Source: a bacterium
Lineage (GTDB): Bacteria > Armatimonadota > Zipacnadia > Zipacnadales > Zipacnadaceae
Reading direction: 5' to 3'
NCBI GenBank assembly: GCA_030603495.1
Contig: JAUVXR010000014.1
Location: forward strand, 1-64,000
Length of the DNA stretch: 64,000 bases
Made by a program: the position numbers and the translations under genes. This document shows positions 1 to 64,000 of this stretch, piece by piece; within the stretch, counting starts at the first letter, position 1, and each line of letters begins with the position of its first letter. Below the pieces are notes generated by a model. The model was not told the DNA's origin and did not search any database. It saw only the letters and a list, made by a program, of their open reading frames with translations.

Positions 1-417
1 ACTCTTCATAGATCATGCTAAAGAAGCTGCTTTGATTGCTGTGTTCGCCTTGCATAAGCTCAATCACCATTGCTACAGAATAATGGTTCAATTACTACCG
101 ATGATTCTAGCACATCGCCCACTTGACAGCAAGCCCCCCCCTCTGCTATAATGCGAATGTAACTTTCGCAACAGTCTCAACTGGGGGAAAACCACCAACG
201 TTACCAAGTTCGGGGCAATATGACCGTCAAGAGAGCTCGAAATTCGCGTTTTGCAGATAAATGGCTGAGACGGAGAGGTATTACTGAGTCAAGCGCAGAA
301 GGTTGTCCCTAGCAACGAAGCATATAGAAAATGCCAATAAAACAGACAAGCTTGAACAGGCTAGCTAAAGGAAGGTCTTAGCGGCAAGCCTTGACATGCG
401 GATGAGGGGAGAGTAGG
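1..417. other. Non-coding region and long 5' leader upstream of the sulfonate-type operon
   Basis: I see no convincing gene here. A strong sigma70-type promoter lies at 123-152, so a transcript would begin near 159 and leave a leader of about 260 nt before the first start codon at 418. The leader has a purine-rich stretch just before the start (GAGGGGAGAG) that serves as the ribosome binding site. I looked for a riboswitch in the leader and could not match a known class. The upstream end may hold the 3' region of a gene outside the window, but no frame looks coding. Confidence 0.5.
123..152 (+). promoter_or_regulatory. Sigma70-type promoter for the operon starting at 418
   Basis: A perfect -35 box TTGACA (123-128) and a perfect -10 box TATAAT (147-152) are separated by 18 bp. 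The spacer contains a C-run. The site faces the 418-6674 gene set and is the only strong promoter I see upstream of it. Confidence 0.75.
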
Positions 418-1455
418 ATGTCTCAGTTTATTGATGTCATCCATTCGTCGGATGAGGGTACCGGGCCGCCGGGGACACCAACTGAATGGGAGCCGGCCGG
501 CCGCCGCGGCCTGCGGGTGGTGGAGGCCACCGTCGGGATAGATAGCAACAATCAGCAGATGGTGGATCCGTCCAAGTTCCGGCTGCTGCTTAGCGACTTT
601 CACCGCCTGGAGACAATAGCCTTCGAGGAGCAATTGGACGGCTACCTTTACATCTATGATGATCCGCAGGCCCCACCGCGCATAACTGTAGAGGCGGATC
701 GGGTAGTGGCTTCAGGTGCCTTCGGACGACTGGAGTGCGAATGCAGCGACTTGCGCTTAAGCCTGTTCGGCAATGAGGGACTCTTCTTCAGGTACGTACT
801 AGCGTTGTTAGAAGAAAAGCACAACATCTTCAGTCTGCATGCCTGTGCTCTGTACCAGCCCGACGACGACAGACTGCTAATCATTGCCGGCGGCGCCGGC
901 AGTGGCAAGAGCTGCTTTCTGATGAGCGCCATCGAGCGGGGGCTGCAGATCCTGGCCACGGAGATGGTACACTTCAGGGCAGACCAGCAACTGAGCTTCT
1001 TCAAGGGCTCGCTACTCGATAACGTACGGGTGGCCAATCTGCGGTATCACTATGCTGAGGCTGCGGCAATGCTAGGCGTGGAACTGCCCCAGGTCGGAGA
1101 CGAGTGGGCGACGAAGTTGTGTGTGGATCTGTCGGGTTATCAAGTGGACGCGGACATAATAGTCGATCCTAAAGTGGTGGTCGTCTTTCCCCATATCGAG
1201 CAGCAGGCGCCCACACATGCTCTGCACACCATTGAGGATCCGCGGCAGATGATAAGGGGGCTATACGATAAGGCCTCGGAGAAGGTTGCTGGGCCTACTC
1301 TACTGTATGAAAGCGTGCCTATGCCGCCGCTGCAGGGACCGCAGGCTGCCCAGCACCGTCTGGAGGCAGTGGCCAAACTAGTCAATTCGCCACACCTCAT
1401 TCGTACTGTATCAGTCTATGGCGCACCACAAACATGTTTGGAAGGACTATTGTAA
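418..1455 (+). CDS. HPr-kinase-like P-loop protein (putative small-molecule or protein kinase)
   Basis: This 345-residue protein has a Walker A motif GGAGSGKS at residues 158-165, preceded by a beta strand and 'SLHACAL' (139-145). That arrangement matches the HprK/HprK-like fold, where a short His-containing strand precedes the P-loop. In true HPr kinase/phosphorylase a DD pair follows the helix after the P-loop; here the equivalent stretch reads TEMVHF (181-186), so the catalytic acid could be Glu182. The N-terminal 130 residues are not the HprK regulatory domain. The stop codon overlaps the ATG of comA by one base (TAATG), which implies translational coupling. I infer ATP binding with confidence; the phosphoryl acceptor is unknown. 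Given the context, a sulfonate substrate such as sulfolactate is a possibility, as is a regulatory protein kinase. Confidence 0.7.
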   Translation: MSQFIDVIHSSDEGTGPPGTPTEWEPAGRRGLRVVEATVGIDSNNQQMVDPSKFRLLLSDFHRLETIAFEEQLDGYLYIYDDPQAPPRITVEADRVVASGAFGRLECECSDLRLSLFGNEGLFFRYVLALLEEKHNIFSLHACALYQPDDDRLLIIAGGAGSGKSCFLMSAIERGLQILATEMVHFRADQQLSFFKGSLLDNVRVANLRYHYAEAAAMLGVELPQVGDEWATKLCVDLSGYQVDADIIVDPKVVVVFPHIEQQAPTHALHTIEDPRQMIRGLYDKASEKVAGPTLLYESVPMPPLQGPQAAQHRLEAVAKLVNSPHLIRTVSVYGAPQTCLEGLL

Positions 1456-2270
1456 TGAAAGCTTGGGAGGAAGTACTCAGCCCCCCGGTGTCGGGGCGTA
1501 CCCAGAAGCCCCGCGAGGCGGGCTACACGATGGTTATTGACAAGGGGATGGGCCTCTTGGCTACACGTGATTTGGCAGAGTCCGCTGCTGATTACATTGA
1601 CAACGTCAAATTGACCTTCGGCACCTCGGCCTTTTGCGACAAGGAATTCCTTATCGAGAAAAACGCCATCCTGAGCGATGCCGGCATCACCGTGATGCCG
1701 GGGGGCACCTTCATTGAAGTCGCCATCTGGAAGGATAACTGGCAAGAGTACCTCAAGCACGCCCAAAAGCTGGGCTTTGGGGGGATGGAGATATCGGATG
1801 GCACTATCGAGTTGAGCCTGGAGCAGCGGGCCGAAGTCGTCAAGACCGCGGTAGACTTGGGCTTCACTGTGCTGACCGAGATAGGCAAGAAAGACCCGGA
1901 GATGGAAGTACCAATGGAGCAGCGACTGGAGCAGCTTCATCAGGATCTGAAACACGGCGCCTTCAAGGTAATCGTCGAGGCGCGTGCCGCTGGCAAGGGC
2001 GTGGGCATCTTTGATAAGTCCGGTGAAGTGGTGGAGAACGAAATCGAGGCGCTGCTGTCCGGCGTGGCTGACGTTAATGACCTGGTGTGGGAGGCGCCCA
2101 TCAAGTCGCAGCAGCAATACCTGATTCTGCGCTTTGGCCCCAATGTCAATCTGGGCAACGTGCCCCCTGAGGAGATATTGGCGCTGGAGGCCTTGCGCTG
2201 CGGCCTGCGTGGGGATACCTTGAAGAGAGCCTATTTCGAGGACATAGGAAGACCCCTGCCGGAGGCATAG
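1455..2270 (+). CDS. comA: Phosphosulfolactate synthase (ComA family)
   Basis: ComA joins sulfite to phosphoenolpyruvate to give (2R)-phospho-3-sulfolactate, the first step of coenzyme M synthesis in methanogens; bacterial homologues occur in Bacillus (YitD) and Xanthobacter. The 271-residue protein carries the family landmarks in order: DKG (29-31), PGGTFIE (82-88), EISDGT (112-117), EAPIKSQQ (213-220) and LRGDT (251-255), at the spacing I recall for the Methanocaldococcus enzyme. I chose the ATG at 1455 because it begins MKAWE like the archaeal enzyme's N-terminus and overlaps the upstream stop by one base. No ComB phosphatase, ComC or ComDE lies nearby, so this is not a standard coenzyme M cluster. 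The reaction might run towards sulfite release in this setting (inference). Confidence 0.9.
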   Translation: MKAWEEVLSPPVSGRTQKPREAGYTMVIDKGMGLLATRDLAESAADYIDNVKLTFGTSAFCDKEFLIEKNAILSDAGITVMPGGTFIEVAIWKDNWQEYLKHAQKLGFGGMEISDGTIELSLEQRAEVVKTAVDLGFTVLTEIGKKDPEMEVPMEQRLEQLHQDLKHGAFKVIVEARAAGKGVGIFDKSGEVVENEIEALLSGVADVNDLVWEAPIKSQQQYLILRFGPNVNLGNVPPEEILALEALRCGLRGDTLKRAYFEDIGRPLPEA

Positions 2271-2344
2271 CCCAAGGAGAGCCAGGTTGACGGTGAGAAG
2301 TTGGACAATTATAGTTTCGATCGCAGTTTAGAAGGTTAGGTTGA

Positions 2345-3412
2345 ATGATTAAGAGAGAATACCTTAGTGGTTGGCTGGTCATGCTAGTGGTGGCAGTGAT
2401 TTCGTACTACGCATCCAAGCAAATAGTAATGGGAGGAAAGAATCCGCTTGAGGCACCGGTCATCGCCATCGTGTTAGGCATTCTGATCACCAATTTCGGA
2501 TTGCTGCCGCGCGGTGCAGCCGCCGGCGTAAAATCGTTCGAAATACCGCTAATTTGGGGTATCGTGCTTATCGGCGCAGGCCTGGACTTTCATAACATCG
2601 CAGCGCAAGGAGTGCAGATGCTTGCCGTCATTGTGGTAACCATGTTGACCGGCTTCTGGGCTATCTACTTCCTGGCGAAGCTCTTCGGGCTGCCGCAAAA
2701 GCTGGCCATCCTGCTGTCCATAGGTACCACTATCTGCGGCGGCTCGGCTATCGCGGTGAGTTCGCCACTTATTGATGCCAAGGAGGAGGAGACCTCGTAT
2801 GCCATTGGCACCATCGGCCTGTGGGGCCTGGTGGCCATCATCCTGTACCCCAAGATCTTCCAGTTGTTCCAGCACCCGGGCATAGATCAGATATTCGGTG
2901 TGTTCGCTGGCACAGCTATTCACTCGACTCCGCAGGTGGTCGGCGCTGGTTTCATCTTCTCGGAAATAGCCGGTGAGACGGCAACGGCCGTGAAGTTAGT
3001 GCGCAACACCTTCATTGCGCCACTGGCCTTCGTCATCGCTCTGTGGTATAGCTGGACTGTTGCCAGGAAATCAGCGGCCGCTGCGGGCGAAGCAGGAGCG
3101 TCCGAGGGGCAGGAAACTGAGAAGCCCAAGCAAGTGAACTGGGTCAAGGCCTTCCCGTGGTTCCTGTTTGGCTACTTCGTGATGGTCGCCTTGCGTAGCT
3201 ACGGGTTTTTCACCGACTTCGGCATTACTATCTTCAATCAGACGGGCCAATTCCTCATATTGCTGGGCATGGCCGGGATTGGGTTGAATACCCGATTCTC
3301 AGCTTTCAAGGAGATCGGCATTAAACCGCTGGTGGTGGGATTCATTGGCGCGCTCATCGTGGCGGCCACAAGCCTGGCCATGATCTTTGGCCTCCACATC
3401 GGCGGGGCGTAG
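2345..3412 (+). CDS. YeiH/COG2855 (UPF0324) family membrane transporter, putative sulfur-oxyanion exporter
   Basis: A 355-residue polytopic membrane protein with about ten hydrophobic segments. Family landmarks include 'GIVLIGAGLDF', 'TTICGGSAIAVSSPLI' and 'GTAIHSTPQVVGAG'. COG2855 includes YeiH and the putative sulfate/sulfite exporters found beside organosulfonate degradation genes (SuyZ/TauZ type); its biochemistry is poorly established. A charged cytoplasmic loop (around residues 240-265) separates the last three helices. The gene lies 74 bp after comA on the same strand, which supports a role in moving sulfite or sulfate, either out during sulfonate degradation or across the membrane for ComA. 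Confidence 0.82.
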   Translation: MIKREYLSGWLVMLVVAVISYYASKQIVMGGKNPLEAPVIAIVLGILITNFGLLPRGAAAGVKSFEIPLIWGIVLIGAGLDFHNIAAQGVQMLAVIVVTMLTGFWAIYFLAKLFGLPQKLAILLSIGTTICGGSAIAVSSPLIDAKEEETSYAIGTIGLWGLVAIILYPKIFQLFQHPGIDQIFGVFAGTAIHSTPQVVGAGFIFSEIAGETATAVKLVRNTFIAPLAFVIALWYSWTVARKSAAAAGEAGASEGQETEKPKQVNWVKAFPWFLFGYFVMVALRSYGFFTDFGITIFNQTGQFLILLGMAGIGLNTRFSAFKEIGIKPLVVGFIGALIVAATSLAMIFGLHIGGA

Positions 3413-3492
3413 CCGCCCGTATATTCCAGGCAAAACACTCCTGGTCACTCCATGCCGGCACGAAGTCAATCCTGCGGCTCAGGTAAGTGTCT

Positions 3493-4476
3493 ATGAGAAA
3501 TCGCAACGCTCCTGACATAGTAGTGGCAGAAGACATAGTTGGGTCGGCAATGGCGCAGCTTGCCGACAGCTTCGAGGTATATCAGGACGCCGGTCTGTGG
3601 CAGCGTCCTGACGACCTGGCGGACGTTGTCAGCACTGCTCGGGCACTAATCGTACGCAACCGCGCCCAAGTTACTTCTGAATTACTCCAGCAAGCCGACC
3701 AACTAGTTGTGGTAGGGCGAGCGGGAGCCGGCCTGGATAATGTGGATGTGCAGGCGGCCAGCAACCTGGGAATTGTGGTCTGCTCCGCCCCGGTTCAGAA
3801 TGCCACTTCGGTCGCCGAGCACACCCTCGCCCTGATGCTCAGCCTTGCCCGACGTATTCCGCACGCCGATTGCTCAGTCCGGCAGGGCCAGTGGTTGCGT
3901 CACGAGCACACCGGGATTCAGCTAGCCGGCAAGGTCTTGGGCGTCATCGGCCTGGGCAACATCGGCCAGCGTGTGGCGACGTACGGTCGAACATTGGGTA
4001 TGCAGGTGATCGCTCACGATCCCTATCTGTCTCCGGATAGCGAGGCAGTCGCACAACTGGGCTGCACACTAATGCCGCTATCGGACCTGCTATCCCGGGC
4101 CGACGTAGCGACTATTCACGTACCTCTCACCGACGCGACCCACCACCTGCTGAACCGTCAGGCGTTCGAGCTGATGAAGGACAGTGCGCTGCTCATCAAC
4201 ACCTCGCGCGGCCCAGTTGTCAACGAGGCCGACCTTGGTGAGGCCCTCACGTCCGGCGTAATAGCCGGGGCGGCCCTGGACGTGCGAGAGACCGAACCGC
4301 CTGACCCGAACAGCCCCCTGCATATGCTGGACAATGTGGTGCTCACGCCTCATATCGCCGCCTTCACCACAGCGGCCCAGAATGCAGTTGTCGAAGCTGT
4401 TGTGGCTGATGTGGCGGCGGTCCTGGATGGCCAGGCAGCCAGCTACTATGCTAACTTTCCCCGCCCGCAGCGCTGA
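3493..4476 (+). CDS. D-isomer-specific 2-hydroxyacid dehydrogenase (SerA/SlcC-like), possible sulfolactate dehydrogenase
   Basis: The 327-residue protein contains the Rossmann motif GLGNIG (153-158), an aspartate after the second strand (D176) that points to NAD rather than NADP, and the catalytic triad Arg239 (NTSRG), Glu268 and His287 (LTPHIAA). It lacks the C-terminal ACT and ASB domains of full-length SerA. Sulfolactate dehydrogenase SlcC belongs to this family and converts (S)-sulfolactate to sulfopyruvate; the comA and YeiH neighbours make that activity plausible. Phosphoglycerate dehydrogenase or glyoxylate/hydroxypyruvate reductase activity cannot be excluded from sequence. An in-frame GTG lies two codons earlier at 3487; I preferred the ATG. 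Confidence 0.85.
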   Translation: MRNRNAPDIVVAEDIVGSAMAQLADSFEVYQDAGLWQRPDDLADVVSTARALIVRNRAQVTSELLQQADQLVVVGRAGAGLDNVDVQAASNLGIVVCSAPVQNATSVAEHTLALMLSLARRIPHADCSVRQGQWLRHEHTGIQLAGKVLGVIGLGNIGQRVATYGRTLGMQVIAHDPYLSPDSEAVAQLGCTLMPLSDLLSRADVATIHVPLTDATHHLLNRQAFELMKDSALLINTSRGPVVNEADLGEALTSGVIAGAALDVRETEPPDPNSPLHMLDNVVLTPHIAAFTTAAQNAVVEAVVADVAAVLDGQAASYYANFPRPQR

Positions 4477-4504
4477 AAGCTGCTCTCAACGGAGGTAGAC
4501 CGAT

Positions 4505-5917
4505 ATGGATATGCTGATAGGTGGACAGTGGATTTCAAAGGATGCTGTGCGAGAAATACGTAGTCCTTTTGATGGAACAGTTGTGGACACAGTGCCCGCT
4601 GCCGATAGCAATGATGTGCGGGCTGCCGTGGATGCTGCTGAGGAGGGCGCCAAAGCCATGGGCGCTATGCCCGCGCACCAGCGCTGCCAACTTCTGCACC
4701 GGGCCTCGGAGCTGCTGGCTGAACGGCAGGAAGACATTTCCCAACTGCTGGCGCGCGAAGTTGGCAAGACGATAGGGGAGGGCAGGGCTGAGGCCTCGCG
4801 GCCACCGATCATATTCGATTTCTCGGCTGATGCGGCCAGACATATCGCTGGCGAGGTTATTCCCCTTGACGCCGATGCGGGCGGAGTGGGACGCCAGGGT
4901 TTCTGCAAACGCGTGCCCTGTGGCATAGTAAGCGCCATTAGTCCCTTCAATTTCCCTGTTGCTCTGAGCGCTCATAAGATAGGCCCAGCCCTAGCTGCCG
5001 GAAATAGCGTAATACTCAAACCCGCCAGCCAGACGCCCCTGGCAGCGCTGGCTATGGCTGCGGCTATTGACGAAGCTGGTTTCCCGCCGGGCGCTTTGAA
5101 TGTGGTGACAGCCAGCGGTGGGGAAGCTGAGCCGATGATTACTGATGAGCGAGTAAGAGTGATTACCTTTACCGGCAGTGCTGAAGTCGGGCGTGGACTG
5201 TCTCAGCAGGCCGGTATCAAGCGGCTGCACCTGGAGCTGGGTTCCAGTTCCTCGGTCGCCGTGATGGCAGACGCGGACTGGGAGGCTGCTCTGCCCCGGC
5301 TGGTTACCGGCGCGTTTGGTGTGGCGGGCCAGGTCTGCATCTCGGTGCAGAAGATTCTGGTACATCAGCTCATCTATGACCAGTTCCTGGCGCGCTATGT
5401 GCCCTTGGTCCAGGAGCTTAAAGTGGGCGATCCGCTGGACGAGAGTACCGACGTCGGCCCAATGATTTCGGAGAAGGCCGCCGAGCGGGCCGAACAGTGG
5501 GTCCAGGAGGCCGTGGATGCCGGTGGCAAAGCACTTTGCGGGGCCAGCCGAGAGGGCAATCTGTTCGAGCCCACCGTGCTGGTAGATGTACCGTGGGGCA
5601 CAAGGGTAACCTGTGAGGAGGCTTTTGCGCCGATCGCAGTGATCTGCCCAATCAAGAACGTGGACGAGGCTATTGAGTTGACCAATGCTACTCCCTACGG
5701 CCTCCAGACCGGCATCTATACCCGGGACATTGCTACCGCCTTTAAGTTTGCTGACGCAGTCAATCAAGGTGGCATAAACGTTAATGAAACCTGTTGGTGG
5801 CGCGTAGACTTCCAACCCTACGGCGGAATGAAGAACAGCGGCATAGGCCGTGAGGGGATCGCCTACGCCATCGAAGAGATGACCGAATGGAAGACGATAA
5901 CATTCAACCTCTCTTGA
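4505..5917 (+). CDS. NAD(P)-dependent aldehyde dehydrogenase (lactaldehyde/sulfolactaldehyde dehydrogenase-like)
   Basis: A full-length 470-residue aldehyde dehydrogenase. Visible catalytic residues are Asn149 (SPFNF), Glu244 (LELGSSSS) and the nucleophile Cys278 (GQVCIS). The LELGSSSSV version of the Glu motif, instead of LELGGK, is seen in the lactaldehyde-type branch, which acts on short hydroxy-aldehydes. In this locus the attractive substrate is 3-sulfolactaldehyde, giving sulfolactate as in the sulfo-ED and sulfo-transaldolase pathways; this is inference. A GGAGGT ribosome binding site precedes the ATG, and the gene lies 28 bp after the dehydrogenase gene, so the two are very probably co-transcribed. 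Confidence 0.88.
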   Translation: MDMLIGGQWISKDAVREIRSPFDGTVVDTVPAADSNDVRAAVDAAEEGAKAMGAMPAHQRCQLLHRASELLAERQEDISQLLAREVGKTIGEGRAEASRPPIIFDFSADAARHIAGEVIPLDADAGGVGRQGFCKRVPCGIVSAISPFNFPVALSAHKIGPALAAGNSVILKPASQTPLAALAMAAAIDEAGFPPGALNVVTASGGEAEPMITDERVRVITFTGSAEVGRGLSQQAGIKRLHLELGSSSSVAVMADADWEAALPRLVTGAFGVAGQVCISVQKILVHQLIYDQFLARYVPLVQELKVGDPLDESTDVGPMISEKAAERAEQWVQEAVDAGGKALCGASREGNLFEPTVLVDVPWGTRVTCEEAFAPIAVICPIKNVDEAIELTNATPYGLQTGIYTRDIATAFKFADAVNQGGINVNETCWWRVDFQPYGGMKNSGIGREGIAYAIEEMTEWKTITFNLS

Positions 5918-6023
5918 AACTCAAGTTTCGCCAATGCAGGTACAACGGAGTATCAACCAACCTGCCATTCGGCAGATATCCACACCTTTTGCATCCTAAA
6001 AACCAGCAAGGAGGTCACATACT

Positions 6024-6674
6024 GTGAAGATATTTCTGGATACTGCTCACGTCGAAGAAATCCGCACCGGATGTTCGTGGGGAATAGTGGATGGTGTAAC
6101 CACGAACCCCAGCCACGTGGCGGCCACCGGACGACCCTTCCGGGAGGTAGTGGAGGAGATCTGCGACATATGCCCTGGCCCTGTGAGCGCTGAGGTGATT
6201 AGCACCGAGGCAGAAGGTATGATTGAGCAAGCGCGAGAGGTATCGTCTTGGGCCCCGAACATTGTCGTCAAGGTTCCGGTAATCAAAGAAGGTATCAAGG
6301 CAATCGCCAAGCTATCCCAGGAGGGCATAAAGACCAACGCAACGGTCTGTTTCTCCCCCAATCAAGCTCTGCTGGCGGCCAAGGCCGGGGCCACCTACAT
6401 CTCGCCGTTTGTGGGCCGGTTTGATGCAATAGGACACGACGGGATGCAACTGGCCGAAGAGATAGTGCAGATTTACTCCCAGTACGACTTTGATACTGAG
6501 ATAATCGTCGCCGCCGCGCGTCATCCTTTGCATGTGCTGCAGGCCGCCTTGATAGGCGCGCAGATAACTACTATGCGCTTTGATATCCTCGAGCAGATGT
6601 TCGATCATCCCTTGACGGACGCGGGTGTGGAGCAATTCCTGGCTGACTGGAATGCTGCCGGCCTATCTCTATAG
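6024..6674 (+). CDS. Small transaldolase / fructose-6-phosphate-aldolase-like protein (TalC/FSA family)
   Basis: A 216-residue class I aldolase of the compact transaldolase family. The Schiff-base lysine is Lys83 in VVKVPV, followed by the family's [11 protein letters not shown] and the [11 protein letters not shown] segment (127-137). The N-terminus MKIFLDTA is exactly where the family starts, with AAGGAGG upstream. Relatives include fructose-6-phosphate aldolase and SftT, the transaldolase that splits 6-deoxy-6-sulfofructose to release sulfolactaldehyde. Next to an aldehyde dehydrogenase and sulfonate genes, an SftT-like role is a reasonable hypothesis, but no sulfoquinovose isomerase or sulfoquinovosidase is visible nearby. 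The 106-bp gap before it suggests the same operon with a possible internal promoter. Confidence 0.85.
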
Positions 6675-6873
6675 TGGTTGGGGGCGAACTTGCCGAGTTT
6701 GCAGCAATACGTGATGTCGTCGAGTCTGGCATAACGAGTGCGGCGCAGGCTCGATCGGCCGCGTAAGTTGGGCCGGCGATGAAGGCACTGGCCGCAACAA
6801 TCACCAGGATCAAGAGCAGCTCTGACCACGACAACCTCGGTGCCTTCAACAGCTTCGCAATACTATGAGACAT
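6571..6873 (-). CDS. Possible small membrane/secreted protein, unknown
   Basis: A 100-codon minus-strand ORF with a good ribosome binding site (GGAGGG, 6 nt before the ATG at 6873) and a convincing hydrophobic N-terminal segment ([17 protein letters not shown]) followed by AAD, like a signal peptide or single anchor. Its last third lies antisense to the transaldolase 3' end, so either the real gene is short and overlapping or this is a 5' remnant of a lost gene. The segment vaguely recalls a prepilin helix, but lacks the G-F-T-L-I-E cleavage site. The rest of 6675-7077 holds nothing else I can support apart from the promoter region of the next gene. Confidence 0.35.
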
Positions 6874-7077
6874 AGTAACCCTCCGTTGGCTCTGCTGACT
6901 ACTACATTGCTCATGATAGCCTCGATAGACACCGGTGTTATGCCTTCTTATGCTGCCAGGAGTCACGCACACTGCTCTGGTGCCAAGACACCTGGCGGGT
7001 GGACATCCCCCGCGCCGCTGGCGAACGATACTGCGTCATTGGCCAGAAGTCACAGACTGAACAGAGGAGGAAGATGT

Positions 7078-8214
7078 ATGACTGCGCGCGAGCGAGTGTT
7101 GATGGCGCTCAATCATGAAGAAGCCGATCGAATACCCATCCATGACAGCCCCTGGGCGGCAGCGATCGAGCGTTGGCACAACGAAGGACTCCCTGAGGAA
7201 GTCAACCCGGCAGAGTACTTCGACTATGAGTTGGTGGGCTTCGGCGCCGATACTTCACCGCGCCTCCCCATAGAAACCGTGGGTGAGGATGAAGAGTACA
7301 TCCTCAAGACTACGCAATACGGTGGGCTTCGGCGCGACCACAAAGATTACTCATCTACTCCTGAGATCATTGACTACCCCTGCAAAACGCGGGAAGATTG
7401 GGAAGAAATAAAGGAGCGTCTGACTCCGGATCGTGATCGAGTTGATTGGGAGGGCGCCGGGCTGGCGGGGGCTGGTGAGGATCAGCGTGGGGATGACTCA
7501 GTGTTGGAGACCGAGCGCTGCGACTGCTGTCTGGGTCTGCCCGGTTGGCAACAGGCCTACGACGCAGGCCGGTTCGTCTTTTATCCGGCGGCCTTCGGCT
7601 ATGACAAGATTCAATGCTACGTAGCTTCCGAGCAGTTGCTGATAGCGATCGCGAGTGAGCCGGATTGGGTCCGCGATATGTACGAGACGGATGCGACTCT
7701 GGCGATTCAGATGTACGAGATAATGACCGAAGGCGGTTTCCAGTTCGACGGTGCCTACCTTTTCTGCGACCTGGGCTACCGTAACGGCTTGCTCTTCTCA
7801 CCGCACCACTATGATGAGCAGCTCCGTCCTACCTTCCAGCGGCTGGTGGATTACTTCCATTCCCAGGGGCTGCCCGTGCTCCTGCACAGTTGCGGCTGCG
7901 TCACAGAGCTTATCCCCAGGTTTATTGAGGACGGCCTGGACTGCTTGCAGCCGCTTGAGCAAAAAGCCGGAATGGACCTGCTAGAGGTGAAGAAGGAATT
8001 CGGCAACACGCTGGCCCTGATGGGGGGCATTGATGTCAGGACCATGGCTGATTCTGATCCTACGGCAATAGAACAAGAGATTCAGACAAAGATTCCCCTC
8101 GCCAAACAGGGCGGCGGATATATCTACCACTCTGACCACTCCGTGCCCAACAACGTTAGTTTTGATCGGTATTGCCGAACCCTCGAACTGGTCCGCGAAC
8201 ATGGTGCTTATTAA
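7078..8214 (+). CDS. Uroporphyrinogen decarboxylase (URO-D) superfamily protein, MtaA/MtbA-like
   Basis: This 378-residue protein has the URO-D fold signature but not the N-terminal arginine-rich substrate loop of HemE, so it is not a haem enzyme. A His-X-Cys pair (LLHSCG, about residue 270) corresponds to the zinc site of the methylcobamide:coenzyme M methyltransferases MtaA and MtbA. The C-terminal cysteine ligand of those enzymes is not evident; the stretch reads HSDHSVP instead. Homologues are frequent in Armatimonadota and Planctomycetes, mostly without assigned function. The start is fixed by AGAGGAGG seven bases before the ATG at 7078. With a ComA homologue upstream, methyl transfer to a thiol sulfonate is tempting but unproven. 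Confidence 0.8.
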   Translation: MTARERVLMALNHEEADRIPIHDSPWAAAIERWHNEGLPEEVNPAEYFDYELVGFGADTSPRLPIETVGEDEEYILKTTQYGGLRRDHKDYSSTPEIIDYPCKTREDWEEIKERLTPDRDRVDWEGAGLAGAGEDQRGDDSVLETERCDCCLGLPGWQQAYDAGRFVFYPAAFGYDKIQCYVASEQLLIAIASEPDWVRDMYETDATLAIQMYEIMTEGGFQFDGAYLFCDLGYRNGLLFSPHHYDEQLRPTFQRLVDYFHSQGLPVLLHSCGCVTELIPRFIEDGLDCLQPLEQKAGMDLLEVKKEFGNTLALMGGIDVRTMADSDPTAIEQEIQTKIPLAKQGGGYIYHSDHSVPNNVSFDRYCRTLELVREHGAY

Positions 8215-9874
8215 CCGACCAGCGCGACAGGCGGGACGCCTGTCGTACCGGAAAGAGAGAGGCGACAGGAGGAGCAGCAGGCGGGCGGTGCTGGGCGCTT
8301 TCGTAGTGGCGGTCATCATTGTAGCCCCTGATCACTTGATAACCGATCGGGTGGCGCTTTGGAGTGCAGCCGCGCTGGCCGGGCTGCTCACCCTCTGGGC
8401 TTGGGTGTTGCCCCGCGTGCGGATCATGTGGGCGAGGGCCCATCTGCGCACGGCGGCGGGCATCCTCCTGCTTGCCGACGTCATGTGGCTGACTCTATTC
8501 GTGTACGGCACTGGTGGCTTTCGCAGCCCCTTCGAAGGCCTGTTGCTTCTGGTGATCCTCTTTGCTGCCGCCTTCTTCGGTGGGCTGCCCACCGCGCTGC
8601 CGTCAGTTGCGTGGGTCGTGGCGCTGATCCACGTCTGCTTCGTAACCTCAGCTAATGGGGAAGCGGCGAGCGCGTGGCACGTGTCCGGGCGACTGATGAG
8701 CATCTTCGCAGTGGCCTGGCTGGCCTACGGCCTATCCTGGGTCCTAGAGCGCGAACGCCGGGCGAATGACAGTGTGGTTCGCAACCTCACCGAGGGTATC
8801 CTGCTTATTGACGGTGACCAAACGATCGCACTGGCCAATCCTCGGATTGCCAAGCTTTGCGGCTTGCCGAATGAGCTGCTTGTAGGCGAAGTGATACGTG
8901 ACATTCCCCGCAAGCCGGTTTATGAACCTCTGTTGGCGATGGTGGCCGACGTCGGAAAGACGCAAGGGGATACGCTTCTGCGTCGGGATATCACACTGAC
9001 ACTGCCCGAACACGTGGACTTGCGCATTACCACGATTCCGTGTGTCATGAGCGACACCCTCGTCGTGGGCTGGGTGGTGATCTGCCATGACATTACGGAT
9101 TCGAAGACCGCCGATCGCATGCGGGACGAGGGTATGGCCGTTCTCTCACACGAACTGCGCTCGCCGTTGAGCACGCTGCGCGCGGTGGCCCATGTGCTGT
9201 CCACTCTGACCGAGAACCTCGACTCGGAGGAACGGGCCACATACGTTGACGCCATTGACCGGGAAACGGACCGACTGGTGAATCTAGTCACTAGACTGCT
9301 GGACGTCACCACTCTGGAGCAGGGGCCGTCCACGCTGGAACTCGAGTCGGTGCAGATAGAGAAGCTGATTGCCAAGGTGGCCGATGTCTTCAGGGTCAAG
9401 GCACGTCTGCAGGGCATCGCGGTGCGCACCGGCTTCGGAGCGTGGCTGCCCGATATCACGGCTGACGCTGGCCGCCTCGAGCAGGTACTAGTTAATCTGT
9501 GCCAGAATGCCCTGAAATACACCCCCGCAGGCGGTACTATCAAGCTCAGTGCCATCAGCAAGGGGGACGAGATACAAATTGCGGTGAGTGACAGCGGCTG
9601 TGGGATTTCACCGGAACAACTGGAAGCCATTTTCGACAAGTTCAGTCAGGCCGACGAAGGGGCGGACGTACCTCTCATGGAACGCGGCATGGGGCTGGGC
9701 CTGTACATTGCCCGGACCATCGTCCAGCTCCACGGCGGAGAAATATCGGTAGACAGCACAATCGGCGAGGGCACGACCTTCTACGTCATCCTCCCAGTAG
9801 TGCCCTTGAAGCTACCGCCGGGCATCCACCCTCGGACACACCACCCGGCATCCTCTTACGCCCAGGTGTCATAG
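8201..9874 (+). CDS. Membrane-bound sensor histidine kinase with PAS-like domain
   Basis: Domain order: an N-terminal membrane region of about six helices (no large periplasmic sensor), a PAS-like segment (NLTEGILLIDGDQTI onward), an H-box SHELRSPLST around residue 315, an N-box NLCQNALKYTP, then G1 (DSGCGI), F and G2 (GMGLGLYIA) boxes of the ATPase domain. It would autophosphorylate on the H-box His. The start is uncertain: an ATG at 8201 overlaps the URO-D gene by 14 nt, but the first codons then run through a palindromic repeat at 8225-8245. An in-frame GTG at 8288, just before the first helix and preceded by AGGAGG at 15 nt, may be the true start. No response regulator is adjacent, so its partner is elsewhere. 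Confidence 0.85.
   Translation: MVLINRPARQAGRLSYRKERGDRRSSRRAVLGAFVVAVIIVAPDHLITDRVALWSAAALAGLLTLWAWVLPRVRIMWARAHLRTAAGILLLADVMWLTLFVYGTGGFRSPFEGLLLLVILFAAAFFGGLPTALPSVAWVVALIHVCFVTSANGEAASAWHVSGRLMSIFAVAWLAYGLSWVLERERRANDSVVRNLTEGILLIDGDQTIALANPRIAKLCGLPNELLVGEVIRDIPRKPVYEPLLAMVADVGKTQGDTLLRRDITLTLPEHVDLRITTIPCVMSDTLVVGWVVICHDITDSKTADRMRDEGMAVLSHELRSPLSTLRAVAHVLSTLTENLDSEERATYVDAIDRETDRLVNLVTRLLDVTTLEQGPSTLELESVQIEKLIAKVADVFRVKARLQGIAVRTGFGAWLPDITADAGRLEQVLVNLCQNALKYTPAGGTIKLSAISKGDEIQIAVSDSGCGISPEQLEAIFDKFSQADEGADVPLMERGMGLGLYIARTIVQLHGGEISVDSTIGEGTTFYVILPVVPLKLPPGIHPRTHHPASSYAQVS
8225..8245. repeat. REP-like palindrome
   Basis: Perfect 9-bp inverted arms CGACAGGCG and CGCCTGTCG around the 3-nt loop GGA. 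It lies at the junction between the URO-D gene (stop at 8214) and the histidine kinase. Dispersed palindromes of this look are common in intergenic DNA of several bacterial phyla, and when read through they give an ARQAGRLSY-like peptide, as here. It may act as an mRNA stem-loop after the URO-D stop codon. Confidence 0.6.
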
Positions 9875-10035
9875 GAACTGATTGCTGGCTGACTCGCCGG
9901 GTAGTACCGAGTAGACCGCCGTGTGCCGTCGCGACTTTCTTCAGTAGCATAAGCTCCAGTCCACCACGCCGGCCGGGACGACTGCCGGCTCACTTTCGAC
10001 GGTCTGGCGGCCCTCAGCGTCTGCAGGGTTATCGG

Positions 10036-10834
10036 TCAATTCGTGGATGGCGGGGGTGGAGGAGGTGGAGAGATGTCGTCCACCATACGCAGGAAGAAGT
10101 CTTCAATGATGGTTCTCGTAGACCGGCACCTTGATCCGCCGCTTCTGGAGCTCATAGTGACGCTTCCAGACCACCATAGCTGCCGGACCCGACGGTACGG
10201 TCAGCCGGTAGTTCCCACGCCGGTCGGTAAGCGTGTGGAAGACCTGCCATACAATGTCCGGAGGCACAATGTTGTCGGGGTCCGGAGGCACGTCCCCTGC
10301 TGGGGAGCCAATAACGGATATCGCGTCTATAGGCGGTGGTGGCCGCCAGTTGTTATCACAGATTATCGTCACATGTGCTGCCACCAGAGGAATGCGGTTC
10401 CCGGCGGAGCTTTCCCCGTATACCGTGCCAGTGACCGTCCCGACTGGCTGGACGAGCGGCACCAGGACAAAATCCGCCACGGCAGTGTGGTAGGGCCTCA
10501 CTATGACATAGGCCTGGCCGGTGGTCAGGCCGGGAACTACGACGACAACGAAGTATGGGCCTGGGCGCACGCCACGCATGCGGTAGGTCCCGTCTTCTTC
10601 GGTGAAAGCGAAATAGGTGGCCCCGGGCGGAGGCGGGCCAACTCCTTGGGGGTTGTTGCTGGGTGGGCCCGGGGCTGCTAAGCAGTGCAGGCGCGCCTGG
10701 TGGGGTCTATTCTCGAATGAGACGTGTCGGATTGCACTCGATGAAATTGCTCAGCAGCCATCGGGCTCCGCAACTATTTCCGGTTGCTGCGAGGTGATGT
10801 CAACTGTTTCCCACGAGTCGGTGCGCAGGTCCCC
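10036..10834 (-). pseudogene. Degraded gene for a secreted protein with carboxypeptidase-regulatory-like (CarboxypepD_reg) domains
   Basis: The longest open piece is 10103-10579. It has two beta-sandwich repeats of the type 'TVTGTVYG ... TDRRGNYRLTVP' and, 5' to it, 'TEEDGTYRMRGVRPGPYF'. Coding-like sequence continues in frame upstream of the first ATG to 10750, with no start codon, and is cut by a TGA at 10751-10753. Beyond it the same frame again looks coding (DSWETVDITSQQPEIVAEP). At the 3' end the frame stops after VYENHH, while a shifted frame continues with EDFFLRMVDDI and a proline run to 10036. A 5' nonsense codon plus a 3' frameshift suggest decay; two sequencing errors are the alternative. 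Such domains usually belong to large surface proteins in this kind of genome. Confidence 0.6.
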
Positions 10835-10874
10835 GATTCAACGGTCCGGTGCAACTGCCCAGCCAGCTCGGACG

Positions 10875-12110
10875 TTATGGGCCGTCCACGTCTTGCAGCG
10901 CCTGTGCGTACATCTCGGGCATCATGCTGTTGTCCACGAAGTTGAGGAAGTCGTTTTTTTCGTTGGAGCGATTGTAGCCGTCGTCGAAGGATATCTTCTT
11001 TTCGTTGACCAGCCTGGCGAGGGCAGCTTCCATAAGCTGCATCCCCATCGACTGTCCGCTGCTCTGGATAACTGCGCGCATCAGTGAGGTCTTTCGCTCG
11101 CGGATGAGGTTGCCAATAGCCGGTGAACCGCCTGCTTCGCCGACCATTATCTCGTAGGCGGCGATGCGGCCCTCCTGGTCGATCCGCGGGATCAGCTCCT
11201 CCGTGAACACGGCGGCCAGGGAGGTGGAGGTCATCGCCCGGATCTCTTCCTGCTCGATGGCGGGAAAGGCGGTAACGAGCCGATCAATAGTCTTCGGCGC
11301 GCTGACCGTATGCAGGGTCGAGAAGACCAGATGACCGGTTTCCGCAGCCTGGAGGCACGCCCGCATCGTCTCCAGATCGCGCATCTCGCCCACCAGCATC
11401 ACGTCAGGGTCCGAACGCATGTTGCGCCGGACCGCCTCCGCGAAGCTCATTACGTCCACGCCCACCTCGCGCTGGTTCATAATACTCTGCTTGCCCTCGT
11501 GGTAATACTCGATTGGGTCTTCGATCGTGATGATGTGGACGTCGCGCTCGCGGTTGATGTAGTCAATCATCGAGGCGATGGTAGTGGTCTTGCCGCAACC
11601 GGTCGGCCCGGTCAGCAGAACGATACCGCGCTGGCGGTGACACAATTCTGTAACGTGGTCAACCGGCAAGCCGAGCTGCTCGAAGGTGAGTATGTCGGTA
11701 GGAATCAGACGCAAGGCGATCGCGAGGGTGCGCTTCTGGCCGAAGACGCTGATCCGGAAGCGGCCGCGGTCCTCGAAGGCGTGACCGATGTCACTGCCGC
11801 CGGTTTCATGGTAGTCATTCCAGTAGCGATTCTCGCCGGTGTCTTCGCCCAGGAAGAAAACCGAGGCCGCAAGCAAGTCCTGGGCATCCAGGTCGCGATA
11901 GCCCTCTACGTCATGCAGGTGTCCGTGCCGCCGGTAGATAGGCGGCTCGCCCACGGTCATATGTATGTCCGACGCCCCCAGCTTCACGCAGCCGTCCAGA
12001 AGCGCCTCCATCACCTCCCCGTCCAGGGTCTGCCCGGCTTTGTTTACTAGCACGTCCGGAGCTTGGACCGTCTTACGATACTGTTGTCCCGCTTGACTCT
12101 GCTCTGTCAT
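10875..12110 (-). CDS. pilT: Type IV pilus retraction ATPase PilT/PilU
   Basis: A secretion-type hexameric ATPase of 411 residues that powers pilus retraction. It shows the N-terminal PAS-like domain with ASDIHMTVG, Walker A GPTGCGKT, the Asp box IITIEDPIE, Walker B VMLVGEMRDLET and the His box TGHLVFSTLHT. I chose the ATG at 12110 because AGGTGA lies five bases upstream; a longer frame exists but has no binding site. The C-terminus is longer than in classical PilT (NEKKISFDDGYNRSNEKNDF onward), as in PilU-type paralogues. It diverges from the prepilin gene at 12377 across a 266-bp intergenic region. Confidence 0.9.
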   Translation of the reverse strand: MTEQSQAGQQYRKTVQAPDVLVNKAGQTLDGEVMEALLDGCVKLGASDIHMTVGEPPIYRRHGHLHDVEGYRDLDAQDLLAASVFFLGEDTGENRYWNDYHETGGSDIGHAFEDRGRFRISVFGQKRTLAIALRLIPTDILTFEQLGLPVDHVTELCHRQRGIVLLTGPTGCGKTTTIASMIDYINRERDVHIITIEDPIEYYHEGKQSIMNQREVGVDVMSFAEAVRRNMRSDPDVMLVGEMRDLETMRACLQAAETGHLVFSTLHTVSAPKTIDRLVTAFPAIEQEEIRAMTSTSLAAVFTEELIPRIDQEGRIAAYEIMVGEAGGSPAIGNLIRERKTSLMRAVIQSSGQSMGMQLMEAALARLVNEKKISFDDGYNRSNEKNDFLNFVDNSMMPEMYAQALQDVDGP

Positions 12111-12297
12111 TTGACTCACCTCTGCCAGAAGTCGGTTGCTCTCTTCAAATGTGTGAAACCTTGGCCGCACTACAGCGCCTTCGCTGAACTGCCTTTGCTT
12201 CTATTCCCCGGCGCTGCGGTTATCTCCTCTATTCGCTGGCTGCCCTGGTTTCTCCTCCTTCTGTGTTCGGGCAGGTACTTCCGACTGATATGGAGGC

Positions 12298-12326
12298 TTG
12301 ACAGCGCGCGCTATCTGTGCTACGAT
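12298..12326 (+). promoter_or_regulatory. Sigma70-type promoter for the prepilin gene
   Basis: TTGACA (12298-12303) and TACGAT (12321-12326) are spaced by exactly 17 bp, about 50 bp before the prepilin ATG. The prepilin-ECF gene run has no other strong promoter in view. Confidence 0.6.
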
Positions 12327-12376
12327 TATGGAAATCGTGGCACGCATCCCTCTCTGGAGAGGAGAGCTATACTGCT

Positions 12377-13033
12377 ATGCACAAAGGCTTCACACTCATT
12401 GAACTGCTCGTGGTCATTGCCATAATCGCCATCCTAGCGGCGATTATGTTTCCCGTCTTCGCCCGTGCCAAGGCGAAGGCTCAGTCCACGCAGTGTCTGT
12501 CGAATATGAAGCAGCAGGGCATGGCTATTATGATGTACTGCTCAGACTGGGATAGCCGCTATCCACCAGCCTATCAGTGGAAGAGCAGGTGCGACGAGTA
12601 TCTCGGCAGCCGAGAACTGTGGAAGTGCCCCGTCCGCCCGGAGTTGCCCTGGTACTACGGGCACGGCTATAATATTGGCTGTCCAGAGCCAGATTGTGAT
12701 CCGCCGGTGGAGGGCTTTCCGGAGAAGATTGATACCAGGGTGAAGCAGCCGAGCAAAAAGATACTCGCTGTCGAATGGGACAAGTGTTTGTCGGGGCCGC
12801 CGGTGGGCCCGACCGGCCTTCTTCGCGGAGGTCAGCTGTGCTACTGGGCGGTTTGCCGCGTGCATGGCGATGGTTCGAATATCATCTTCGGCGATGGTCA
12901 TGCTAAGTGGATAAAGCCGGAACACTACCACAGCACCACCGAGCGGATCGACAGCGCGGGCAATCCCGAGCCGGCCAGCCCGACCGTTGTGGAGGAATCA
13001 GTCTGGCGCTCGTACTGGGACACTGCCTACTAA
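12377..13033 (+). CDS. Prepilin-type secreted protein with H-X9-DG C-terminal motif (DUF1559-like)
   Basis: A 218-residue protein starting MHKGFTLIELLVV, a class III (prepilin) signal cleaved after Gly by PilD, followed by one hydrophobic helix and FPVFARAKAKAQ, a hallmark of the very large prepilin families of Armatimonadota and Planctomycetes. The C-terminal half ends with 'RVHGDGSNIIFGDGHAKWI', the H-X9-DG signature, after several cysteines. These proteins are thought to form pseudopilin-like surface structures; their exact job is unknown. The ATG at 12377 was chosen over an upstream in-frame ATG because it gives the standard short leader and follows a GGAGAGGAG stretch. pilT lies divergently next to it. 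Confidence 0.88.
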   Translation: MHKGFTLIELLVVIAIIAILAAIMFPVFARAKAKAQSTQCLSNMKQQGMAIMMYCSDWDSRYPPAYQWKSRCDEYLGSRELWKCPVRPELPWYYGHGYNIGCPEPDCDPPVEGFPEKIDTRVKQPSKKILAVEWDKCLSGPPVGPTGLLRGGQLCYWAVCRVHGDGSNIIFGDGHAKWIKPEHYHSTTERIDSAGNPEPASPTVVEESVWRSYWDTAY

Positions 13034-13045
13034 AAGAAGGCCTGT

Positions 13046-13675
13046 ATGTGCAATCACGTGACTAGCGGCCCAACCTCCTCCTTCCTGAAGGCTAGAGACA
13101 TCAGCCTGGCCGGACTGCTGGGGGCTTTGGGATTAGTACTACCCATGCTATTCCACTTGATCGGCTTAGGAAAAGTCTTCCTGCCGATGTTCATACCCAT
13201 CTTGATGGCCGGACTACTTATCTCGCCATGGATGGCCGCACTACTGGGGATAGTGGTACCGCTATTGTCGGCCTTACTGACCGGAATGCCACCGCTGGTG
13301 CCTCCTATTGCTATACTCATGGCTATTGAACTGCCAGTTATAGCTATGGTTGCCCATCTACTGTACAGGCGTTGGCGGCTGCATATTGTTATCGCCGTAG
13401 TGGGAGCTCTGGTGGCAGGCAAGCTAGTGACAGGCATAGAGATAGTGACCATCGCACCCCTATTGGGTCTACAAAGGGCAGCTATTCCTTACCTGGTTGT
13501 CACCACAGTCACTTCTCTACCCGGTATTATCCTTAATATTGTGGTGGTCCCGCTGGCAGTTAGAGCTATCGAGCGAGTGACTTTGGTACCCCCGCGAGGT
13601 CCAAGTGGGCCCCCGACGCCACTCTCGTCGCTACCATCAAATCAGGAGAATGGGACACCGTGGCTAGATTGCTAG
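13046..13675 (+). CDS. ECF transporter substrate-binding S component, substrate unknown
   Basis: A 209-residue, very hydrophobic protein with about six membrane segments, typical for the S component of an energy-coupling-factor importer. Notable stretches are 'FLPMFIPILMAGLL' and 'LLTGMPPLVPPIAILMAIELPVI', which resemble a widespread uncharacterised S-component family rather than RibU, ThiT or BioY. It is followed with overlap by the T component and then the ATPase, so the module is complete (group I ECF arrangement). It starts only 12 bp after the prepilin stop, with no room for a promoter or riboswitch, so expression must rely on readthrough or on a site inside the prepilin gene. Confidence 0.8.
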   Translation: MCNHVTSGPTSSFLKARDISLAGLLGALGLVLPMLFHLIGLGKVFLPMFIPILMAGLLISPWMAALLGIVVPLLSALLTGMPPLVPPIAILMAIELPVIAMVAHLLYRRWRLHIVIAVVGALVAGKLVTGIEIVTIAPLLGLQRAAIPYLVVTTVTSLPGIILNIVVVPLAVRAIERVTLVPPRGPSGPPTPLSSLPSNQENGTPWLDC

Positions 13676-14439
13676 GCTGGGCTAGCTGGAATGCTCATAC
13701 TGGCGACGAAAGCCTTATGCATCGGTTGGATGCCCGCGTTAAGGTGCTCTGTGCTGTGGGCCTGGTGGCCGCAGTTTTGGTCGTTCCGGTGGTCTCCGGT
13801 TGGGCCAAGCACCTGGTTCTGGCTGCATTGGTGGTGGCCGTGCTTGTCGTGGGTAGGCTGCCGGCAACTGGGTTGCTGCGCCAGTTGCGGTGGATAGCAA
13901 TCTTTTGTCTAGGCCTGTCCGTTCTTTTGCCCTTCTTTCGCCCTCATAGCCCTCAGGATGTACTGGCGTTGCCCCTGGCAGGCTTAACCGGTTCCCGGCA
14001 GGCAGCCCAACTCATCCTCAGCTTCACTGTCAAGGGGACTATGGTGGTGAGTACGATATTTGTATTGACTGCCACCACTGGCCTGCGCAAACTAACGGTA
14101 GCCTTGTCTGACCTGCGGGTGCCCCACTGCTTGGTGGAGCTGCTTAGCTTCATCCAGCGCTATGTAGTTGTCCTGGGCCAGGAAGCGCAACATATGGACC
14201 GAGCCCGCCGCCTGCGGGGTGGGGGGCGCACCCTCGCTCTGCGATTTAAAGCCGGAGCAGGTCTAGCCGCAAGCCTGCTTATCCGCACTTGTTTGCGCGC
14301 CGAACGGGTGGCTGCTGCCATGGTGACGCGGGGCTACACCGGCAGACTTCCTCGGATAACTCAAGCCAAAATGAGCGTCGGGGCAATTGCGCTGGTTGTA
14401 AGCTTATGGACAGCGCTAGCGGCGCTGGTGATGTGGTGA
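13660..14439 (+). CDS. ecfT: ECF transporter T component (EcfT/CbiQ-like)
   Basis: A 259-residue membrane protein with an N-terminal hydrophobic block, a cytoplasmic coupling region carrying the two short Ala-Arg-type motifs that contact the ATPases (DRARRLRGGG and VAAAMVTRGY), and a final helix. It starts at a GTG (13660) overlapping the S-component gene by 16 nt. AGGAG lies 11 nt upstream. It couples ATP hydrolysis by the ATPase encoded next to substrate import. Confidence 0.85.
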   Translation: MARLLGWASWNAHTGDESLMHRLDARVKVLCAVGLVAAVLVVPVVSGWAKHLVLAALVVAVLVVGRLPATGLLRQLRWIAIFCLGLSVLLPFFRPHSPQDVLALPLAGLTGSRQAAQLILSFTVKGTMVVSTIFVLTATTGLRKLTVALSDLRVPHCLVELLSFIQRYVVVLGQEAQHMDRARRLRGGGRTLALRFKAGAGLAASLLIRTCLRAERVAAAMVTRGYTGRLPRITQAKMSVGAIALVVSLWTALAALVMW

Positions 14440-15188
14440 ACACAGCTAGCGAGGCCATAACCGTTGAAGAGCTATCGTACACCTACCCGGATGGCACTGT
14501 AGCTCTGCAAAGTCTCTCCTTCCGGATTCACGTCGGTGAGTGCTTTGGCCTTATCGGGCCTAACGGCGCGGGGAAATCCACGTTGTTGCTACTTCTGAAT
14601 GGTGTTATTGAGGGGCCAGGGCGTGTATGGTTATTGGGCCAGAGCCTGGCCCTATTCAATGAACAGAAACTGCCTCGCCGAATGAGCATGGTATTTGAAA
14701 ACCCCGACGACCAGTTATTCATGTCTACAGTATTTGACGACGTAGCGTTCGGCGCCCTAAACTTAGGGTTGGACGACAATACTGTGAGACAGCGGGTACA
14801 GGCAGCTCTCGAGGCGGTGGGGATGGAGGACTTTGCGGCCAAGCCACCGTATCACCTCAGTTTGGGCGAGAAAAAGCGCGTAGCACTAGCTACTGTGCTA
14901 GTAATGGACTGTGAGATTATCGCTCTGGACGAGCCGACTAATGGTCTGGATCCAGCAGGTCGCGAGGAGTTTATCCAGCTTCTGGACTCCTTGCCGATGA
15001 CCAAGATCATCGCTGCTCATGATATGGAGTTGATCGAGCAACTGTGTGACAGGGTTGCTGTCTTGGATGAGGGTAAGATAGCAGCGGTTGGGCCGGCTTC
15101 GGATATCCTGGGCGACGAGGAGCTGCTACGAGACCACAAGCTGCGCTGTCCGCTAACCTACCACCGAGTTGCCAAACTTGGTGGTTAG
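14406..15188 (+). CDS. ecfA: ECF transporter ATPase (EcfA/CbiO-like)
   Basis: A 260-residue ABC ATPase with Walker A GPNGAGKST, Q-loop-region VFENPDDQLF (the ENPDDQ form typical of EcfA/CbiO), signature LSLGEKKRVALA, Walker B IIALDEPTNGLD and switch His in AAHDME. Only one ATPase is encoded, so it would act as a homodimer unless a second EcfA lies elsewhere. The start is ambiguous: ATG 14406 overlaps ecfT by 34 nt, while GTG 14436 overlaps the ecfT stop by the classic 4 nt (GTGA) and still precedes the whole ABC domain. Either way it is translationally coupled. Confidence 0.88.
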   Translation: MDSASGAGDVVNTASEAITVEELSYTYPDGTVALQSLSFRIHVGECFGLIGPNGAGKSTLLLLLNGVIEGPGRVWLLGQSLALFNEQKLPRRMSMVFENPDDQLFMSTVFDDVAFGALNLGLDDNTVRQRVQAALEAVGMEDFAAKPPYHLSLGEKKRVALATVLVMDCEIIALDEPTNGLDPAGREEFIQLLDSLPMTKIIAAHDMELIEQLCDRVAVLDEGKIAAVGPASDILGDEELLRDHKLRCPLTYHRVAKLGG

Positions 15189-15280
15189 TGATGCAACAGC
15201 AATATCCGAGTTGGCTTGCTCACCGTATTGGCCTGTCTCGTACGGCAACAGCTAGAGTATCAATAGAGGAGGCTAAAGCA

Positions 15281-15820
15281 ATGATGGTGGGTCTTGAATT
15301 TATTGGCGCCATTGTAGGGTGCATGCTGGCTTGCGAATGCTGCTCAGGAAAGAAACACCCCCAGGTTACTGCCGTTGACGAGGACCTTTCGCCTGCCGAG
15401 ACTTTGCACCGCCTGCGCCAGTTCCACGGGCACATTGGCCCTTATGCAATTCTGGGCTATCGGCTGGGCAACTGGCTGCTGGAGCAGTTGGGCTGCGGCA
15501 AGTACTTCGGTGCCCACCTGACCGTCGCTGGCCCGGGCACCACTCCGTATACCTGTCTGCTTGATGGCCTCCAGGTCGCCACCGGCCATACTCTGGGCAA
15601 GGGCAACCTGGAGCTGGTCGCCAATGCCAGTCGCGCCCCCGATGTGCTGTTTGAGATCGAAGCTATTGCCGATGACGGCACCGCCCCGTTGCGCGTGAAC
15701 ATCCCGGCCAGCGTCGCCGATCTGTTCTCGGAGTGGATGGGCGGGGAGCTTTCCGAGGAAGAGATTTTCCACAAGACGCTCTCCTGGCCGCAGAACGAGC
15801 TGTGGCAGAAGGTTTGCTGA
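15281..15820 (+). CDS. FmdE-domain protein (formylmethanofuran dehydrogenase subunit E family)
   Basis: A 179-residue protein with the FmdE core: 'FHGHIGPYAILGYRLGNW' and 'GLQVATGHTLGKGNLEL'. FmdE is a subunit of the tungsten/molybdenum enzyme in methanogens, but stand-alone FmdE proteins occur in many bacteria where their role is unclear; metal or pterin binding is suspected. This one lacks the C-terminal zinc ribbon of archaeal FmdE and has an extra Cys pair (ACECC, about residue 18) near a hydrophobic N-terminus that may anchor it. The start at 15281 is supported by GAGGAGG eight bases upstream. It follows the ECF genes on the same strand, which suggests that its ligand and the transported substrate are related. 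Confidence 0.78.
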   Translation: MMVGLEFIGAIVGCMLACECCSGKKHPQVTAVDEDLSPAETLHRLRQFHGHIGPYAILGYRLGNWLLEQLGCGKYFGAHLTVAGPGTTPYTCLLDGLQVATGHTLGKGNLELVANASRAPDVLFEIEAIADDGTAPLRVNIPASVADLFSEWMGGELSEEEIFHKTLSWPQNELWQKVC

Positions 15821-16004
15821 ATTCGCTGTCCAACAGCATCTGGCGTTGGAGTTTCGTTACTCCAGTTCGCAAGTGCATCGGTCCGGCCCTCTCTTTGCTT
15901 GGCTTGTTCTGAAGAAGGGATACTGACAGGTTGTCGCGAACCCCCTCACTGTACTCGGTGCTTCTTACACCAAGTTATTGGTCATCTTTATTCAGGAGGC
16001 AAAG

Positions 16005-17414
16005 ATGGAAAGGGCAGACAATGGCAAGTTCGATATCGGTATCATCGGCGGTGGCCCCGCCGGGTATGTGGCAGCAATCCGGGCCGCCCAGCTTGGCGCG
16101 AAGACTGCGGTGGTCGAGGCGCGGGAGTTGGGTGGCACCTGCCTCAACCGCGGCTGCATACCCTCCAAGGCTCTGCTGCGCTGCATGGAGGCCATCGAAC
16201 TGGCCAAGAGCGCCCGCCGCATGGGCCTCAAGTTCGCCGAGCCCGAAATAGACTTCGACGGTGTCCGTCGCCATGCCGCCCGCGCGATCAAGACGCTTGT
16301 CTCCGGTGTGGAGACGCTGATGGCGAGCAACGGCATAACCGTCTTCGGCGGTCATGGCAGGATGCTTGATTCTACGCACGTCGAGGTCGTTGGTCCCGAT
16401 CAGACTGTCAGCTTTGAAGCTGGCAAGATTATCCTCTGCACCGGCTCGGTGCCGTTCATTCCCCCCATCCCCGGCGCTGATGGCACGGGCATAATTGACA
16501 GCGACCAGGCTGTGGCTCTGCCTGGGCCGCCGGAGAGCTTGGCGGTAATCGGGGGCGGCGCAGTCGGCTCGGAGTTGGCCCAGGTCTACGCCTGCTTGGG
16601 GACTAAAGTCACGCTGGTGGAGATGCTCGACCGACTTGCTCCGACCGAAGACCCTGAGGCCAGTGCCCTGCTGGAAAGCACAATGAAGAAGCAGGGCATC
16701 CGGGTGCTGACGAGCTCGAAAGCGGTCGAAATCGAAGACGTGGGCGACCTCAAGCACCTGGCGTTGGAGTGCGACGGGCAAGTCGAGACCGTCGAGGTGC
16801 AGATGGTGCTGATGGCTACCAGTCGGAAGGCCTACACGGAAGGTCTGGGCATTGAGGAGTTGGGAGTTGATACCGAGCGCGGACAGATCGTGGTCAACGA
16901 CTACATGCAAACCAATATTGACAACATCTACGCGGCCGGTGACGTACGACGCGGGGTGGGGCTAGCCCACCTGGCCTCCCACGAGGGCATCGTCGCGGTC
17001 GAGAATGCTCTGGACGTTGCTGGGGCTGGGGCCATCAACTATGACGCTGTGCCCGCGGTCATCTACACGCATCCCGAGATCGGTTCAGTCGGTGTGCAGG
17101 AGCATGAAGTGGCCACTTGCGGCAGGGACTGCCAGATCGGCACCTTCCCGTTGAGTGCAAGCGGCCGGGCGGCGGCCTATGGCGAGCGCCAGGGCTTTGT
17201 TAAGCTCATTGCTGACTCGGCCACGGACGTCATTATCGGTGGTACCGTCGTGGGCCTGTTCGCCAGTGAGTTGATTGCGGGGATCACTCTGGCGGTGCGG
17301 ATGGGCCTGACCCTAAGTGATGTCGGGGAGACCATCCACAGCCACCCGACGGTCAGCGAGGCAATTGGCGAGGCCGCACTGGCGGGCCTGGGCCGTGCCA
17401 TACACTTGCCGTGA
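16005..17414 (+). CDS. lpdA: Dihydrolipoyl dehydrogenase (E3)
   Basis: A 469-residue FAD-dependent disulfide oxidoreductase. It has the FAD motif GGGPAGYVAA, the redox-active pair Cys46/Cys51 in GGTCLNRGCIPSK, the NAD motif GGGAVGSELA, the second FAD motif YAAGDV, and the C-terminal HSHPTVSE containing the active-site His. It reoxidises dihydrolipoamide of 2-oxoacid dehydrogenases or the glycine cleavage system; no E1, E2 or gcv genes are in this window. AGGAGG five bases before the ATG at 16005 fixes the start. It is separated from the FmdE gene by 184 bp and is probably its own transcription unit. Confidence 0.92.
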   Translation: MERADNGKFDIGIIGGGPAGYVAAIRAAQLGAKTAVVEARELGGTCLNRGCIPSKALLRCMEAIELAKSARRMGLKFAEPEIDFDGVRRHAARAIKTLVSGVETLMASNGITVFGGHGRMLDSTHVEVVGPDQTVSFEAGKIILCTGSVPFIPPIPGADGTGIIDSDQAVALPGPPESLAVIGGGAVGSELAQVYACLGTKVTLVEMLDRLAPTEDPEASALLESTMKKQGIRVLTSSKAVEIEDVGDLKHLALECDGQVETVEVQMVLMATSRKAYTEGLGIEELGVDTERGQIVVNDYMQTNIDNIYAAGDVRRGVGLAHLASHEGIVAVENALDVAGAGAINYDAVPAVIYTHPEIGSVGVQEHEVATCGRDCQIGTFPLSASGRAAAYGERQGFVKLIADSATDVIIGGTVVGLFASELIAGITLAVRMGLTLSDVGETIHSHPTVSEAIGEAALAGLGRAIHLP

Positions 17415-17836
17415 TACGGCGGGTGGCCAGTGAGCGGCCTAGATCGCCGCACGATAGCGGGGAGCACCCGAGAACGACTTCTATCCTTGAGCAGGTCGGA
17501 TGCTGTGAAGATCTCCGCTCCAGAAAGCAGCATGTGATCCCCAATTCGAAGTCCATGATTCCGGCCCCACGGCAAGGGTCAAGCAAGGTCCTCGCGATGG
17601 CGCACACGACCCCGTGGGGTCTACTGAGTTTCGCATAACTGCAAGCGTTCTTGTTCGGAGATGAGGCTGGCATGTGAGGCATTCGGGGTGAGAAAGTAGT
17701 CATGCAGAACTGCAGGGCTCTGATTTCTACTCGCAACCGAGCGGGGGAGGAATTCATTCTCGACTCAAGGAACGCCAATATAACTAGAATCCAAGAGACA
17801 GAGATTACCGACCTGAAGATGGGTAGCTAAATCGGC
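17415..17836. other. Gene-poor stretch with a possible 3' gene remnant
   Basis: About 420 bp without a convincing complete gene. The last part (17702-17830, plus strand) reads as a 42-codon open frame ending 'NITRIQETEITDLKMGS', which looks like the tail of a lost polysaccharide-cluster gene and stops six bases before the decayed glycosyltransferase start at 17837. The remainder shows no coding signal on either strand. Confidence 0.4.
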
Positions 17837-18150
17837 ATGCGCATACTGTTCATAACAAGAACTGCCGGCCTCGGTGGGGGCATTACGTATCTGCGGACGT
17901 TGATCCCTGGCCTGCAGCGCCGGGGGCACCACTGTGGGGTGATGACACGAGGGGGACCAGGTCGCTGATCGATTTGAGTCAGCCTTAGACCGATGGGGCT
18001 TGGGTACCGGCGCTGACGAGTAACTTGAATGGGATAATAAGGCTGTTGCGATGTAGACAGATGAGGGAGGTTGTTCCTGCTTCGAGGGCAATATCAGCGA
18101 CACCGCCCGGAGTGGGTTGGGTCGTTCTGCCACGAGCAATACAATAACCA
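17837..18150 (+). pseudogene. Remnant of a family 4-type glycosyltransferase
   Basis: An ATG at 17837 opens a frame reading MRILFITRTAGLGGGITYL then LIPGLQRRGHHCGVMTRGG, a textbook N-terminus of a GT-B fold (GT4) glycosyltransferase, including the glycine-rich loop after the first strand. It stops at a TGA ending at 17968. Coding-like sequence resumes in other frames: DRFESALDRWGLG, then 'VPALTSNLNGIIRLLRCR' and MREVVPASRAIS, up to about 18150 where the convergent gene ends. At least two frameshifts and the loss of the C-terminal domain make this a pseudogene rather than a small gene. Confidence 0.7.
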
Positions 18151-18152
18151 AT

Positions 18153-18989
18153 CTAGTGCCTTAACTTTCCCTCTACAGGCTCGCTGTGCGTTCCCCCGGC
18201 TATTCCTCGCCCTCCGCGGTTAGAATGAGGAAAATACTTGCTCTGCACACTTACCCCGGAGTGCAACTCCACTGCTTGGGCATAGGCAAGCAGATCATAG
18301 TTAGCAGCTAGGGCAGCATACACCACGCCCCGCCACCCATCGAGAACGCCGCCTTTGACTAGCACGTGGCGAAAAAAACTCCAGGCGCTGTGAAAGGCTG
18401 CAGTTGCCAGAGTAACTGGTCGGCCACGGGCCTGAAGCTGCTGCGCCTTCAGTATGGCATAATGGGCCTGCCGGGCTACGAAGTGATTAAGGTCCCTGCA
18501 AGTGTAATGTAGCAGCACGCCTGGTAGCCGTCCCGGTCTGTACCCGCCCAGCTCGAGAGATTCGTGCACGGGGGCAGTACTCCATCTAAACCCTCGTTGG
18601 TAAAGACGACTTACATAGGCAGAAGAGGCTCCAAAGCGCAGTGGCTTGCCAAAGAACACCTCCCGACGCCGAAATGCATACACGGGATGGTCCGGCCCGC
18701 GCCTAAGCTTAGCCTGAATTTCCTCGGCAAGTTTCGGAGAGACCTCTTCATCTGCATCGATAGCCAGGATCCAATCTCCGCGACACTGATCCCTGCCGAA
18801 GTTGCGCTGGGCCCCATAGCTAGGCCATGGATTATGAATCACTCGGGCTCCACAAGCGCGAGCGATCTCACAGGTGGCATCAGTGCTACCGCAATCAATG
18901 ACGACGCGCTCGTCAGCGAAGTTTAACGCTGACAAGCACCGCTCAATTGCTGCCTCTTCATTCTTCGTAATTACCAACGCGGATAGCAT
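18153..18989 (-). CDS. Glycosyltransferase family 2, WaaE/KdtX-like
   Basis: A 278-residue GT-A enzyme beginning SALVITKNEEAAIERCL, followed by VVIDCGSTDAT and the metal/nucleotide-sugar motif ILAIDADEEVS. The pattern 'GAQRNFGRDQC' and VHESLEL matches the WaaE subfamily, which adds glucose to heptose in lipopolysaccharide cores, although substrate cannot be read from sequence. The C-terminal half has aromatic-rich helices typical of the group. The last 25 residues, rich in Gly and Arg, look unlike the family and may be readthrough past an original end. No strong ribosome binding site precedes the ATG. Confidence 0.82.
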   Translation of the reverse strand: MLSALVITKNEEAAIERCLSALNFADERVVIDCGSTDATCEIARACGARVIHNPWPSYGAQRNFGRDQCRGDWILAIDADEEVSPKLAEEIQAKLRRGPDHPVYAFRRREVFFGKPLRFGASSAYVSRLYQRGFRWSTAPVHESLELGGYRPGRLPGVLLHYTCRDLNHFVARQAHYAILKAQQLQARGRPVTLATAAFHSAWSFFRHVLVKGGVLDGWRGVVYAALAANYDLLAYAQAVELHSGVSVQSKYFPHSNRGGRGIAGGTHSEPVEGKLRH

Positions 18990-19039
18990 CGATTATGGCC
19001 TCCGCTGCTTGCAGGACGGCGAACTGCACCGCGTCGCTA

Positions 19040-19549
19040 CTACTTTATTGCTCGCAATACAAACTGTATCTTCTTCGGGCGAAAAAGGAAGCACAGATTA
19101 TCTTCGTAGAAACGTGGCGCTAGGTTGGCCAATTTCTCAACACCAAGGAACCGCCATATCCCCCTCACAACGATATACCGCTGCTCAATCTTGAACCTAG
19201 CCCGCGAGTAGAAGTTGTAGCGGTTGTGCTCCGTAAAATAGTCAAAGGTTCTTACCGAAAAGAACCCCATGTGCGTGGGATCGACATAAGCCTCGCTAGC
19301 GGCAAAATGGGGCACCCCTATCTGTACCACGGCTTCTTGTTGGGCGACACGCCAGATTTCTTCCATCAGGCCAACGAAGTTTTTGGCGTGCTCGAGTACC
19401 CCGCTGCAGACAATTGCCGAAAACACCTCTGATTTGAAGGGCAGGCCCTCTTCAATATCAGCAATTACGTCAGCCTGGGTGCCCGAGACCCTGTCGAGGC
19501 CTATTGCGCCAGGCTGTTTTCGGTTGCCGCAGCCAATATCAAGAACCAA
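19040..19549 (-). CDS. Class I SAM-dependent methyltransferase, small
   Basis: A 169-residue methyltransferase whose N-terminus is already motif I (VLDIGCGNRKQPG), followed by GLDRV, a D-loop ADIEEGLPF, motif IV VCSGVLEH and the family's 'VPHFAASEAYVDPTH' region. The frame opens only two codons upstream at a TAG, and the sole possible start is a TTG at 19547-19549, which places the SAM loop at residue 4. Many small polysaccharide-cluster methyltransferases do begin here, so it may be intact, but a 5' truncation is possible given the decayed genes on both sides. Confidence 0.65.
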   Translation of the reverse strand: MVLDIGCGNRKQPGAIGLDRVSGTQADVIADIEEGLPFKSEVFSAIVCSGVLEHAKNFVGLMEEIWRVAQQEAVVQIGVPHFAASEAYVDPTHMGFFSVRTFDYFTEHNRYNFYSRARFKIEQRYIVVRGIWRFLGVEKLANLAPRFYEDNLCFLFRPKKIQFVLRAIK

Positions 19550-19837
19550 TACCTAAGATGCCTCCCAAAGAGTATAACTTATTTGCCCTAACTGTACGTC
19601 CTCAGCGCAGATTGGACACCACAGCCTGGTAGTAAAGCTAAACTGGTAAGCGTCCTGCCAACATCGACAGCTGTACGCCCTCAGAACTTCTTGGACATTT
19701 GAGACCTAAAGATAAGGTGCACCTTGGCCCCTTCTTGGTTAACTCACCCAGTACTGCTGGTTAGCGCCAGGTTATGTTGGCGCCGGGCTTGTACCATTCG
19801 CCCTTGCACCTGCTTTCTCCTGCTAAGAACTTGCTAG

Positions 19838-20539
19838 GCGCAGCCCTTTGACTACTTCGCTCACCAGCGGAACTACGCATTGGCGCGGGCGAACTGTACC
19901 TGGACCTTATCATTGGACTGCGATGAGCAGGTATCGCCCGAATTGGCCGAGGAGATTCAGCAACTGCTGGCCGCAGGCCCGCCGCCGTATGACATCTACA
20001 AAATACCCCGCAAGTTAGTTGACCATGGCCGCTGGCTGCGCTGCTGCGGCACCTACCCTGACTATCAACTGCGCTTTTTCCGGACCGGCCACACTGTTCG
20101 TACCCTGGGGAGAGTGCATGATTCTTCTGTACCGAATGAGCCTTGTGGCAAGCTGCGCAATGCTATCTTGCATTACTCCTTTGATGACCTGGCCGATCAT
20201 ATTGCCCGAATGAATCAGTACACTACGCTGTCAGCACTCGACTACTACCACCGGGGCAAGCGGCCAGGGCTACTGTACCTACTGGCCAGATTCTGGCTCA
20301 CCTTCGGGCAAGAGTACCTCCTACGCGGCGGAATCCGCGAGGGGATACCTGGGCTCATGTACTCAGTAGTGCGGGCTACAGAGGTTTTCACCAAGTATGC
20401 CAAGGTCTGGGAACTAGCTGATGGCACATCCTCAATAGACATCGAAGCTGAGCTGGCACGCAAGCAGGCAGCCGATAAGGATATACTGGCCGATGAGCGG
20501 CAGCCGGAACTCCTGCGCGAGATCATCCCGCCTGATTAG
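19838..20539 (+). pseudogene. 5'-truncated glycosyltransferase family 2 (WaaE-like)
   Basis: Homologous sequence starts at 19838 directly after a TAG with 'DYFAHQRNYALARANCTW' and runs through LSLDCDEQVSPELAEEI to the C-terminus; the only start available is a TTG at 19880 inside this conserved region. The first 65 or so residues, including the nucleotide-binding strand and the G-S-T-D segment, are missing, so a working GT-A fold is unlikely. The remaining C-terminal two thirds are intact, with TLGRVHDS and a Glu-rich tail. The 288 bp before it (19550-19837) hold nothing recognisable. It is a paralogue of the intact GT2 at 18153-18989 on the other strand. Confidence 0.65.
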
Positions 20540-20766
20540 GTCGTTCTGCGATTGGTGCGTTAGCTTCTCAATCGTCCCAGACTACCTGATTCTGGAGAAA
20601 TCGTCATCGTCATCACCTCCTTCTCCCAGCTTGGAAAGGTATATTGCCTCCCGAGGCGAATAATAGTATTGGCTGTGCACCTGGTGCGGCCTAAGCTGAC
20701 TTAGATTGCGCTTCCTGACAGTTGCCATCGGCGGCAAGTCGTCAGAAAAGAGGTGAGATATGTCTT

Positions 20767-21633
20767 ATGTTAGAGAGTGACCTGCTTAACCGCGAACTGT
20801 TTATTATCAATGCCGCTCTGACCGGCATGGTCCCGACCAAGGCGGACACACCCCATGTGCCCGTCTCGGTTGAGGAAACTGCTGATGATGCCGAGGCCGC
20901 CGCCGAAGCTGGTGCGGCGATTATCCACCTTCATCCTCGTGACAACAAGGGACGCCCGACCTCTGATCCGGATATCTACCGAAGACTGATAGCAGCAGTC
21001 CGTGAGCGTTGCCCGGACCTCGTCATCTGCGCCAGTTGTAGCGGCAGGAATGAGCAAGATGGGGAACGGCGGGCCGCACCCTTGACCTTCGAAGACGAGC
21101 TCAAGCCCGAACTGGCCAGCCTCACGTGCGGCTCAATGAACTTCGCCCGTCAGGCCTCTCTCAATGCTCCCGACACCATAGTGGAGCTGGCCAGGCGTAT
21201 GCAGGATAACGGGATCAAAGCGGAAGTTGAGGTCTTCGAGCCGGGTATGATTAACTATGTCTGCTACTTGATCAGCAAGGGCATTCTGGAAGAGTCACTG
21301 TACTGCAACATCCTGCTGGGTAACCTGGGAACTAGCCGCGGGACTGGACTGGACCTAAGCTACATGGTCAACTGCTTGCCCGAGGGCACCACCTGGGGCG
21401 CCGCCGGAATCGGCCGGTATCAACTGCCTGTCACCGCTATGGCCTTGGCCATGGGCGGCAGCGTCAGGACCGGCCTAGAGGATAACATCCACTACGACTG
21501 GCAGGAGCGGGCGCTGGCCACCAACCGGATGCTTATCGAACGAGTCGTGCGCATAGGCCATGAGTTGGGGCGTCGTCCTGCGACCCCGCAGGAGACCCGG
21601 GAGATGATCGGCCTGCCGACGAAGAGACTATGA
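20767..21633 (+). CDS. BKACE family beta-keto acid cleavage enzyme (DUF849)
   Basis: A 288-residue TIM-barrel enzyme of the BKACE family, which condenses a beta-keto acid with acetyl-CoA and cleaves it, using a zinc ion. The zinc-binding HLHPRD (residues about 56-61), the 'GAAGIGRYQLP' strand and the C-terminal RTGLEDNIHY are all present. The founding member Kce acts in lysine fermentation, but the family is broad and the substrate here is open. The start at 20767 is supported by AGAGGTGAG nine bases upstream. It overlaps the NeuD-like gene by four bases (ATGA), an unexpected partner for a BKACE. Confidence 0.85.
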   Translation: MLESDLLNRELFIINAALTGMVPTKADTPHVPVSVEETADDAEAAAEAGAAIIHLHPRDNKGRPTSDPDIYRRLIAAVRERCPDLVICASCSGRNEQDGERRAAPLTFEDELKPELASLTCGSMNFARQASLNAPDTIVELARRMQDNGIKAEVEVFEPGMINYVCYLISKGILEESLYCNILLGNLGTSRGTGLDLSYMVNCLPEGTTWGAAGIGRYQLPVTAMALAMGGSVRTGLEDNIHYDWQERALATNRMLIERVVRIGHELGRRPATPQETREMIGLPTKRL

Positions 21634-22283
21634 AACTGGTAATTGTTGGCGCAAGAGCTGACGGCCAGGCCCATGTAGTACTGGAGTGTATTGAGGAGTC
21701 CGGCGCACACGAGGCTGTGGCCTTCGCGGACGAGACGCCGAGACTGAAGGGGCAGCAGGTCCTGGGCCTGCCGGTGCTGGGCGACCCCAACGAGGTGGCC
21801 CAGCAGGTTCAGGAACTGGGCATAACCGGTGCCTTCGTGGCGGTCGGCGATATGCAGGCCCGCGCGCGCCTGGCGGAGCTCTGCTCGTCCATGGGGCTTT
21901 CGCTGCCCACGCTCGTCCATCCGTCTGCTTACGTCTCTCTCCACGCCCAGATTGGCGCGGGCGGCTTCGTCGGGGCGGGAGTCGTGGTGCTGCCGGGAGC
22001 GGTCGTAGACGAGCTGGCTCGGATTAACGCGGGAACTGTCGTCAGCCACCATGTCCACGTCGGCGGAGCCAACACCATCGGCCCCAACGCGACTCTGGCT
22101 GGCAGGTCGTCCACTGGCGCCTTTGTGCTACTGGGCGCAGGCTGCACGCTCCTGCCGGAGGTCAGGGTAGCGGACGGCGTGACCGTAGGAGCTGGTGCGG
22201 TCGTAACTCGGGACACACCTCCTAACGTCACCGTCGTCGGCATGCCCGCCAAACCACTTGATCCCGAGCGCACTACTGCGTAG
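21630..22283 (+). CDS. NeuD-like sugar O-/N-acyltransferase (left-handed beta-helix)
   Basis: A 217-residue protein with an N-terminal Rossmann-like PglD/NeuD nucleotide-sugar domain (MKLVIVGARADGQAHVVLE) and a C-terminal hexapeptide-repeat domain (IGAGGFVGAGVVVLPGA, INAGTVVSHHVHVGG, VTVGAGAVVTRDTPP). The catalytic His of the family sits in SHHVHVGG. Such enzymes transfer acetyl groups from acetyl-CoA to amino sugars or sialic acids. It is translationally coupled to BKACE and followed by a polyprenyl-type glycosyltransferase, so it most likely decorates a surface sugar. Confidence 0.85.
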   Translation: MKLVIVGARADGQAHVVLECIEESGAHEAVAFADETPRLKGQQVLGLPVLGDPNEVAQQVQELGITGAFVAVGDMQARARLAELCSSMGLSLPTLVHPSAYVSLHAQIGAGGFVGAGVVVLPGAVVDELARINAGTVVSHHVHVGGANTIGPNATLAGRSSTGAFVLLGAGCTLLPEVRVADGVTVGAGAVVTRDTPPNVTVVGMPAKPLDPERTTA

Positions 22284-22293
22284 GAGACAAGTA

Positions 22294-23307
22294 ATGCAAG
22301 TGGAATTGACCGATCCCGGCAGTGAGCAAGCCACTGGGACGGTGGAGTTCTCGGTCGTGATACCAGTCTACAACGCCGAGCGGACCCTGGCACCGCTGGT
22401 CGAGGGCCTCGGCGACGTATTCACCAGCCTCGGCCGCGCCTACGAGATCGTGCTCGTTGACGACGGCAGCCGGGACAGCTCCTGGCAGGTGATCGAGTCG
22501 CTCCACGCTCGGGGAGTCCCCATCCGGGCCTTTCGCCTGATGCGGAATCACGGCCAGCACTGCGCCCTCAAGTGCGGCCTGGACCACTGCGCGGGGCGCT
22601 ACGCCATCACTATGGACGACGACCTCCAGCACCCGCCCGAGGAGATCCCTAAACTCATCGAAGCCACAGAGTCGGACCCGGATGTAGACGTGGTGATGGG
22701 CAGGTACGTGACCAAGAAGCATTCCGCCTTCCGCAATGCTGGAACCTGGCTGCATGATCGGTTACAGCGGATCATCTTCAACAAGCAGCCGGGCCTGGCG
22801 CTGACGAGTTTTCGCATCATCAATCGTGCTGTGCTTGACGAGATTCGCCAGACCCGCCACGCCCGGCCGCGCATCGGGCTAATTATCCTCTCGATAACCA
22901 GCCGCATAAAGAACGTGCTGGTGCAGCATGAACCGCGCAGTGCCGGACGGTCTGAATATACACTGCGACGTATGGTAAGTGATACGCTGGACAGCATCCT
23001 GAACTACAGCTCCTTACCCCTGCGGATGATGAGCTGGTTTGGCATCGGCAGCGCGCTGTTCAGCCTGTTACTGGGGCTCTATTTTCTGGTCAAGAAATTG
23101 CTTGGGCAGGTCGCGGTGTCAGGGTTCACCAGCACAATTCTGGTGGTCCTATTCACGGGCGGCGTGATCCTGTTCTCCTTCGGCCTGGTAGGAGAATATC
23201 TAGAAAGAATCGTCTCCCAGCAGATGCTGTCTACCCAGTACCACATCCGGACGGAGCTATCCGTAGGCGGTACTGGCACGCAGGAGGAGACTGATGATGG
23301 GAAGTGA
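22294..23307 (+). CDS. Membrane-anchored glycosyltransferase family 2 (ArnC/GtrB/DPMS-like)
   Basis: A 337-residue enzyme with a GT-A domain (FSVVIPVYNAERTL, VLVDDGSRDSSW, MRNHGQHCAL, TMDDDLQHPPEEI) and two C-terminal transmembrane helices ending in LVGEYLERI. This layout is typical of ArnC and GtrB, which load a sugar onto undecaprenyl phosphate at the inner membrane. TAGGAGA seven bases before the ATG at 22294 supports the start. Its place between NeuD-like and WecD-like acetyltransferases suggests the loaded sugar is an N-acetylated amino-deoxy sugar (inference). Confidence 0.87.
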   Translation: MQVELTDPGSEQATGTVEFSVVIPVYNAERTLAPLVEGLGDVFTSLGRAYEIVLVDDGSRDSSWQVIESLHARGVPIRAFRLMRNHGQHCALKCGLDHCAGRYAITMDDDLQHPPEEIPKLIEATESDPDVDVVMGRYVTKKHSAFRNAGTWLHDRLQRIIFNKQPGLALTSFRIINRAVLDEIRQTRHARPRIGLIILSITSRIKNVLVQHEPRSAGRSEYTLRRMVSDTLDSILNYSSLPLRMMSWFGIGSALFSLLLGLYFLVKKLLGQVAVSGFTSTILVVLFTGGVILFSFGLVGEYLERIVSQQMLSTQYHIRTELSVGGTGTQEETDDGK

Positions 23308-24037
23308 TTCGGCTGAGGTAAGCCTCTCGGACCTCGACGAAAAGAGGTTCGGGATCAAGGCGGCCAAGGCGCTCACGGTAACTACCGCAAATCTATCGGC
23401 AGTGCTCCGATTCTGTACAGACCACAATGTAGTCCTGCTAATTTCCCGCTGCTCTGCTGACGACCTCTGCACGGCTCAAGCCATGGAAAGAGCGGGCTTC
23501 CTGCTGATGGACACTCTGGTCTACTGGTCGCGTGATTTGGTCGATACGCCGCTCCCCAATGACAAAGGGCCGGCCCCTATCCGGCCAGTGAGGCCAGGGG
23601 AGGCGCAGCAGGTCAAACAGGTTGCGGCGGCCGCCTTTCGCGGTTACTTTGGGCATTATCATGCCGATGAGCGACTTGACAACCAAGCGTGCGACGAACT
23701 CTATGCCGATTGGGCTTATCGAGCCTGTAGCTCGGCCGGGGTGGCCGACGTTGTTCTGGTGGCGAAGCTAAATCAAGAGATTGTGGGATTCGCAACCGGT
23801 GAACTGAACAATCCAGAGGAAGGTGAAGGGCGCCTTTTGGGCGTCGCTCCCACATACCGACGCCGCGGCATTCATCGCTCCTTGATGATTGGAAGGCTTA
23901 GGTGTTTCCGCGAACATGGTGCAGAGCGGATGGTAATCTCTACACAGCTCACCAATATCGCAGCACAGATGGGTTGGCTCCGCTTGGGATTCGAGCCCAG
24001 CCATGCGCTCTACACCTTCCACAAGTGGTTTGATTGA
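23294..24037 (+). CDS. GNAT N-acetyltransferase, WecD-like
   Basis: A 247-residue protein whose C-terminal half is a GNAT domain: VVLVAKLNQEIVGFATGEL, then the acetyl-CoA loop LLGVAPTYRRRGIHRSLM (R/Q-x-x-G-x-G/A form) and 'MGWLRLGFEPSHALYTFHKW'. The N-terminal half, with 'SAVLRFCTDHNVVLLISR', matches the extra domain of dTDP-fucosamine acetyltransferase WecD. WecD acetylates dTDP-4-amino-4,6-dideoxygalactose, the product of WecE, which is encoded convergently 0.9 kb away. The gene overlaps the upstream glycosyltransferase by 14 nt. Confidence 0.83.
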   Translation: MMGSDSAEVSLSDLDEKRFGIKAAKALTVTTANLSAVLRFCTDHNVVLLISRCSADDLCTAQAMERAGFLLMDTLVYWSRDLVDTPLPNDKGPAPIRPVRPGEAQQVKQVAAAAFRGYFGHYHADERLDNQACDELYADWAYRACSSAGVADVVLVAKLNQEIVGFATGELNNPEEGEGRLLGVAPTYRRRGIHRSLMIGRLRCFREHGAERMVISTQLTNIAAQMGWLRLGFEPSHALYTFHKWFD

Positions 24038-24039
24038 AA

Positions 24040-24894
24040 ATGCCCTCCGATTTCTCTGATCTGCTGAGTTGCGATCTCTCTAGGGACCTTGCCGTTGTCA
24101 CTCCCCTTGACGACGAACTTGCCCGCAGCCACACTGAGCAGCAGCTCTACGACGAGCAGGCGGGCGCGGCGTACCTCAGACTGGAGGACACGGGCTGGTG
24201 GCACCGCCATCGCCTGGTGGAGTCGCTTCTAACTCGTTTCTCGCCGCCTCCCGGTGCAGTTCTAAACGTCGGCTGCGGGACCAATCTCCTGGGCAGGAGG
24301 CTGGCCGACCAGGGCTATCGGGTGGCCGCGATTGACTCGTCTCATCCTATGTTAATGAGCCGTCCGCCCCATCAGCGCATCGCGCGGCTACACGGTTTTG
24401 CGCCTTGCCGCGAAGTGTGCGCGAATGTCTGGGACGTGGTCACCGCTCTCGACCTGCTCGAGCACGTCAAGGACGAACAGAAGCTCCTGGCCTGGATGCG
24501 GGAACGCCTCAAGCCCGGAGGAGTGCTGATACTCACCGTCCCCGCCTACCAGTGGCTTTCTTGCAGCTATTTCGACTCCACACATCACCGGCGATACAGC
24601 TGTGGATCACTAATCAGGTCGCTGCGTCAGGCAGGCTTCGATGTAGAACTAAGCGGGTATGTGTTTGGCTTTGTCTTCCCTCTTTTGCTGCTCCATCGCT
24701 TGCCCTGGATGTTGCGCGACCGTCTGGGGAGGGCTTTCAAACCCAGCAGCGGACATAGGCCAGCGCTTAGGGTTCCTCCCTCCTGGGAAAGCGCGGTGCT
24801 CGGCGCCGTCTGCGCAGGGGAGATGCCTTGCGCGCGGCGAGGTCTATTGCCTTGGGGAAGCAGCATCTTTGCAGGAGCAAGACGGCCTGCGTGA
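24040..24894 (+). CDS. Class I SAM-dependent methyltransferase (Methyltransf_23 type)
   Basis: A 284-residue methyltransferase with motif I VLNVGCGTNLLGRRL, acidic residue loop AAIDSS, motif IV VVTALDLLEHVKDE and GGVLILTVPAYQWL. The 'DSTHHRRYS' stretch after it is common in methyltransferases of glycan clusters. A hydrophobic segment (VFGFVFPLLLLHR) near the C-terminus suggests membrane contact. A TTG at 24034 that overlaps the upstream stop could also serve as start. The C-terminal tail meets the convergent wecE stop only three bases away, leaving no room for a separate terminator. Confidence 0.8.
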   Translation: MPSDFSDLLSCDLSRDLAVVTPLDDELARSHTEQQLYDEQAGAAYLRLEDTGWWHRHRLVESLLTRFSPPPGAVLNVGCGTNLLGRRLADQGYRVAAIDSSHPMLMSRPPHQRIARLHGFAPCREVCANVWDVVTALDLLEHVKDEQKLLAWMRERLKPGGVLILTVPAYQWLSCSYFDSTHHRRYSCGSLIRSLRQAGFDVELSGYVFGFVFPLLLLHRLPWMLRDRLGRAFKPSSGHRPALRVPPSWESAVLGAVCAGEMPCARRGLLPWGSSIFAGARRPA

Positions 24895-24897
24895 CCC

Positions 24898-26034
24898 TTA
24901 GCCGAGGTAGAACTCACGGATAGCGTCTGTCACTTGCAGGACTTCTCTTTCCGTGAGTTCATAATACAACGGAAGGCGCAGTATGCGCTCAGCCAGTTCC
25001 TCGGTAATCGGCAGTTGGCCCTGGCGGTAGCCCAGTCTCTGGCCCATCGGCGAAGTGTGCAGGGGCACGTAGTGGAAGACAGCGATAATATCGTGCGCAG
25101 CGAGGTGCTTGATGAGCGCCTGGCGCTCGTCAATGTCGGCGGTGAGAATGTAATAAATATGCGCGTTGGGCGAGCAGTGTTCGGGCCATTGCGGCCGAAG
25201 CAGGAAGCCCTCCTGCTCCAGATCAGCAAGCGCCTCGTGGTACGTACGCCACAGTTCCATGCGCTGGGCGTTTATCATTTCTTCGTTCTCCAACTGGGCC
25301 AGCAGGAAAGCTGCAATTATCTCTGAGGGCAGATACGATGAACCGACGTCCACCCAGCTATACTTGTCTACCTCCCCGCGCAGAAACTGAGCGCGGTTGG
25401 TGCCTTTCTGGCGAATGCTCTCCGCCTGTTCCGCGAACTCAGGAGAATTGACGGCCAGAGCTCCGCCCTCCCCCGAGATCAAGTTCTTAGTCTCGTGGAA
25501 CGAGTAGCAGCCCAGCTCGCCGAAGGTGCCCAGGTAGCGCCCCCGGTAGTTAGCCCCCAGCGCTTGAGCTGCGTCCTCGACGACATACAGTCCGTGCCTT
25601 TCGGCCAGTGCTATGATCGCGTGCATCTCGCAGCCCACACCTGCGTAGTGCACCGGCACGATGACTTTGGTGCGGTCGGTGATGGCACCTTCGATAAGCT
25701 TCTCGTCGAGGTTAAGGGTGTCGTGACGGATGTCAATGAACCGGGGCCGAGCGCCCCGCAGTACGAAGGCATTAGCGGTCGAGACGAAGGTGTAACTGGG
25801 CATAATCACCTCGTCGTCCGGGCCAACGTCGCAGAGCAAAGCGCTCATCTCCAGAGCTCCCGTGCATGAGTGAGTCAGCAGCGCCTTAGGGATGTCGTAG
25901 CGCTGTTCGAGCAGGCGATGGCATTCCGCGGTGAACCGGCCGTCCCCGGCAATCCAGCCATCAGCAACTGCATCAGCTATGTTGGAGAGTTCGTTGCCAA
26001 CGATGAAGGGCTTATTGAAGGGAATCCGAACCAG
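24898..26034 (-). CDS. wecE: dTDP-4-amino-4,6-dideoxygalactose transaminase
   Basis: A PLP-dependent DegT/DnrJ/EryC1/StrS-type aminotransferase of 378 residues (E. coli WecE has 376) that makes dTDP-Fuc4N for antigens such as ECA. Family segments are continuous: IPFNKPFIVGNELSNI, TGALEMSALL, 'DEVIMPSYTFVSTANAF', 'VVEDAAQALGANY', and the PLP lysine in SFHETKN. The conserved N-terminus starts well before the first ATG (25848). In frame upstream there is no ATG, GTG or TTG, but a CTG at 26032-26034 lies seven bases after a perfect AGGAGGTG. I therefore take CTG as the probable start. The gene converges with the acetyltransferase/methyltransferase operon that uses its presumed product. Confidence 0.88.
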   Translation of the reverse strand: MVRIPFNKPFIVGNELSNIADAVADGWIAGDGRFTAECHRLLEQRYDIPKALLTHSCTGALEMSALLCDVGPDDEVIMPSYTFVSTANAFVLRGARPRFIDIRHDTLNLDEKLIEGAITDRTKVIVPVHYAGVGCEMHAIIALAERHGLYVVEDAAQALGANYRGRYLGTFGELGCYSFHETKNLISGEGGALAVNSPEFAEQAESIRQKGTNRAQFLRGEVDKYSWVDVGSSYLPSEIIAAFLLAQLENEEMINAQRMELWRTYHEALADLEQEGFLLRPQWPEHCSPNAHIYYILTADIDERQALIKHLAAHDIIAVFHYVPLHTSPMGQRLGYRQGQLPITEELAERILRLPLYYELTEREVLQVTDAIREFYLG

Positions 26035-26398
26035 CGTTGTTCACCTCCTAACACTCCAGTACCTTGTCCTGTAGTGCGATCTGGACGGGGCACTTCTGGA
26101 CAATAACTCTCTCAGTCACCGACAACCTAGCACTCACGACTTTCGCCGCGAGCGGACAGTTATCCTTGTCCGGGCTCTATATCTATACTGGATGATAATC
26201 TGCTGCAGGCGGCCATGTGTTGGTCCCCGAGCTCGCCTTCTCTCAGCTCGCCATTCGCCCACCCCATATTCATCGCGATACCTACTTGTCGGTGAAGTCG
26301 GGCCACGCCCAGGGCACGGGCGAAGCAAGGGTTCGTCCCTCGTTGGGAGAATATCACCATCAGGAACAACTCATCTGGGCAATCCTGAAGGAGGCGAG
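26035..26398. other. Divergent intergenic region between wecE and the cyclase-like gene
   Basis: 364 bp without a gene. It contains the wecE ribosome binding site at its left end and the AGGAGG of the cyclase-like gene at its right end. Some A/T-rich promoter-like sequence (around 26166-26200, TATACT and GATAAT) is present but no clear paired -35/-10 set. An 8-bp direct repeat AGCTCGCC occurs near 26230-26250. Confidence 0.4.
26042..26049 (-). promoter_or_regulatory. Strong Shine-Dalgarno that positions the unusual wecE start
   Basis: The minus-strand sequence AGGAGGTG is fully complementary to the 16S rRNA 3' end. Seven bases separate it from the in-frame CTG at 26034. The GTG inside it opens a different frame that stops after ten codons, so it does not explain the site. 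Confidence 0.7.
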
Positions 26399-27070
26399 AT
26401 GCAAGCCATGGCACAGGAACGGTACATACTGGTGACAGATGTGTCCGGTTCGACAAAGTTGGGGGTAGAGTCGAATTCCCAAGCGTTTGAGGAGGCATTC
26501 GACGACCTAGCACAGTTACTGCAAGGCAGAGTGGAGTATCAAGACGTGGCTAGCAAGGGCTTGGCAGGGGAGGCCATCGAGGAGATAGAGGACGTTTGTG
26601 TGGCTAGTTACACCGGTGATGGGTTCATAGTGCTATGCAAGCAGCCCAGCCACGTCTTGGCATTAGGCTCCTGGTGGGTAACGAAAGGCGGAGATGATTT
26701 TGGAGACTCCCTGCGGAAGTGTGGTATCCGCGACAGCCTACTCCAATCAGTCGGCACGCGAGCCGCGATCCACTACGGCTCCGTTGAGAAGAAGCCATTC
26801 TCCGACGGATGCGGTTCCTCGCCCCGTTGGCTTTTTCGCAGCCTGGCCATTACCTTCGCGTGCCGGCTTGCGGACTCTGATCTAGCTAGGTATGCGATTT
26901 ACTCGGCCGTGGTATCTGAGCAAGCATATCAAGCACTGGCCAACGATCGAGAGGCCATGCAGACTATCTGGCTACCCCAGGAACCTTCAGCAGAGCCTTG
27001 GTGGCAAGTTATCAAGGACTTCGGTCTTCAACCCGTCCGCTTGGCCCACTGGAAGCCCCAATTCGCCTAG
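26399..27070 (+). CDS. Class III nucleotide-cyclase-like protein
   Basis: A 223-residue single-domain protein. 'YILVTDVSGSTKLG' resembles the first metal-binding strand of adenylate/guanylate cyclases, SYTGDGFIVL the beta-hairpin with the second metal Asp, and 'GTRAAIHYGSV' the following conserved strand. The substrate-specifying Lys/Asp pair and the Arg of the catalytic core are not obvious, so it may be a non-catalytic or divergent member. The start at 26399 follows AAGGAGG closely (4 nt); a second ATG at 26408 is also possible. Its 3' end overlaps a minus-strand methyltransferase fragment. It stands alone with no sensor domain. Confidence 0.6.
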   Translation: MQAMAQERYILVTDVSGSTKLGVESNSQAFEEAFDDLAQLLQGRVEYQDVASKGLAGEAIEEIEDVCVASYTGDGFIVLCKQPSHVLALGSWWVTKGGDDFGDSLRKCGIRDSLLQSVGTRAAIHYGSVEKKPFSDGCGSSPRWLFRSLAITFACRLADSDLARYAIYSAVVSEQAYQALANDREAMQTIWLPQEPSAEPWWQVIKDFGLQPVRLAHWKPQFA

Positions 27071-27193
27071 ACGGTCCGCGAACTTAGACATCTCCAGGCC
27101 GACTGGCGACAGCACCTGAAGAGTTTCATCGTAGATCTGCTCCAGTTGCCCTTCGCCAAAGCCGCCCTCAAGCTCTAGAGTAACCAACTGCAT
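26987..27193 (-). pseudogene. N-terminal fragment, possibly of an MttB-like (trimethylamine methyltransferase family) protein
   Basis: A 68-codon minus-strand frame directly downstream of the glycosidase gene, with AGAGGTG just before its ATG. The stretch 'LEQIYDETLQVLSPVGLEM' followed by 'GELGLPVGQADG' resembles the helical N-terminus of MttB family proteins (usually about 480 residues). The frame ends where the cyclase-like gene occupies the other strand, so the rest of the protein is gone. It could instead be a small unrelated protein; the family match rests on a short, degenerate segment. Confidence 0.35.
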
Positions 27194-27212
27194 CACCTCT
27201 TTTCAATTGCTG

Positions 27213-30200
27213 CTACGCCAGCTTGAACCGCACCGTCTTGTGCGGCACAATCCACACCCCGCCGAGCAGGCCGGAGGGTTTGGGCTTCTGCACCAGCAGG
27301 TTCTGTAGCGAGTTGGCCACCTTGATTTCCAGCTCGTTCTGCCCTGTCTTCACCGCAGAGGAGACGTCCCAGGCGAACGGCTCCCAGGCGCGTGCGCCGC
27401 AGCTCTTGCCGTTGACAATCACCTCGGCCAAGTCGCCCGGGTTGTCCATCTCCAGGTGCAGTCGTGTGGTCTTCTGCGCAGCCGTCACCTTGAACTGCTG
27501 GCGGTAGGTGGCGATGCCCGAGTAGTAGGGGTAGCCCCGCTTATCCCAGGGGCCGGTCTGAATCTGTCCGGGCTCAGCAATCATCCGCGGGTGACTCCGT
27601 CCGGCCAGCGCAAAGCGCCCGGTCATAATCACGGGGTGATACACGGTCGCCGGCTCGAAGTAGTAGAAGATCGGGGATACGATCTTGACCTCGTTCTTGC
27701 CCCTGCGCAGCAAACCAGTCAGATCGGCCTCGTAGATGTAGTGGTCCAGATACTGACCGGGCTCGAAATCACTCACCGGCTGGTCGTTGACGAAGATCTC
27801 GTGGTCGCGGACGTGGGCATTGTGCCAGACATTGTCCGTCTCGAGGCCGTCGAGCAGTATTCGCGCCTCTTCGGGAACGATCTCGGCCTGGAAGGTGGCG
27901 GTGAAGATGCGCCGGGCGTTGGCTGAGTCCGGGCCGGTAATGTCCGTAGCCATCTGGTAGTTCCAGTCAACCAGAGGCAGGGCATTGGGCTTGTCGGTCG
28001 CAAACTCCCAGGTCTCGCCCAGTTCAATCGGCGCCGGCATCGAGCGCACCCGGGCGCGGACCACTCGCGGCTTGCCCTCGAGCGACCCCACCGTTACGCT
28101 GTAGCCCCCCGGCTCCGAGACCAGGCCAACCGCCTCTTTATTGTTGACTTCCAGTATCTGGACATCGGCGTCGATCAGCGAGGTGCTCGGGCACTCGGCC
28201 AGCGGCTCGATCATCAGCACCGTAGCGCCCACTGGGGGCAGGCTCACGGGAATGTGCAGGCGATCTGCGTCCCCACGCACGACCGGCGCAGGCCTGGTCT
28301 CGCCGGTCTCAGCATCCCAGATGCTGACGTCGCCCAAGGCATCAACTGAAACGGTGCAGTCGTAGCTGCATTCCTGGCTGGTATTTTGCACCAGCAAAAA
28401 GTGTCTGAACTCGCGGCAGTAGTGATAGTGCACAATGTCCGGAATGCGCTGCCCCTCGCTGTCGGTGATCATCACATCCGGCTCGATGAGCGCATCGATG
28501 CCCTCCGCCAGCGGCTCGAGCATCTCTTCGTCGTCAATCCACAGCGGTGCGCCGACCAGGACGCCACCAGGCCCCGTTGAAAGATCATGTGTGGTCAGCA
28601 CGGGTTTCTTGGCACCGGCGACGCTCAAGCTCAGTTCATAGTCGTCACCGAAGAGGCGGCGAAAGATCTCTGCCACTGCCTTGTCTTCGCCCTGCTCCAC
28701 TGACTTCGTGGGTAGGCTGCCCAGCGCGATGATCTTGCCGCCCGCCTGCGCCCACCGGTTGAAAGCTCTCAAGGTCTCGGTGCCAATGGTAGTCATCGCG
28801 GGCATAACCAGCACCTTGAACCTCTCGGTGGGCTCGCCATCGGGACCGTTGATGATTATCTCACCGTCGGCGAAGGTGGCCTCTTGCAGCATCTCCTCGC
28901 TGACGAAATCGTAGTCGTAGTTGAGCTTGAGCAGCAGGCGGGTGAGCTGGTCGAAGCTGGAATTCAGCCGCGTTGTCTGATCGTTGTGGTGCGGGTCCAT
29001 CTCGGCCCACATTGACTTCACGGGGTAGAAGAAGGCGACATCGGCGATATGCTCGCCGTCGCGGAACAGCGCCGACAGCCTTCCGACGTAATCAGACAGG
29101 GTGCGGTAGTACGACCAGAACGGCGACTGGTAAAACTCGCCGGGTGGACACTCCCACTTGCGGAAGCCCTGGATGGAATAGTAGAAGGCGTGCGGCTGGA
29201 GCAGATTGGTGCCCAGCGCGATAACGAAATCGCCCATCCACTTAAGGGTGCGCAGGTCAATAGCCCACTGCATCCCCAGCCCAAAGCATTCGTTCATTAC
29301 TACCGGTTTGTTCATCAGATGAGATGTAGAGGCAGCGAACTTGACCGCGGCGATATTGTTGAGCGGCTGGGGGTGCTCAGGGGTGGGCGGCTCGGGCCAG
29401 GTGCGCGAGCAGAGGTAGTCACAGCCGCCCCAGTGCAGCCACTGCGCCGCCTGGAAATAGTCGCCCGAGCAGCGGGTGCCGTCCAGCAGTTCCCCGTCGC
29501 AGAGCAGATGACCAATCGAGTTGAGCTTGTGCGCGTTGCAGAAGTCGTAGATTTGCTTCATATAGTTGGTGGCGAACAGATCAGCGACGGTGCGCCGGTA
29601 GTCGCTGCGGAACTTGGCTGTTTGCGGGCCCATATCGCGGAACAGGGCTGGCAGCACCGGTAGCAGGAGACAGCCGGTGCGCCACTCAAATTCGCCGGGC
29701 AAGTTGCCGGTCCAGACGACGCTGTCATCGCGATGAGGCCACATGTGTGGCTCATCGGTGAATATACCGTCCACTGTAGCACCAAACTCGTCGGAAAAGC
29801 GCTCTGCGTATTGCGTATGAGTCAGTTCAATAAATCTGGCGATGGCATCGGCGTTGAGTGTATCCACGTATCCGTCAAAGAAGCCCCCGCGCTTGTCCCA
29901 CTCCCTGGCGAAGACAAATACCCGCCAGTCGCCATTGGCTTTCCATGTCAGAGTCTGGCCCTCTACATAGCCAGCCAGGCTCAAGCAGTCTTCGGGAAAA
30001 CCCACCGGCTGGCCGTTTTCGAGGGGCACGGCGATGACGGCGAGCAGTTCGTCACCGGTATCAATCTCCCGCTCCACTTTCTGGGACGAGACATCAAACT
30101 CTTCGCTAACATAACAGGCCGACATGCGATACTGAGGATTTTCGTGGAAAACCTGCCCGTCGGCAGGCCCGCTGGGCCAGTTATTCTCATCGTAAAGGTA

Positions 30201-30452
30201 GGCCTTCATACCCAGCTTCTTACCCTCGTCAATGGCCGCCGCGAGGTTCTTCATCCACTCCTCACCCAGATAGGGGGTAATCAGCCCGTGCCGGGCATGC
30301 AGGACAAAACCACCTACCCCGTGCTCATTCATTTCCCGCACCTGCCAGCGGGTCTCTGACTCGCTTAGCTCGTGATTGAGGAACCAGAACGGGGCAAAGC
30401 GGAAGCGGTTGTCGGGACTGGCAAATTCTTGCTTGACGTTGTCCAGAGCCAT
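27213..30452 (-). CDS. Large glycoside hydrolase, GH106/alpha-L-rhamnosidase-like
   Basis: A 1079-residue protein without an evident signal peptide. The N-terminus (FRFAPFWFLNHELSESE, 'GVGGFVLHARHGL', 'YLYDENNWPSG') matches the catalytic TIM-barrel start shared by GH106 alpha-rhamnosidases and related uncharacterised bacterial glycosidases. 'DGIFTDEPHMW' and GHLLCDGE further on hold likely acidic catalytic residues. A glutamine-amidotransferase-like segment (about 560-620) and a C-terminal galactose-binding-like beta-sandwich (TRLHLEMDNPGDLAEVIVNG, about 1000-1060) complete the order. It would remove a terminal deoxyhexose or similar from plant or bacterial glycans. AGGAGGG seven bases before the ATG fixes the start. 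A methyltransferase gene lies 45 bp upstream on the same strand. Confidence 0.75.
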   Translation of the reverse strand: MALDNVKQEFASPDNRFRFAPFWFLNHELSESETRWQVREMNEHGVGGFVLHARHGLITPYLGEEWMKNLAAAIDEGKKLGMKAYLYDENNWPSGPADGQVFHENPQYRMSACYVSEEFDVSSQKVEREIDTGDELLAVIAVPLENGQPVGFPEDCLSLAGYVEGQTLTWKANGDWRVFVFAREWDKRGGFFDGYVDTLNADAIARFIELTHTQYAERFSDEFGATVDGIFTDEPHMWPHRDDSVVWTGNLPGEFEWRTGCLLLPVLPALFRDMGPQTAKFRSDYRRTVADLFATNYMKQIYDFCNAHKLNSIGHLLCDGELLDGTRCSGDYFQAAQWLHWGGCDYLCSRTWPEPPTPEHPQPLNNIAAVKFAASTSHLMNKPVVMNECFGLGMQWAIDLRTLKWMGDFVIALGTNLLQPHAFYYSIQGFRKWECPPGEFYQSPFWSYYRTLSDYVGRLSALFRDGEHIADVAFFYPVKSMWAEMDPHHNDQTTRLNSSFDQLTRLLLKLNYDYDFVSEEMLQEATFADGEIIINGPDGEPTERFKVLVMPAMTTIGTETLRAFNRWAQAGGKIIALGSLPTKSVEQGEDKAVAEIFRRLFGDDYELSLSVAGAKKPVLTTHDLSTGPGGVLVGAPLWIDDEEMLEPLAEGIDALIEPDVMITDSEGQRIPDIVHYHYCREFRHFLLVQNTSQECSYDCTVSVDALGDVSIWDAETGETRPAPVVRGDADRLHIPVSLPPVGATVLMIEPLAECPSTSLIDADVQILEVNNKEAVGLVSEPGGYSVTVGSLEGKPRVVRARVRSMPAPIELGETWEFATDKPNALPLVDWNYQMATDITGPDSANARRIFTATFQAEIVPEEARILLDGLETDNVWHNAHVRDHEIFVNDQPVSDFEPGQYLDHYIYEADLTGLLRRGKNEVKIVSPIFYYFEPATVYHPVIMTGRFALAGRSHPRMIAEPGQIQTGPWDKRGYPYYSGIATYRQQFKVTAAQKTTRLHLEMDNPGDLAEVIVNGKSCGARAWEPFAWDVSSAVKTGQNELEIKVANSLQNLLVQKPKPSGLLGGVWIVPHKTVRFKLA

Positions 30453-30497
30453 TTGTGGCCCTCCTATTTGACTGACTGATCTATTGCGTCCGTGATC

Positions 30498-31304
30498 TTA
30501 CGTCAGCGCGACATAGAAAACCCGGTCCGACTCGCTAGTCGGACGGTCGAAGGTGTACCCGTTGTAAGTGCTAAACTCGCTGAACCCCGCTGTCGCCAGC
30601 ATCTGCTCGACTTGCGCATTGGGATAGGCGCGTTCGTAGTGGACCTCCTCGAACTCTTTGGGGCCGCCGGGTCCCTCCCAGCAAAACCACATATCTATTC
30701 GACAGAGCCTGCGGTCGGGATACCAGTACGATTTCCACGAATACTTCAGGGGCTCGCGGCTGCGCAGGTTGTTCTGCGTGAACAGGCCGGCGCGCAGGGC
30801 CAGCTCAGTGTTCAGGTCAAAGATTAGTATGCCATTATCAGCCAGTCCAACATACGTGCCCTGGAAACAGCCCAGTAGACCTTCCGGCTCCAGAATATAG
30901 TTGAGGCTATCGTAAAGAGAAACGACCAAATCAACGCTCTCGGGCGCCAGCGCTAAACTCCGGGCGTCCATCACCGCACTGGGCAGAGGCGGATATTGGG
31001 AGGAGCAGTAGCGCACCATCGGCTCTGACAGGTCCAGCCCCACTGCCTCGTAGCCCCGCCCGATCAGTTCCGCGCCGACCCGGCCGGTGCCACAAGCCAG
31101 GTCCAGCACGCGCCGGGGCTGGCGCTGATGGCGACGCAGCAGCGCCTCCACGTAGTCCACCCACCGGCGGTACGGCACGGTGCTCATCAGCCGGTCATAG
31201 TGCTCAGCCACATCCTCAAACTCACCGTGCCCCGGCCTGCTGAACTCCGGCGGCAGCGGGGGCCTGGCCACTCTTAAACCACGCCACAACTGGGCGAATC
31301 TCAT
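30498..31304 (-). CDS. Class I SAM-dependent methyltransferase
   Basis: A 268-residue methyltransferase with motif I 'RVLDLACGTGRVGAELI', acidic loop GLDLSEPM and post-I 'DLVVSLYDSLNYI', typical of the Methyltransf_25/11 group. The C-terminal part contains DLNTELALR and a Trp-rich stretch (KSYWYPDRRLCRIDMWF). The substrate cannot be inferred. It is sandwiched between two genes for large carbohydrate-active-type proteins on the same strand, but whether they function together is unclear. The ATG has only a weak ribosome binding site (AAGAG). Confidence 0.8.
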   Translation of the reverse strand: MRFAQLWRGLRVARPPLPPEFSRPGHGEFEDVAEHYDRLMSTVPYRRWVDYVEALLRRHQRQPRRVLDLACGTGRVGAELIGRGYEAVGLDLSEPMVRYCSSQYPPLPSAVMDARSLALAPESVDLVVSLYDSLNYILEPEGLLGCFQGTYVGLADNGILIFDLNTELALRAGLFTQNNLRSREPLKYSWKSYWYPDRRLCRIDMWFCWEGPGGPKEFEEVHYERAYPNAQVEQMLATAGFSEFSTYNGYTFDRPTSESDRVFYVALT

Positions 31305-31374
31305 CGTATGCTCTTGCTGATCCTGCTCTCCAGAGTAGATTTGCTACGTAGGACGAGTATTTCCCAGCAGGCGG

Positions 31375-33510
31375 CTATGTTCCATTCAGATATTTTATTG
31401 CCACAAAGGTTCTGGGCAGATCCGCACGCCTCTTCTCACCGAACTCGCCGGCTGCCCAGTTCACCCGTGCCGCCACCATATAGCGGTTCGCCCGCGTCGC
31501 ATCCGCACGGGTGATGCGTACGCTCAGCGGCACAGTGTGGCTCTCACCCGGGCCCAGTTCCGCCACCCGTCGCTCCCGCTGCCCCACCGGGCTGATGTGC
31601 TCGGTCTCCTCGAGCTTGATGAGGATGTCCCTTACCGTCGCCTCGGTAGTGTTCTCAACGGCTACCGCCGCCGTGAAGGTCGCGCCGATACCGGCGCTGT
31701 CAGGCACGGACATCTTGACCGTGATGGGATACAGTTCCCACGACTGGCGAATCTGGGAGAAGGCTGCAGCGCCGGCCAGCGCCCATTCAGTGCCGGGATA
31801 GGGCCCGCGTCGGCCCAGTACCGCTGCCCGGGAGATGTCGTGCCAGAATCCGCCGATGGTCCGCTCTCCCTCGACCATTTCCCCGTGCGCCCGGACCATG
31901 CGCTCGTAGAGGACCTCGGGAGCTGCCGGGTTGCGCGAGCCCTTTGTCGCTCCGCGTGTGGGCTTGTGCCAGAAATCGTCAACCTGGTCGCCCGCGGCCA
32001 GGTTGAGGTGGCCGGGCTGAGCATATTCATTCCAGAACTCGAGCAAGAAATCAAAGTCCCGGTCACTTGGGGACTGGTACAACATCGGCGCGATCAGGGC
32101 TACCCCGGCATCGTTAAACATAAAGGCATCCTGGCCGTGCTGGGCCCCATGCATCCAGCTCAATTGGAACAGCCACACTGGCTTCTCCACACCACTCTGG
32201 GTAATAATCTGCTCGACGTTACCGGCGTTGAGGTGCGCCCGCCACCAGTTCCACTGTTCGTAGAAGTCTTTACCAGCGACAGAATCGAACTCACTTTCCA
32301 CCTTTTGCGCAAGGTGCTTCCACCGCTGTTTGCGACTGTAGTTCACCCAGTTATCGGGCAGCCTAACGGGCATTTCTGAGGTGAACCGATCAACTATCTC
32401 GTAGCCCCCGGGCGGATCATCGCGCAGATAGTCCAGCCCCACGAAGTCAACCTCGCGGATGCGCGCCATCTGCCGGAAGAAGCCGGCTAGGTGACTAATG
32501 CGATCCTGGTCGAATAGCGAAATGTACGCCTGATCGGAGATAGTGCCGGTGCGGCGGGAAATATCCTGTCCCCACTCATACCTCGGTAGCCCACGGTTGT
32601 CGCTGCGCCGTTCGGGATAGGTCACGTATGCCGTCGCCCAGACGCCGAACTTAAGGCCGCGCTTGTGGGCGGCGGCAGCCAGGCGAGCAACCGCCTCAAG
32701 GTTTCTGCCGACGAAGGGTCGTTCCGCCGTACAGCCCTGGCGTGTCACCCCAGCCCGGAACCATAGGGCATCCGCGCCGACAAACTCACACCAGTCCAGG
32801 ATCACCCGCCAGTCACCTGTCGTGCCATCTGGTCGCCGCAGCGCCACATCCTGGGGGAAATCAGGCTCCCACGTGGCGACACACAATCCCGGCGGAATAT
32901 CTCGGCGCGCCCGGTGGGCAACCTCGAAGGCCGACTGGGCAATGCAGTAGGCCGTGCCATCCTCGTAGCTGCGCTGCTGTTGGTCAGGCGGAATCTGCAA
33001 CTCCCACGGCCAGGCCGCGGGATCAGCTATCTTCATCTCGGCCTCGGCTACATACACGCCTGACTCCGCCGACCACGGAATCGGCCAGTGGCACACGTAT
33101 GACTTGCTCTGTGCATCCCAGGCCGGAACCAGGCGACGCACACCACCGACAGTGATGACTACATCCCCATCGTGGCGGACAATGATGCGGGGAGGCTCGT
33201 CCAGCTTGACCGGCTGGCCCTGGGGGTTTACCACGCGCACCGCCAGACGCACGAGGTTGTGTCGGTAGTAGACCCGGGCATTGGCCTGGAGGTCCAGAGG
33301 GAACATCTCGACAACTGCGGGGGCCGTACGGACCTCGTGCCGCTGCCGACGCCAATCGGCGACCGGCCGCCAGAGCACAATAAGCGCAATCAGCGCGGAG
33401 ACGACCACGAGCATACAACTGCAACACGTGGACTGCTGCTCGCTTTGCCGACGGCGCCGCCGCGCGGCGGGCGATTCCCTGTCCCATAGATACAGCGGCT
33501 GCTGATCCAT
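31375..33510 (-). CDS. Membrane-anchored extracytoplasmic protein with putative TIM-barrel glycosidase-like domain
   Basis: A 711-residue protein. An Arg-rich cytoplasmic N-terminus (ARRRRRQSEQQ) is followed by CCSCMLVVVSALIALIVLW, a single transmembrane anchor, so the rest is outside the membrane. Residues about 60-180 form a beta-sandwich-like region, 200-540 a barrel-like region (LDWCEFVGADALWF, 'GLKFGVWATAYVTYPE', 'VDFVGLDYLRDD') reminiscent of glycoside hydrolases that act on polysaccharides, and the C-terminal 120 residues a CARDB/DUF11-like adhesion domain (FTAAVAVENTTEATV). I do not recognise a named family. The ATG at 33510 was preferred over one four codons earlier because GGAG sits just before it. 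Confidence 0.6.
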   Translation of the reverse strand: MDQQPLYLWDRESPAARRRRRQSEQQSTCCSCMLVVVSALIALIVLWRPVADWRRQRHEVRTAPAVVEMFPLDLQANARVYYRHNLVRLAVRVVNPQGQPVKLDEPPRIIVRHDGDVVITVGGVRRLVPAWDAQSKSYVCHWPIPWSAESGVYVAEAEMKIADPAAWPWELQIPPDQQQRSYEDGTAYCIAQSAFEVAHRARRDIPPGLCVATWEPDFPQDVALRRPDGTTGDWRVILDWCEFVGADALWFRAGVTRQGCTAERPFVGRNLEAVARLAAAAHKRGLKFGVWATAYVTYPERRSDNRGLPRYEWGQDISRRTGTISDQAYISLFDQDRISHLAGFFRQMARIREVDFVGLDYLRDDPPGGYEIVDRFTSEMPVRLPDNWVNYSRKQRWKHLAQKVESEFDSVAGKDFYEQWNWWRAHLNAGNVEQIITQSGVEKPVWLFQLSWMHGAQHGQDAFMFNDAGVALIAPMLYQSPSDRDFDFLLEFWNEYAQPGHLNLAAGDQVDDFWHKPTRGATKGSRNPAAPEVLYERMVRAHGEMVEGERTIGGFWHDISRAAVLGRRGPYPGTEWALAGAAAFSQIRQSWELYPITVKMSVPDSAGIGATFTAAVAVENTTEATVRDILIKLEETEHISPVGQRERRVAELGPGESHTVPLSVRITRADATRANRYMVAARVNWAAGEFGEKRRADLPRTFVAIKYLNGT

Positions 33511-33528
33511 GACGCTCCACAATCTACC

Positions 33529-34800
33529 CTACATTTCGAGTATGGCTGCGGTCTGCGCCAGGGCCTGAGAGGTAGCATGCACTACCTCGTCCACTTGCCC
33601 GGCAGTGATGATCGCGGGCGGCTCGAATCTCAGCGTTTTCGGGTCATTGAGCGCAAACGCGGTCAGCACCCCCCGCTGGGCCAGAGCACTTATCGTCAGC
33701 CCCCCCAGATCACTGTCGCTGAACTCCATACCCACGAGCAGCCCCTTGCCCCGGACCTCAGTGACCATATCCGGATGGTTCGCAGCGGCCGTCCGCAGAC
33801 CTTCCCGGAGCTGCTGCCCCCGGGCCAGGGCCCTATCGGGCAGCTTTTCCCCCTCGAGAACATCCAGCCCAGCCAAGGCCGCAGCGCAGGCCAGAGGGTT
33901 GCCGCCGAAGGTGGAGCTATGGATGATGGGATTCTCCTCAAACATCGTCCACACCTCTGGCCGGGCCACAATAGCCCCAATCGGCATCACCCCGCCTCCC
34001 AGCGCTTTGCCGAGCGTGATGATGTCGGGCGAGACCTCTTCCCAGTCGCACGCGAACATCCGACCCGTGCGCCCCAGGCCAGTCTGAATCTCATCGAGAA
34101 TGAGCAACACCCCGGCCTCGTCACAAATGTCCCGGACTCGCCGCAGGTAACCGTCGGGCGGAATGACTATCCCTGCCTCGCACTGAATCGGTTCTAAGAT
34201 GACCGCCGCCGTCTGGTCGTCAAGAGCTTCAGCCAACGCCTCAGCGTCACCGAAGGGGACATGAACAAAGCCCTCGAGCAGTGGCTGGAAGGGCTGCTTG
34301 TAAACGTCCCGCCCGGAGGCGCTGAGCGCACCCAGTGTCTTGCCGTGAAAGGCCCCCTCGGCCGCCACAAACTTGGGCCGGCCGGTGTGGGCGCGAGCCA
34401 CCTTCAGCGCGGCTTCGACGGCCTCAGCGCCCGAATTGCACACAAAGCAGCACTGCAGGTTACCGGGGGTGATAACAGCCAGGCGCTCGGCCAGTTCAGC
34501 ATAAAGCGGATTCAGGAGCAGGTGACTGCTCAGGGGCATGCGGGCCGCCTGCTCCTGAACAGCCGCGACGATGCGCGGATGGCAGTGCCCCATGGTAAAG
34601 ACGCCTGGCCCGCCCAGACAGTCTAGGTAACGGGTACCCTCCGAGTCGGTAACATAGCAGCCTTCAGCGGCAGTCTCAACAGCATCTAGTCCCATAAACT
34701 TCGTCAACGCCGCCAGGCCCGGGTTGATATGCTTCTCATAACGAGAAAAGGTCAATTCAACCAGAGCTTCGCTGGCTTCTGGGGTTGGCTTAATACTCAT
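33529..34800 (-). CDS. Class III PLP-dependent aminotransferase (putrescine/acetylornithine type)
   Basis: A 423-residue fold-type I aminotransferase. It shows YLDCLGGPGVFTMGHCHP, the PLP-phosphate segment NSGAEAVEAALKVAR, the conserved 'LLILDEIQTGLGRTG' with the PLP-contacting Asp, and the Schiff-base lysine in TLGKALGGGVMP. The N-terminus (FSRYEKHINPGLAALTKFMG) resembles the putrescine aminotransferase YgjG/SpuC branch more than ArgD. It transfers an amino group from a terminal amine to 2-oxoglutarate or pyruvate. The start at 34800 gives the family N-terminus; two in-frame ATGs upstream would add unmatched residues. Confidence 0.83.
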   Translation of the reverse strand: MSIKPTPEASEALVELTFSRYEKHINPGLAALTKFMGLDAVETAAEGCYVTDSEGTRYLDCLGGPGVFTMGHCHPRIVAAVQEQAARMPLSSHLLLNPLYAELAERLAVITPGNLQCCFVCNSGAEAVEAALKVARAHTGRPKFVAAEGAFHGKTLGALSASGRDVYKQPFQPLLEGFVHVPFGDAEALAEALDDQTAAVILEPIQCEAGIVIPPDGYLRRVRDICDEAGVLLILDEIQTGLGRTGRMFACDWEEVSPDIITLGKALGGGVMPIGAIVARPEVWTMFEENPIIHSSTFGGNPLACAAALAGLDVLEGEKLPDRALARGQQLREGLRTAAANHPDMVTEVRGKGLLVGMEFSDSDLGGLTISALAQRGVLTAFALNDPKTLRFEPPAIITAGQVDEVVHATSQALAQTAAILEM

Positions 34801-34901
34801 CGTTGGTCGCCCCCTCATGATGATCAACGGTCTCACGACCCCCAAACACTGGCACCGCGCCTTGTTGTGCCCGGGCAATTCGGCATCTGATCTTTGCCGA
34901 A

Positions 34902-34942
34902 AAGGCCGCTGCCCGGTTCACAAACCCGTCGGGAGCGGCCTT
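34902..34942 (-). terminator. Rho-independent-type terminator downstream of tRNA-Pro
   Basis: Perfect 9-bp arms AAGGCCGCT and AGCGGCCTT (34902-34910 and 34934-34942), with additional CCCG/CGGG pairing inside. Read on the minus strand the stem is followed by TTTTC. It lies about 75 bp past the 3' end of the tRNA gene and before the aminotransferase, so it likely separates the two transcripts. Confidence 0.7.
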
Positions 34943-35015
34943 GATACAACACTTAAATGAGATAAGGCACTATCCATCGCCCAGCCAGCGCACCGCAGAG
35001 CAACCCCGCTACCAA

Positions 35016-35093
35016 TGGTCGGGGCGGCCGGATTTGAACCGGCGACCTTTTGACCCCCAGTCAAACGCGCTAACCAAACTGCGCCACGCCCCG
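35016..35093 (-). tRNA. tRNA-Pro (anticodon GGG)
   Basis: The minus strand folds as a full cloverleaf: acceptor CGGGGCG pairs with CGCCCCG, the D arm contains GCGC...GCGC, the anticodon stem TTTGA/TCAAA holds loop CTGGGGG (anticodon GGG), and the T arm GCCGG-TTCAAAT-CCGGC is standard. The discriminator is A and the CCA tail is encoded (35016-35018). The anticodon reads CCC and CCU proline codons. Confidence 0.95.
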
Positions 35094-35138
35094 ACCAGTT
35101 CGCTACGCCACGATGATTGTCCGGCAGGTACCTCCTGC

Positions 35139-35507
35139 CTACGCCGGTCCTGCGCCCCACGGCGGCGCCGGCGTTACCGGCGGTGAGACATCTTCACACG
35201 GCACCGCGGGAGGTTCTGCCGAGGCGACCTCATCCTTAAGCGCCTTGCCCGCCTTGAAGGCGGGCGCCCACTTCCCGGCGATGTCGACTTGCTCACCTGT
35301 CTGTGGGTTGCGACCTCTGCGCGGCTCACGCCACCGGGCTTCGAATGCACCAAACCCGGCAATCTGGACCTTGTCCCCGCGCTTGAGTGCTCCGCTAATC
35401 TGCGCTAGCAACGCTTCGAGCGCATCTCCCGCCGCTACCTTCGTCAGGTCCGCCTTCTGAGCGATAACTTCCACGAGCTCTGCCTTGTTAACTGTGCGAC
35501 CAGCCAT
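35139..35507 (-). CDS. hup: HU-family nucleoid DNA-binding protein with extended C-terminus
   Basis: A 122-residue HU/IHF protein. The core (MAGRTVNKAELVEVIA to about residue 92) includes the dimerisation helices, 'VQIAGFGAFEARWREPRRG' and the DNA-binding arm RNPQTGEQVDIAGKWAPAFKAGKALK. About 30 extra residues follow, rich in Pro, Ala and Glu, beyond the usual 90-residue length. It bends and compacts DNA as a dimer. GGGAGGTGG seven bases before the ATG is a strong binding site. The gene sits between gpsA and tRNA-Pro on the same strand, separated from gpsA by a hairpin. Confidence 0.92.
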   Translation of the reverse strand: MAGRTVNKAELVEVIAQKADLTKVAAGDALEALLAQISGALKRGDKVQIAGFGAFEARWREPRRGRNPQTGEQVDIAGKWAPAFKAGKALKDEVASAEPPAVPCEDVSPPVTPAPPWGAGPA

Positions 35508-35552
35508 TGAGCCACCTCCCGCCAGATTTGAACGGCAAGCCTATATGGTGAA

Positions 35553-35571
35553 TTCGCCCCGAACGGGCGAA
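35553..35571. terminator. Hairpin between gpsA and hup
   Basis: Perfect 7-bp inverted repeat TTCGCCC-CGAAC-GGGCGAA, located just after the gpsA stop and before hup. It lacks a T-run on the minus strand (AATTC follows), so it could be a weak terminator or an mRNA-stabilising stem-loop rather than a strong intrinsic terminator. Confidence 0.45.
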
Positions 35572-35592
35572 GACCTCCCCACAATGCCCGAA

Positions 35593-36648
35593 TCATTCTG
35601 CTTTACTGTTGCCCGACTGCCACGGCTCGACCTCCGCCTTCTCCGGACGGCTCATCAACTGCGTCACTGCCTGCGTCGGGCTGACACCTTCGAATAGAAT
35701 CCGGTAAACAGCATTGGTGACGGGGGCCTCTATTCCCAGTCGCGTGGCGATCTGACGGCCGGCAACCGTAGTGTGTATGCCTTCGGCTACCGCCGTCGTG
35801 CTGTCCTGGATAGCGCTGAGACTCTCGCCACGGGCCACACGCGCCCCGACCTGCCAATTACGGCTGAGTCGGCTGTTGCAAGTCGCAATCAGGTCACCAA
35901 CGCCAGCAATTCCCCAGAAGGTAGCCGGCTGGGCGCCCAACTTCACACCCAAGCGCCCGATTTCGGCCAGTCCCCGCGTGATCAGCGCCGCCTTGGCGTT
36001 ATCGCCAAATCCCAGGCCATCGCACATCCCCGCAGCAAGGGCAATGATGTTTTTCAAAGCGCCACATAGCTCCACGCCTATTATATCATAATTGCAGTAA
36101 ACGCGAAAGCGGCTGGAGTTCAAGAGCGCCTGTACACGCCGTGCCGCCGCCGGATCCGATGAGGCAGCCACACTGATTGCCGGCATTCCCTGCACTATCT
36201 CGCCAGAGAGATTGGGACCAGAAAGAGCGACAAGGGGATACGCATTGGGCTCACCAAGCTCTTCGGCCAGGATCTCGCTCATCCGCATCCCGCTACCCCG
36301 CTCCAGGCCCTTGCCTGCGTTCACCATCAGGCGACCGGCCCCGATGTACGGCGCAGCGCGAACCACCACGTCCCGGAAGCCATGCGAGGGAACTGCCACA
36401 AGGACGGGGGCATCGCCGGCTAGCGCAACCTGCAGATCAGAGGTCACCATCACCAGAGCGGGCAACTCTACGCCTGGCAAGTAGATCTGATTCTCCCGGC
36501 TCTCACGCATATCTTCGGCCAGTTCCGGCTCACGCACCCACAAGGCGACCGATTTTCCCTGCTCCGCCAGCAGCCACGCCAGCGTCGTGCCCCATGCGCC
36601 GGCACCGACTATCGTTGCTTCGCGCTTAGCCTCTTCTATGCTTGTCAT
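35593..36648 (-). CDS. gpsA: Glycerol-3-phosphate dehydrogenase [NAD(P)+]
   Basis: A 351-residue cytosolic enzyme that reduces dihydroxyacetone phosphate to sn-glycerol 3-phosphate for phospholipid synthesis. It carries the nucleotide-binding GAGAWGTTLAWLLA, 'LSGPNLSGEIVQGMP', and the catalytic Lys in ALKNIIALAAGMCDGLGFGDNA followed by ALITRGLAEI. The ATG at 36648 is the family start; the frame is open much further upstream, but that part is antisense-like and overlaps plsY. The real overlap with plsY is 23 nt, so the pair is translationally coupled: GpsA makes the glycerol-3-phosphate that PlsY acylates. Confidence 0.94.
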   Translation of the reverse strand: MTSIEEAKREATIVGAGAWGTTLAWLLAEQGKSVALWVREPELAEDMRESRENQIYLPGVELPALVMVTSDLQVALAGDAPVLVAVPSHGFRDVVVRAAPYIGAGRLMVNAGKGLERGSGMRMSEILAEELGEPNAYPLVALSGPNLSGEIVQGMPAISVAASSDPAAARRVQALLNSSRFRVYCNYDIIGVELCGALKNIIALAAGMCDGLGFGDNAKAALITRGLAEIGRLGVKLGAQPATFWGIAGVGDLIATCNSRLSRNWQVGARVARGESLSAIQDSTTAVAEGIHTTVAGRQIATRLGIEAPVTNAVYRILFEGVSPTQAVTQLMSRPEKAEVEPWQSGNSKAE

Positions 36649-37294
36649 CGGCCTGTTCAGTGAGCCCTTTCGCTTTCTGCCCGATTCTCGTCTCCGCCCC
36701 CGCAACCAGCCGCCCAATATTGGGCCGGTGACGTTCAATAACAAGAATCGCCAAGACAAACCCCAGGACCAAATAATACTCCGAGTCACTATACAATGCA
36801 AAGAACAGGACAGCGCTGGCCGCAGCCAGGATAGAGGCCAGCGAGATATAACGAGTGACCAGCAGTACGATGAGCCATACCACAAAGACCGACGACCCCA
36901 CCCGCCAGTCTAGCGCCAGCAACGTCCCCAGGCTGGTGGCAACGCCCCGTCCTCCACTCAGCTTCAGGTACGGCGAAAAGCAGTGGCCCAGAACCGCGGC
37001 GCCGGCAACCAGACTCAGAAACAGCTCCGGCCCAGCCGACCACGGAACTCTACCCGCCATGATTCCGGACAGAGCCACCGGGGCAAATCCCTTCAGAACG
37101 TCCAATATCCAGACGACCACACCGGTCTTCGCCCCCAGCGTCCTGAATACGTTGCTGGCGCCGATGTTGCCGCTGCCGTACTGGCGGATATCCACTCCCC
37201 GCATCCGACCTGCCAACACGCCCACCGGAATTCCTCCGACCAGGTAAGCGATAATAATCAAGCCCACCGTCACCACGACGTCGCCGCTGGTCAT
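36626..37294 (-). CDS. plsY: Acyl-phosphate:glycerol-3-phosphate acyltransferase
   Basis: A 222-residue integral membrane enzyme with about five to six helices. The three conserved loop motifs are present: [13 protein letters not shown], '[11 protein letters not shown]' with '[15 protein letters not shown]' (the glycine-rich substrate site), and [10 protein letters not shown] near the C-terminus. It transfers acyl groups from acyl phosphate to glycerol-3-phosphate, the first step of membrane lipid synthesis. AGAGGTGATAGACG precedes the ATG. It overlaps der by four bases upstream and gpsA downstream, the der-plsY-gpsA arrangement common in bacteria. Confidence 0.94.
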
Positions 37295-38670
37295 CGTCTA
37301 TCACCTCTTCGCCGCCCGGAGCGTCCGTGCACCAGAAGCCTTATCGGTGTCCCCTCAAAGCCGAAGGCCTTACGCAACTGGTTGACCAAGTAACGTTTGT
37401 AGGAGAAGTGCATAAGCTTGGGGTCGTTGATTAATAGCGCGAAGGTCGGCGGCTGTGTCGCCACCTGCTCGAGGCTGTGCACCTTGAGCCGTCGTGTACC
37501 GCGATACGCCGGCTGGTGGGCCATCAGCGCCTCGCGCAGCACCTGGTCAAGCAGCACGGGGTCCACCTCTCGAGCATACTGCTGGGCGGCCCACTGCGCC
37601 GCCGGCAAGATTTCCATCAGACCCTCGCCGGTAACTGCCGAGGTCAAGAGCAGTTCGGCATAGCCGGCAAAGCTGAGCTTCTGGCGTAGAATACGGGCAA
37701 AGTCTTCGCGCAGGGTCTCTTCGATATCTGCTGGTTCGTCGGCCGCCGGATCCGCCTCCCGAAACGCGTGATCCCGCACCAGGTCCCACTTGTTAGCCAC
37801 CAGCAGCAGACCACGGCCGGCATCTATAACCTCGCCAACGATATGCGCATCCTGCTGGGTGACGCTCTCCAGCGCGTCAATCACGACAACCCCGACATCA
37901 GCGCGTTGCAGGGCCCGCAAGGTGCGCAGACTGCTATAGTACTCCAGCCCCTGGCTACGCTTGCCGCGGCGCCGCAGGCCAGCGGTATCCACCAGGCAGA
38001 ACGGTTCGCCCATTACCTCCACAGCGATGTCCACCGCATCGCGGGTGGTGCCCGGCTCATCGCTGACTATCACCCGCTCCTCGCCGAGCAGAGCGTTGAT
38101 TATTGCCGATTTGCCCACATTCGGCCGCCCCACCAAGGCTACTGCTGTCTCGTCCGCTACGGCCTCCGGTTCGGTCTCCTCCGGCAGATTCGCCAGGATC
38201 GCATCGATCAACTCGCCGATTCCCTGCCCCTGAAGCGCGGACAGGCGCAGAGGCACCCCCAAGCCCAACTCGGCGAACTCATTCACATCCAGTTGCGGGC
38301 TTTCCATCTTGTTGGCGACAAAAACGACCGGCTTGCCGCTGCGGCGGACTACCTCGGTCACTTCCCAGTCCAGCGACACCAGCCCCTCGCGCCCGTCCAC
38401 CATGAGCAGGAGCAAATCCGCCTCCTGCAGCGCCAGCGCTGCCTGCTCCTTCACCTTAGTGATTAACTGGTCGTTCTCCGCACCAGCCAGCCCGCCAGTG
38501 TCAACCAGCACCATCTGCCGACCGTCCAGCTCTACCTCCTCATACAGGCGATCACGGGTCACACCAGGCACGTCTTCGACCACCGCCAACCTCCGCCCAA
38601 CCAGGCGATTGAACAGCACCGACTTGCCAACGTTGGTCCGGCCTACAATGGCCACGATGGGGGCGGGCAT
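37291..38670 (-). CDS. der: Ribosome biogenesis GTPase Der (EngA)
   Basis: A 459-residue protein with two tandem GTPase domains and a C-terminal KH-like domain, needed for 50S subunit assembly. Domain 1 has GRTNVGKS and DTGG; domain 2 has [18 protein letters not shown] and NKWD. The G4 motif of domain 1 reads NKME in place of the usual NKxD, a substitution seen in some lineages that might alter guanine affinity. The C-terminal region contains [20 protein letters not shown], the standard Der ending. A GGAGGG site precedes the ATG. Confidence 0.95.
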
Positions 38671-38673
38671 CGC

Positions 38674-41562
38674 CTAGCCACCCTCCCCTAGCCGTCGGGG
38701 GTGATTCACTAGCCATTGCTCCACAGCAGCCTGGTCCCCCCAGTTGGCGAGTTGTAATACCAGGTCGCGAATCACCTCAGGTCGCCCGGTAACCGCGTAC
38801 GTATAGCTCAGCGCGGTAAGCACCATTGGCCACGGCGGGCTACCCTCCTTGACCATCGCCACGACCGAAGCGCCCGCATCTGCGATCTCGGGATCGAGGA
38901 TTAGCACCTGGCAGAACTCCCAGAGAGCTTCCTCGTACCTGCCGACCTCGTGCAGCACACTGGCCCGCAATAGCGCCGCTTGCAGATCCCTCGGTTGGGC
39001 AACCAGAGCTTGCCCCAGTTCGTCGAGCGCCTTATGGGGGTATCCTGCTTCGGCCAGAACCGTAGCCTTGAACGTGCGCAGCCCCGGATCAGTGCCGGCT
39101 TCAGTCGGTATCCGCTCCAACTGCGTCAGAGCATCCGCTGGCCTGCCTTGCAGCCACAGTGTATAAGCCAGCGCGGCTCGGAGCGCCCAGTTGTCCGGCT
39201 CAGCCAGGACCGCCACCGCCAGGTTGGCCTCCGCCTGGACCAGCCGGCCCGCCAGCCTCAGCAGAGCCACCTTGGCAATCTCGTAATCAGCGCTCTGCGG
39301 CGGGCGGTCCAGCAGTCTCGCCAGGGCGCCCTTATGCGCCTCCGTGAGTTGCTTGGTGCTGACCTGGAGCTCAACGACCAGAGCCAGCGCCTCGTCATCC
39401 TGGACAACTCGGACCAGGTAACCGTTGGCCGCCGCCAGGGCAGCTCCGGGATGATCCTCCAACTGAAGCAGTGCCGCTTCGGCCAGGGCTTGGCCGTACT
39501 TCGGCGACCGTGCCGCCCGTTCGTAGTACCTACCGGCCGCTACCACTTCGCCGGCACTAACCATCACCCGTGCTACCTCCAGCGCCAGCGCCGCTGAGCG
39601 CGGGAAAGCATCGGACAGCGCCGCCAGCTCGGTTACTGCCTGCCCTTCGCCATCGGTGTGCTTGCTGATGCGGGCTAGGTAGGTGACAATCAGGTGAATG
39701 GCGTGCTCGACATCTTGCTCCGAACCCAGCACATCCGCGAGCACAGCCGTCAGAAAGTCGCCGGCTTCCGCCAGGGAATTATTCGCCTCGGCACACGCCA
39801 CCAACGCATCGTAGGACTCTCGCGCGCTGGGTTGCCCCAGGATGGCGGTACGCAGATAGGCAAGCGCCGCCGCGTAGCTTTGTCGCTCCTGCTCGACTCG
39901 GCCCATCAGGTAGTTGGCCTGGGCGTGCTGGGGGTCTCCGGCCAGAATTTCGCGCAGCACCGCGGCTGCCTGGTCGAGCTCCTCCGTTTCCAGATAGAAC
40001 TCGCCCAGCAGCGCTTTGATATCGAGGTCGTCAGGATTCCTGCTGATCAAGCCTTCAATCCGCTCTTTGGTTGCCTGGAGGTCAGCGTCATCGCTCAGCA
40101 GATCTGCCGGCGTGTCTCGATCAGTTGCGGCCGTCTGCCGGCTCTGGTCCCGCTGCAACTGTTCCTCGTATGCGTCATTGCCCGTCCGCTGCGCCAGCGC
40201 CATCAACCTAAAGCGGGCCCCTTCCACTAACTCCTCATCGCCACTGTTGCCCACAACCTGGTTGAACTGGTACATGGCCGCTCCGAATTTGCCGGCCAGG
40301 GCAAGCTGGTCAGCTAGCATCATCCGCGCCAGCGGGTCTTGGGGCGTTAGCGCCACCAACCGCCGCAGCCAGGGCACTGTCTGCGCGGTCAACCCGAGCT
40401 GTGCGCCGATCTGGCAGGCCGCGCGCAGCGCCGGCAGATAGTCGCGCTCCGCGGCCAGCGCCTGCTCGTAAGCCTCCAGGGCCTTGCTGAGCTCCTCGCG
40501 CCCCAGGTGCAGATCGCCCAGCATCGTCGCCAGCTCCGGGTGCGGCGGGCCCTGCTTGAGCGCTTTCTCCAGCACCTCCAGAGCCCGCTGCTGTCGACCC
40601 AGGTTGAGGTAACATCGCACCAGCGTGGCCGTGAAGCCGGCGTCCTTCGGGCGGGCCTGGTGCAGCATCTCCAGGTAGGGCAGCGCCTGCTCGTAGCGAC
40701 CCTCTACCAGATACTCATCGGCAAGCTGTGCCCGCGCCGCCAGCGCCTCTTGCTGGGGCAACTGGTCGAGCAGCGCTTCCTGAGCCTGTCGTCTTTCGCG
40801 ACTAAGCCCCAGCCCCTCATAGATCTTCACCTGCGCCGCCAGCAGTTGCTGGTCGCGGGGATGCTTGGCCACCAGCTCCTTGGCCAGCGGTTCAGCCGAC
40901 AAGAATCGCCCCGACTCCACATAGAACCTGAGCAGCTCTCGCTTGATCTGTTCCGAGTCGGGCTTAAGCTTACGGGCCTTGAGCAGATGCAGCTCGGCCT
41001 CCGCCAGCCGGTCGGTGAGAGTCAGCGCCTGCGCCAGGTACAGGTGAGCCAGCGGATCATCAGCCCGCAGCTTCGTAGCCTGTTGCAGCGGCGCAATCGC
41101 CTTAGCCGACTGCTCCAGCCGCAAATACGCAGCGCCTAGCTGCAAGGCGGCTTCGGCGTCATCAGGCTGCTTCCTAAGCAAATCTGCGAAGACCGCCGCC
41201 GCCTGTTGCCACTTGTTCTGCGCAGCATAGGCTAGCCCCAGACCCCGTTGGGCCTGGATATCGCTGGGGTCGAGCTTAAGCGCCTCGTAGTAGTAGCCAA
41301 CCGCTTTCGCCGGCTTACCCATCTGGTGGTAAATGAACCCGAGATTGTAGTAGGCCGACGGCAGGCGGGGGTCAAGCTTGAGGGCCTTGTTGATAGCCTC
41401 GATAGCGGCGGTGTACCTTTCCTCCTGGGCCTCCTTGACGCCGTGCTCCAGCCAGTACTGGGCCTGCTCTTTGGGATCCGTCGGCAGTAGCTCGACGCCC
41501 CAGACTGAGGTAGACGCTAGGAGCAGGATCAGCGGCACGAATTGTCGGCACCGGCGAAGCAT
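38674..41562 (-). CDS. Large secreted TPR-repeat protein
   Basis: A 962-residue protein with an N-terminal signal peptide (RRCRQFVPLILLLASTSVWG) and tetratricopeptide-type repeats over almost its whole length, for example 'AIEAINKALKLDPRLPSAYY' and 'AVGYYYEALKLDPSDIQAQR'. TPR arrays form superhelical scaffolds for protein-protein contacts; the protein probably works in the periplasm. I chose the ATG at 41562 (AGAGG nine bases upstream) over a GTG four codons earlier. The reading frame stops three bases before der, and hisI lies just upstream. Its partners cannot be read from the sequence. Confidence 0.85.
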   Translation of the reverse strand: MLRRCRQFVPLILLLASTSVWGVELLPTDPKEQAQYWLEHGVKEAQEERYTAAIEAINKALKLDPRLPSAYYNLGFIYHQMGKPAKAVGYYYEALKLDPSDIQAQRGLGLAYAAQNKWQQAAAVFADLLRKQPDDAEAALQLGAAYLRLEQSAKAIAPLQQATKLRADDPLAHLYLAQALTLTDRLAEAELHLLKARKLKPDSEQIKRELLRFYVESGRFLSAEPLAKELVAKHPRDQQLLAAQVKIYEGLGLSRERRQAQEALLDQLPQQEALAARAQLADEYLVEGRYEQALPYLEMLHQARPKDAGFTATLVRCYLNLGRQQRALEVLEKALKQGPPHPELATMLGDLHLGREELSKALEAYEQALAAERDYLPALRAACQIGAQLGLTAQTVPWLRRLVALTPQDPLARMMLADQLALAGKFGAAMYQFNQVVGNSGDEELVEGARFRLMALAQRTGNDAYEEQLQRDQSRQTAATDRDTPADLLSDDADLQATKERIEGLISRNPDDLDIKALLGEFYLETEELDQAAAVLREILAGDPQHAQANYLMGRVEQERQSYAAALAYLRTAILGQPSARESYDALVACAEANNSLAEAGDFLTAVLADVLGSEQDVEHAIHLIVTYLARISKHTDGEGQAVTELAALSDAFPRSAALALEVARVMVSAGEVVAAGRYYERAARSPKYGQALAEAALLQLEDHPGAALAAANGYLVRVVQDDEALALVVELQVSTKQLTEAHKGALARLLDRPPQSADYEIAKVALLRLAGRLVQAEANLAVAVLAEPDNWALRAALAYTLWLQGRPADALTQLERIPTEAGTDPGLRTFKATVLAEAGYPHKALDELGQALVAQPRDLQAALLRASVLHEVGRYEEALWEFCQVLILDPEIADAGASVVAMVKEGSPPWPMVLTALSYTYAVTGRPEVIRDLVLQLANWGDQAAVEQWLVNHPRRLGEGG

Positions 41563-41586
41563 CGCCTTGGCCACCTCTGTCAGTTA

Positions 41587-41958
41587 CTAGTAAACTTCGT
41601 CGGGTTCGAAGACCTTCTCGGCAATGACTTCCCACCGGCCATCGTGCAGCTCACGGAAGAAGCAACTGCGGTAGCCCAGGTGACAGGCTCCTACATGCTG
41701 CTCGACCCCAATTAGCAAGGTATCCCCGTCGCAGTCCAGACGGATCCACTTGACCTCCTGGAGATGCCCGGAGCCTTCGCCCTTCACCCAGAACTCCTGA
41801 CGCGAGCGACTCCAGAAAGTGGTCCGGCCACTCTCCACGGTCCGCCGCAGCGCTTCTTCGTTCATATAGCCGACCATCAGCACTTCATTAGTCCGGTAGT
41901 CGCAGATAACCGCCGGTATTAGACCCTTGTCATCAAATTTCAGTTCGGAGATGCACAT
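41587..41958 (-). CDS. hisI: Phosphoribosyl-AMP cyclohydrolase
   Basis: A 123-residue stand-alone HisI (not fused to HisE), performing the third step of histidine synthesis. The zinc- and magnesium-binding landmarks are all visible: [29 protein letters not shown], and the Cys pair in [18 protein letters not shown] seven bases before the ATG supports the start. It belongs to the minus-strand his group but is separated from hisA by about 90 bp; hisH, hisF and hisE are not in this window. Confidence 0.95.
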
Positions 41959-42044
41959 GAAGAAACCTCCCTACGGTCGGCACAGAAAGAGCGTCCCCGG
42001 CGGCGCACTACGCGCGGCAGGAATGCCGCTCCCTCGACCTAAGC

Positions 42045-42773
42045 TTACTCCGCCGCTGCGATTGCTTCACCAAGCGACAGGTCCCCGGTGTAGAGCGCCC
42101 GGCCGACGATACAGCCCAGCAGCCCCAGCGGCTCCAGCTCACGCAGTGCATTGACATCCTCAACACTGCGTATCCCACCCGAGGCGACTATCGGGATACG
42201 AACCGCCTGGCAAAACTGACGCATCGCCGATACATTCGGGCCGGTCAGCATCCCATCGGTGGCGATATCGGTGCAGATAAGCCGCCCCACGCCCCACTGC
42301 TGCATCTGTTGGGCGAGCTCAACAGCATCAATATCGCTGTATTGGGTCCAGCCCTCGAATGCTACTTTGCCGCCGCGGGCGTCAATACCAACTATGATCC
42401 GGTCGCCGAATTGGACTATCGCCTCTTCCAGTTCTAAGCGGGTACGCATACTCAGGGCAGCAGTGCCCATTATTGCCCACTTCACACCCAACGCCAGCAC
42501 ATCCTGTACGTCTTCTACTGTGCGCAGTCCTCCGCCGAGCTCCACAGGAATGTCAATGGCCTCGACGATCTTGGCCACCTCCGCCCGGTTCGCCGGCTGG
42601 CCGCTGATCGCGCCGTCGAGGTCCACGACGTGCAGGACCTGCGCACCTTCGTCCGCCCAGCGCCGAGCGATCGCGGCGGGATCGTCGCTGTAGACGGTCT
42701 TCTCTTTCATATCCCCCCGCGCCAGGCGCACTACCTGACCTGCGGAGATGTCAACAGCGGGGATGACCAGCAT
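42045..42773 (-). CDS. hisA: ProFAR isomerase (phosphoribosylformimino-5-aminoimidazole carboxamide ribotide isomerase)
   Basis: A 242-residue TIM-barrel enzyme. It begins LVIPAVDISAGQVVRL with the catalytic Asp8, carries the half-barrel phosphate sites VELGGGLRTVEDV and VASGGIRSVEDV, and the second catalytic Asp in CTDIATDGML. It isomerises ProFAR in the histidine pathway. An A-rich GGAGGG site lies 12 nt upstream. A short coding-like frame ends at 42813 between hisB and hisA (GDGSLDNFDKYAKGFIKYVK), where hisH would often lie, but it does not resemble HisH. Confidence 0.95.
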   Translation of the reverse strand: MLVIPAVDISAGQVVRLARGDMKEKTVYSDDPAAIARRWADEGAQVLHVVDLDGAISGQPANRAEVAKIVEAIDIPVELGGGLRTVEDVQDVLALGVKWAIMGTAALSMRTRLELEEAIVQFGDRIIVGIDARGGKVAFEGWTQYSDIDAVELAQQMQQWGVGRLICTDIATDGMLTGPNVSAMRQFCQAVRIPIVASGGIRSVEDVNALRELEPLGLLGCIVGRALYTGDLSLGEAIAAAE

Positions 42774-42922
42774 CGGGACTGATTACCCTCCCAACAGCGT
42801 TTCGTAGTCAGGCTACTTACTCACCCACGGCTTGACATACTTTATAAAGCCTTTGGCGTACTTGTCGAAGTTATCGAGTGAGCCGTCGCCGAGCAGCAGC
42901 GCGCGCTTCCTGGAGCCTGGCC

Positions 42923-43513
42923 CTAAAGCTGACCCTTGGTCGAAGGCACATCCGTCCTGCGCGGGTCAAGCTGAGTGGCCTGGTCCAGGGCCCGGGCAAA
43001 AGACTTAAACGCAGACTCGATGATGTGGTGGCTATTGATGCCGGCCTGCTGGATTAGATGCAAGCTGATGCCGGCGTGGGCGACAAGCGCAGTAAAGAAC
43101 TCGCGCACCAGCTCGGTATCGAACTCACTCACACTGGCAGTTGGCAGGCTGAGATTGCAGCCCAGGTACGCCCGGCCTCCGAAGTCGAGCGCCACAGCGA
43201 CCAGCGCTTCGTCCATCGGGCAGGCCGCCAAGCCGAAGCGGGCCATACCATGCTTATCACCGACCGCCTCACGCAGCGCCTGGCCCAGGACGATCCCGAC
43301 GTCCTCGACAGTGTGATGGGCATCAACCTCCAGGTCGCCTTCGGCCTGAATCTTCAGGTCGAAGTAGGCGTGCTTGGCGATGTGGGTCAGCATATGGTCA
43401 AAGAAGCCCACACCCGTGGCTATTTCGCTCTGGCCCGTGCCGTCCAGGACCAGTTCTACGATTATCTTAGTCTCCGCGGTTTCGCGGACTAGTTCGGCTC
43501 TTCGCTCACTCAT
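42923..43513 (-). CDS. hisB: Imidazoleglycerol-phosphate dehydratase
   Basis: A 196-residue stand-alone dehydratase, without the N-terminal phosphatase domain found in enterobacteria. The manganese-binding His clusters are present: HHTVEDVGIVLGQAL and NSHHIIESAFKSFARAL, plus 'GFFDHMLTHIAKH'. It dehydrates imidazole glycerol phosphate in histidine synthesis. GGGTGAG precedes the ATG. It is the first gene of the minus-strand run and diverges from the zinc-ribbon protein gene across 235 bp. Confidence 0.95.
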   Translation of the reverse strand: MSERRAELVRETAETKIIVELVLDGTGQSEIATGVGFFDHMLTHIAKHAYFDLKIQAEGDLEVDAHHTVEDVGIVLGQALREAVGDKHGMARFGLAACPMDEALVAVALDFGGRAYLGCNLSLPTASVSEFDTELVREFFTALVAHAGISLHLIQQAGINSHHIIESAFKSFARALDQATQLDPRRTDVPSTKGQL

Positions 43514-43633
43514 CTATCTCACCCGGTCCTACAATGTTGAATAGACTCACTGATCCGGCAATCATTGTACCCGATTATACGCTACAAACGCCGCTTGTGG
43601 CAAGTGTTGGGGGCTTGCCGGCATATCTGCAAC

Positions 43634-43662
43634 TTGACAGTGGACCTTCGCTACGGTAGAAT
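43634..43662 (+). promoter_or_regulatory. Sigma70-type promoter for the 43749 operon
   Basis: TTGACA (43634-43639) and TAGAAT (43657-43662) are spaced by 17 bp, close to consensus. The predicted transcript would start near 43669, giving an 80-nt leader that contains the inverted repeat at 43681-43720. Confidence 0.7.
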
Positions 43663-43680
43663 TAACCTGGTGTTTTGTGC

Positions 43681-43720
43681 AAGAGTGGTCTATATAGTGG
43701 AGCAAAGTTACACCACTCTT
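43681..43720. repeat. Inverted repeat in the leader of the zinc-ribbon/TPR gene
   Basis: Perfect 9-bp arms AAGAGTGGT (43681-43689) and ACCACTCTT (43712-43720) flank a 22-nt loop. A 12-bp direct repeat ATAGTGGAGCAA lies inside the loop and again immediately before the ATG, where it overlaps the ribosome binding region. It may be an mRNA hairpin or an operator. Confidence 0.55.
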
Positions 43721-43748
43721 AGCAGGGCAGCGGGGAGATAGTGGAGCA

Positions 43749-45026
43749 ATGATAAGATGCCCCAGATGCGGCGCACAAAACCCAGACGACGCAGCGGAGT
43801 GTGACAGTTGCCTGGGGCCCCTGAGTGAGCGCGAGGACGAAGTCACCCGCGAGCCGGAACCAGATGAGACCACCTCTCTGCTCGCGGTGACCTCTGACTG
43901 GTCGGGAGACCTGCTGCGGCAGGCCACTAACTTACTGATGGCAGGGAAGAGCCGCGAGGTCGCCCGTCTGTGCCACGAGATAACTGACCGCGAGCCCCAC
44001 AACATCGCCGCATACGAACTGCTGGGAATGGCCGAAGAGGAGAACGGTAACCTCCACCTCGCTATCCAGGCCTATGAGCAAGTAGTCGCTCTCGAACCGG
44101 GACGTAATCGCGAAAAAGAAAAGGTCTCAGCGCTACGCGAAAAACTAGCCGAACAGCCGCCCGAGCAGGAAGAAGATAAGGAGACGCGACGCATTAAGCG
44201 GCTCAATCGCTGGGCGACGGTAGTCCTAGCGGCTTCCCTGATGCTGCTGATGCTGGCAGTTGCTGCGATGTTTGCAGTCAGGGCACGCAACGCCCGGCTC
44301 GCCCAGGAAAGCAGAGAACAGGTCTTTGCCGCCGCGATGACTCGCGGTCGCAAACTCCTCGAGCAGGAGCGCTACGATCGCGCCGTTCTGGCCTTCCGGG
44401 ATGCCGACCGGATCAAGCCGGGCGACAGCCAGGCCCGTGAGCTGTGGCAAAAAGCTTACCAGGAGCATCTGGCAGCGGTGGATCGAGATAAACGTAGCCT
44501 GGGCGGCAAGCTCTCGCTGGAGAGCCGCCTGAACCCCTTCCAAGACGTCTGGATCGGCCCGAAAGAGACGAATTCCTCGGCCACTACCAGTTCAGGGGAT
44601 AGACCGGTTGTCCCGCCGCCTCCGGTCCGCGTGGGGGAACTCCCCCCGCCGCTGTCCGAGGACGAACAGGACCCACTGGGCTTTCTGAGCACCGGGACCA
44701 GTGAGCCGGCAGAGGAGTCGGGCCCAATTGCCCCTCCCCCTGAGCTGCTACCCCCGGTGGACGAGGGTGTACCCCGGCCGGCCACAGGGGTAATCAATAT
44801 CTGGGTAGGTGAGCCGACAGAGACCGTTGCACCACGGTCATCCGGCAATAAGCTACGCCTGGATGCGGATAACTTGCGTCATCTGGGCAAACTTGATCAG
44901 GCCAAAGCCAAGTACGAGCAGGCTATTGTGCAGTATCGTGAGGAGATAGGCAAGGACCCATCCACACGCGCTGTCAAAGAGGTAGCTATCGAAACGGTCC
45001 AGAGATCAATAGGACTATGCGAGTAA
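43749..45026 (+). CDS. Zinc-ribbon and TPR protein with one transmembrane helix
   Basis: A 425-residue protein. Residues 4-22 form a zinc ribbon (CPRCGAQ...CDSC). TPR-like helices follow (about 50-125), then a charged stretch and one transmembrane helix (VVLAASLMLLMLAVAAMFAV), a second TPR-like region, and a long Pro-rich segment leading to a final TPR. With the zinc ribbon in the cytoplasm, the C-terminal part would be outside. The pattern is common for regulators of unknown function in this kind of genome. The gene overlaps the next TPR gene by ten bases. Confidence 0.75.
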   Translation: MIRCPRCGAQNPDDAAECDSCLGPLSEREDEVTREPEPDETTSLLAVTSDWSGDLLRQATNLLMAGKSREVARLCHEITDREPHNIAAYELLGMAEEENGNLHLAIQAYEQVVALEPGRNREKEKVSALREKLAEQPPEQEEDKETRRIKRLNRWATVVLAASLMLLMLAVAAMFAVRARNARLAQESREQVFAAAMTRGRKLLEQERYDRAVLAFRDADRIKPGDSQARELWQKAYQEHLAAVDRDKRSLGGKLSLESRLNPFQDVWIGPKETNSSATTSSGDRPVVPPPPVRVGELPPPLSEDEQDPLGFLSTGTSEPAEESGPIAPPPELLPPVDEGVPRPATGVINIWVGEPTETVAPRSSGNKLRLDADNLRHLGKLDQAKAKYEQAIVQYREEIGKDPSTRAVKEVAIETVQRSIGLCE

Positions 45027-46207
45027 CAGCCCGAAATCCAGAACTTACACCCGCGCTTCTACGAGGGTCAATAGCTGTATTGGCTTGGCTCCTAGTAGCG
45101 ACTGCCTGCGGGGCGGCCTTGCCCACCGATAGAGGGCCCTTGAACGTCACCACCACACCCGCCCCTCCCGCCGAGGACGAGGCTCAGCCGCAGGCCGACC
45201 TGCTGGCGCCGGCTTGGGCTGCGCTAGCCGATGGTCGGCCCCAGCAAGCCCTGGAACTAGCTGCCGGGGCTCAGCAAGCCGGCGCGGACCGCGTGCAGGT
45301 AGTGCTGCTCAAGGCCGCAATCTACGCCCAGATGCAGGACCCCACGAAGCAGCGGCAGATGCTCCAGGCAGCAATTGTTCTCGATGATACGCTCTGCCTG
45401 CCCCGGCTGCTTCTGGCCAATATCGAGGAGCAGCGCGGCTTGTGGCAGCGCGCGGCAGAACTATACGATGAGGCGATTGCGAAAGACAGCACCTGCCGGA
45501 ATGCCTACCTGCGACTAGCTCGTCTGTACGAACGACACAACCAGCCGATGCGCGGGCTGAACGTCCTCGAACAGGGCGTAGCAAATAACCCCGATGATAT
45601 GGTCTTATTGATGGCCCTAGCGAATACTTGCCGAGCGCGCGGGCTGTGCCAGCAGGCAGAGACTGTCTACGGACGTATCATACTCCAGGGCGACAAAGAA
45701 ACGCAGGCGCTGGCTTACCGGCACCTGGCCGACATATACGCCGAGGTGGGCCAGTTTGGCGATGCTTTCGACTGTTACGTGCTAGCCGAAGAGCTGGTAG
45801 GCGAACCGGTGGGCGAAGAAGGCTATCGCCGGGTCTTTTTGGCCGCGGATGGCGCAATTGCCAACACGCTGGAGACGGTCTGGCAGCTCTTTACCGCTTT
45901 TACTGAAGAAGGGCCGGTAGCCCGGGAGGAGGCCTACACCGCGCTGGCGCAAAGCGCCACCGAGATAGCACGTATCAAGCAATTCGGTGAGGAGGCTGAG
46001 CCGCCCACGCGAATGCGGGAGGCCCATGCCCAACGACAACTCTTCTACGCCGTCGCACACGAGGCAGTGGTAACTGCCCAGATCTACCTGGACACCGGCG
46101 ACTTGAACCTGCTAACCGCCGCGCAACAGCGCCGGGCCCAGGCGTATAAGGAGCGCCAGAATATAAGGGAGCCGGCCCCTGCCGCTGGTAACGGGCCTGG
46201 TACTTAG
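45017..46207 (+). CDS. Secreted TPR-repeat protein, possible lipoprotein
   Basis: A 396-residue protein with a hydrophobic N-terminal segment (SIAVLAWLLVATACGAAL) that is a signal peptide; ATAC could be a weak lipobox, so lipid attachment is uncertain. TPR-type repeats cover most of the rest ('LLLANIEEQRGLWQRAAELY', 'RLYERHNQPMRGLNVLEQGV'). It overlaps the zinc-ribbon/TPR gene by ten bases, so the two are translationally coupled and probably act together. Confidence 0.75.
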   Translation: MRVTARNPELTPALLRGSIAVLAWLLVATACGAALPTDRGPLNVTTTPAPPAEDEAQPQADLLAPAWAALADGRPQQALELAAGAQQAGADRVQVVLLKAAIYAQMQDPTKQRQMLQAAIVLDDTLCLPRLLLANIEEQRGLWQRAAELYDEAIAKDSTCRNAYLRLARLYERHNQPMRGLNVLEQGVANNPDDMVLLMALANTCRARGLCQQAETVYGRIILQGDKETQALAYRHLADIYAEVGQFGDAFDCYVLAEELVGEPVGEEGYRRVFLAADGAIANTLETVWQLFTAFTEEGPVAREEAYTALAQSATEIARIKQFGEEAEPPTRMREAHAQRQLFYAVAHEAVVTAQIYLDTGDLNLLTAAQQRRAQAYKERQNIREPAPAAGNGPGT

Positions 46208-46307
46208 TATATTGCTTACCGTACTGTTGACACTGCTGGCGCGTTTCCTACAGCGTTGACGATACCTTGAAACAATCTGCACAGCTCGGAGGAGTGTCGG
46301 ATAAACA

Positions 46308-46781
46308 ATGCTGATGCACGAATGGATCAAATACCGAGATCGGCAACTGGAGCAAGCCAAAGCCACACGCGATGGGAAAGAACCTGATCCCGACACACCC
46401 AGTGCTGACACCCAGCGCGATCAACAGGCTGAAGCCCTCCAGGTTGCCGAGGCGGTGTCCCAGCGCGCCGACGAGGCCCAGGCCAAGCGCCTACAGGCCC
46501 TCATTTCGCGGCAACAGCGACTGCCCTTAGAGGTCGAAGCGGCTGTCGTACCCCCACAGCTACGGGAAGCCGGAGCCAAGGAGAGCCGTGAGGAGCTTGT
46601 CGAGCGCCTGCTCGACCCGACCCTGACTCTCAGCGAGACGGCCATTCTACTGGGCGTCTGTCCGACCACAGTACGTCGTTACACCAAGCGTGGTGTGCTC
46701 AAGTGCTTCCGAACACCAGGGAATCAACGACGCTTTCGGCTTTCCGACGTCCTTGACTTCATTGAGCGACAACAGAGCTGA
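46308..46781 (+). CDS. DNA-binding protein with C-terminal MerR/excisionase-type HTH
   Basis: A 157-residue protein. Its C-terminal 55 residues are a MerR/BldC-type helix-turn-helix: 'LTLSETAILLGVCPTTVRRY', then TKRGVLKCFRTPGNQRRFRL. The N-terminal 90 residues are charged, Gln- and Ala-rich and probably a coiled coil (EAVSQRADEAQAKRLQALI). The HTH fold usually binds DNA as a dimer and resembles BldC-like developmental regulators. An adjacent response regulator gene lies 30 bp downstream on the same strand. Confidence 0.75.
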   Translation: MLMHEWIKYRDRQLEQAKATRDGKEPDPDTPSADTQRDQQAEALQVAEAVSQRADEAQAKRLQALISRQQRLPLEVEAAVVPPQLREAGAKESREELVERLLDPTLTLSETAILLGVCPTTVRRYTKRGVLKCFRTPGNQRRFRLSDVLDFIERQQS

Positions 46782-46811
46782 GCTCCCAAGCTTCCCTCCG
46801 GAGGCCGTCAA

Positions 46812-47504
46812 ATGACCCAGCAAGTGCTAATGCTAGCGTCAGATGAACTCGCCCAGTCTCTGGTGTCGGTGGGGATGGCCAGCGGCGCACTGAGCTTCAT
46901 CTGCGCAGGCTCTCCCGGCGATTTGCTGACCGCGCTCCAAGAGCAGCCAGCGGACGCGATACTGCTTGAACTAGAGACCATCCCTGGTCCAGCCGACGAG
47001 TTGCTGGGCCAGCTTCGGGCCGACACGCGGGCACCGATTATGGTGCTGGCCGAGGAGCCAGACGTTGACACCGTCGTCGAGGTGCTGGGCTGGGGTGCGG
47101 ACGAATGTCTTGACGCTGCACTCTCGGTTCGCGAAATACTCACCCACCTGCGCGCTCAGATTCGTCGCGCTACCCAGTACCGTCAGCCGGCTGCGGAGAA
47201 GACTCGGTTAGTCGCAGGGCCGCTGGAAATTGATCTGACTCGGCACGCGGTTACTATGGGTGACCGGGCTGTGGCACTCACTCCCCGCGAATTTGACCTG
47301 CTGGCCTATCTGGCGTGCAACGCGGGACGGGTCGTGCCCCGCCAGGAACTCGTCGAGCAGGTGTGGCACGGTGAGATCAACGCGAATAGCCGCAGTTTGG
47401 ACGTCCACATTGGGCGCCTGCGCACCAAGATCGAACGTGATCCCCAGCAGCCCACCTTGCTCGTCACCGTCGCGGGCGTGGGTTACCGGCTGGATGCGCC
47501 GTAA
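46812..47504 (+). CDS. OmpR/PhoB-type response regulator with degenerate receiver domain
   Basis: A 230-residue protein: a receiver-like domain (1-120) and a winged-helix DNA-binding domain (about 135-230) with 'ALTPREFDLLAYLACNAGRV', 'SLDVHIGRLRTKIERDP' and TVAGVGYRLD. The receiver has lost the key residues: the acidic pair after strand 1 reads ASD, the phospho-Asp position reads LLELE (Glu in place of Asp), the Thr switch is Leu, and the conserved Lys is replaced. It is thus a pseudo-receiver, possibly locked in one state by the Glu. DNA binding should be intact. No cognate histidine kinase is nearby. Confidence 0.85.
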   Translation: MTQQVLMLASDELAQSLVSVGMASGALSFICAGSPGDLLTALQEQPADAILLELETIPGPADELLGQLRADTRAPIMVLAEEPDVDTVVEVLGWGADECLDAALSVREILTHLRAQIRRATQYRQPAAEKTRLVAGPLEIDLTRHAVTMGDRAVALTPREFDLLAYLACNAGRVVPRQELVEQVWHGEINANSRSLDVHIGRLRTKIERDPQQPTLLVTVAGVGYRLDAP

Positions 47505-47584
47505 ACCAACTCAATTCCCAACTGTCGGACCATTCTTCCGGAGGAATCAGTGGGCAAGAGTCGTTCCACCCTCGTCCCGATTAT

Positions 47585-48649
47585 ATGAACATGGCTGCCG
47601 CGCATCCTATCACGATTCGCTCGGTGACAGCCGAGCACAGGGCTGGGGCAATTTGCCATTTGCTGCGCATCGAGAGCGACAGCGGGCAGAGCAGCTTCGG
47701 CGAGGCGCTTGTGCCCACAGGGCAGCACCTGGCCGAAGCCATCGAGCTGTTCGAGCCGGTGCTCATCGGCGCCCAGGTCCGCGACCGGGGGGAGTTATGG
47801 GAGCGGCTATTGCGGGCTCTTCTGTCGGAGAAATGGCCGTTGGCTGAGTACATCGGCGCGCTGAGCGCTGCGGATCTGGCTCTCTGGGACCTGGCGGCCA
47901 GGTCCTATGAGGTCCCACTGTATCAGCTCCTGGGGGGAGCACATTTCTCCGCGGTAGACACTTACCTGCTGCCACCCCAGGGCATGTCGGAGCCACGGAA
48001 GCTGCCAAGTTGGCTGGCCAGTCACGACGAGCAGGTCCTGGGCGGCGTGGGCATCAGCCTCCCGGATGGCGCTCCCCAGAACCTGCAGATAGTGCGGCAA
48101 GTTCGCAAGCAGATTGGCCCCAGCCGCCGTCTGGTGGTGAGGCTGGGGGAAAGTTGCTCCGACCTGGCAGCAGCGGAAGCCGTAGCCCGCCAGTTGGGGA
48201 AGGCAGAGGTGTTCTGGGCGGAGAATATCCTCCCCAGTAGCGCGCAGGAAGACTACGCCAAGCTGCACCAGGGCGTGGAGATCGCGCTGGCTGCGGGCCG
48301 GGATCTCTATGGGATCAAGCAGTTCTACCAACTCGTCAGGGCCCGGGCCGTGGATGTTGTGACTGTGGACTTGCGCCGCTGCGGCGGCATCACCGGGGCC
48401 CGGCGTGTAGCTGACCTCGCGCGGCTCGAGGGAATGCGCGTGGCCTTCACCGCAGGCGTCTCGCCACTGACGACGCTCGCCGCTGCCCATCTATCGGCGC
48501 ACTGCCCGATGGCTATGCCAATGGGTCTGCCTGCAAGCTTCGTAGACGGGCGGGGAGATCTCTTTACCACCTCAGCCCAACTGAGCGACGGCTTTCTACG
48601 CCTCAGCGATGCCCCCGGCGTGGACGGGGAGATAGAGCTGAGCAACTGA
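47585..48649 (+). CDS. Enolase-superfamily (mandelate racemase/muconate lactonising enzyme-like) protein, probably metal-site-degenerate
   Basis: A 354-residue protein with the N-terminal capping domain and TIM barrel of the MR/MLE group; 'EYIGALSAADLALWDLAARS' and 'VDVVTVDLRRCGGITGARRV' are diagnostic. The three usual acidic metal ligands look altered: the 'DaN' strand is RLGES, the second motif is WAEN (Glu retained), and the usual GE at the third site is AAGRD. It may have lost catalysis or shifted its ligands. Closest typical functions would be dipeptide epimerase, OSBS or sugar acid dehydratase. Two in-frame Met codons lie at the very start. Confidence 0.7.
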   Translation: MNMAAAHPITIRSVTAEHRAGAICHLLRIESDSGQSSFGEALVPTGQHLAEAIELFEPVLIGAQVRDRGELWERLLRALLSEKWPLAEYIGALSAADLALWDLAARSYEVPLYQLLGGAHFSAVDTYLLPPQGMSEPRKLPSWLASHDEQVLGGVGISLPDGAPQNLQIVRQVRKQIGPSRRLVVRLGESCSDLAAAEAVARQLGKAEVFWAENILPSSAQEDYAKLHQGVEIALAAGRDLYGIKQFYQLVRARAVDVVTVDLRRCGGITGARRVADLARLEGMRVAFTAGVSPLTTLAAAHLSAHCPMAMPMGLPASFVDGRGDLFTTSAQLSDGFLRLSDAPGVDGEIELSN

Positions 48650-48677
48650 GAAGTCCAGCCCGATCCAGAGGTACTCG

Positions 48678-49778
48678 ATGACGCATCTGACAGAGACAGT
48701 CAGGGAATCAGCCGAGAAGCTCGACCGCATCATTGACCGAGTCTGCGGAGCCTGCGGCAATAGCTGCTGCCACCAGGGCACGATGATGGGCAGCCAGGAC
48801 CTGCTCCGCCTTCACAAGGGCATGATCCTGGAAGAGGGACGCGAGTTGATCGTGCGCGAGGGGCTCAAGCGCCGCTCTGCCGAATTGCGTACGGACCTGG
48901 CCGCCCTAGAGCAAGCCGCGGCACGACCCGCCGATACTGCCCCCGCGGAACAGCAAGATACGCTGGGCAAGCTTGCCCGGCACCTCCATGCATGGCGCGA
49001 GTTCTGCGACTTCCTGGAGTCAGATTTCGCCATTGCCCGGGATAACCTGCGCTACCTGCTGCGCTTCTCAGGGATTCGGGCCAATGCCCTGCGGGCCCTG
49101 CGGGCGCTGCCCGGTGGCACCGAGGCCCTGGCCGCGTTCTCCGAGGCCGCTGGCGCCAGCTTCCGGCTGACGGGCCGGCGGGTCGCGCCACACCGCTGCC
49201 TGTTTCACGTTGCCGGCTGCCTGGCGGGGAGTTGGAAACCAGCCAAGTGCGCCAGTTTCTTCTGCACTTCCGAGCCTAACGTGCTGCGGGCGATTGCCCA
49301 GGGCATGAGCTTCGAAGAGTTTGTCCTGGCCAATTTCCGCCCGGCCACTGAGGAGCAGGTGCTGCGGGCCGTCGAGGTGGAACTGGAACTGGGCCGCGAG
49401 TACCTATCCCCCAAGATTATCATCGGCACTTGCGATGAGTTGATCACCAAAGTCACGGCCGCTCTGCAAGGGCACTTCAAGGTAGTCGAAGTCAAGCGCG
49501 AACAATCGGCCTTTATGCTGTCCAGCCGCGAGGCCTACTTGCTGCTGGACAACCTGCCCGATTCTATGGCCTACGTACGCGGCAGCCGCGGTGTAGACGG
49601 CGGCGCGCTTTACGAACTAGTCGTAGCCCTGGACGGTCTCCGCATCGCCAGCAAGGCCTTGCCCTTCTATCTGTTCGCCGAGCAGCTCAATCCGCCCACT
49701 GTCCTGGCCCATCCCCTGTGGGCTGACAGCGTAATGAGCCAGCCGCTGGGGACACTGGAGCTGTACGCGGTTGAGTAG
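48678..49778 (+). CDS. Cys-rich protein with YkgJ-like metal-binding N-terminus, unknown function
   Basis: A 366-residue cytoplasmic protein. The N-terminus has a CGACGNSCCHQG cluster, the form found in YkgJ/UPF0153 (putative zinc or iron chelating) proteins. More cysteines follow in 'HRCLFHVAGCLAGSWKPAKC' and FFC. The C-terminal half has no recognisable fold. The gene begins 28 bp after the enolase-superfamily gene and may be in the same operon. An iron-sulfur or zinc cluster is likely; I cannot name a reaction. Confidence 0.65.
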   Translation: MTHLTETVRESAEKLDRIIDRVCGACGNSCCHQGTMMGSQDLLRLHKGMILEEGRELIVREGLKRRSAELRTDLAALEQAAARPADTAPAEQQDTLGKLARHLHAWREFCDFLESDFAIARDNLRYLLRFSGIRANALRALRALPGGTEALAAFSEAAGASFRLTGRRVAPHRCLFHVAGCLAGSWKPAKCASFFCTSEPNVLRAIAQGMSFEEFVLANFRPATEEQVLRAVEVELELGREYLSPKIIIGTCDELITKVTAALQGHFKVVEVKREQSAFMLSSREAYLLLDNLPDSMAYVRGSRGVDGGALYELVVALDGLRIASKALPFYLFAEQLNPPTVLAHPLWADSVMSQPLGTLELYAVE

Positions 49779-49871
49779 CAGGCCGCCGCGATAGCCCACC
49801 GACAGAGCGAGGTCGCTGTCGCGGTCATCGAGACGAAGCAACCCTGGCCCACTCCCGCCAGGCCCTGGCTG

Positions 49872-49900
49872 TTGACAACGGCGCACGGATAACATATACT
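49872..49900 (+). promoter_or_regulatory. Consensus sigma70 promoter for the ffh-rpsP-trmD operon
   Basis: TTGACA (49872-49877) and TATACT (49895-49900) are separated by exactly 17 bp, the best promoter in this window. It would start transcription near 49907, about 120 nt before the ffh start, so the transcript has a leader containing the hairpin at 49944-49969. Confidence 0.85.
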
Positions 49901-49943
49901 AATCATGATGTTAGGCGGCCAATTGTTGATTTGGGCGCCAGGC

Positions 49944-49969
49944 AGCGCCGGTACCAGTGGGCCGGCGCT
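49944..49969 (+). promoter_or_regulatory. GC-rich hairpin in the ffh leader (possible attenuator)
   Basis: Perfect 8-bp inverted repeat AGCGCCGG / CCGGCGCT with a 10-nt loop, followed by TTGTTA. It is positioned between the promoter and the ffh start. The short T-rich tail makes it terminator-like but weak, so premature termination or a translation-control fold are both possible. Confidence 0.5.
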
Positions 49970-50027
49970 TTGTTATCCGTACGCTTGTACGCAAGTCCGA
50001 CAATTCCTAAGGGTGTCCACAGCCAAC

Positions 50028-51359
50028 GTGTTCGAAGCACTGACCAACAAATTACAGGCTGCCTTTCGCCAGCTCAGCAGCCGGGGCAAGCTGACGCCTC
50101 GGGACGTGCGCGATGGGCTTAAAGAGGTCCGCCTGGCCTTGCTGGAAGCCGACGTCCACTACCAGGTGGTCAAGGATTTCATCAAGCAAGTCCAGAACGA
50201 GGCGCTGGGCGAGGATATCCTGACAGGCCTGAATCCCACTCAGCAGATCGTCAATATCGTGCACGAACAACTCGTGCACCTGCTGGGCGACTCGGCGGTC
50301 CCGATAGACTATGCGCCGGACCCACCCACCGTCATCATCCTCTGTGGCCTGCAGGGCAGCGGTAAGACGACCACCGCGGGCAAATTAGCGCTATCGCTCA
50401 AGAACGAGGGTCGTAGCCCGCTGCTGTGTGCCACAGACGTCTACCGACCAGCCGCGATCGAGCAGCTCCAGCAGGTCGGCGAGCAGGTTGACGTGCCGGT
50501 CTTCAGCACAGGCGGGGACGACCCCGTAGACATCGCACGTGCAGCGGTCAGTCACGCCGAGTCTGCCAATCTGGACCCCATCATCATTGACACAGCCGGC
50601 CGCCTGCACATTGACCAGGAGATGATGGCCGAGATCGAGCAGATCGAAGGCAGCTTCGACCAGCCAGAGACGCTGCTGGTGCTTGACGCACTCACCGGGC
50701 AAGACGCGGTGAACGTAGCCGAGGAGTTTGGCGACCGCCTGGAACTTGACGGCCTTATCCTGACGAAGCTGGATGGCGACGCCCGCGGCGGGGCGGCACT
50801 GTCAGCCCGCGCGGTGACCGGCGTGCCGATAAAGCTAGTCGGCGTCGGGGAAAAGATGGAAGCACTAGATGTCTTCCATCCTGACCGCATGGCGCAGCGC
50901 ATCTTGGGAATGGGCGATGTCTTATCGCTCGTTGAAAAGGCTCAGCAGACGCTTGACGCCGAGGAGGCTGCGCAGCTTCAGCAGAGACTACTCTCGGCCC
51001 AGTTTGACCTGGATGACTTCCGCACTCATCTCGGGCGGGTGCGCGGCATGGGCCCGCTGGACCAAATACTGAAGATGCTCCCCGGCACGGCCGGACTGTC
51101 CGACCTGTCGGACATCGAGATAGACGAACGCGAGTTGGATATGGTGGATGCTGTGATTAACTCCATGACCCCAGCAGAGCGTCAGAATCCTGAACTGCTC
51201 AATGCCAGCCGCAAACGCCGCATTGCCCACGGTAGCGGCACCTCGGTTCAGGATGTGAACATTGTACTTAAGCAACATCGCCAGCTTGGCGAGATGATGC
51301 AGGCGATGACCCAGGGCAAAGGGATACAGCTCGGCAGGGCGCAACTGGGCGGGCTATGA
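50028..51359 (+). CDS. ffh: Signal recognition particle GTPase Ffh (SRP54)
   Basis: A 443-residue protein that binds 4.5S RNA and targets membrane proteins to SecYEG. Order: N domain (FEALTNKLQAAFRQL, 'VRLALLEADVHYQVVK'), G domain with GLQGSGKTTTAGKLA, DTAGRLHID and TKLDGDARGGAAL, and Met-rich M domain (GMGPLDQILKMLPG). The frame is open further upstream, but the conserved N-terminus begins at the GTG at 50028; a GTG five codons earlier is the other option. It starts the rpsP-trmD-rplS-lepB block. Confidence 0.95.
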   Translation: MFEALTNKLQAAFRQLSSRGKLTPRDVRDGLKEVRLALLEADVHYQVVKDFIKQVQNEALGEDILTGLNPTQQIVNIVHEQLVHLLGDSAVPIDYAPDPPTVIILCGLQGSGKTTTAGKLALSLKNEGRSPLLCATDVYRPAAIEQLQQVGEQVDVPVFSTGGDDPVDIARAAVSHAESANLDPIIIDTAGRLHIDQEMMAEIEQIEGSFDQPETLLVLDALTGQDAVNVAEEFGDRLELDGLILTKLDGDARGGAALSARAVTGVPIKLVGVGEKMEALDVFHPDRMAQRILGMGDVLSLVEKAQQTLDAEEAAQLQQRLLSAQFDLDDFRTHLGRVRGMGPLDQILKMLPGTAGLSDLSDIEIDERELDMVDAVINSMTPAERQNPELLNASRKRRIAHGSGTSVQDVNIVLKQHRQLGEMMQAMTQGKGIQLGRAQLGGL

Positions 51360-51409
51360 CCCGCGAACTTGTGGGGTAGCGCCCCCCCACAGGAAGGGAG
51401 CAACCGAAG

Positions 51410-51682
51410 TTGGCAACTAGGATCAGATTGAAGCGAACCGGGTCGCGCCATCAGCCCCATTACCGGGTCGTAATAATGGACGGAGCTAAGCCGAGGGATG
51501 GGCGATCTATCGAGGAGATTGGCTACTATAATCCGCGTACTGAACCGCCGACTATTGATCTTAACGAGGAGCGGGCACTGTACTGGCTCGAGGTCGGAGC
51601 ACAACCTACCGATACGGTCCGTTCCCTGTTGAAGAAATCGGGTGTTCTGAAGTCGTTTCGGCAGAGCAGCAAGGCGGAGTAG
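51410..51682 (+). CDS. rpsP: 30S ribosomal protein S16
   Basis: A 90-residue S16 with the family start [23 protein letters not shown] and '[22 protein letters not shown]'. It stabilises the 5' domain of 16S rRNA. It starts at a TTG with a GGGAG site upstream, 50 bp after ffh. Its size is normal for the family. Confidence 0.95.
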
Positions 51683-51718
51683 CTTCCGCTCCACAACGAT
51701 TCTGCGAGGTCTTCTAGC

Positions 51719-51949
51719 ATGCAAGAGTTGGTCAAGTATCTGGTTGCAGCGATAGTGGACGAGCCCGAGGCGGTACACGTTACAGCCAGCGAGCAGGGGG
51801 GCATGACCGTCTACCAGGTGGAAGTGGCCGCGCCGGACCTGGGTAAGGTCATCGGCCGCCATGGCCGCACTGCCGACGCCCTGCGCACCCTGGTCAGTAC
51901 CGCGGCCAAAAGACGCGACCAGCGGGCGACCTTAGACATACTATCCTAA
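51719..51949 (+). CDS. khpA: KH-domain RNA-binding protein KhpA (YlqC)
   Basis: A 76-residue single KH domain protein with the GxxG loop VIGRHGRTADAL. In Firmicutes it partners KhpB and binds many RNAs. It sits in its usual place between rpsP and ylqD/trmD. The C-terminus (AKRRDQRATLDIL) is typical for the family. Confidence 0.92.
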   Translation: MQELVKYLVAAIVDEPEAVHVTASEQGGMTVYQVEVAAPDLGKVIGRHGRTADALRTLVSTAAKRRDQRATLDILS

Positions 51950-52021
51950 GCCCGGCAACTGGGGCCCTCCGCTCAAATGGTCGCCCGGCAGGGCCAAGCC
52001 GGCATGGGAGGATTGCCGATA

Positions 52022-52519
52022 ATGGGCGTTATTATCAAGCGCAACGTCATACTCAGGTCCATCGTGACCGAGCAGCTCAAGGAGCAACTGAAAGAAGAGC
52101 TGCAACACAGCATTGACGAAATTGACCAGCGCGTCCGGCAGATTGACTTCCGTACGCAGTCGTATATCACTGAGCTGCAGCGCAGCAACATTCAGCAGGC
52201 GATGGCTGTGCGCCAGCAAGTCGAGCAGGAGAAGCAGCGGCAGCGTGGCTTGCGTGAGGCCCTGTTGGAGAATATGGAGCAGGTCGAGAAGCTGGAAGAT
52301 GGCCAGGAGATCGCCCGCGGTGTGCTGGAGAGCGAAGTCGAGATAAACGAAGGCGACAGCCTGGCCGAGGCTCTCAGCGGTCAGGAGATTGTCACCAAGG
52401 ACGACATAGTAGTCGAGATCCGCCAGCGCGCTCTTACCGAAGACGAGGCAACCCCGACCATCATCACCGCCCCCGCGGAGACGGCGGCCGGCAGAGATCT
52501 GATCCTGCCGACCAGGTGA
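52022..52519 (+). CDS. ylqD: YlqD-family protein (DUF; rpsP-trmD operon)
   Basis: A 165-residue, largely helical protein starting [20 protein letters not shown], with a long coiled-coil region ('[20 protein letters not shown]') and a C-terminal beta-rich part. It resembles YlqD, which in Bacillus lies between khpA and rimM. Function unknown. I chose the ATG at 52022 as the conserved start; the frame extends 15 codons upstream. A 127-bp gap without a gene follows before trmD, where rimM would normally stand. Confidence 0.75.
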
Positions 52520-52646
52520 ACATACCGCCCACCGGGGGCCAGGTCAGTCTTCTCGCTGGCGCAACTGGGCCCGGACAGCGCTTTTGGCAAGTGGCGGCGG
52601 GGGCCATCCAGCCGACGGATCGCCGTCTAAGCGGCGGGGCCGAGCC

Positions 52647-53420
52647 ATGCACATAGATATCATTACAATCTTTCCAGAGTTTTTCACGTCGCCCCTGGAC
52701 TGCAGCATTGTGGCACGCGCTCAGCAGTCCGGTGTTGTTGATGTTGTCATACACAACCTGCGCGACTATACTAACGACAAACACCAGGTGGTTGACGACT
52801 ACCCGTACGGCGGCGGGGCGGGGATGGTTATGAAGCCCGAGCCGCTGGTACGCGCTGTCGACAACCTGCTCAGCCAGGCGCCAGCGGACACCCCGGTAGT
52901 CCTGCTTACGCCGCAGGGGCAGCGCTTGGACCAGGCCAAGGCCCAAGAGATGTCGGGGCAGCAGCACCTGATTCTGATCTGCGGCCACTACGAGGGAATA
53001 GACGAACGGGTGCGGCAGACAGTGGTGACCGAGGAGCTCTCGATCGGCGACTACGTCTTGACCGGCGGAGAACCCGCCGCACTTGTCATCATTGACGCGG
53101 TCATCCGCCTGCTGCCCGGCGCGCTGGGAAACCCCGGCTCCGTGCACAGCGAGTCGTTTGCGGACGGGCTGCTAGAGCACCCGCAGTACACCCGCCCCGC
53201 TGAGTGGCGGGGCATGAAGATACCCGATATCTTGCTCAGCGGCCACCATGAGAATATCCGTCGCTGGCGCCGGAAGCAGACATTGCGCCGTACGCTCGAG
53301 CGTCGCCCGGACTTGCTGAAAAGCGCCAAGTTGACCGAAGAAGACAACAAGCTTCTGACCGAAATCAAAGAGGCTGCACAGCCCGAAGTCGTGGCTGGCC
53401 AGGAGAATACTGATGAATGA
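52647..53420 (+). CDS. trmD: tRNA (guanine37-N1)-methyltransferase
   Basis: A 257-residue SPOUT methyltransferase that makes m1G37 to prevent frameshifting. It starts [13 protein letters not shown], has [16 protein letters not shown], the SAM-knot [15 protein letters not shown] and [11 protein letters not shown], and C-terminal [12 protein letters not shown]. The frame is open 21 codons upstream, but the family start is the ATG at 52647. It overlaps rplS by eight bases. Confidence 0.95.
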
Positions 53421-54006
53421 TTTGATTGCCAAAGTCGAAAGCAAGTATATGAAGAAAGAGATCCCCGCAGTTGAGCCGGGTGATACCGTGCGCGTGCAAC
53501 TGCAAGTCACCGAAGGCGAGGGCGAAGAGCAGTCTACACGTAGCCACACCTTCGAGGGCACAGTCATCGCCTGTCGCGGGGGCGGCATCAACCGGAGCAT
53601 TACGGTCCGCCGGGTGACCTTCGGAATCGGCGTGGAGCGGACCTTCCCGTTGCATTCGCCGACAGTGACCGACGTGGAAATAGTCCGCCGCGCCCAGGTC
53701 CGACGCGCCAAGCTCTACTACCTGCGCGGCCGCCACGAGCGCGCCGCCCGCCTTAAGGAGCGCAAAACCGCACCCCGTGCCGCGACCGTCCCGGAAGCCG
53801 AAGCAGAAGCAGAAGAGACTGTCCCGGAAGCCGAGGCCGAAGTTCCCACTGAGGTAGCCGACGAGTCTGAAGAAGCAGCTCTCGCCCTGGTTGCCGAAGA
53901 GGAGACGGCAGAGGGCGCCGAAGCCGAAGTGGTGGCAGAAGAAGAGGCGGCAGAGGAGACCAAGCCCGAAGAGCAGCCGGAAGCCGCAGACGAGGAGCCG
54001 TCTTGA
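53413..54006 (+). CDS. rplS: 50S ribosomal protein L19 with a long acidic C-terminal tail
   Basis: Residues 1-115 are a normal L19 ('[20 protein letters not shown]', '[20 protein letters not shown]', [11 protein letters not shown]). About 80 further residues follow, dominated by Glu, Ala and Val ([16 protein letters not shown] and similar) with no stop or frameshift. The usual protein is 110-120 residues. The tail is low-complexity and acidic, like those added to ribosomal proteins in some Armatimonadota-type genomes and other phyla. L19 sits at the 30S-50S interface. The gene overlaps trmD. Confidence 0.93.
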
Positions 54007-54024
54007 AGGTAGGTTGTCCAGGCA

Positions 54025-54660
54025 ATGCAACCGATGCTGGCCTTTGAAAACCCTTGGCAGATGCTGGAGTTACTCGGCATTATCGTGCTGCTGCGCGCGG
54101 CCATTCCCCGAATTCCGTTCATTCACAGCCGGCGGGGTGCGGTGCTGGAGTTCATTGACTCCGGCCTGGTAGCAGTGCTGCTGGTCTTCTTCATCCTGCG
54201 GCCGTTCGTCGTCCAGGCCTTCTACATCCCCTCGGGCTCCATGGAGCCAACCTTGCTAATAAGTGACCGCCTCCTGGTCAACAATGCCGTCTATTACTTC
54301 CGCGACCCACGGGCCGGCGACATCGTGGTCTTCGCTGCGCCGCCTGAGGCATCACCGGTGGAGAAGGACTTCATCAAGCGTGTCGTCGGTGTGCCTGGAG
54401 ACGTTCTGGATGAGAGGTACGGCAAGCTGTATCGCAACGGCAAGCCATTAGATGAGCCCTATGTTGCTGGACCTACGAACTCCCACTGGTCCGGGCTATC
54501 CAAGCCCTATACCGTACCGCCGGGCTACGTCGTGGTGTTCGGCGATAACCGCGGCAACTCCAATGACGGCCGCAAGTGGGGGCCACTGCCTCGGACCAAT
54601 ATCCAAGGGAAGGCCTTCGTCAAATTCTGGCCCCCGAACCGTATCGGCCTCGTACATTGA
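54025..54660 (+). CDS. lepB: Signal peptidase I
   Basis: A 211-residue membrane serine protease that removes Sec signal peptides. Two N-terminal hydrophobic segments are followed by the catalytic Ser in IPSGSMEPTL, the general-base Lys in 'DFIKRVVGVPGDVL', and boxes D/E GDNRGNSNDGRKWGPL. It starts 18 bp after rplS on the same strand. It is the conserved continuation of the rplS operon in many bacteria. Confidence 0.95.
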   Translation: MQPMLAFENPWQMLELLGIIVLLRAAIPRIPFIHSRRGAVLEFIDSGLVAVLLVFFILRPFVVQAFYIPSGSMEPTLLISDRLLVNNAVYYFRDPRAGDIVVFAAPPEASPVEKDFIKRVVGVPGDVLDERYGKLYRNGKPLDEPYVAGPTNSHWSGLSKPYTVPPGYVVVFGDNRGNSNDGRKWGPLPRTNIQGKAFVKFWPPNRIGLVH

Positions 54661-54717
54661 ACCCATTGGCAGGCAAAACCGCACAGACTGGCAGTCCCTG
54701 GGACCGAGCGGGATACG

Positions 54718-55410
54718 ATGCGGCTATTCATCCGACATAGACCCAGGCCCACCACACCACCTCGAATAAAATGCCGTGGCCTACCGCGCACCCTCGAACA
54801 GCAGGCCCGAGCCCAAGGTTATCGCCTGGTAGCCGGAGTGGACGAGGCTGGACGCGGTGCGCTGGCCGGGCCGGTAGTGGCTGCCGCGATCGTCCTGCCC
54901 CCTGACCGCCGCGTTGCCCACATCGTAGACTCCAAGCGCCTCGACGCACCTCAGCGGGAATACCTCTTCGATGAGTTGCTGTCACAGGCAGTGGCCTGCA
55001 CGGTGGGGATCGTCCCGGCCAACCAGATTGACCGCCTCAATATCCGCCGCGCCTCACTGGAGGCAATGCGCCGGGCGATTGCCCGTCTTGACCCCGCGCC
55101 CGACTTGGTCCTGATAGATGGTAACGACAGCCCACCGCTGTCCCTGCCTCACCGCACGATAACCAGCGGTGACGCCAAATGCTACTGCATCGCCGCGGCC
55201 TCGATCATCGCCAAGGTCTACCGCGACCGACTCATGGACTATCTGGCGGACCTTTATCCCGGGTACGGCTTCGCACACAACCGGGGCTACGGGACCCCTG
55301 AGCACCTGCTATCTTTGCGCGAATTCGGCCCCTGCTTCATTCACCGGCAGAGCTTCGCGCCGGTCGCGTTAACCGCCCAGGGCCTCCTGGACCTGGAAAT
55401 CACGGAGTAA
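54718..55410 (+). CDS. rnhB: Ribonuclease HII
   Basis: A 230-residue RNase H fold that cuts RNA-DNA hybrids and single ribonucleotides. It has VDEAGRGALAGPVVAAA with the catalytic Asp/Glu, the 'VLIDGNDSP' Asp, and IAKVYRDRLMDYLA with the last Asp. The N-terminal 40 residues are a basic extension beyond the usual start; an alternative start inside it cannot be excluded. It ends the lepB-rnhB pair that follows rplS in many genomes. Confidence 0.92.
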   Translation: MRLFIRHRPRPTTPPRIKCRGLPRTLEQQARAQGYRLVAGVDEAGRGALAGPVVAAAIVLPPDRRVAHIVDSKRLDAPQREYLFDELLSQAVACTVGIVPANQIDRLNIRRASLEAMRRAIARLDPAPDLVLIDGNDSPPLSLPHRTITSGDAKCYCIAAASIIAKVYRDRLMDYLADLYPGYGFAHNRGYGTPEHLLSLREFGPCFIHRQSFAPVALTAQGLLDLEITE

Positions 55411-55595
55411 GATCTCTTCTCACAAGCTCAGGATCCCGTCTCCACAGCTTTAGCTCGTTTCACAACCGCTGGCTCGCGCCGCGGCTGGTATTCCCCTTCG
55501 TATGCAACAGGCCGAGAAAGAAGCAGGAGCTAAGATAGTAACCGGAGAACTTGATACGGATAGATAGAAGGGAAAAGCACCGAGGACGCCGACCT

Positions 55596-55691
55596 GTGGC
55601 CAGGCAATACAAGAAGCTTTCGATAATCATTCCGGTATGCAGCGAAGAGAGATCCGTCTATGCAAACCGTAATCCTGATACCAGCATATAA
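55596..55691 (+). pseudogene. N-terminal stub of a second family 2 glycosyltransferase
   Basis: A frame from the GTG at 55596 reads MARQYKKLSIIIPVCSEER, a typical GT2 N-terminus, and then stops at 55691 inside the next glycosyltransferase's first codons, in a different frame. Only about 20 residues resemble GT2. It looks like the 5' end of a former gene replaced by the GT2 that starts at 55660, leaving a chimeric junction. Confidence 0.55.
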
Positions 55692-56373
55692 TGAAGAACG
55701 TAATATTCTCTCAACCATAAGTGCCACCCAGCAGGCCGTACCTGGGGTGGATATTGTGGTCATAGATGATGGCTCCACTGACGAGACGGCGGTGATAGCG
55801 AGGCAGCAAGGAGCCACAGTTCTATCCTTGTCGTTCAACTTGGGCTACGGTGCGGCTCTGCAGACTGGATTCCGGTACGCCCAAATGAACAACTGCCACG
55901 AGGTCGTGCAGATTGATGCTGATGGCCAACATGATGCAGATTGTATTCCCAATCTCCTCGACGAGTTGCGTAAAGCTGACGCGGACGTCATTATCGGTTC
56001 GCGGTTCTTGGCCGAAGGCAACTACCGCCTCCCCCTGCTACGCCTTTTGGGGATCCATATTATGCGCGCTCTCATCCGGCTTACCACCGGGCAGATCATT
56101 ACCGACCCAACCTCCGGCTACCAAGCCTTGGGCCCTCGGGCTATCGCGCTTTGCGCGAGTGAGGCATACCCTGCCGATTATCCTGATGCTGACGTGCTTA
56201 TTATGATACATCGAAGGGGTGTGCGAGTGCGTGAGATCCCTGTCCGAATGTACCAATCAGCGGACGGCAAATCAATGCACAGCGGCCTCCGGCCGGTGTG
56301 GTACATGTTTAAGATGCTACTGTCAATACTAGTAACCTTGCTGCGCCCGCGGCCAAGAACAGACAGAGGATGA
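55660..56373 (+). CDS. Glycosyltransferase family 2 (polyprenyl-phosphate type, no membrane anchor)
   Basis: A 237-residue GT-A enzyme: TVILIPAYNEERNILSTI, VVIDDGSTDETA, LGYGAALQTGFRYA, VVQIDADGQHDADCI (DXD-type), 'DPTSGYQALGPRAIALCASE'. It resembles dolichol-phosphate mannosyltransferase-like proteins that lack their own helices. It overlaps the DUF2304 gene by four bases (ATGA), a frequent pairing in which the small membrane protein is likely its anchor. Start chosen at the ATG that gives the family N-terminus. Confidence 0.87.
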   Translation: MQTVILIPAYNEERNILSTISATQQAVPGVDIVVIDDGSTDETAVIARQQGATVLSLSFNLGYGAALQTGFRYAQMNNCHEVVQIDADGQHDADCIPNLLDELRKADADVIIGSRFLAEGNYRLPLLRLLGIHIMRALIRLTTGQIITDPTSGYQALGPRAIALCASEAYPADYPDADVLIMIHRRGVRVREIPVRMYQSADGKSMHSGLRPVWYMFKMLLSILVTLLRPRPRTDRG

Positions 56374-56750
56374 GGACTATGATTACCACTATGACGCCTG
56401 CTCAACGATTGTTTGCTGTGACGGTGGGAGTGCTTCTGCTCATCTTCATCATTGACATGGTGAGACGACGTCAATTGCGAGAAGAATACTCCTGGCTCTG
56501 GATACTAGCGGGGACTGCTATATTGGTGATTGTTGCCTGGCCGAAAGCACTGACCACGGTAACTGTGTTCACGGGTGCAAAAACCCACACCACGGCTGTC
56601 TTCACCTTCGGCATTCTATTCTTGATAGTAGTATGTATCCACTTGTCCAGCAAACTCTCAAGGGTAGATAATCAGCTCAAACGACTGGCTCAAACGATGG
56701 CAATTATGAGTACCGAAGAGGGCAACCAAACGGCAAGGAAAGACCAGTAG
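56370..56750 (+). CDS. DUF2304 small membrane protein
   Basis: A 126-residue protein with three hydrophobic segments ('LFAVTVGVLLLIFIIDMVR', WILAGTAILVIVAW, 'TFGILFLIVVCIHLS') followed by a coiled-coil-like tail (LSRVDNQLKRLAQTMAIM). This is the DUF2304 pattern, nearly always encoded next to a GT2, as here. It probably recruits the glycosyltransferase to the membrane. It is translationally coupled to the GT2 gene by the ATGA overlap. Confidence 0.85.
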   Translation: MRTMITTMTPAQRLFAVTVGVLLLIFIIDMVRRRQLREEYSWLWILAGTAILVIVAWPKALTTVTVFTGAKTHTTAVFTFGILFLIVVCIHLSSKLSRVDNQLKRLAQTMAIMSTEEGNQTARKDQ

Positions 56751-56753
56751 CGC

Positions 56754-57617
56754 GTGTTCTGGTGGCCAGACCTGGTCCTCGGTCTCCAATCAGTAACGGA
56801 GGCGACCATCCCCATAACTAAGCCGGAGCGGTTAGCTAAGGAAGATAGTCTCAGCGCCAGCCAGCGCGCCTTGTTCGACGAGCAAGCAGATAGTTGGGTC
56901 CAGGCACGGTGGTCGAACAAAGCCCCCATGATGTTCTCGGACTTCTGGGCTAACTCCCTGCTTGAGCTCGTAGACGGGCGCCATCGGGGGATGAAAGTGC
57001 TTGACAACATGTGCGGCGCTGGGGATATGCTCAGGACGCTCGTGCGCCACTTCCAACAGGTCTACGCTGCCGACCTTAATGAGAAGCTTGTGCGCGCCAT
57101 CCCAGCGGCTGTCCGCCAGCGCGTAGGAATACAGGTGGCCGATACGCGGTATCTGCCCTTCAAGGACGAATCGTTTGACGTTGTCTTTGTACGCGGAGGT
57201 CTGCACCACATTTTCAACGATCTGTCTGGCGCTTTGGAAGAAATCCACCGGGTCATCAGGCCCGGGGGACAATTCATCTGTAGCGAGCCGCGCAGTGACT
57301 CATTGCTTATCAGGACCGCTAGAGCAGCTTTGTATAATTGGTCTACAAAGGTCCACGCAGGTGAGGAACACCCCTTCTTCCAGCAAGAGCTTGTTGCTAC
57401 CCTTGAACGCCACGGTTTTGCGGTCGAGTTGGCTCTGCCTTTCGGCTATCTTGCGTATACACTCATCGGTTTTCCCAATATCCTGCCTTGCTTGTTCGCG
57501 CCGCTGGGAAACGAGTTCGTGATCAGGTTGCTTCTCCGGTTTGATCGCATCTCAAGCAAGGTGCCGCTTTGGAGAAACTTGGCTACCGCCGTGAATCTGC
57601 GGGCGCGCCGCCGGTAG
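56754..57617 (+). CDS. Class I SAM-dependent methyltransferase
   Basis: A 287-residue methyltransferase. Motif I is 'KVLDNMCGAGDMLRTLVRH', with the acidic loop AADLNEKL, and motif IV 'FDVVFVRGGLHHIFNDL' then HRVIRPGGQFICSEPRSD. The DNMCGAG version of motif I departs from the usual LDxGCGxG by inserting Asn-Met. It starts at a GTG (56754), three bases after the DUF2304 stop, so co-transcription is clear. It probably modifies a lipid-linked or surface sugar. Confidence 0.8.
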   Translation: MFWWPDLVLGLQSVTEATIPITKPERLAKEDSLSASQRALFDEQADSWVQARWSNKAPMMFSDFWANSLLELVDGRHRGMKVLDNMCGAGDMLRTLVRHFQQVYAADLNEKLVRAIPAAVRQRVGIQVADTRYLPFKDESFDVVFVRGGLHHIFNDLSGALEEIHRVIRPGGQFICSEPRSDSLLIRTARAALYNWSTKVHAGEEHPFFQQELVATLERHGFAVELALPFGYLAYTLIGFPNILPCLFAPLGNEFVIRLLLRFDRISSKVPLWRNLATAVNLRARRR

Positions 57618-57686
57618 GGGGACGAGCACCGCGCGGCCAAACGAAGCAGACACGACTGCTCAACACAACCCCGACTCTAAGCTGTC

Positions 57687-59327
57687 GTGAGGTCGAGATT
57701 GCAGTACCAATCAGACAATGTGACAACAAGTGGGAACGCAGATAAGCAACCTCTACTCAAGCCGGCGATTGTGCTTGCTCTCGCCCTGTCTTTCGCCCTG
57801 CTTGCTGTTATCTGGCACATCCACGTGGGGCACACGTCTCCCCTATTGAATTTCGATGCCATGCAGCGGGCCGGAGGCGCTCGTCAGCTCGTGCAGACGG
57901 GCCAATGCGCCACGCTGACGCTTCGCTACTGGGAATTGGTGGGCCATGAGCACGTGGCCCGAGACCGCGCCTGGCCGGCGCATATCTGGTCGTTAGGCTA
58001 CCCGCTGCTCCTGGCTGCAGGCTTTGCGCTTTTCGGTGTCACCGACTCCGTGGTCATCGGATTGCCGGTCCTGGGGTACTTAGCATGTGTCGTTCTGGTC
58101 TTTGTGCTGGGCTGGCGGCTGTGGAATCTGCGCGTGGCGGCCCTGGCGCTGGTACTGTTGCTGGCTGAGGCGGGCCTAATGCGAGCAACGGTCCACGGTC
58201 ACGTGGAGTCTGTCTATATTGCTTTCATCCTGGCCGCACTGCTGCTCCTACTGAGCAAACGACGAATCCTCCTGGCAGCGACGGCAGGCGGGGTAATGCT
58301 GGGATTCGCCTACTTCATTCGCCCGACCGCCCTGGCCTGGCTGCCGATGATTCTGCTTGCCGGTCTCTTTGGCATGCCTGCTCTGCGCCGACGGGCAATC
58401 CTGGCAGCGCTGGGGGGCTTGGTGGTGATGCTACTAGCGAACCTGGCACTAACGCGGCTGTTGTCGCCGCCTCCCCTGCCCTCAACAGGCCCAGCCATAA
58501 GCTACTCGCAGTGGCTGCTACGCGATGAAACGCCACTGGCAGTGACCGACGCACTACCCTTCGCCCTTTCCTGGCAGGAAATCTTGCGCCAAGGGCCGGT
58601 GGTCATCAATAAGCTGCTGCGGGGTACGTATCGTGCCATTCTCGAGGTAGGCAGACTGTTTCCTCTCAACCTGTTGCTCCTGGCTCCGCTGGGCATAGTG
58701 CTGGGGCTGAAGGAACAGCGCAAACGTCTCTTGGTGGGGGCCTTGGCTGCCACTATTGTGTTGGGCCTGGGGGCTTCTATGGCTACCGCCTATTGGGGGA
58801 TGGAGCGCTACGCCTCCAATTTCCTGCCGCTGCTGTCACTGTTCGGTGGCGCCGGCCTGCTCTGGGCATACGAACAGGCACGTTCCCACCTGGCTGCCAG
58901 TGGGCGCGTCTTCTTTGCCATGCTGGTCGCTTTCATTATCGCAGCCCCCTTCCTGGGCGCAGTACATGGCTGGCGCTCGGTGTACCGCCCACCGGAGGGC
59001 TATTATCTCAGCCGCCAGATAGAGCAGGTTCTGCCCCCTGGCGCAATCGTGGCCAGCCCGATGGCTGTAGACATCTCCTGGCACAGTGGCCAACGCGGCA
59101 TCCAGATTCCATTAAGCTTTGGACCGGAGCAAGTCCTGCAAATAGATCGGCGGCTTATCAAACTGGACGCCCTGGTGCTCCGGGAGGAAGCTTTCCCGAC
59201 GGGCAGCATGCCCCAGGATGTTGGCGACTTCCGCAAAGTCGCATCCGCTACTGTTCCCTGGCGCATAACCAAAGGATACACAGAATACCACCGCTATGGT
59301 GTATACCTGCGCGAGCCCAAACACTGA
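57687..59327 (+). CDS. Membrane glycosyltransferase, GT39/ArnT-like
   Basis: A 546-residue polytopic protein with about ten to eleven helices. The first periplasmic loop (LLNFDAMQRAGGARQL, then 'YWELVGHEHVARDRAWP') carries acidic residues at the place where GT-C enzymes such as ArnT and PMT bind metal and the lipid-linked donor. The final 100 residues are a soluble periplasmic-type domain (QIEQVLPPGAIVASPMAVDI). Start is a GTG at 57687. It would use a polyprenyl-phosphate sugar donor such as that made by the upstream GT2/DUF2304 pair. Confidence 0.7.
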   Translation: MRSRLQYQSDNVTTSGNADKQPLLKPAIVLALALSFALLAVIWHIHVGHTSPLLNFDAMQRAGGARQLVQTGQCATLTLRYWELVGHEHVARDRAWPAHIWSLGYPLLLAAGFALFGVTDSVVIGLPVLGYLACVVLVFVLGWRLWNLRVAALALVLLLAEAGLMRATVHGHVESVYIAFILAALLLLLSKRRILLAATAGGVMLGFAYFIRPTALAWLPMILLAGLFGMPALRRRAILAALGGLVVMLLANLALTRLLSPPPLPSTGPAISYSQWLLRDETPLAVTDALPFALSWQEILRQGPVVINKLLRGTYRAILEVGRLFPLNLLLLAPLGIVLGLKEQRKRLLVGALAATIVLGLGASMATAYWGMERYASNFLPLLSLFGGAGLLWAYEQARSHLAASGRVFFAMLVAFIIAAPFLGAVHGWRSVYRPPEGYYLSRQIEQVLPPGAIVASPMAVDISWHSGQRGIQIPLSFGPEQVLQIDRRLIKLDALVLREEAFPTGSMPQDVGDFRKVASATVPWRITKGYTEYHRYGVYLREPKH

Positions 59328-59348
59328 GCAAACAGGTATCTCGGCTCG

Positions 59349-60899
59349 GTGGGCAGTATGGCTCAGGCGAGGCCATCAAGTCTGGAGCAAGCTATGGACC
59401 AACCGAGCGAAGCCAGGCCCAGAGCATCTGCTGCCACAGTCGTGCTGTACATCTTCATAGTACTGACGGCTATCGCATTGCCGCTGATCTTGCTGGGCCT
59501 GAAGGTACCACTCGTGGATGAGTGGGACGAGAGGACGATCGCCTTCCTCTGGCTGGCGTGCTGCGGTTCCCTGGCGATCGTAATCATCGCCGGCATCGAG
59601 CTGAAGCGCCTAAGAGGCCAACCCTTTCCGGAGCTGCTCCCGTTGGTCCTGTGGGTGCTGGTGAGTCTTCACTTTCTCGCTATCACGACTCACCATCCCC
59701 ACAAAAGCGGTGATTTCATGGACTACACTCGGGCAGCAGACCAGGTTCTCGCCGGCGAAAGCCCTTACACACAAGGCTCAGAGAAATACCCCCACAGCAC
59801 CTACGTGTACCCCCCGCTTCAGGCGCAGGTGATGGCCGGGCTGTATCGGACGATCGAAGATTCTGCCCGAGTGTTGGGGGTCAACACACAGACGCTGAAT
59901 CCATGGAACGCGGTCTTCTACCTCTTTCAGTGCATGCAGCTTCTCCTGGTCATCGCGACTTACTGGCTCGCTTACCATTTCACCAGAAACCTGGGCCTGG
60001 GCAAGGTAGCGGCAGCCGTGGTCGTTGCGGCCCTGCTGGTTTTCAACAACCCGCTCTTGGACATGCTCAAGTGGAATCAAGTGAATTTGTGGGTGGCTGA
60101 CTCAATACTGCTCGCCATAGTCTTGCTCCGGCGCCATCCTGTTCTCAGCGGACTGCCCCTCGCACTAGGTACCCATATCAAGCTATTCCCAGTGATTCTT
60201 CTGCTGCCCTGGACTATGGCCAAACGCTGGAAAACCGTTCTGGGATTCCTCATCGGGGTCTCCGTGATCGTGTTGGTACAGACTAATTGGGGCCAGGATT
60301 GGCAACTATACCGGGAGTTTCTGGCCTACTACGGCTCGAATACACCGTATCGTACGGGCTTTTACTGCAGTAGTTCATACAATCTGCTCTATTTCCTGCT
60401 ACGGCCAATATACCATCTTGCCAATATGGATGCGTCAGCCTATGCAGCCGTCGTGAGCACCACGACCAAGGTAGTCAGCCTGATCATCCTGGGCTGGTTT
60501 GCTGCTCGCTTTCTTCAGCGGGAGCGAGCGTACTCCAAGCTCATCGAACAAGAAGAGCGCAACAGAGAAACTATCTGGGCCTTTCATTTTCGCTTTTGCG
60601 GACACGCAATGGACGCAGTAGCGCTAGCTGTGCTCATTTCGCCGACCGTGTTCGTGCACTACTGGGTGATGGCTATCCCCATAGTGCCGTGGGCTATTGC
60701 CACACGCGGTTCTACCAAGCCTTGGCACGTCGGAGTTGCCTCGTTCTTGACCCTTTGCCTGCCAACTATGGCAGTTGCATTTTTTCCGTACCACAGAGTC
60801 GTAGGGCTTATCATGTTGGTGGTTCTCACCGCACCCAAGAACGTCATCCTACCTCTGCAATCGCAGAAAGGGCGACTGGCTCGGCTGCTGCGGACGTGA
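59349..60899 (+). CDS. Membrane glycosyltransferase, GT87-like (DUF2029)
   Basis: A 516-residue polytopic protein with about ten helices. 'DFMDYTRAADQVLAGESPYT' is the family's first loop with the catalytic-type Asp, and 'YVYPPLQAQV', KWNQVNLWV and 'LPLALGTHIKLFPVILLLPW' are typical of GT87 polyprenol-phosphate-mannose-dependent transferases. The start is one of two closely spaced in-frame ATGs. It follows the GT39-like gene by 21 bp and completes a GT2-DUF2304-GT-C-GT-C set. Confidence 0.8.
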   Translation: MGSMAQARPSSLEQAMDQPSEARPRASAATVVLYIFIVLTAIALPLILLGLKVPLVDEWDERTIAFLWLACCGSLAIVIIAGIELKRLRGQPFPELLPLVLWVLVSLHFLAITTHHPHKSGDFMDYTRAADQVLAGESPYTQGSEKYPHSTYVYPPLQAQVMAGLYRTIEDSARVLGVNTQTLNPWNAVFYLFQCMQLLLVIATYWLAYHFTRNLGLGKVAAAVVVAALLVFNNPLLDMLKWNQVNLWVADSILLAIVLLRRHPVLSGLPLALGTHIKLFPVILLLPWTMAKRWKTVLGFLIGVSVIVLVQTNWGQDWQLYREFLAYYGSNTPYRTGFYCSSSYNLLYFLLRPIYHLANMDASAYAAVVSTTTKVVSLIILGWFAARFLQRERAYSKLIEQEERNRETIWAFHFRFCGHAMDAVALAVLISPTVFVHYWVMAIPIVPWAIATRGSTKPWHVGVASFLTLCLPTMAVAFFPYHRVVGLIMLVVLTAPKNVILPLQSQKGRLARLLRT

Positions 60900-61040
60900 C
60901 CATAGTACCTCGTCCGGCTGGGTAAGCGAAGAATCGCTGTATCACCGGCCCCCAACGCCACCTCTGTTCTCTAGAAGGTCTACTTGCCGAACCGGCGAAT
61001 CGTATTGACATGTGATACAACGTTAGCGAGAGGGTTTCCT

Positions 61041-62573
61041 ATGCTGGCTCGCATCAACAGCGCTGCAGTTCTGGGTGTTGACGCCTATCCGGTCCAGGTG
61101 GAGGTGGATATCTCCCGCGGCCTGCGCAGCTTCACCACAGTAGGGCTACCTGACGCGGCGGTGCGCGAGAGCCGCGAGCGCGTCGAGTCGGCCATCCGCA
61201 ACAGCGGCTTTGAATTCCCCATCGAGCGCATCACCGTGAACCTGGCACCCGCTGACGTCCGTAAGGAAGGGCCCTCCTTCGACCTGCCCATTGCCCTGGG
61301 CATCATCGTCGCCACTGGCCAAGTCAGTATAGACAATCTCGACGACGTGGTGCTAGTGGGCGAGCTATCCCTGGACGGGCACCTTCGCCGGGTGGCGGGA
61401 GCGCTGCCGGTGGCACTGGGTGCTCGAGCCTGGGACTACCAGGCGCTGGTCGTCCCGCCCGATAACGGCAAGGAAGCAGCAGTCGTGGACGACTTCGAGG
61501 TCTACACAGCCGAGAACCTCTACGACTGCGTCTGCCTGCTGGAACAGGAACTGATGGCCGAGCCGGTCCAGGTCACTCAGGAAGACCTCAACCTGGACAC
61601 ACCTGATTATGCGGTGGACTTCTCCGAGGTCAAGGGCCAGCAGCACGTCAAGCGCGCCCTGGAGATTGCCGCCGCCGGCGGGCACAACGTCATAATGATG
61701 GGCCCGCCGGGAGCGGGGAAGACGATGCTGGCCCGGCGCATGCCGACGATCCTCCCGCCCATGGCTCTGGCCGAGGCGCTTGAAGTAACCAAGCTGTACA
61801 GCGTCGCCGGGCTGGTGGGTCGGCATACAGCTCTGGTCACTACCCGGCCCTTCCGCCATCCCCACCACACTGTCAGCATCGCGGGACTAGTTGGCGGGGG
61901 CAGCATCCCCAAACCCGGCGAAATAAGCCTGGCCCACAACGGTGTGCTCTTCCTGGACGAGCTGCCGGAGTTCCGCCGGGACGCGCTCGAGGTCTTGCGC
62001 CAGCCGCTGGAAGACGAAATCGTAACCATTGCCCGCGCCCAGCAGACGCTGACCTTCCCGGCCAACTTCCAGATGATCGCCTCGATGAATCCGTGCCCTT
62101 GCGGCTACTACACCGACCCAGTGAAGCAGTGCACGTGCAGCTCGGGTGAGATATCTCGCTACCGTAAGCGCATTAGCGGGCCGCTGCTTGACCGGATTGA
62201 TATCCATCTCGAGGTGCCTCGACTGACGCCAGATGAGCTCTTCCAGCACGAGCTCGGCGAGCCGTCGGTGGCTATTCGTGAGCGGGTTTTACGCGCGCGC
62301 CAAATCCAGCAGGAGCGCTTCGCGGACACCGATATACACGCCAATGCCCAGATGAGCAGCCGGGCAATGCGCAAGTTCTGCGCACTGACCGACGAAGTCG
62401 AGTCGCTGCTGCGCACGGCCATTGATCAATTCGCTCTCTCCGCCCGCGCCCACGACCGGATCATCAAGCTGGCCCGCACCGTCGCGGACCTGGACGGCAG
62501 CGAGAGTATCGAGGTCCCGCACATCGCCGAGGCCGTCCAGTACCGCAGCCTCGACCGCAAGCTGTGGGGGTAG
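61041..62573 (+). CDS. comM: Mg-chelatase-like AAA+ ATPase YifB/ComM
   Basis: A 510-residue protein: N-terminal Lon-protease-like S5 fold ('VEVDISRGLRSFTTVGLPDA'), AAA+ domain with Walker A GPPGAGKTML and Walker B GVLFLDELPEF, and the C-terminal Mg-chelatase domain with Cys-rich MNPCPCGYY and CTCSSGEISRYRKRISGPLLDRID. ComM is a helicase that helps branch migration during natural transformation. The frame is open 19 codons upstream, but MLARINSAAVLG is the family start. Its presence suits a competent, type IV pilus-bearing bacterium (pilT at 10.9 kb). Confidence 0.93.
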   Translation: MLARINSAAVLGVDAYPVQVEVDISRGLRSFTTVGLPDAAVRESRERVESAIRNSGFEFPIERITVNLAPADVRKEGPSFDLPIALGIIVATGQVSIDNLDDVVLVGELSLDGHLRRVAGALPVALGARAWDYQALVVPPDNGKEAAVVDDFEVYTAENLYDCVCLLEQELMAEPVQVTQEDLNLDTPDYAVDFSEVKGQQHVKRALEIAAAGGHNVIMMGPPGAGKTMLARRMPTILPPMALAEALEVTKLYSVAGLVGRHTALVTTRPFRHPHHTVSIAGLVGGGSIPKPGEISLAHNGVLFLDELPEFRRDALEVLRQPLEDEIVTIARAQQTLTFPANFQMIASMNPCPCGYYTDPVKQCTCSSGEISRYRKRISGPLLDRIDIHLEVPRLTPDELFQHELGEPSVAIRERVLRARQIQQERFADTDIHANAQMSSRAMRKFCALTDEVESLLRTAIDQFALSARAHDRIIKLARTVADLDGSESIEVPHIAEAVQYRSLDRKLWG

Positions 62574-62602
62574 TAGTCCTCTGTGTCTTCGTGGCCTGCT
62601 TC

Positions 62603-64000
62603 TCAGTCTACACCCCCGGCGGCAGTCTCATCAGTAAGCTTCTTCAGTTCCCCGCGCAGCTCGTCCTGAGGGCCCAGAATCAAGGGGGTATTCGGCTCGA
62701 GGCGAACTAGATATACGTGAGCAAAGCTATTCGCGACAACCAGGGCCTTGGGTGTTCCAGGCGGTAAGAACTGGCGCAAATCGGGGTCCAGTAGTAGTAG
62801 ATTATGCACACCCGACAGCGTGACAGGCGGTTCCACTCTGCCACTCACCAGCCGATGGCCGTAGTTGGGGGGATCACCACAACGTCGTGCGAGTTCGAGG
62901 GGGAAGATGTAGGTACGTATGTGGGGTAGCAGGTACATCGCATAGCGAAACTCCAGCATCAGCCGCTCCGCCTGGCGCTCCCTGAAGCCTCGAATGCTGG
63001 TCAGGGCGACGGTATCTGTAGCGCTGAACTGGCTGAGAGCGGCCTGGATCTGGCGCATATCGGCCTCTCGCTGGCGCTCGTGGGCGATAAGCACTGACCA
63101 AGTAAAAGCCGTGTTAAGGGCAACTACCAATATCAGCAGTGCACAGAGTTGCATGTTGCTCATCACCTGCCAGAGCCGCACTAGGCCAATGGTAGCGACC
63201 AGCACCGCCGGTGGTAGCACGAGCATCAGATAGCCAGCCTGGCCGAAATGCACCAGGATGGAAAAAAGGACGCCAGGCCCCGCCCACAGGAGAAGAAAGA
63301 GCCACGCATTCGGGGCGTTAAGGGCGCGCGGGACGGATTGCCGCCCGGCAAACAGGACGAACAGCCAGGCAGCTAGCAGCAGGGCAGAGCCGGACGCAAG
63401 CAGGCCTCCTGAAAACTCGTGAAGTGCGCCCATATTTCCTAGCAGGGGGGCAAATCGCCACAGCCACTTGGCCAGTTCCCCGGAAACAGCCCGGTAGCTG
63501 CTCCAGCCTCCCGCGCTTGCGATCATCGGAAACAGCCACGCGGCAGTGATCAGGCCAAGAATGACCAGGCCGACGACTAGCTGTGCTACTTTCTTGCGGC
63601 GGGCGCACCACAGCCACAGCGGGAAGAGAAACAAGGCATCCGTGGGTCGGAAGCCTCCCGCCAGACCCAAAGCAACTGCTGATCGCCACATCGGCTCAGC
63701 CCGAACGGTAGTGAGCCGCCAGCACAGGTAGCCGACCAGTGTCGAAGAGAAGGCTGAGACAGCGTAGGTGTCTCCGTGCGTGCCGTAGACCCAGGCCAGG
63801 GGGCTGAACAGAGCCAAGATAGCTGCCCCGACCGCCCCGCGCATGCCCATCAGCCTGCCTGCCCACCAAGTCAACAGGGCTACGGTCAGGCCCCGGGTCA
63901 GGAGACTGATGACTGCCAACGCAGTATAGGGGCCCAGGCCGAGGCTTACCAGCAGCTTGGCGGTATGCACGTAAAGATAGGAGCCGGGGGGCTGGGGCTG
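62603..64000 (-). CDS. Membrane glycosyltransferase-like protein (GT39-like), cut by the window edge
   Basis: The visible 466 codons encode a polytopic protein with nine or so helices, a Trp-rich segment ('VSGELAKWLWRFAPLLGNMG') and a C-terminal soluble region of about 130 residues. The first in-frame ATG is at 63970, but the frame continues to the window edge with PQPPGSYLYVHTAKLLV, which matches the donor-loop end (P-P-G-x-x-L-Y) of GT-C enzymes, so the start lies beyond 64000. It is convergent with comM and may be a paralogue of the GT-C genes at 57.7 and 59.3 kb. Confidence 0.65.
   Translation of the reverse strand, partial: QPQPPGSYLYVHTAKLLVSLGLGPYTALAVISLLTRGLTVALLTWWAGRLMGMRGAVGAAILALFSPLAWVYGTHGDTYAVSAFSSTLVGYLCWRLTTVRAEPMWRSAVALGLAGGFRPTDALFLFPLWLWCARRKKVAQLVVGLVILGLITAAWLFPMIASAGGWSSYRAVSGELAKWLWRFAPLLGNMGALHEFSGGLLASGSALLLAAWLFVLFAGRQSVPRALNAPNAWLFLLLWAGPGVLFSILVHFGQAGYLMLVLPPAVLVATIGLVRLWQVMSNMQLCALLILVVALNTAFTWSVLIAHERQREADMRQIQAALSQFSATDTVALTSIRGFRERQAERLMLEFRYAMYLLPHIRTYIFPLELARRCGDPPNYGHRLVSGRVEPPVTLSGVHNLLLLDPDLRQFLPPGTPKALVVANSFAHVYLVRLEPNTPLILGPQDELRGELKKLTDETAAGGVD

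Follow-up and report, generated by a model that had tools for sequence, protein, structure and literature searches.

The window analysed here comprises bases 1–64,000 of contig C32, in a 2.67-Mb draft genome from an uncultured member of the Armatimonadota. It starts at contig base 1, and sequence further 5′ of the operon described below is therefore off the contig. The operon consists of six co-directional, closely spaced open reading frames (ORFs), preceded by a promoter-like site:

123–152, + strand: promoter-like site (TTGACA-18-TATAAT, second hexamer preceded by TG; sigma-70 consensus scan, 12/12)
418–1455, + strand: P1, 345 aa, without Pfam or NCBIfam match, modeled with AlphaFold; proposed sulfolactate kinase
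1434 (or 1455)–2270, + strand: ComA, phosphosulfolactate synthase, PF02679/TIGR03849 above cut-off; proposed to run in reverse
2345–3412, + strand: YeiH/PF03601 membrane transporter (PF03601, 229 bits); proposed sulfite exporter
3487–4476, + strand: D-2-hydroxyacid dehydrogenase (HADH), SerA-like without ACT domain, PF02826/PF00389; proposed SlcC-like sulfolactate dehydrogenase
4505–5917, + strand: aldehyde dehydrogenase (ALDH; PF00171, 503 bits); proposed sulfolactaldehyde dehydrogenase
6024–6674, + strand: TalC/FSA-type transaldolase (TAL), operon-specific paralog (TIGR00875, 315 bits, cut-off 246); proposed to release sulfolactaldehyde from sulfofructose

The six genes and their order agreed with the original prediction: all were confirmed as ORFs, and the families matched. 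A strong promoter shared by the six genes had also been proposed. A sigma-70-type site with a perfect 12/12 score and an 18-bp spacer does lie 265 bp 5′ of P1, but it is a consensus match only and does not by itself show function. The 265-nt stretch between this site and P1 (153–417) had no Rfam match and could be an untranslated leader; an Rfam search of the operon likewise gave no match. The stop codon of P1 overlaps the more likely start of ComA (1455) in the sequence TAATG (1453–1457), which suggests coupled translation.

Conservation of the gene order in relatives had been named as a check, and a second genus of the family does have the full six-gene order (L005/L008; ‘Candidatus Zipacnadia’, Armatimonadota, the nearest named relative with the locus), indicating that the arrangement is not due to chance. 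A genome of the same genus as the window (G001) retained only a C-terminal scrap of ALDH along with a complete TAL that shares 96% identity with the window TAL (L132:8046–9023). Given this decayed remnant, the operon looks to be an accessory trait, open to loss. In three of the family's genomes, URO-D/MtaA-like genes adjoin the operon (window 7078–8214; L009:391–1644; L104:4112–5176).

ComA scored 329 bits against the equivalog model TIGR03849 (cut-off 280) and aligned with the solved ComA 1qwg over positions 28–264. A P1 profile matched 6 of 291 genomes of the phylum Armatimonadota, and ComA was the next gene in all six. Strong P1 matches were also present in 7 of 247 genomes of the phylum Aminicenantes, where ComA adjoined P1 in six (loci include L010), with no other pathway genes near the pair; in the seventh (G291), YeiH was directly 3′ of P1 and ComA lay on another contig. 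In a maximum-likelihood tree, the P1-associated ComAs formed one clade (support 100/99) that was separate from the ComAs of Bacillota. The adjacency and the single clade support the earlier suggestion that P1 and ComA act together, and we conclude from gene arrangement and phylogeny that they are a genuine pair. Fusions of ComA suggested in L029, L044 and L048 look instead like long open frames or a stretch of N, not domain fusions, and L004 (29% identity to ComA) was set aside as a distant ComA-like sequence with a very long branch and no adjoining P1. Of 69 ComA loci, 22 (mostly from Bacillota; L060, L061, L080 and others) encode a DUF441 membrane protein immediately 3′ of ComA or ComA-ComB, a candidate sulfolactate or sulfite transporter.

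ComB normally catalyzes the step after ComA in biosynthesis. Its family (PF04029) was found in none of 15 genomes (the window genome, G000, and 14 that were related or P1-bearing), whereas the same search found it in 7 of 14 controls. Most of the 15 genomes are drafts; nevertheless, absence from all 15 is unlikely to be an accident, which bears out the original observation that ComB is absent.

P1 had no family match in Pfam or NCBIfam, and sequence searches against the PDB found no relative. An AlphaFold prediction based on 10 sequences (pLDDT 37) was discarded, while one based on 19 homologs reached a pLDDT of 89.4 and a pTM of 0.87. When this model was compared to known structures with Foldseek and VIA-align, PEP carboxykinase (PEPCK) filled nearly all of the top rows over approximately the whole chain (VIA Z 13.7, 283 residues aligned, rmsd 5.4; Foldseek E ~1e-9). 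The P1 profile matched HPr-kinase-like proteins with 97.8% probability over 75 columns spanning the H...P-loop...acid region. The profile alignment with PEPCK was weak (14.5% probability), with His141 and the P-loop falling on the PEPCK histidine and P-loop. Residues H141, G158, G163, K164, E182 and H185 were invariant in P1. The predicted fold and the order of histidine, P-loop lysine and acidic motif are thus shared with PEPCK and HPr kinase/phosphorylase, but P1 differs from both in its 345-residue length, its lack of Pfam and NCBIfam membership, an identity of only ~10%, and an acidic motif that consists of Glu182 instead of an Asp pair. Against the Pfam PEPCK family, the window protein had no match, and the best member gave an E of 0.19; a separate PEPCK-family gene is present in the window genome. 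P1 is best read, from the predicted model, as a P-loop phosphotransferase of PEPCK/HPr-kinase-like fold, and its partner ComA would point to its substrate.

YeiH matched PF03601 above the gathering threshold but fell below the TIGR00698 cut-off. The YeiH homolog directly after P1 in G291 is 43% identical to it. In Bacillota, ComA adjoins YeiH in loci that have no P1 (L035, L050, L053–L057, L059), so YeiH may carry either sulfite or sulfolactate, in either direction; at the present locus it would probably act in export. HADH matched PF02826/PF00389 and was below every NCBIfam equivalog cut-off.

The relatives of the operon contain additional genes. In G011, a ComC-family gene lies directly 5′ of P1, and its best NCBIfam model is L-sulfolactate dehydrogenase, at 310 bits (cut-off 500). 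The original statement that ComC is absent therefore fails across the relatives. In L102 and L103, which belong to another family of the phylum, P1-ComA-YeiH is followed by a LarA-like racemase, with TAL, ALDH and a TauE/SafE sulfite exporter (PF01925) arranged divergently alongside; in L101 the order is P1-ComA-LarA. The best models for LarA in L102/L103 were malate racemases, at 411–444 bits and below cut-offs, malate being the carboxylate analogue of sulfolactate. Inversion of sulfolactate by two dehydrogenases has been described in the SlcC/ComC-SuyAB scheme (PMC12421959), and the ComC-family gene in G011, together with HADH, suggests a similar inversion here. HADH had previously been listed among the C3-sulfonate families, but was given no role; SlcC-like stereo-inversion of sulfolactate fits. 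No inversion partner was seen in the window genome, where an Ldh2 fragment (L084) was considered as a ComC remnant and rejected as too unlike the G011 gene by eye.

A different arrangement was found in G002, a genome of the same genus that lacks ComA. One of its contigs carries, in order, a SuyB/altronate-dehydratase-family gene (GD_AH_second and GD_AH_C domains), an unassigned 217-aa gene, HADH, ALDH, a URO-D gene and TAL. P1, ComA and YeiH are all absent from this contig, and the HADH beside the SuyB-family gene is 68% identical to the window HADH. The contig is truncated, and SuyA, which is not visible, would fall off it. The SuyB family also includes sugar-acid dehydratases, and the G002 gene is therefore likely, but not proven, to be SuyB. 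In the window genome itself, nothing matched the SuyB family at E ≤ 1e-20, in keeping with the earlier statement that SuyAB is absent, but this absence does not extend to the genus. The original prediction also held that the same neighborhood without ComA or YeiH would refute it. G002 is literally such a neighborhood; however, what replaces the missing genes is a candidate sulfolactate lyase, and the sulfolactate reading is strengthened rather than weakened.

The closest plasmid relatives of the G002 SuyB-family gene are haloarchaeal (45–46% identical), and in Haloarcula the neighbors include a YeiH-family exporter, a SuyA-size gene and a ComC-family dehydrogenase, with ALDH nearby. The cluster on a Haloarcula pelagica plasmid (L129:1–21119; NZ_CP126162.1 246323–267441), also seen in L128, contains the YeiH-family exporter and two UxaA-family (SuyA/SuyB-like) genes, and further holds a ComC-family gene, ALDH, a sugar transporter and sugar-oxidizing genes. 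By its gene content it is possibly an archaeal sulfosugar pathway; none has been characterized according to a 2026 review (PMC12890257).

Taken together, we consider it slightly better than an even chance that the locus is a sulfolactate-breakdown operon in which a kinase and a reversed ComA replace the lyase SuyAB. We infer all of the pathway substrates, the direction of ComA, the chemistry of P1 and the direction of transport by YeiH. TAL would take a three-carbon unit from 6-deoxy-6-sulfofructose and free sulfolactaldehyde, which ALDH would oxidize to (S)-sulfolactate. HADH, with a ComC-like or LarA-like partner as in the relatives, would convert (S)- to (R)-sulfolactate. P1 would then phosphorylate the 2-hydroxyl of sulfolactate at the expense of ATP, ComA in reverse would eliminate sulfite and form PEP, and YeiH would export the sulfite. 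The P1 and ComA steps would mirror those of glycerate 2-kinase and enolase, with sulfite instead of water as the leaving group. The more specific claim, that a new PEPCK/HPr-kinase-like kinase family making 2-phosphosulfolactate and a reversed ComA constitute an undescribed sulfolactate-splitting route, swapped with a SuyAB-type lyase within one genus, we place just on the doubtful side of an even chance.

ComA could instead run forward, from PEP and sulfite to phosphosulfolactate, with P1 standing in for ComB to remove the phosphate, for instance by phosphorolysis of the HPr-kinase/phosphorylase type; the dehydrogenases would then make sulfopyruvate, and YeiH would move sulfite or sulfolactate. 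To our knowledge, ComA has been demonstrated only in this PEP-consuming direction. Moreover, ComB is missing wherever P1 occurs, HPr-kinase-like proteins are able to act as phosphorylases, and Bacillota with ComA-ComB also have membrane proteins adjoining ComA. Biosynthesis leaves the presence of TAL and ALDH in the cluster unexplained, however, as well as the SuyB-family swap in G002 and the TauE/SafE sulfite exporter in L102/L103, and we regard it as rather unlikely. Breakdown is favored by the G002 swap, by LarA and TauE/SafE in L102/L103, and by the ComC-family gene in G011. The breakdown model originally proposed is supported in part, in its C3-sulfonate chemistry and as the better of the two directions, but not in the absence of ComC and SuyAB across relatives.

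The upper part of the proposed breakdown pathway depends on ALDH and TAL. The best NCBIfam models for ALDH were lactaldehyde, glyceraldehyde-3-P, sulfoacetaldehyde and phosphonoacetaldehyde dehydrogenases, all below cut-off; among YeiH, HADH, ALDH and TAL, only TAL passed a curated NCBIfam equivalog cut-off. Sulfolactaldehyde dehydrogenases bind the sulfonate through residues of either the Arg171/Arg289 or the His164/Asn280 type (PMC10599462). The window ALDH has His at the first of these positions (by motif) and Gly at the second. The His was considered but not retained as evidence of sulfonate binding, since all of the related ALDHs in the comparison have it. ALDH orthologs, 62–63% identical, occur in another family of the order in genomes without ComA (L094–L097, L105–L108). 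A second TAL copy, 62% identical to the operon TAL, is present elsewhere in the window genome. The operon TAL is closer to ordinary transaldolases (281 bits) than to BmSF-TAL (162 bits). However, A34, V86, A106, A164, R185 and I188 are common to the operon TALs (window, the G001 remnant, G011, G002, G269 and G270; the truncated G002 gene shows A34 and V86 only), and were seen in none of 20 other TALs. In E. coli TalB, the ASxR motif, to which Ser164 belongs, contributes to phosphate binding. A sulfonated substrate would be in line with the loss of Ser164 and the appearance of Arg185, although common ancestry could also explain the shared residues.

A second alternative accepts P1-ComA as a sulfonate module, but takes the substrates of ALDH and TAL to be ordinary sugars or lactaldehyde and their place in the operon to have some other cause. 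The affinities of ALDH to lactaldehyde dehydrogenase and of TAL to ordinary transaldolases agree with this, as do the ALDH orthologs in genomes without ComA and the survival of TAL alone in G001. Nevertheless, TAL and ALDH occur alongside P1-ComA in two families that are distant from each other and differ in gene arrangement (L005 and L102/L103), they also go with the SuyB-family gene in G002, and the operon TALs have changes in common at columns that are conserved elsewhere; we therefore find it improbable that these two enzymes are unrelated to the sulfonate. It is equally hard to credit that P1 serves as a regulatory protein kinase with ComA or a neighbor as its target, as HPr kinase phosphorylates the protein HPr, and has no role on a small molecule of the pathway: the profile similarity to HPr-kinase-like proteins and the tight pairing with one protein would suit such a role, but along its full length the model matches PEPCK, which acts on small molecules, and, with ComB absent, no enzyme other than P1 would be left at these loci to make or use the phosphosulfolactate of ComA.

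The proposed breakdown pathway has parts in common with three known systems. As in the SlcC/ComC-SuyAB pathway of Chromohalobacter and Paracoccus (PMC12421959), sulfolactaldehyde would be oxidized to sulfolactate, inverted by two dehydrogenases, and cleaved with release and export of sulfite. The two share an SlcC-like HADH (in the window) and a ComC-family gene (in G011), but here P1 and ComA would stand in for SuyAB, ATP would be spent, and PEP rather than pyruvate is expected. An FSA-type transaldolase and ALDH in one cluster are also features of sulfo-TAL sulfoglycolysis in Bacillus megaterium and others (PMC12890257). In contrast to that pathway, no sulfofructose isomerase or sulfoquinovosidase was seen here, TAL is nearer to ordinary transaldolases, and the pathway would go on to sulfite. 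(The YihQ sulfoquinovosidase model gave no match in 8 genomes, and it exceeded its cut-off in none of 14 control genomes.) Finally, ComA is above the equivalog cut-off, as in the ComA-ComB biosynthetic systems of Bacillus spores and methanogen coenzyme M, but the operon differs from these in the lack of ComB, the partnership with P1, the separate ComA clade and the breakdown context.

In the literature searched, which covers few subscription papers, there was no mention of a “sulfolactate kinase” and no earlier description of a kinase-ComA breakdown route; the only paper there combining “phosphosulfolactate” and “desulfonation” deals with isethionate lyase. Sulfosugar breakdown yields sulfolactate as an end product, and this compound is an important reservoir of sulfur. 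SuyAB is described as the enzyme that directly cleaves its carbon–sulfur bond (PMC12890257). If the proposed pathway is correct, the kinase and reversed ComA would constitute a second direct microbial route of sulfite release from sulfolactate. It would also explain ComA genes in bacteria without ComB and give a function to the uncharacterized P-loop protein P1, which is present in two phyla. Armatimonadota, and possibly Aminicenantes, would then join the organisms that take part in sulfonate cycling.
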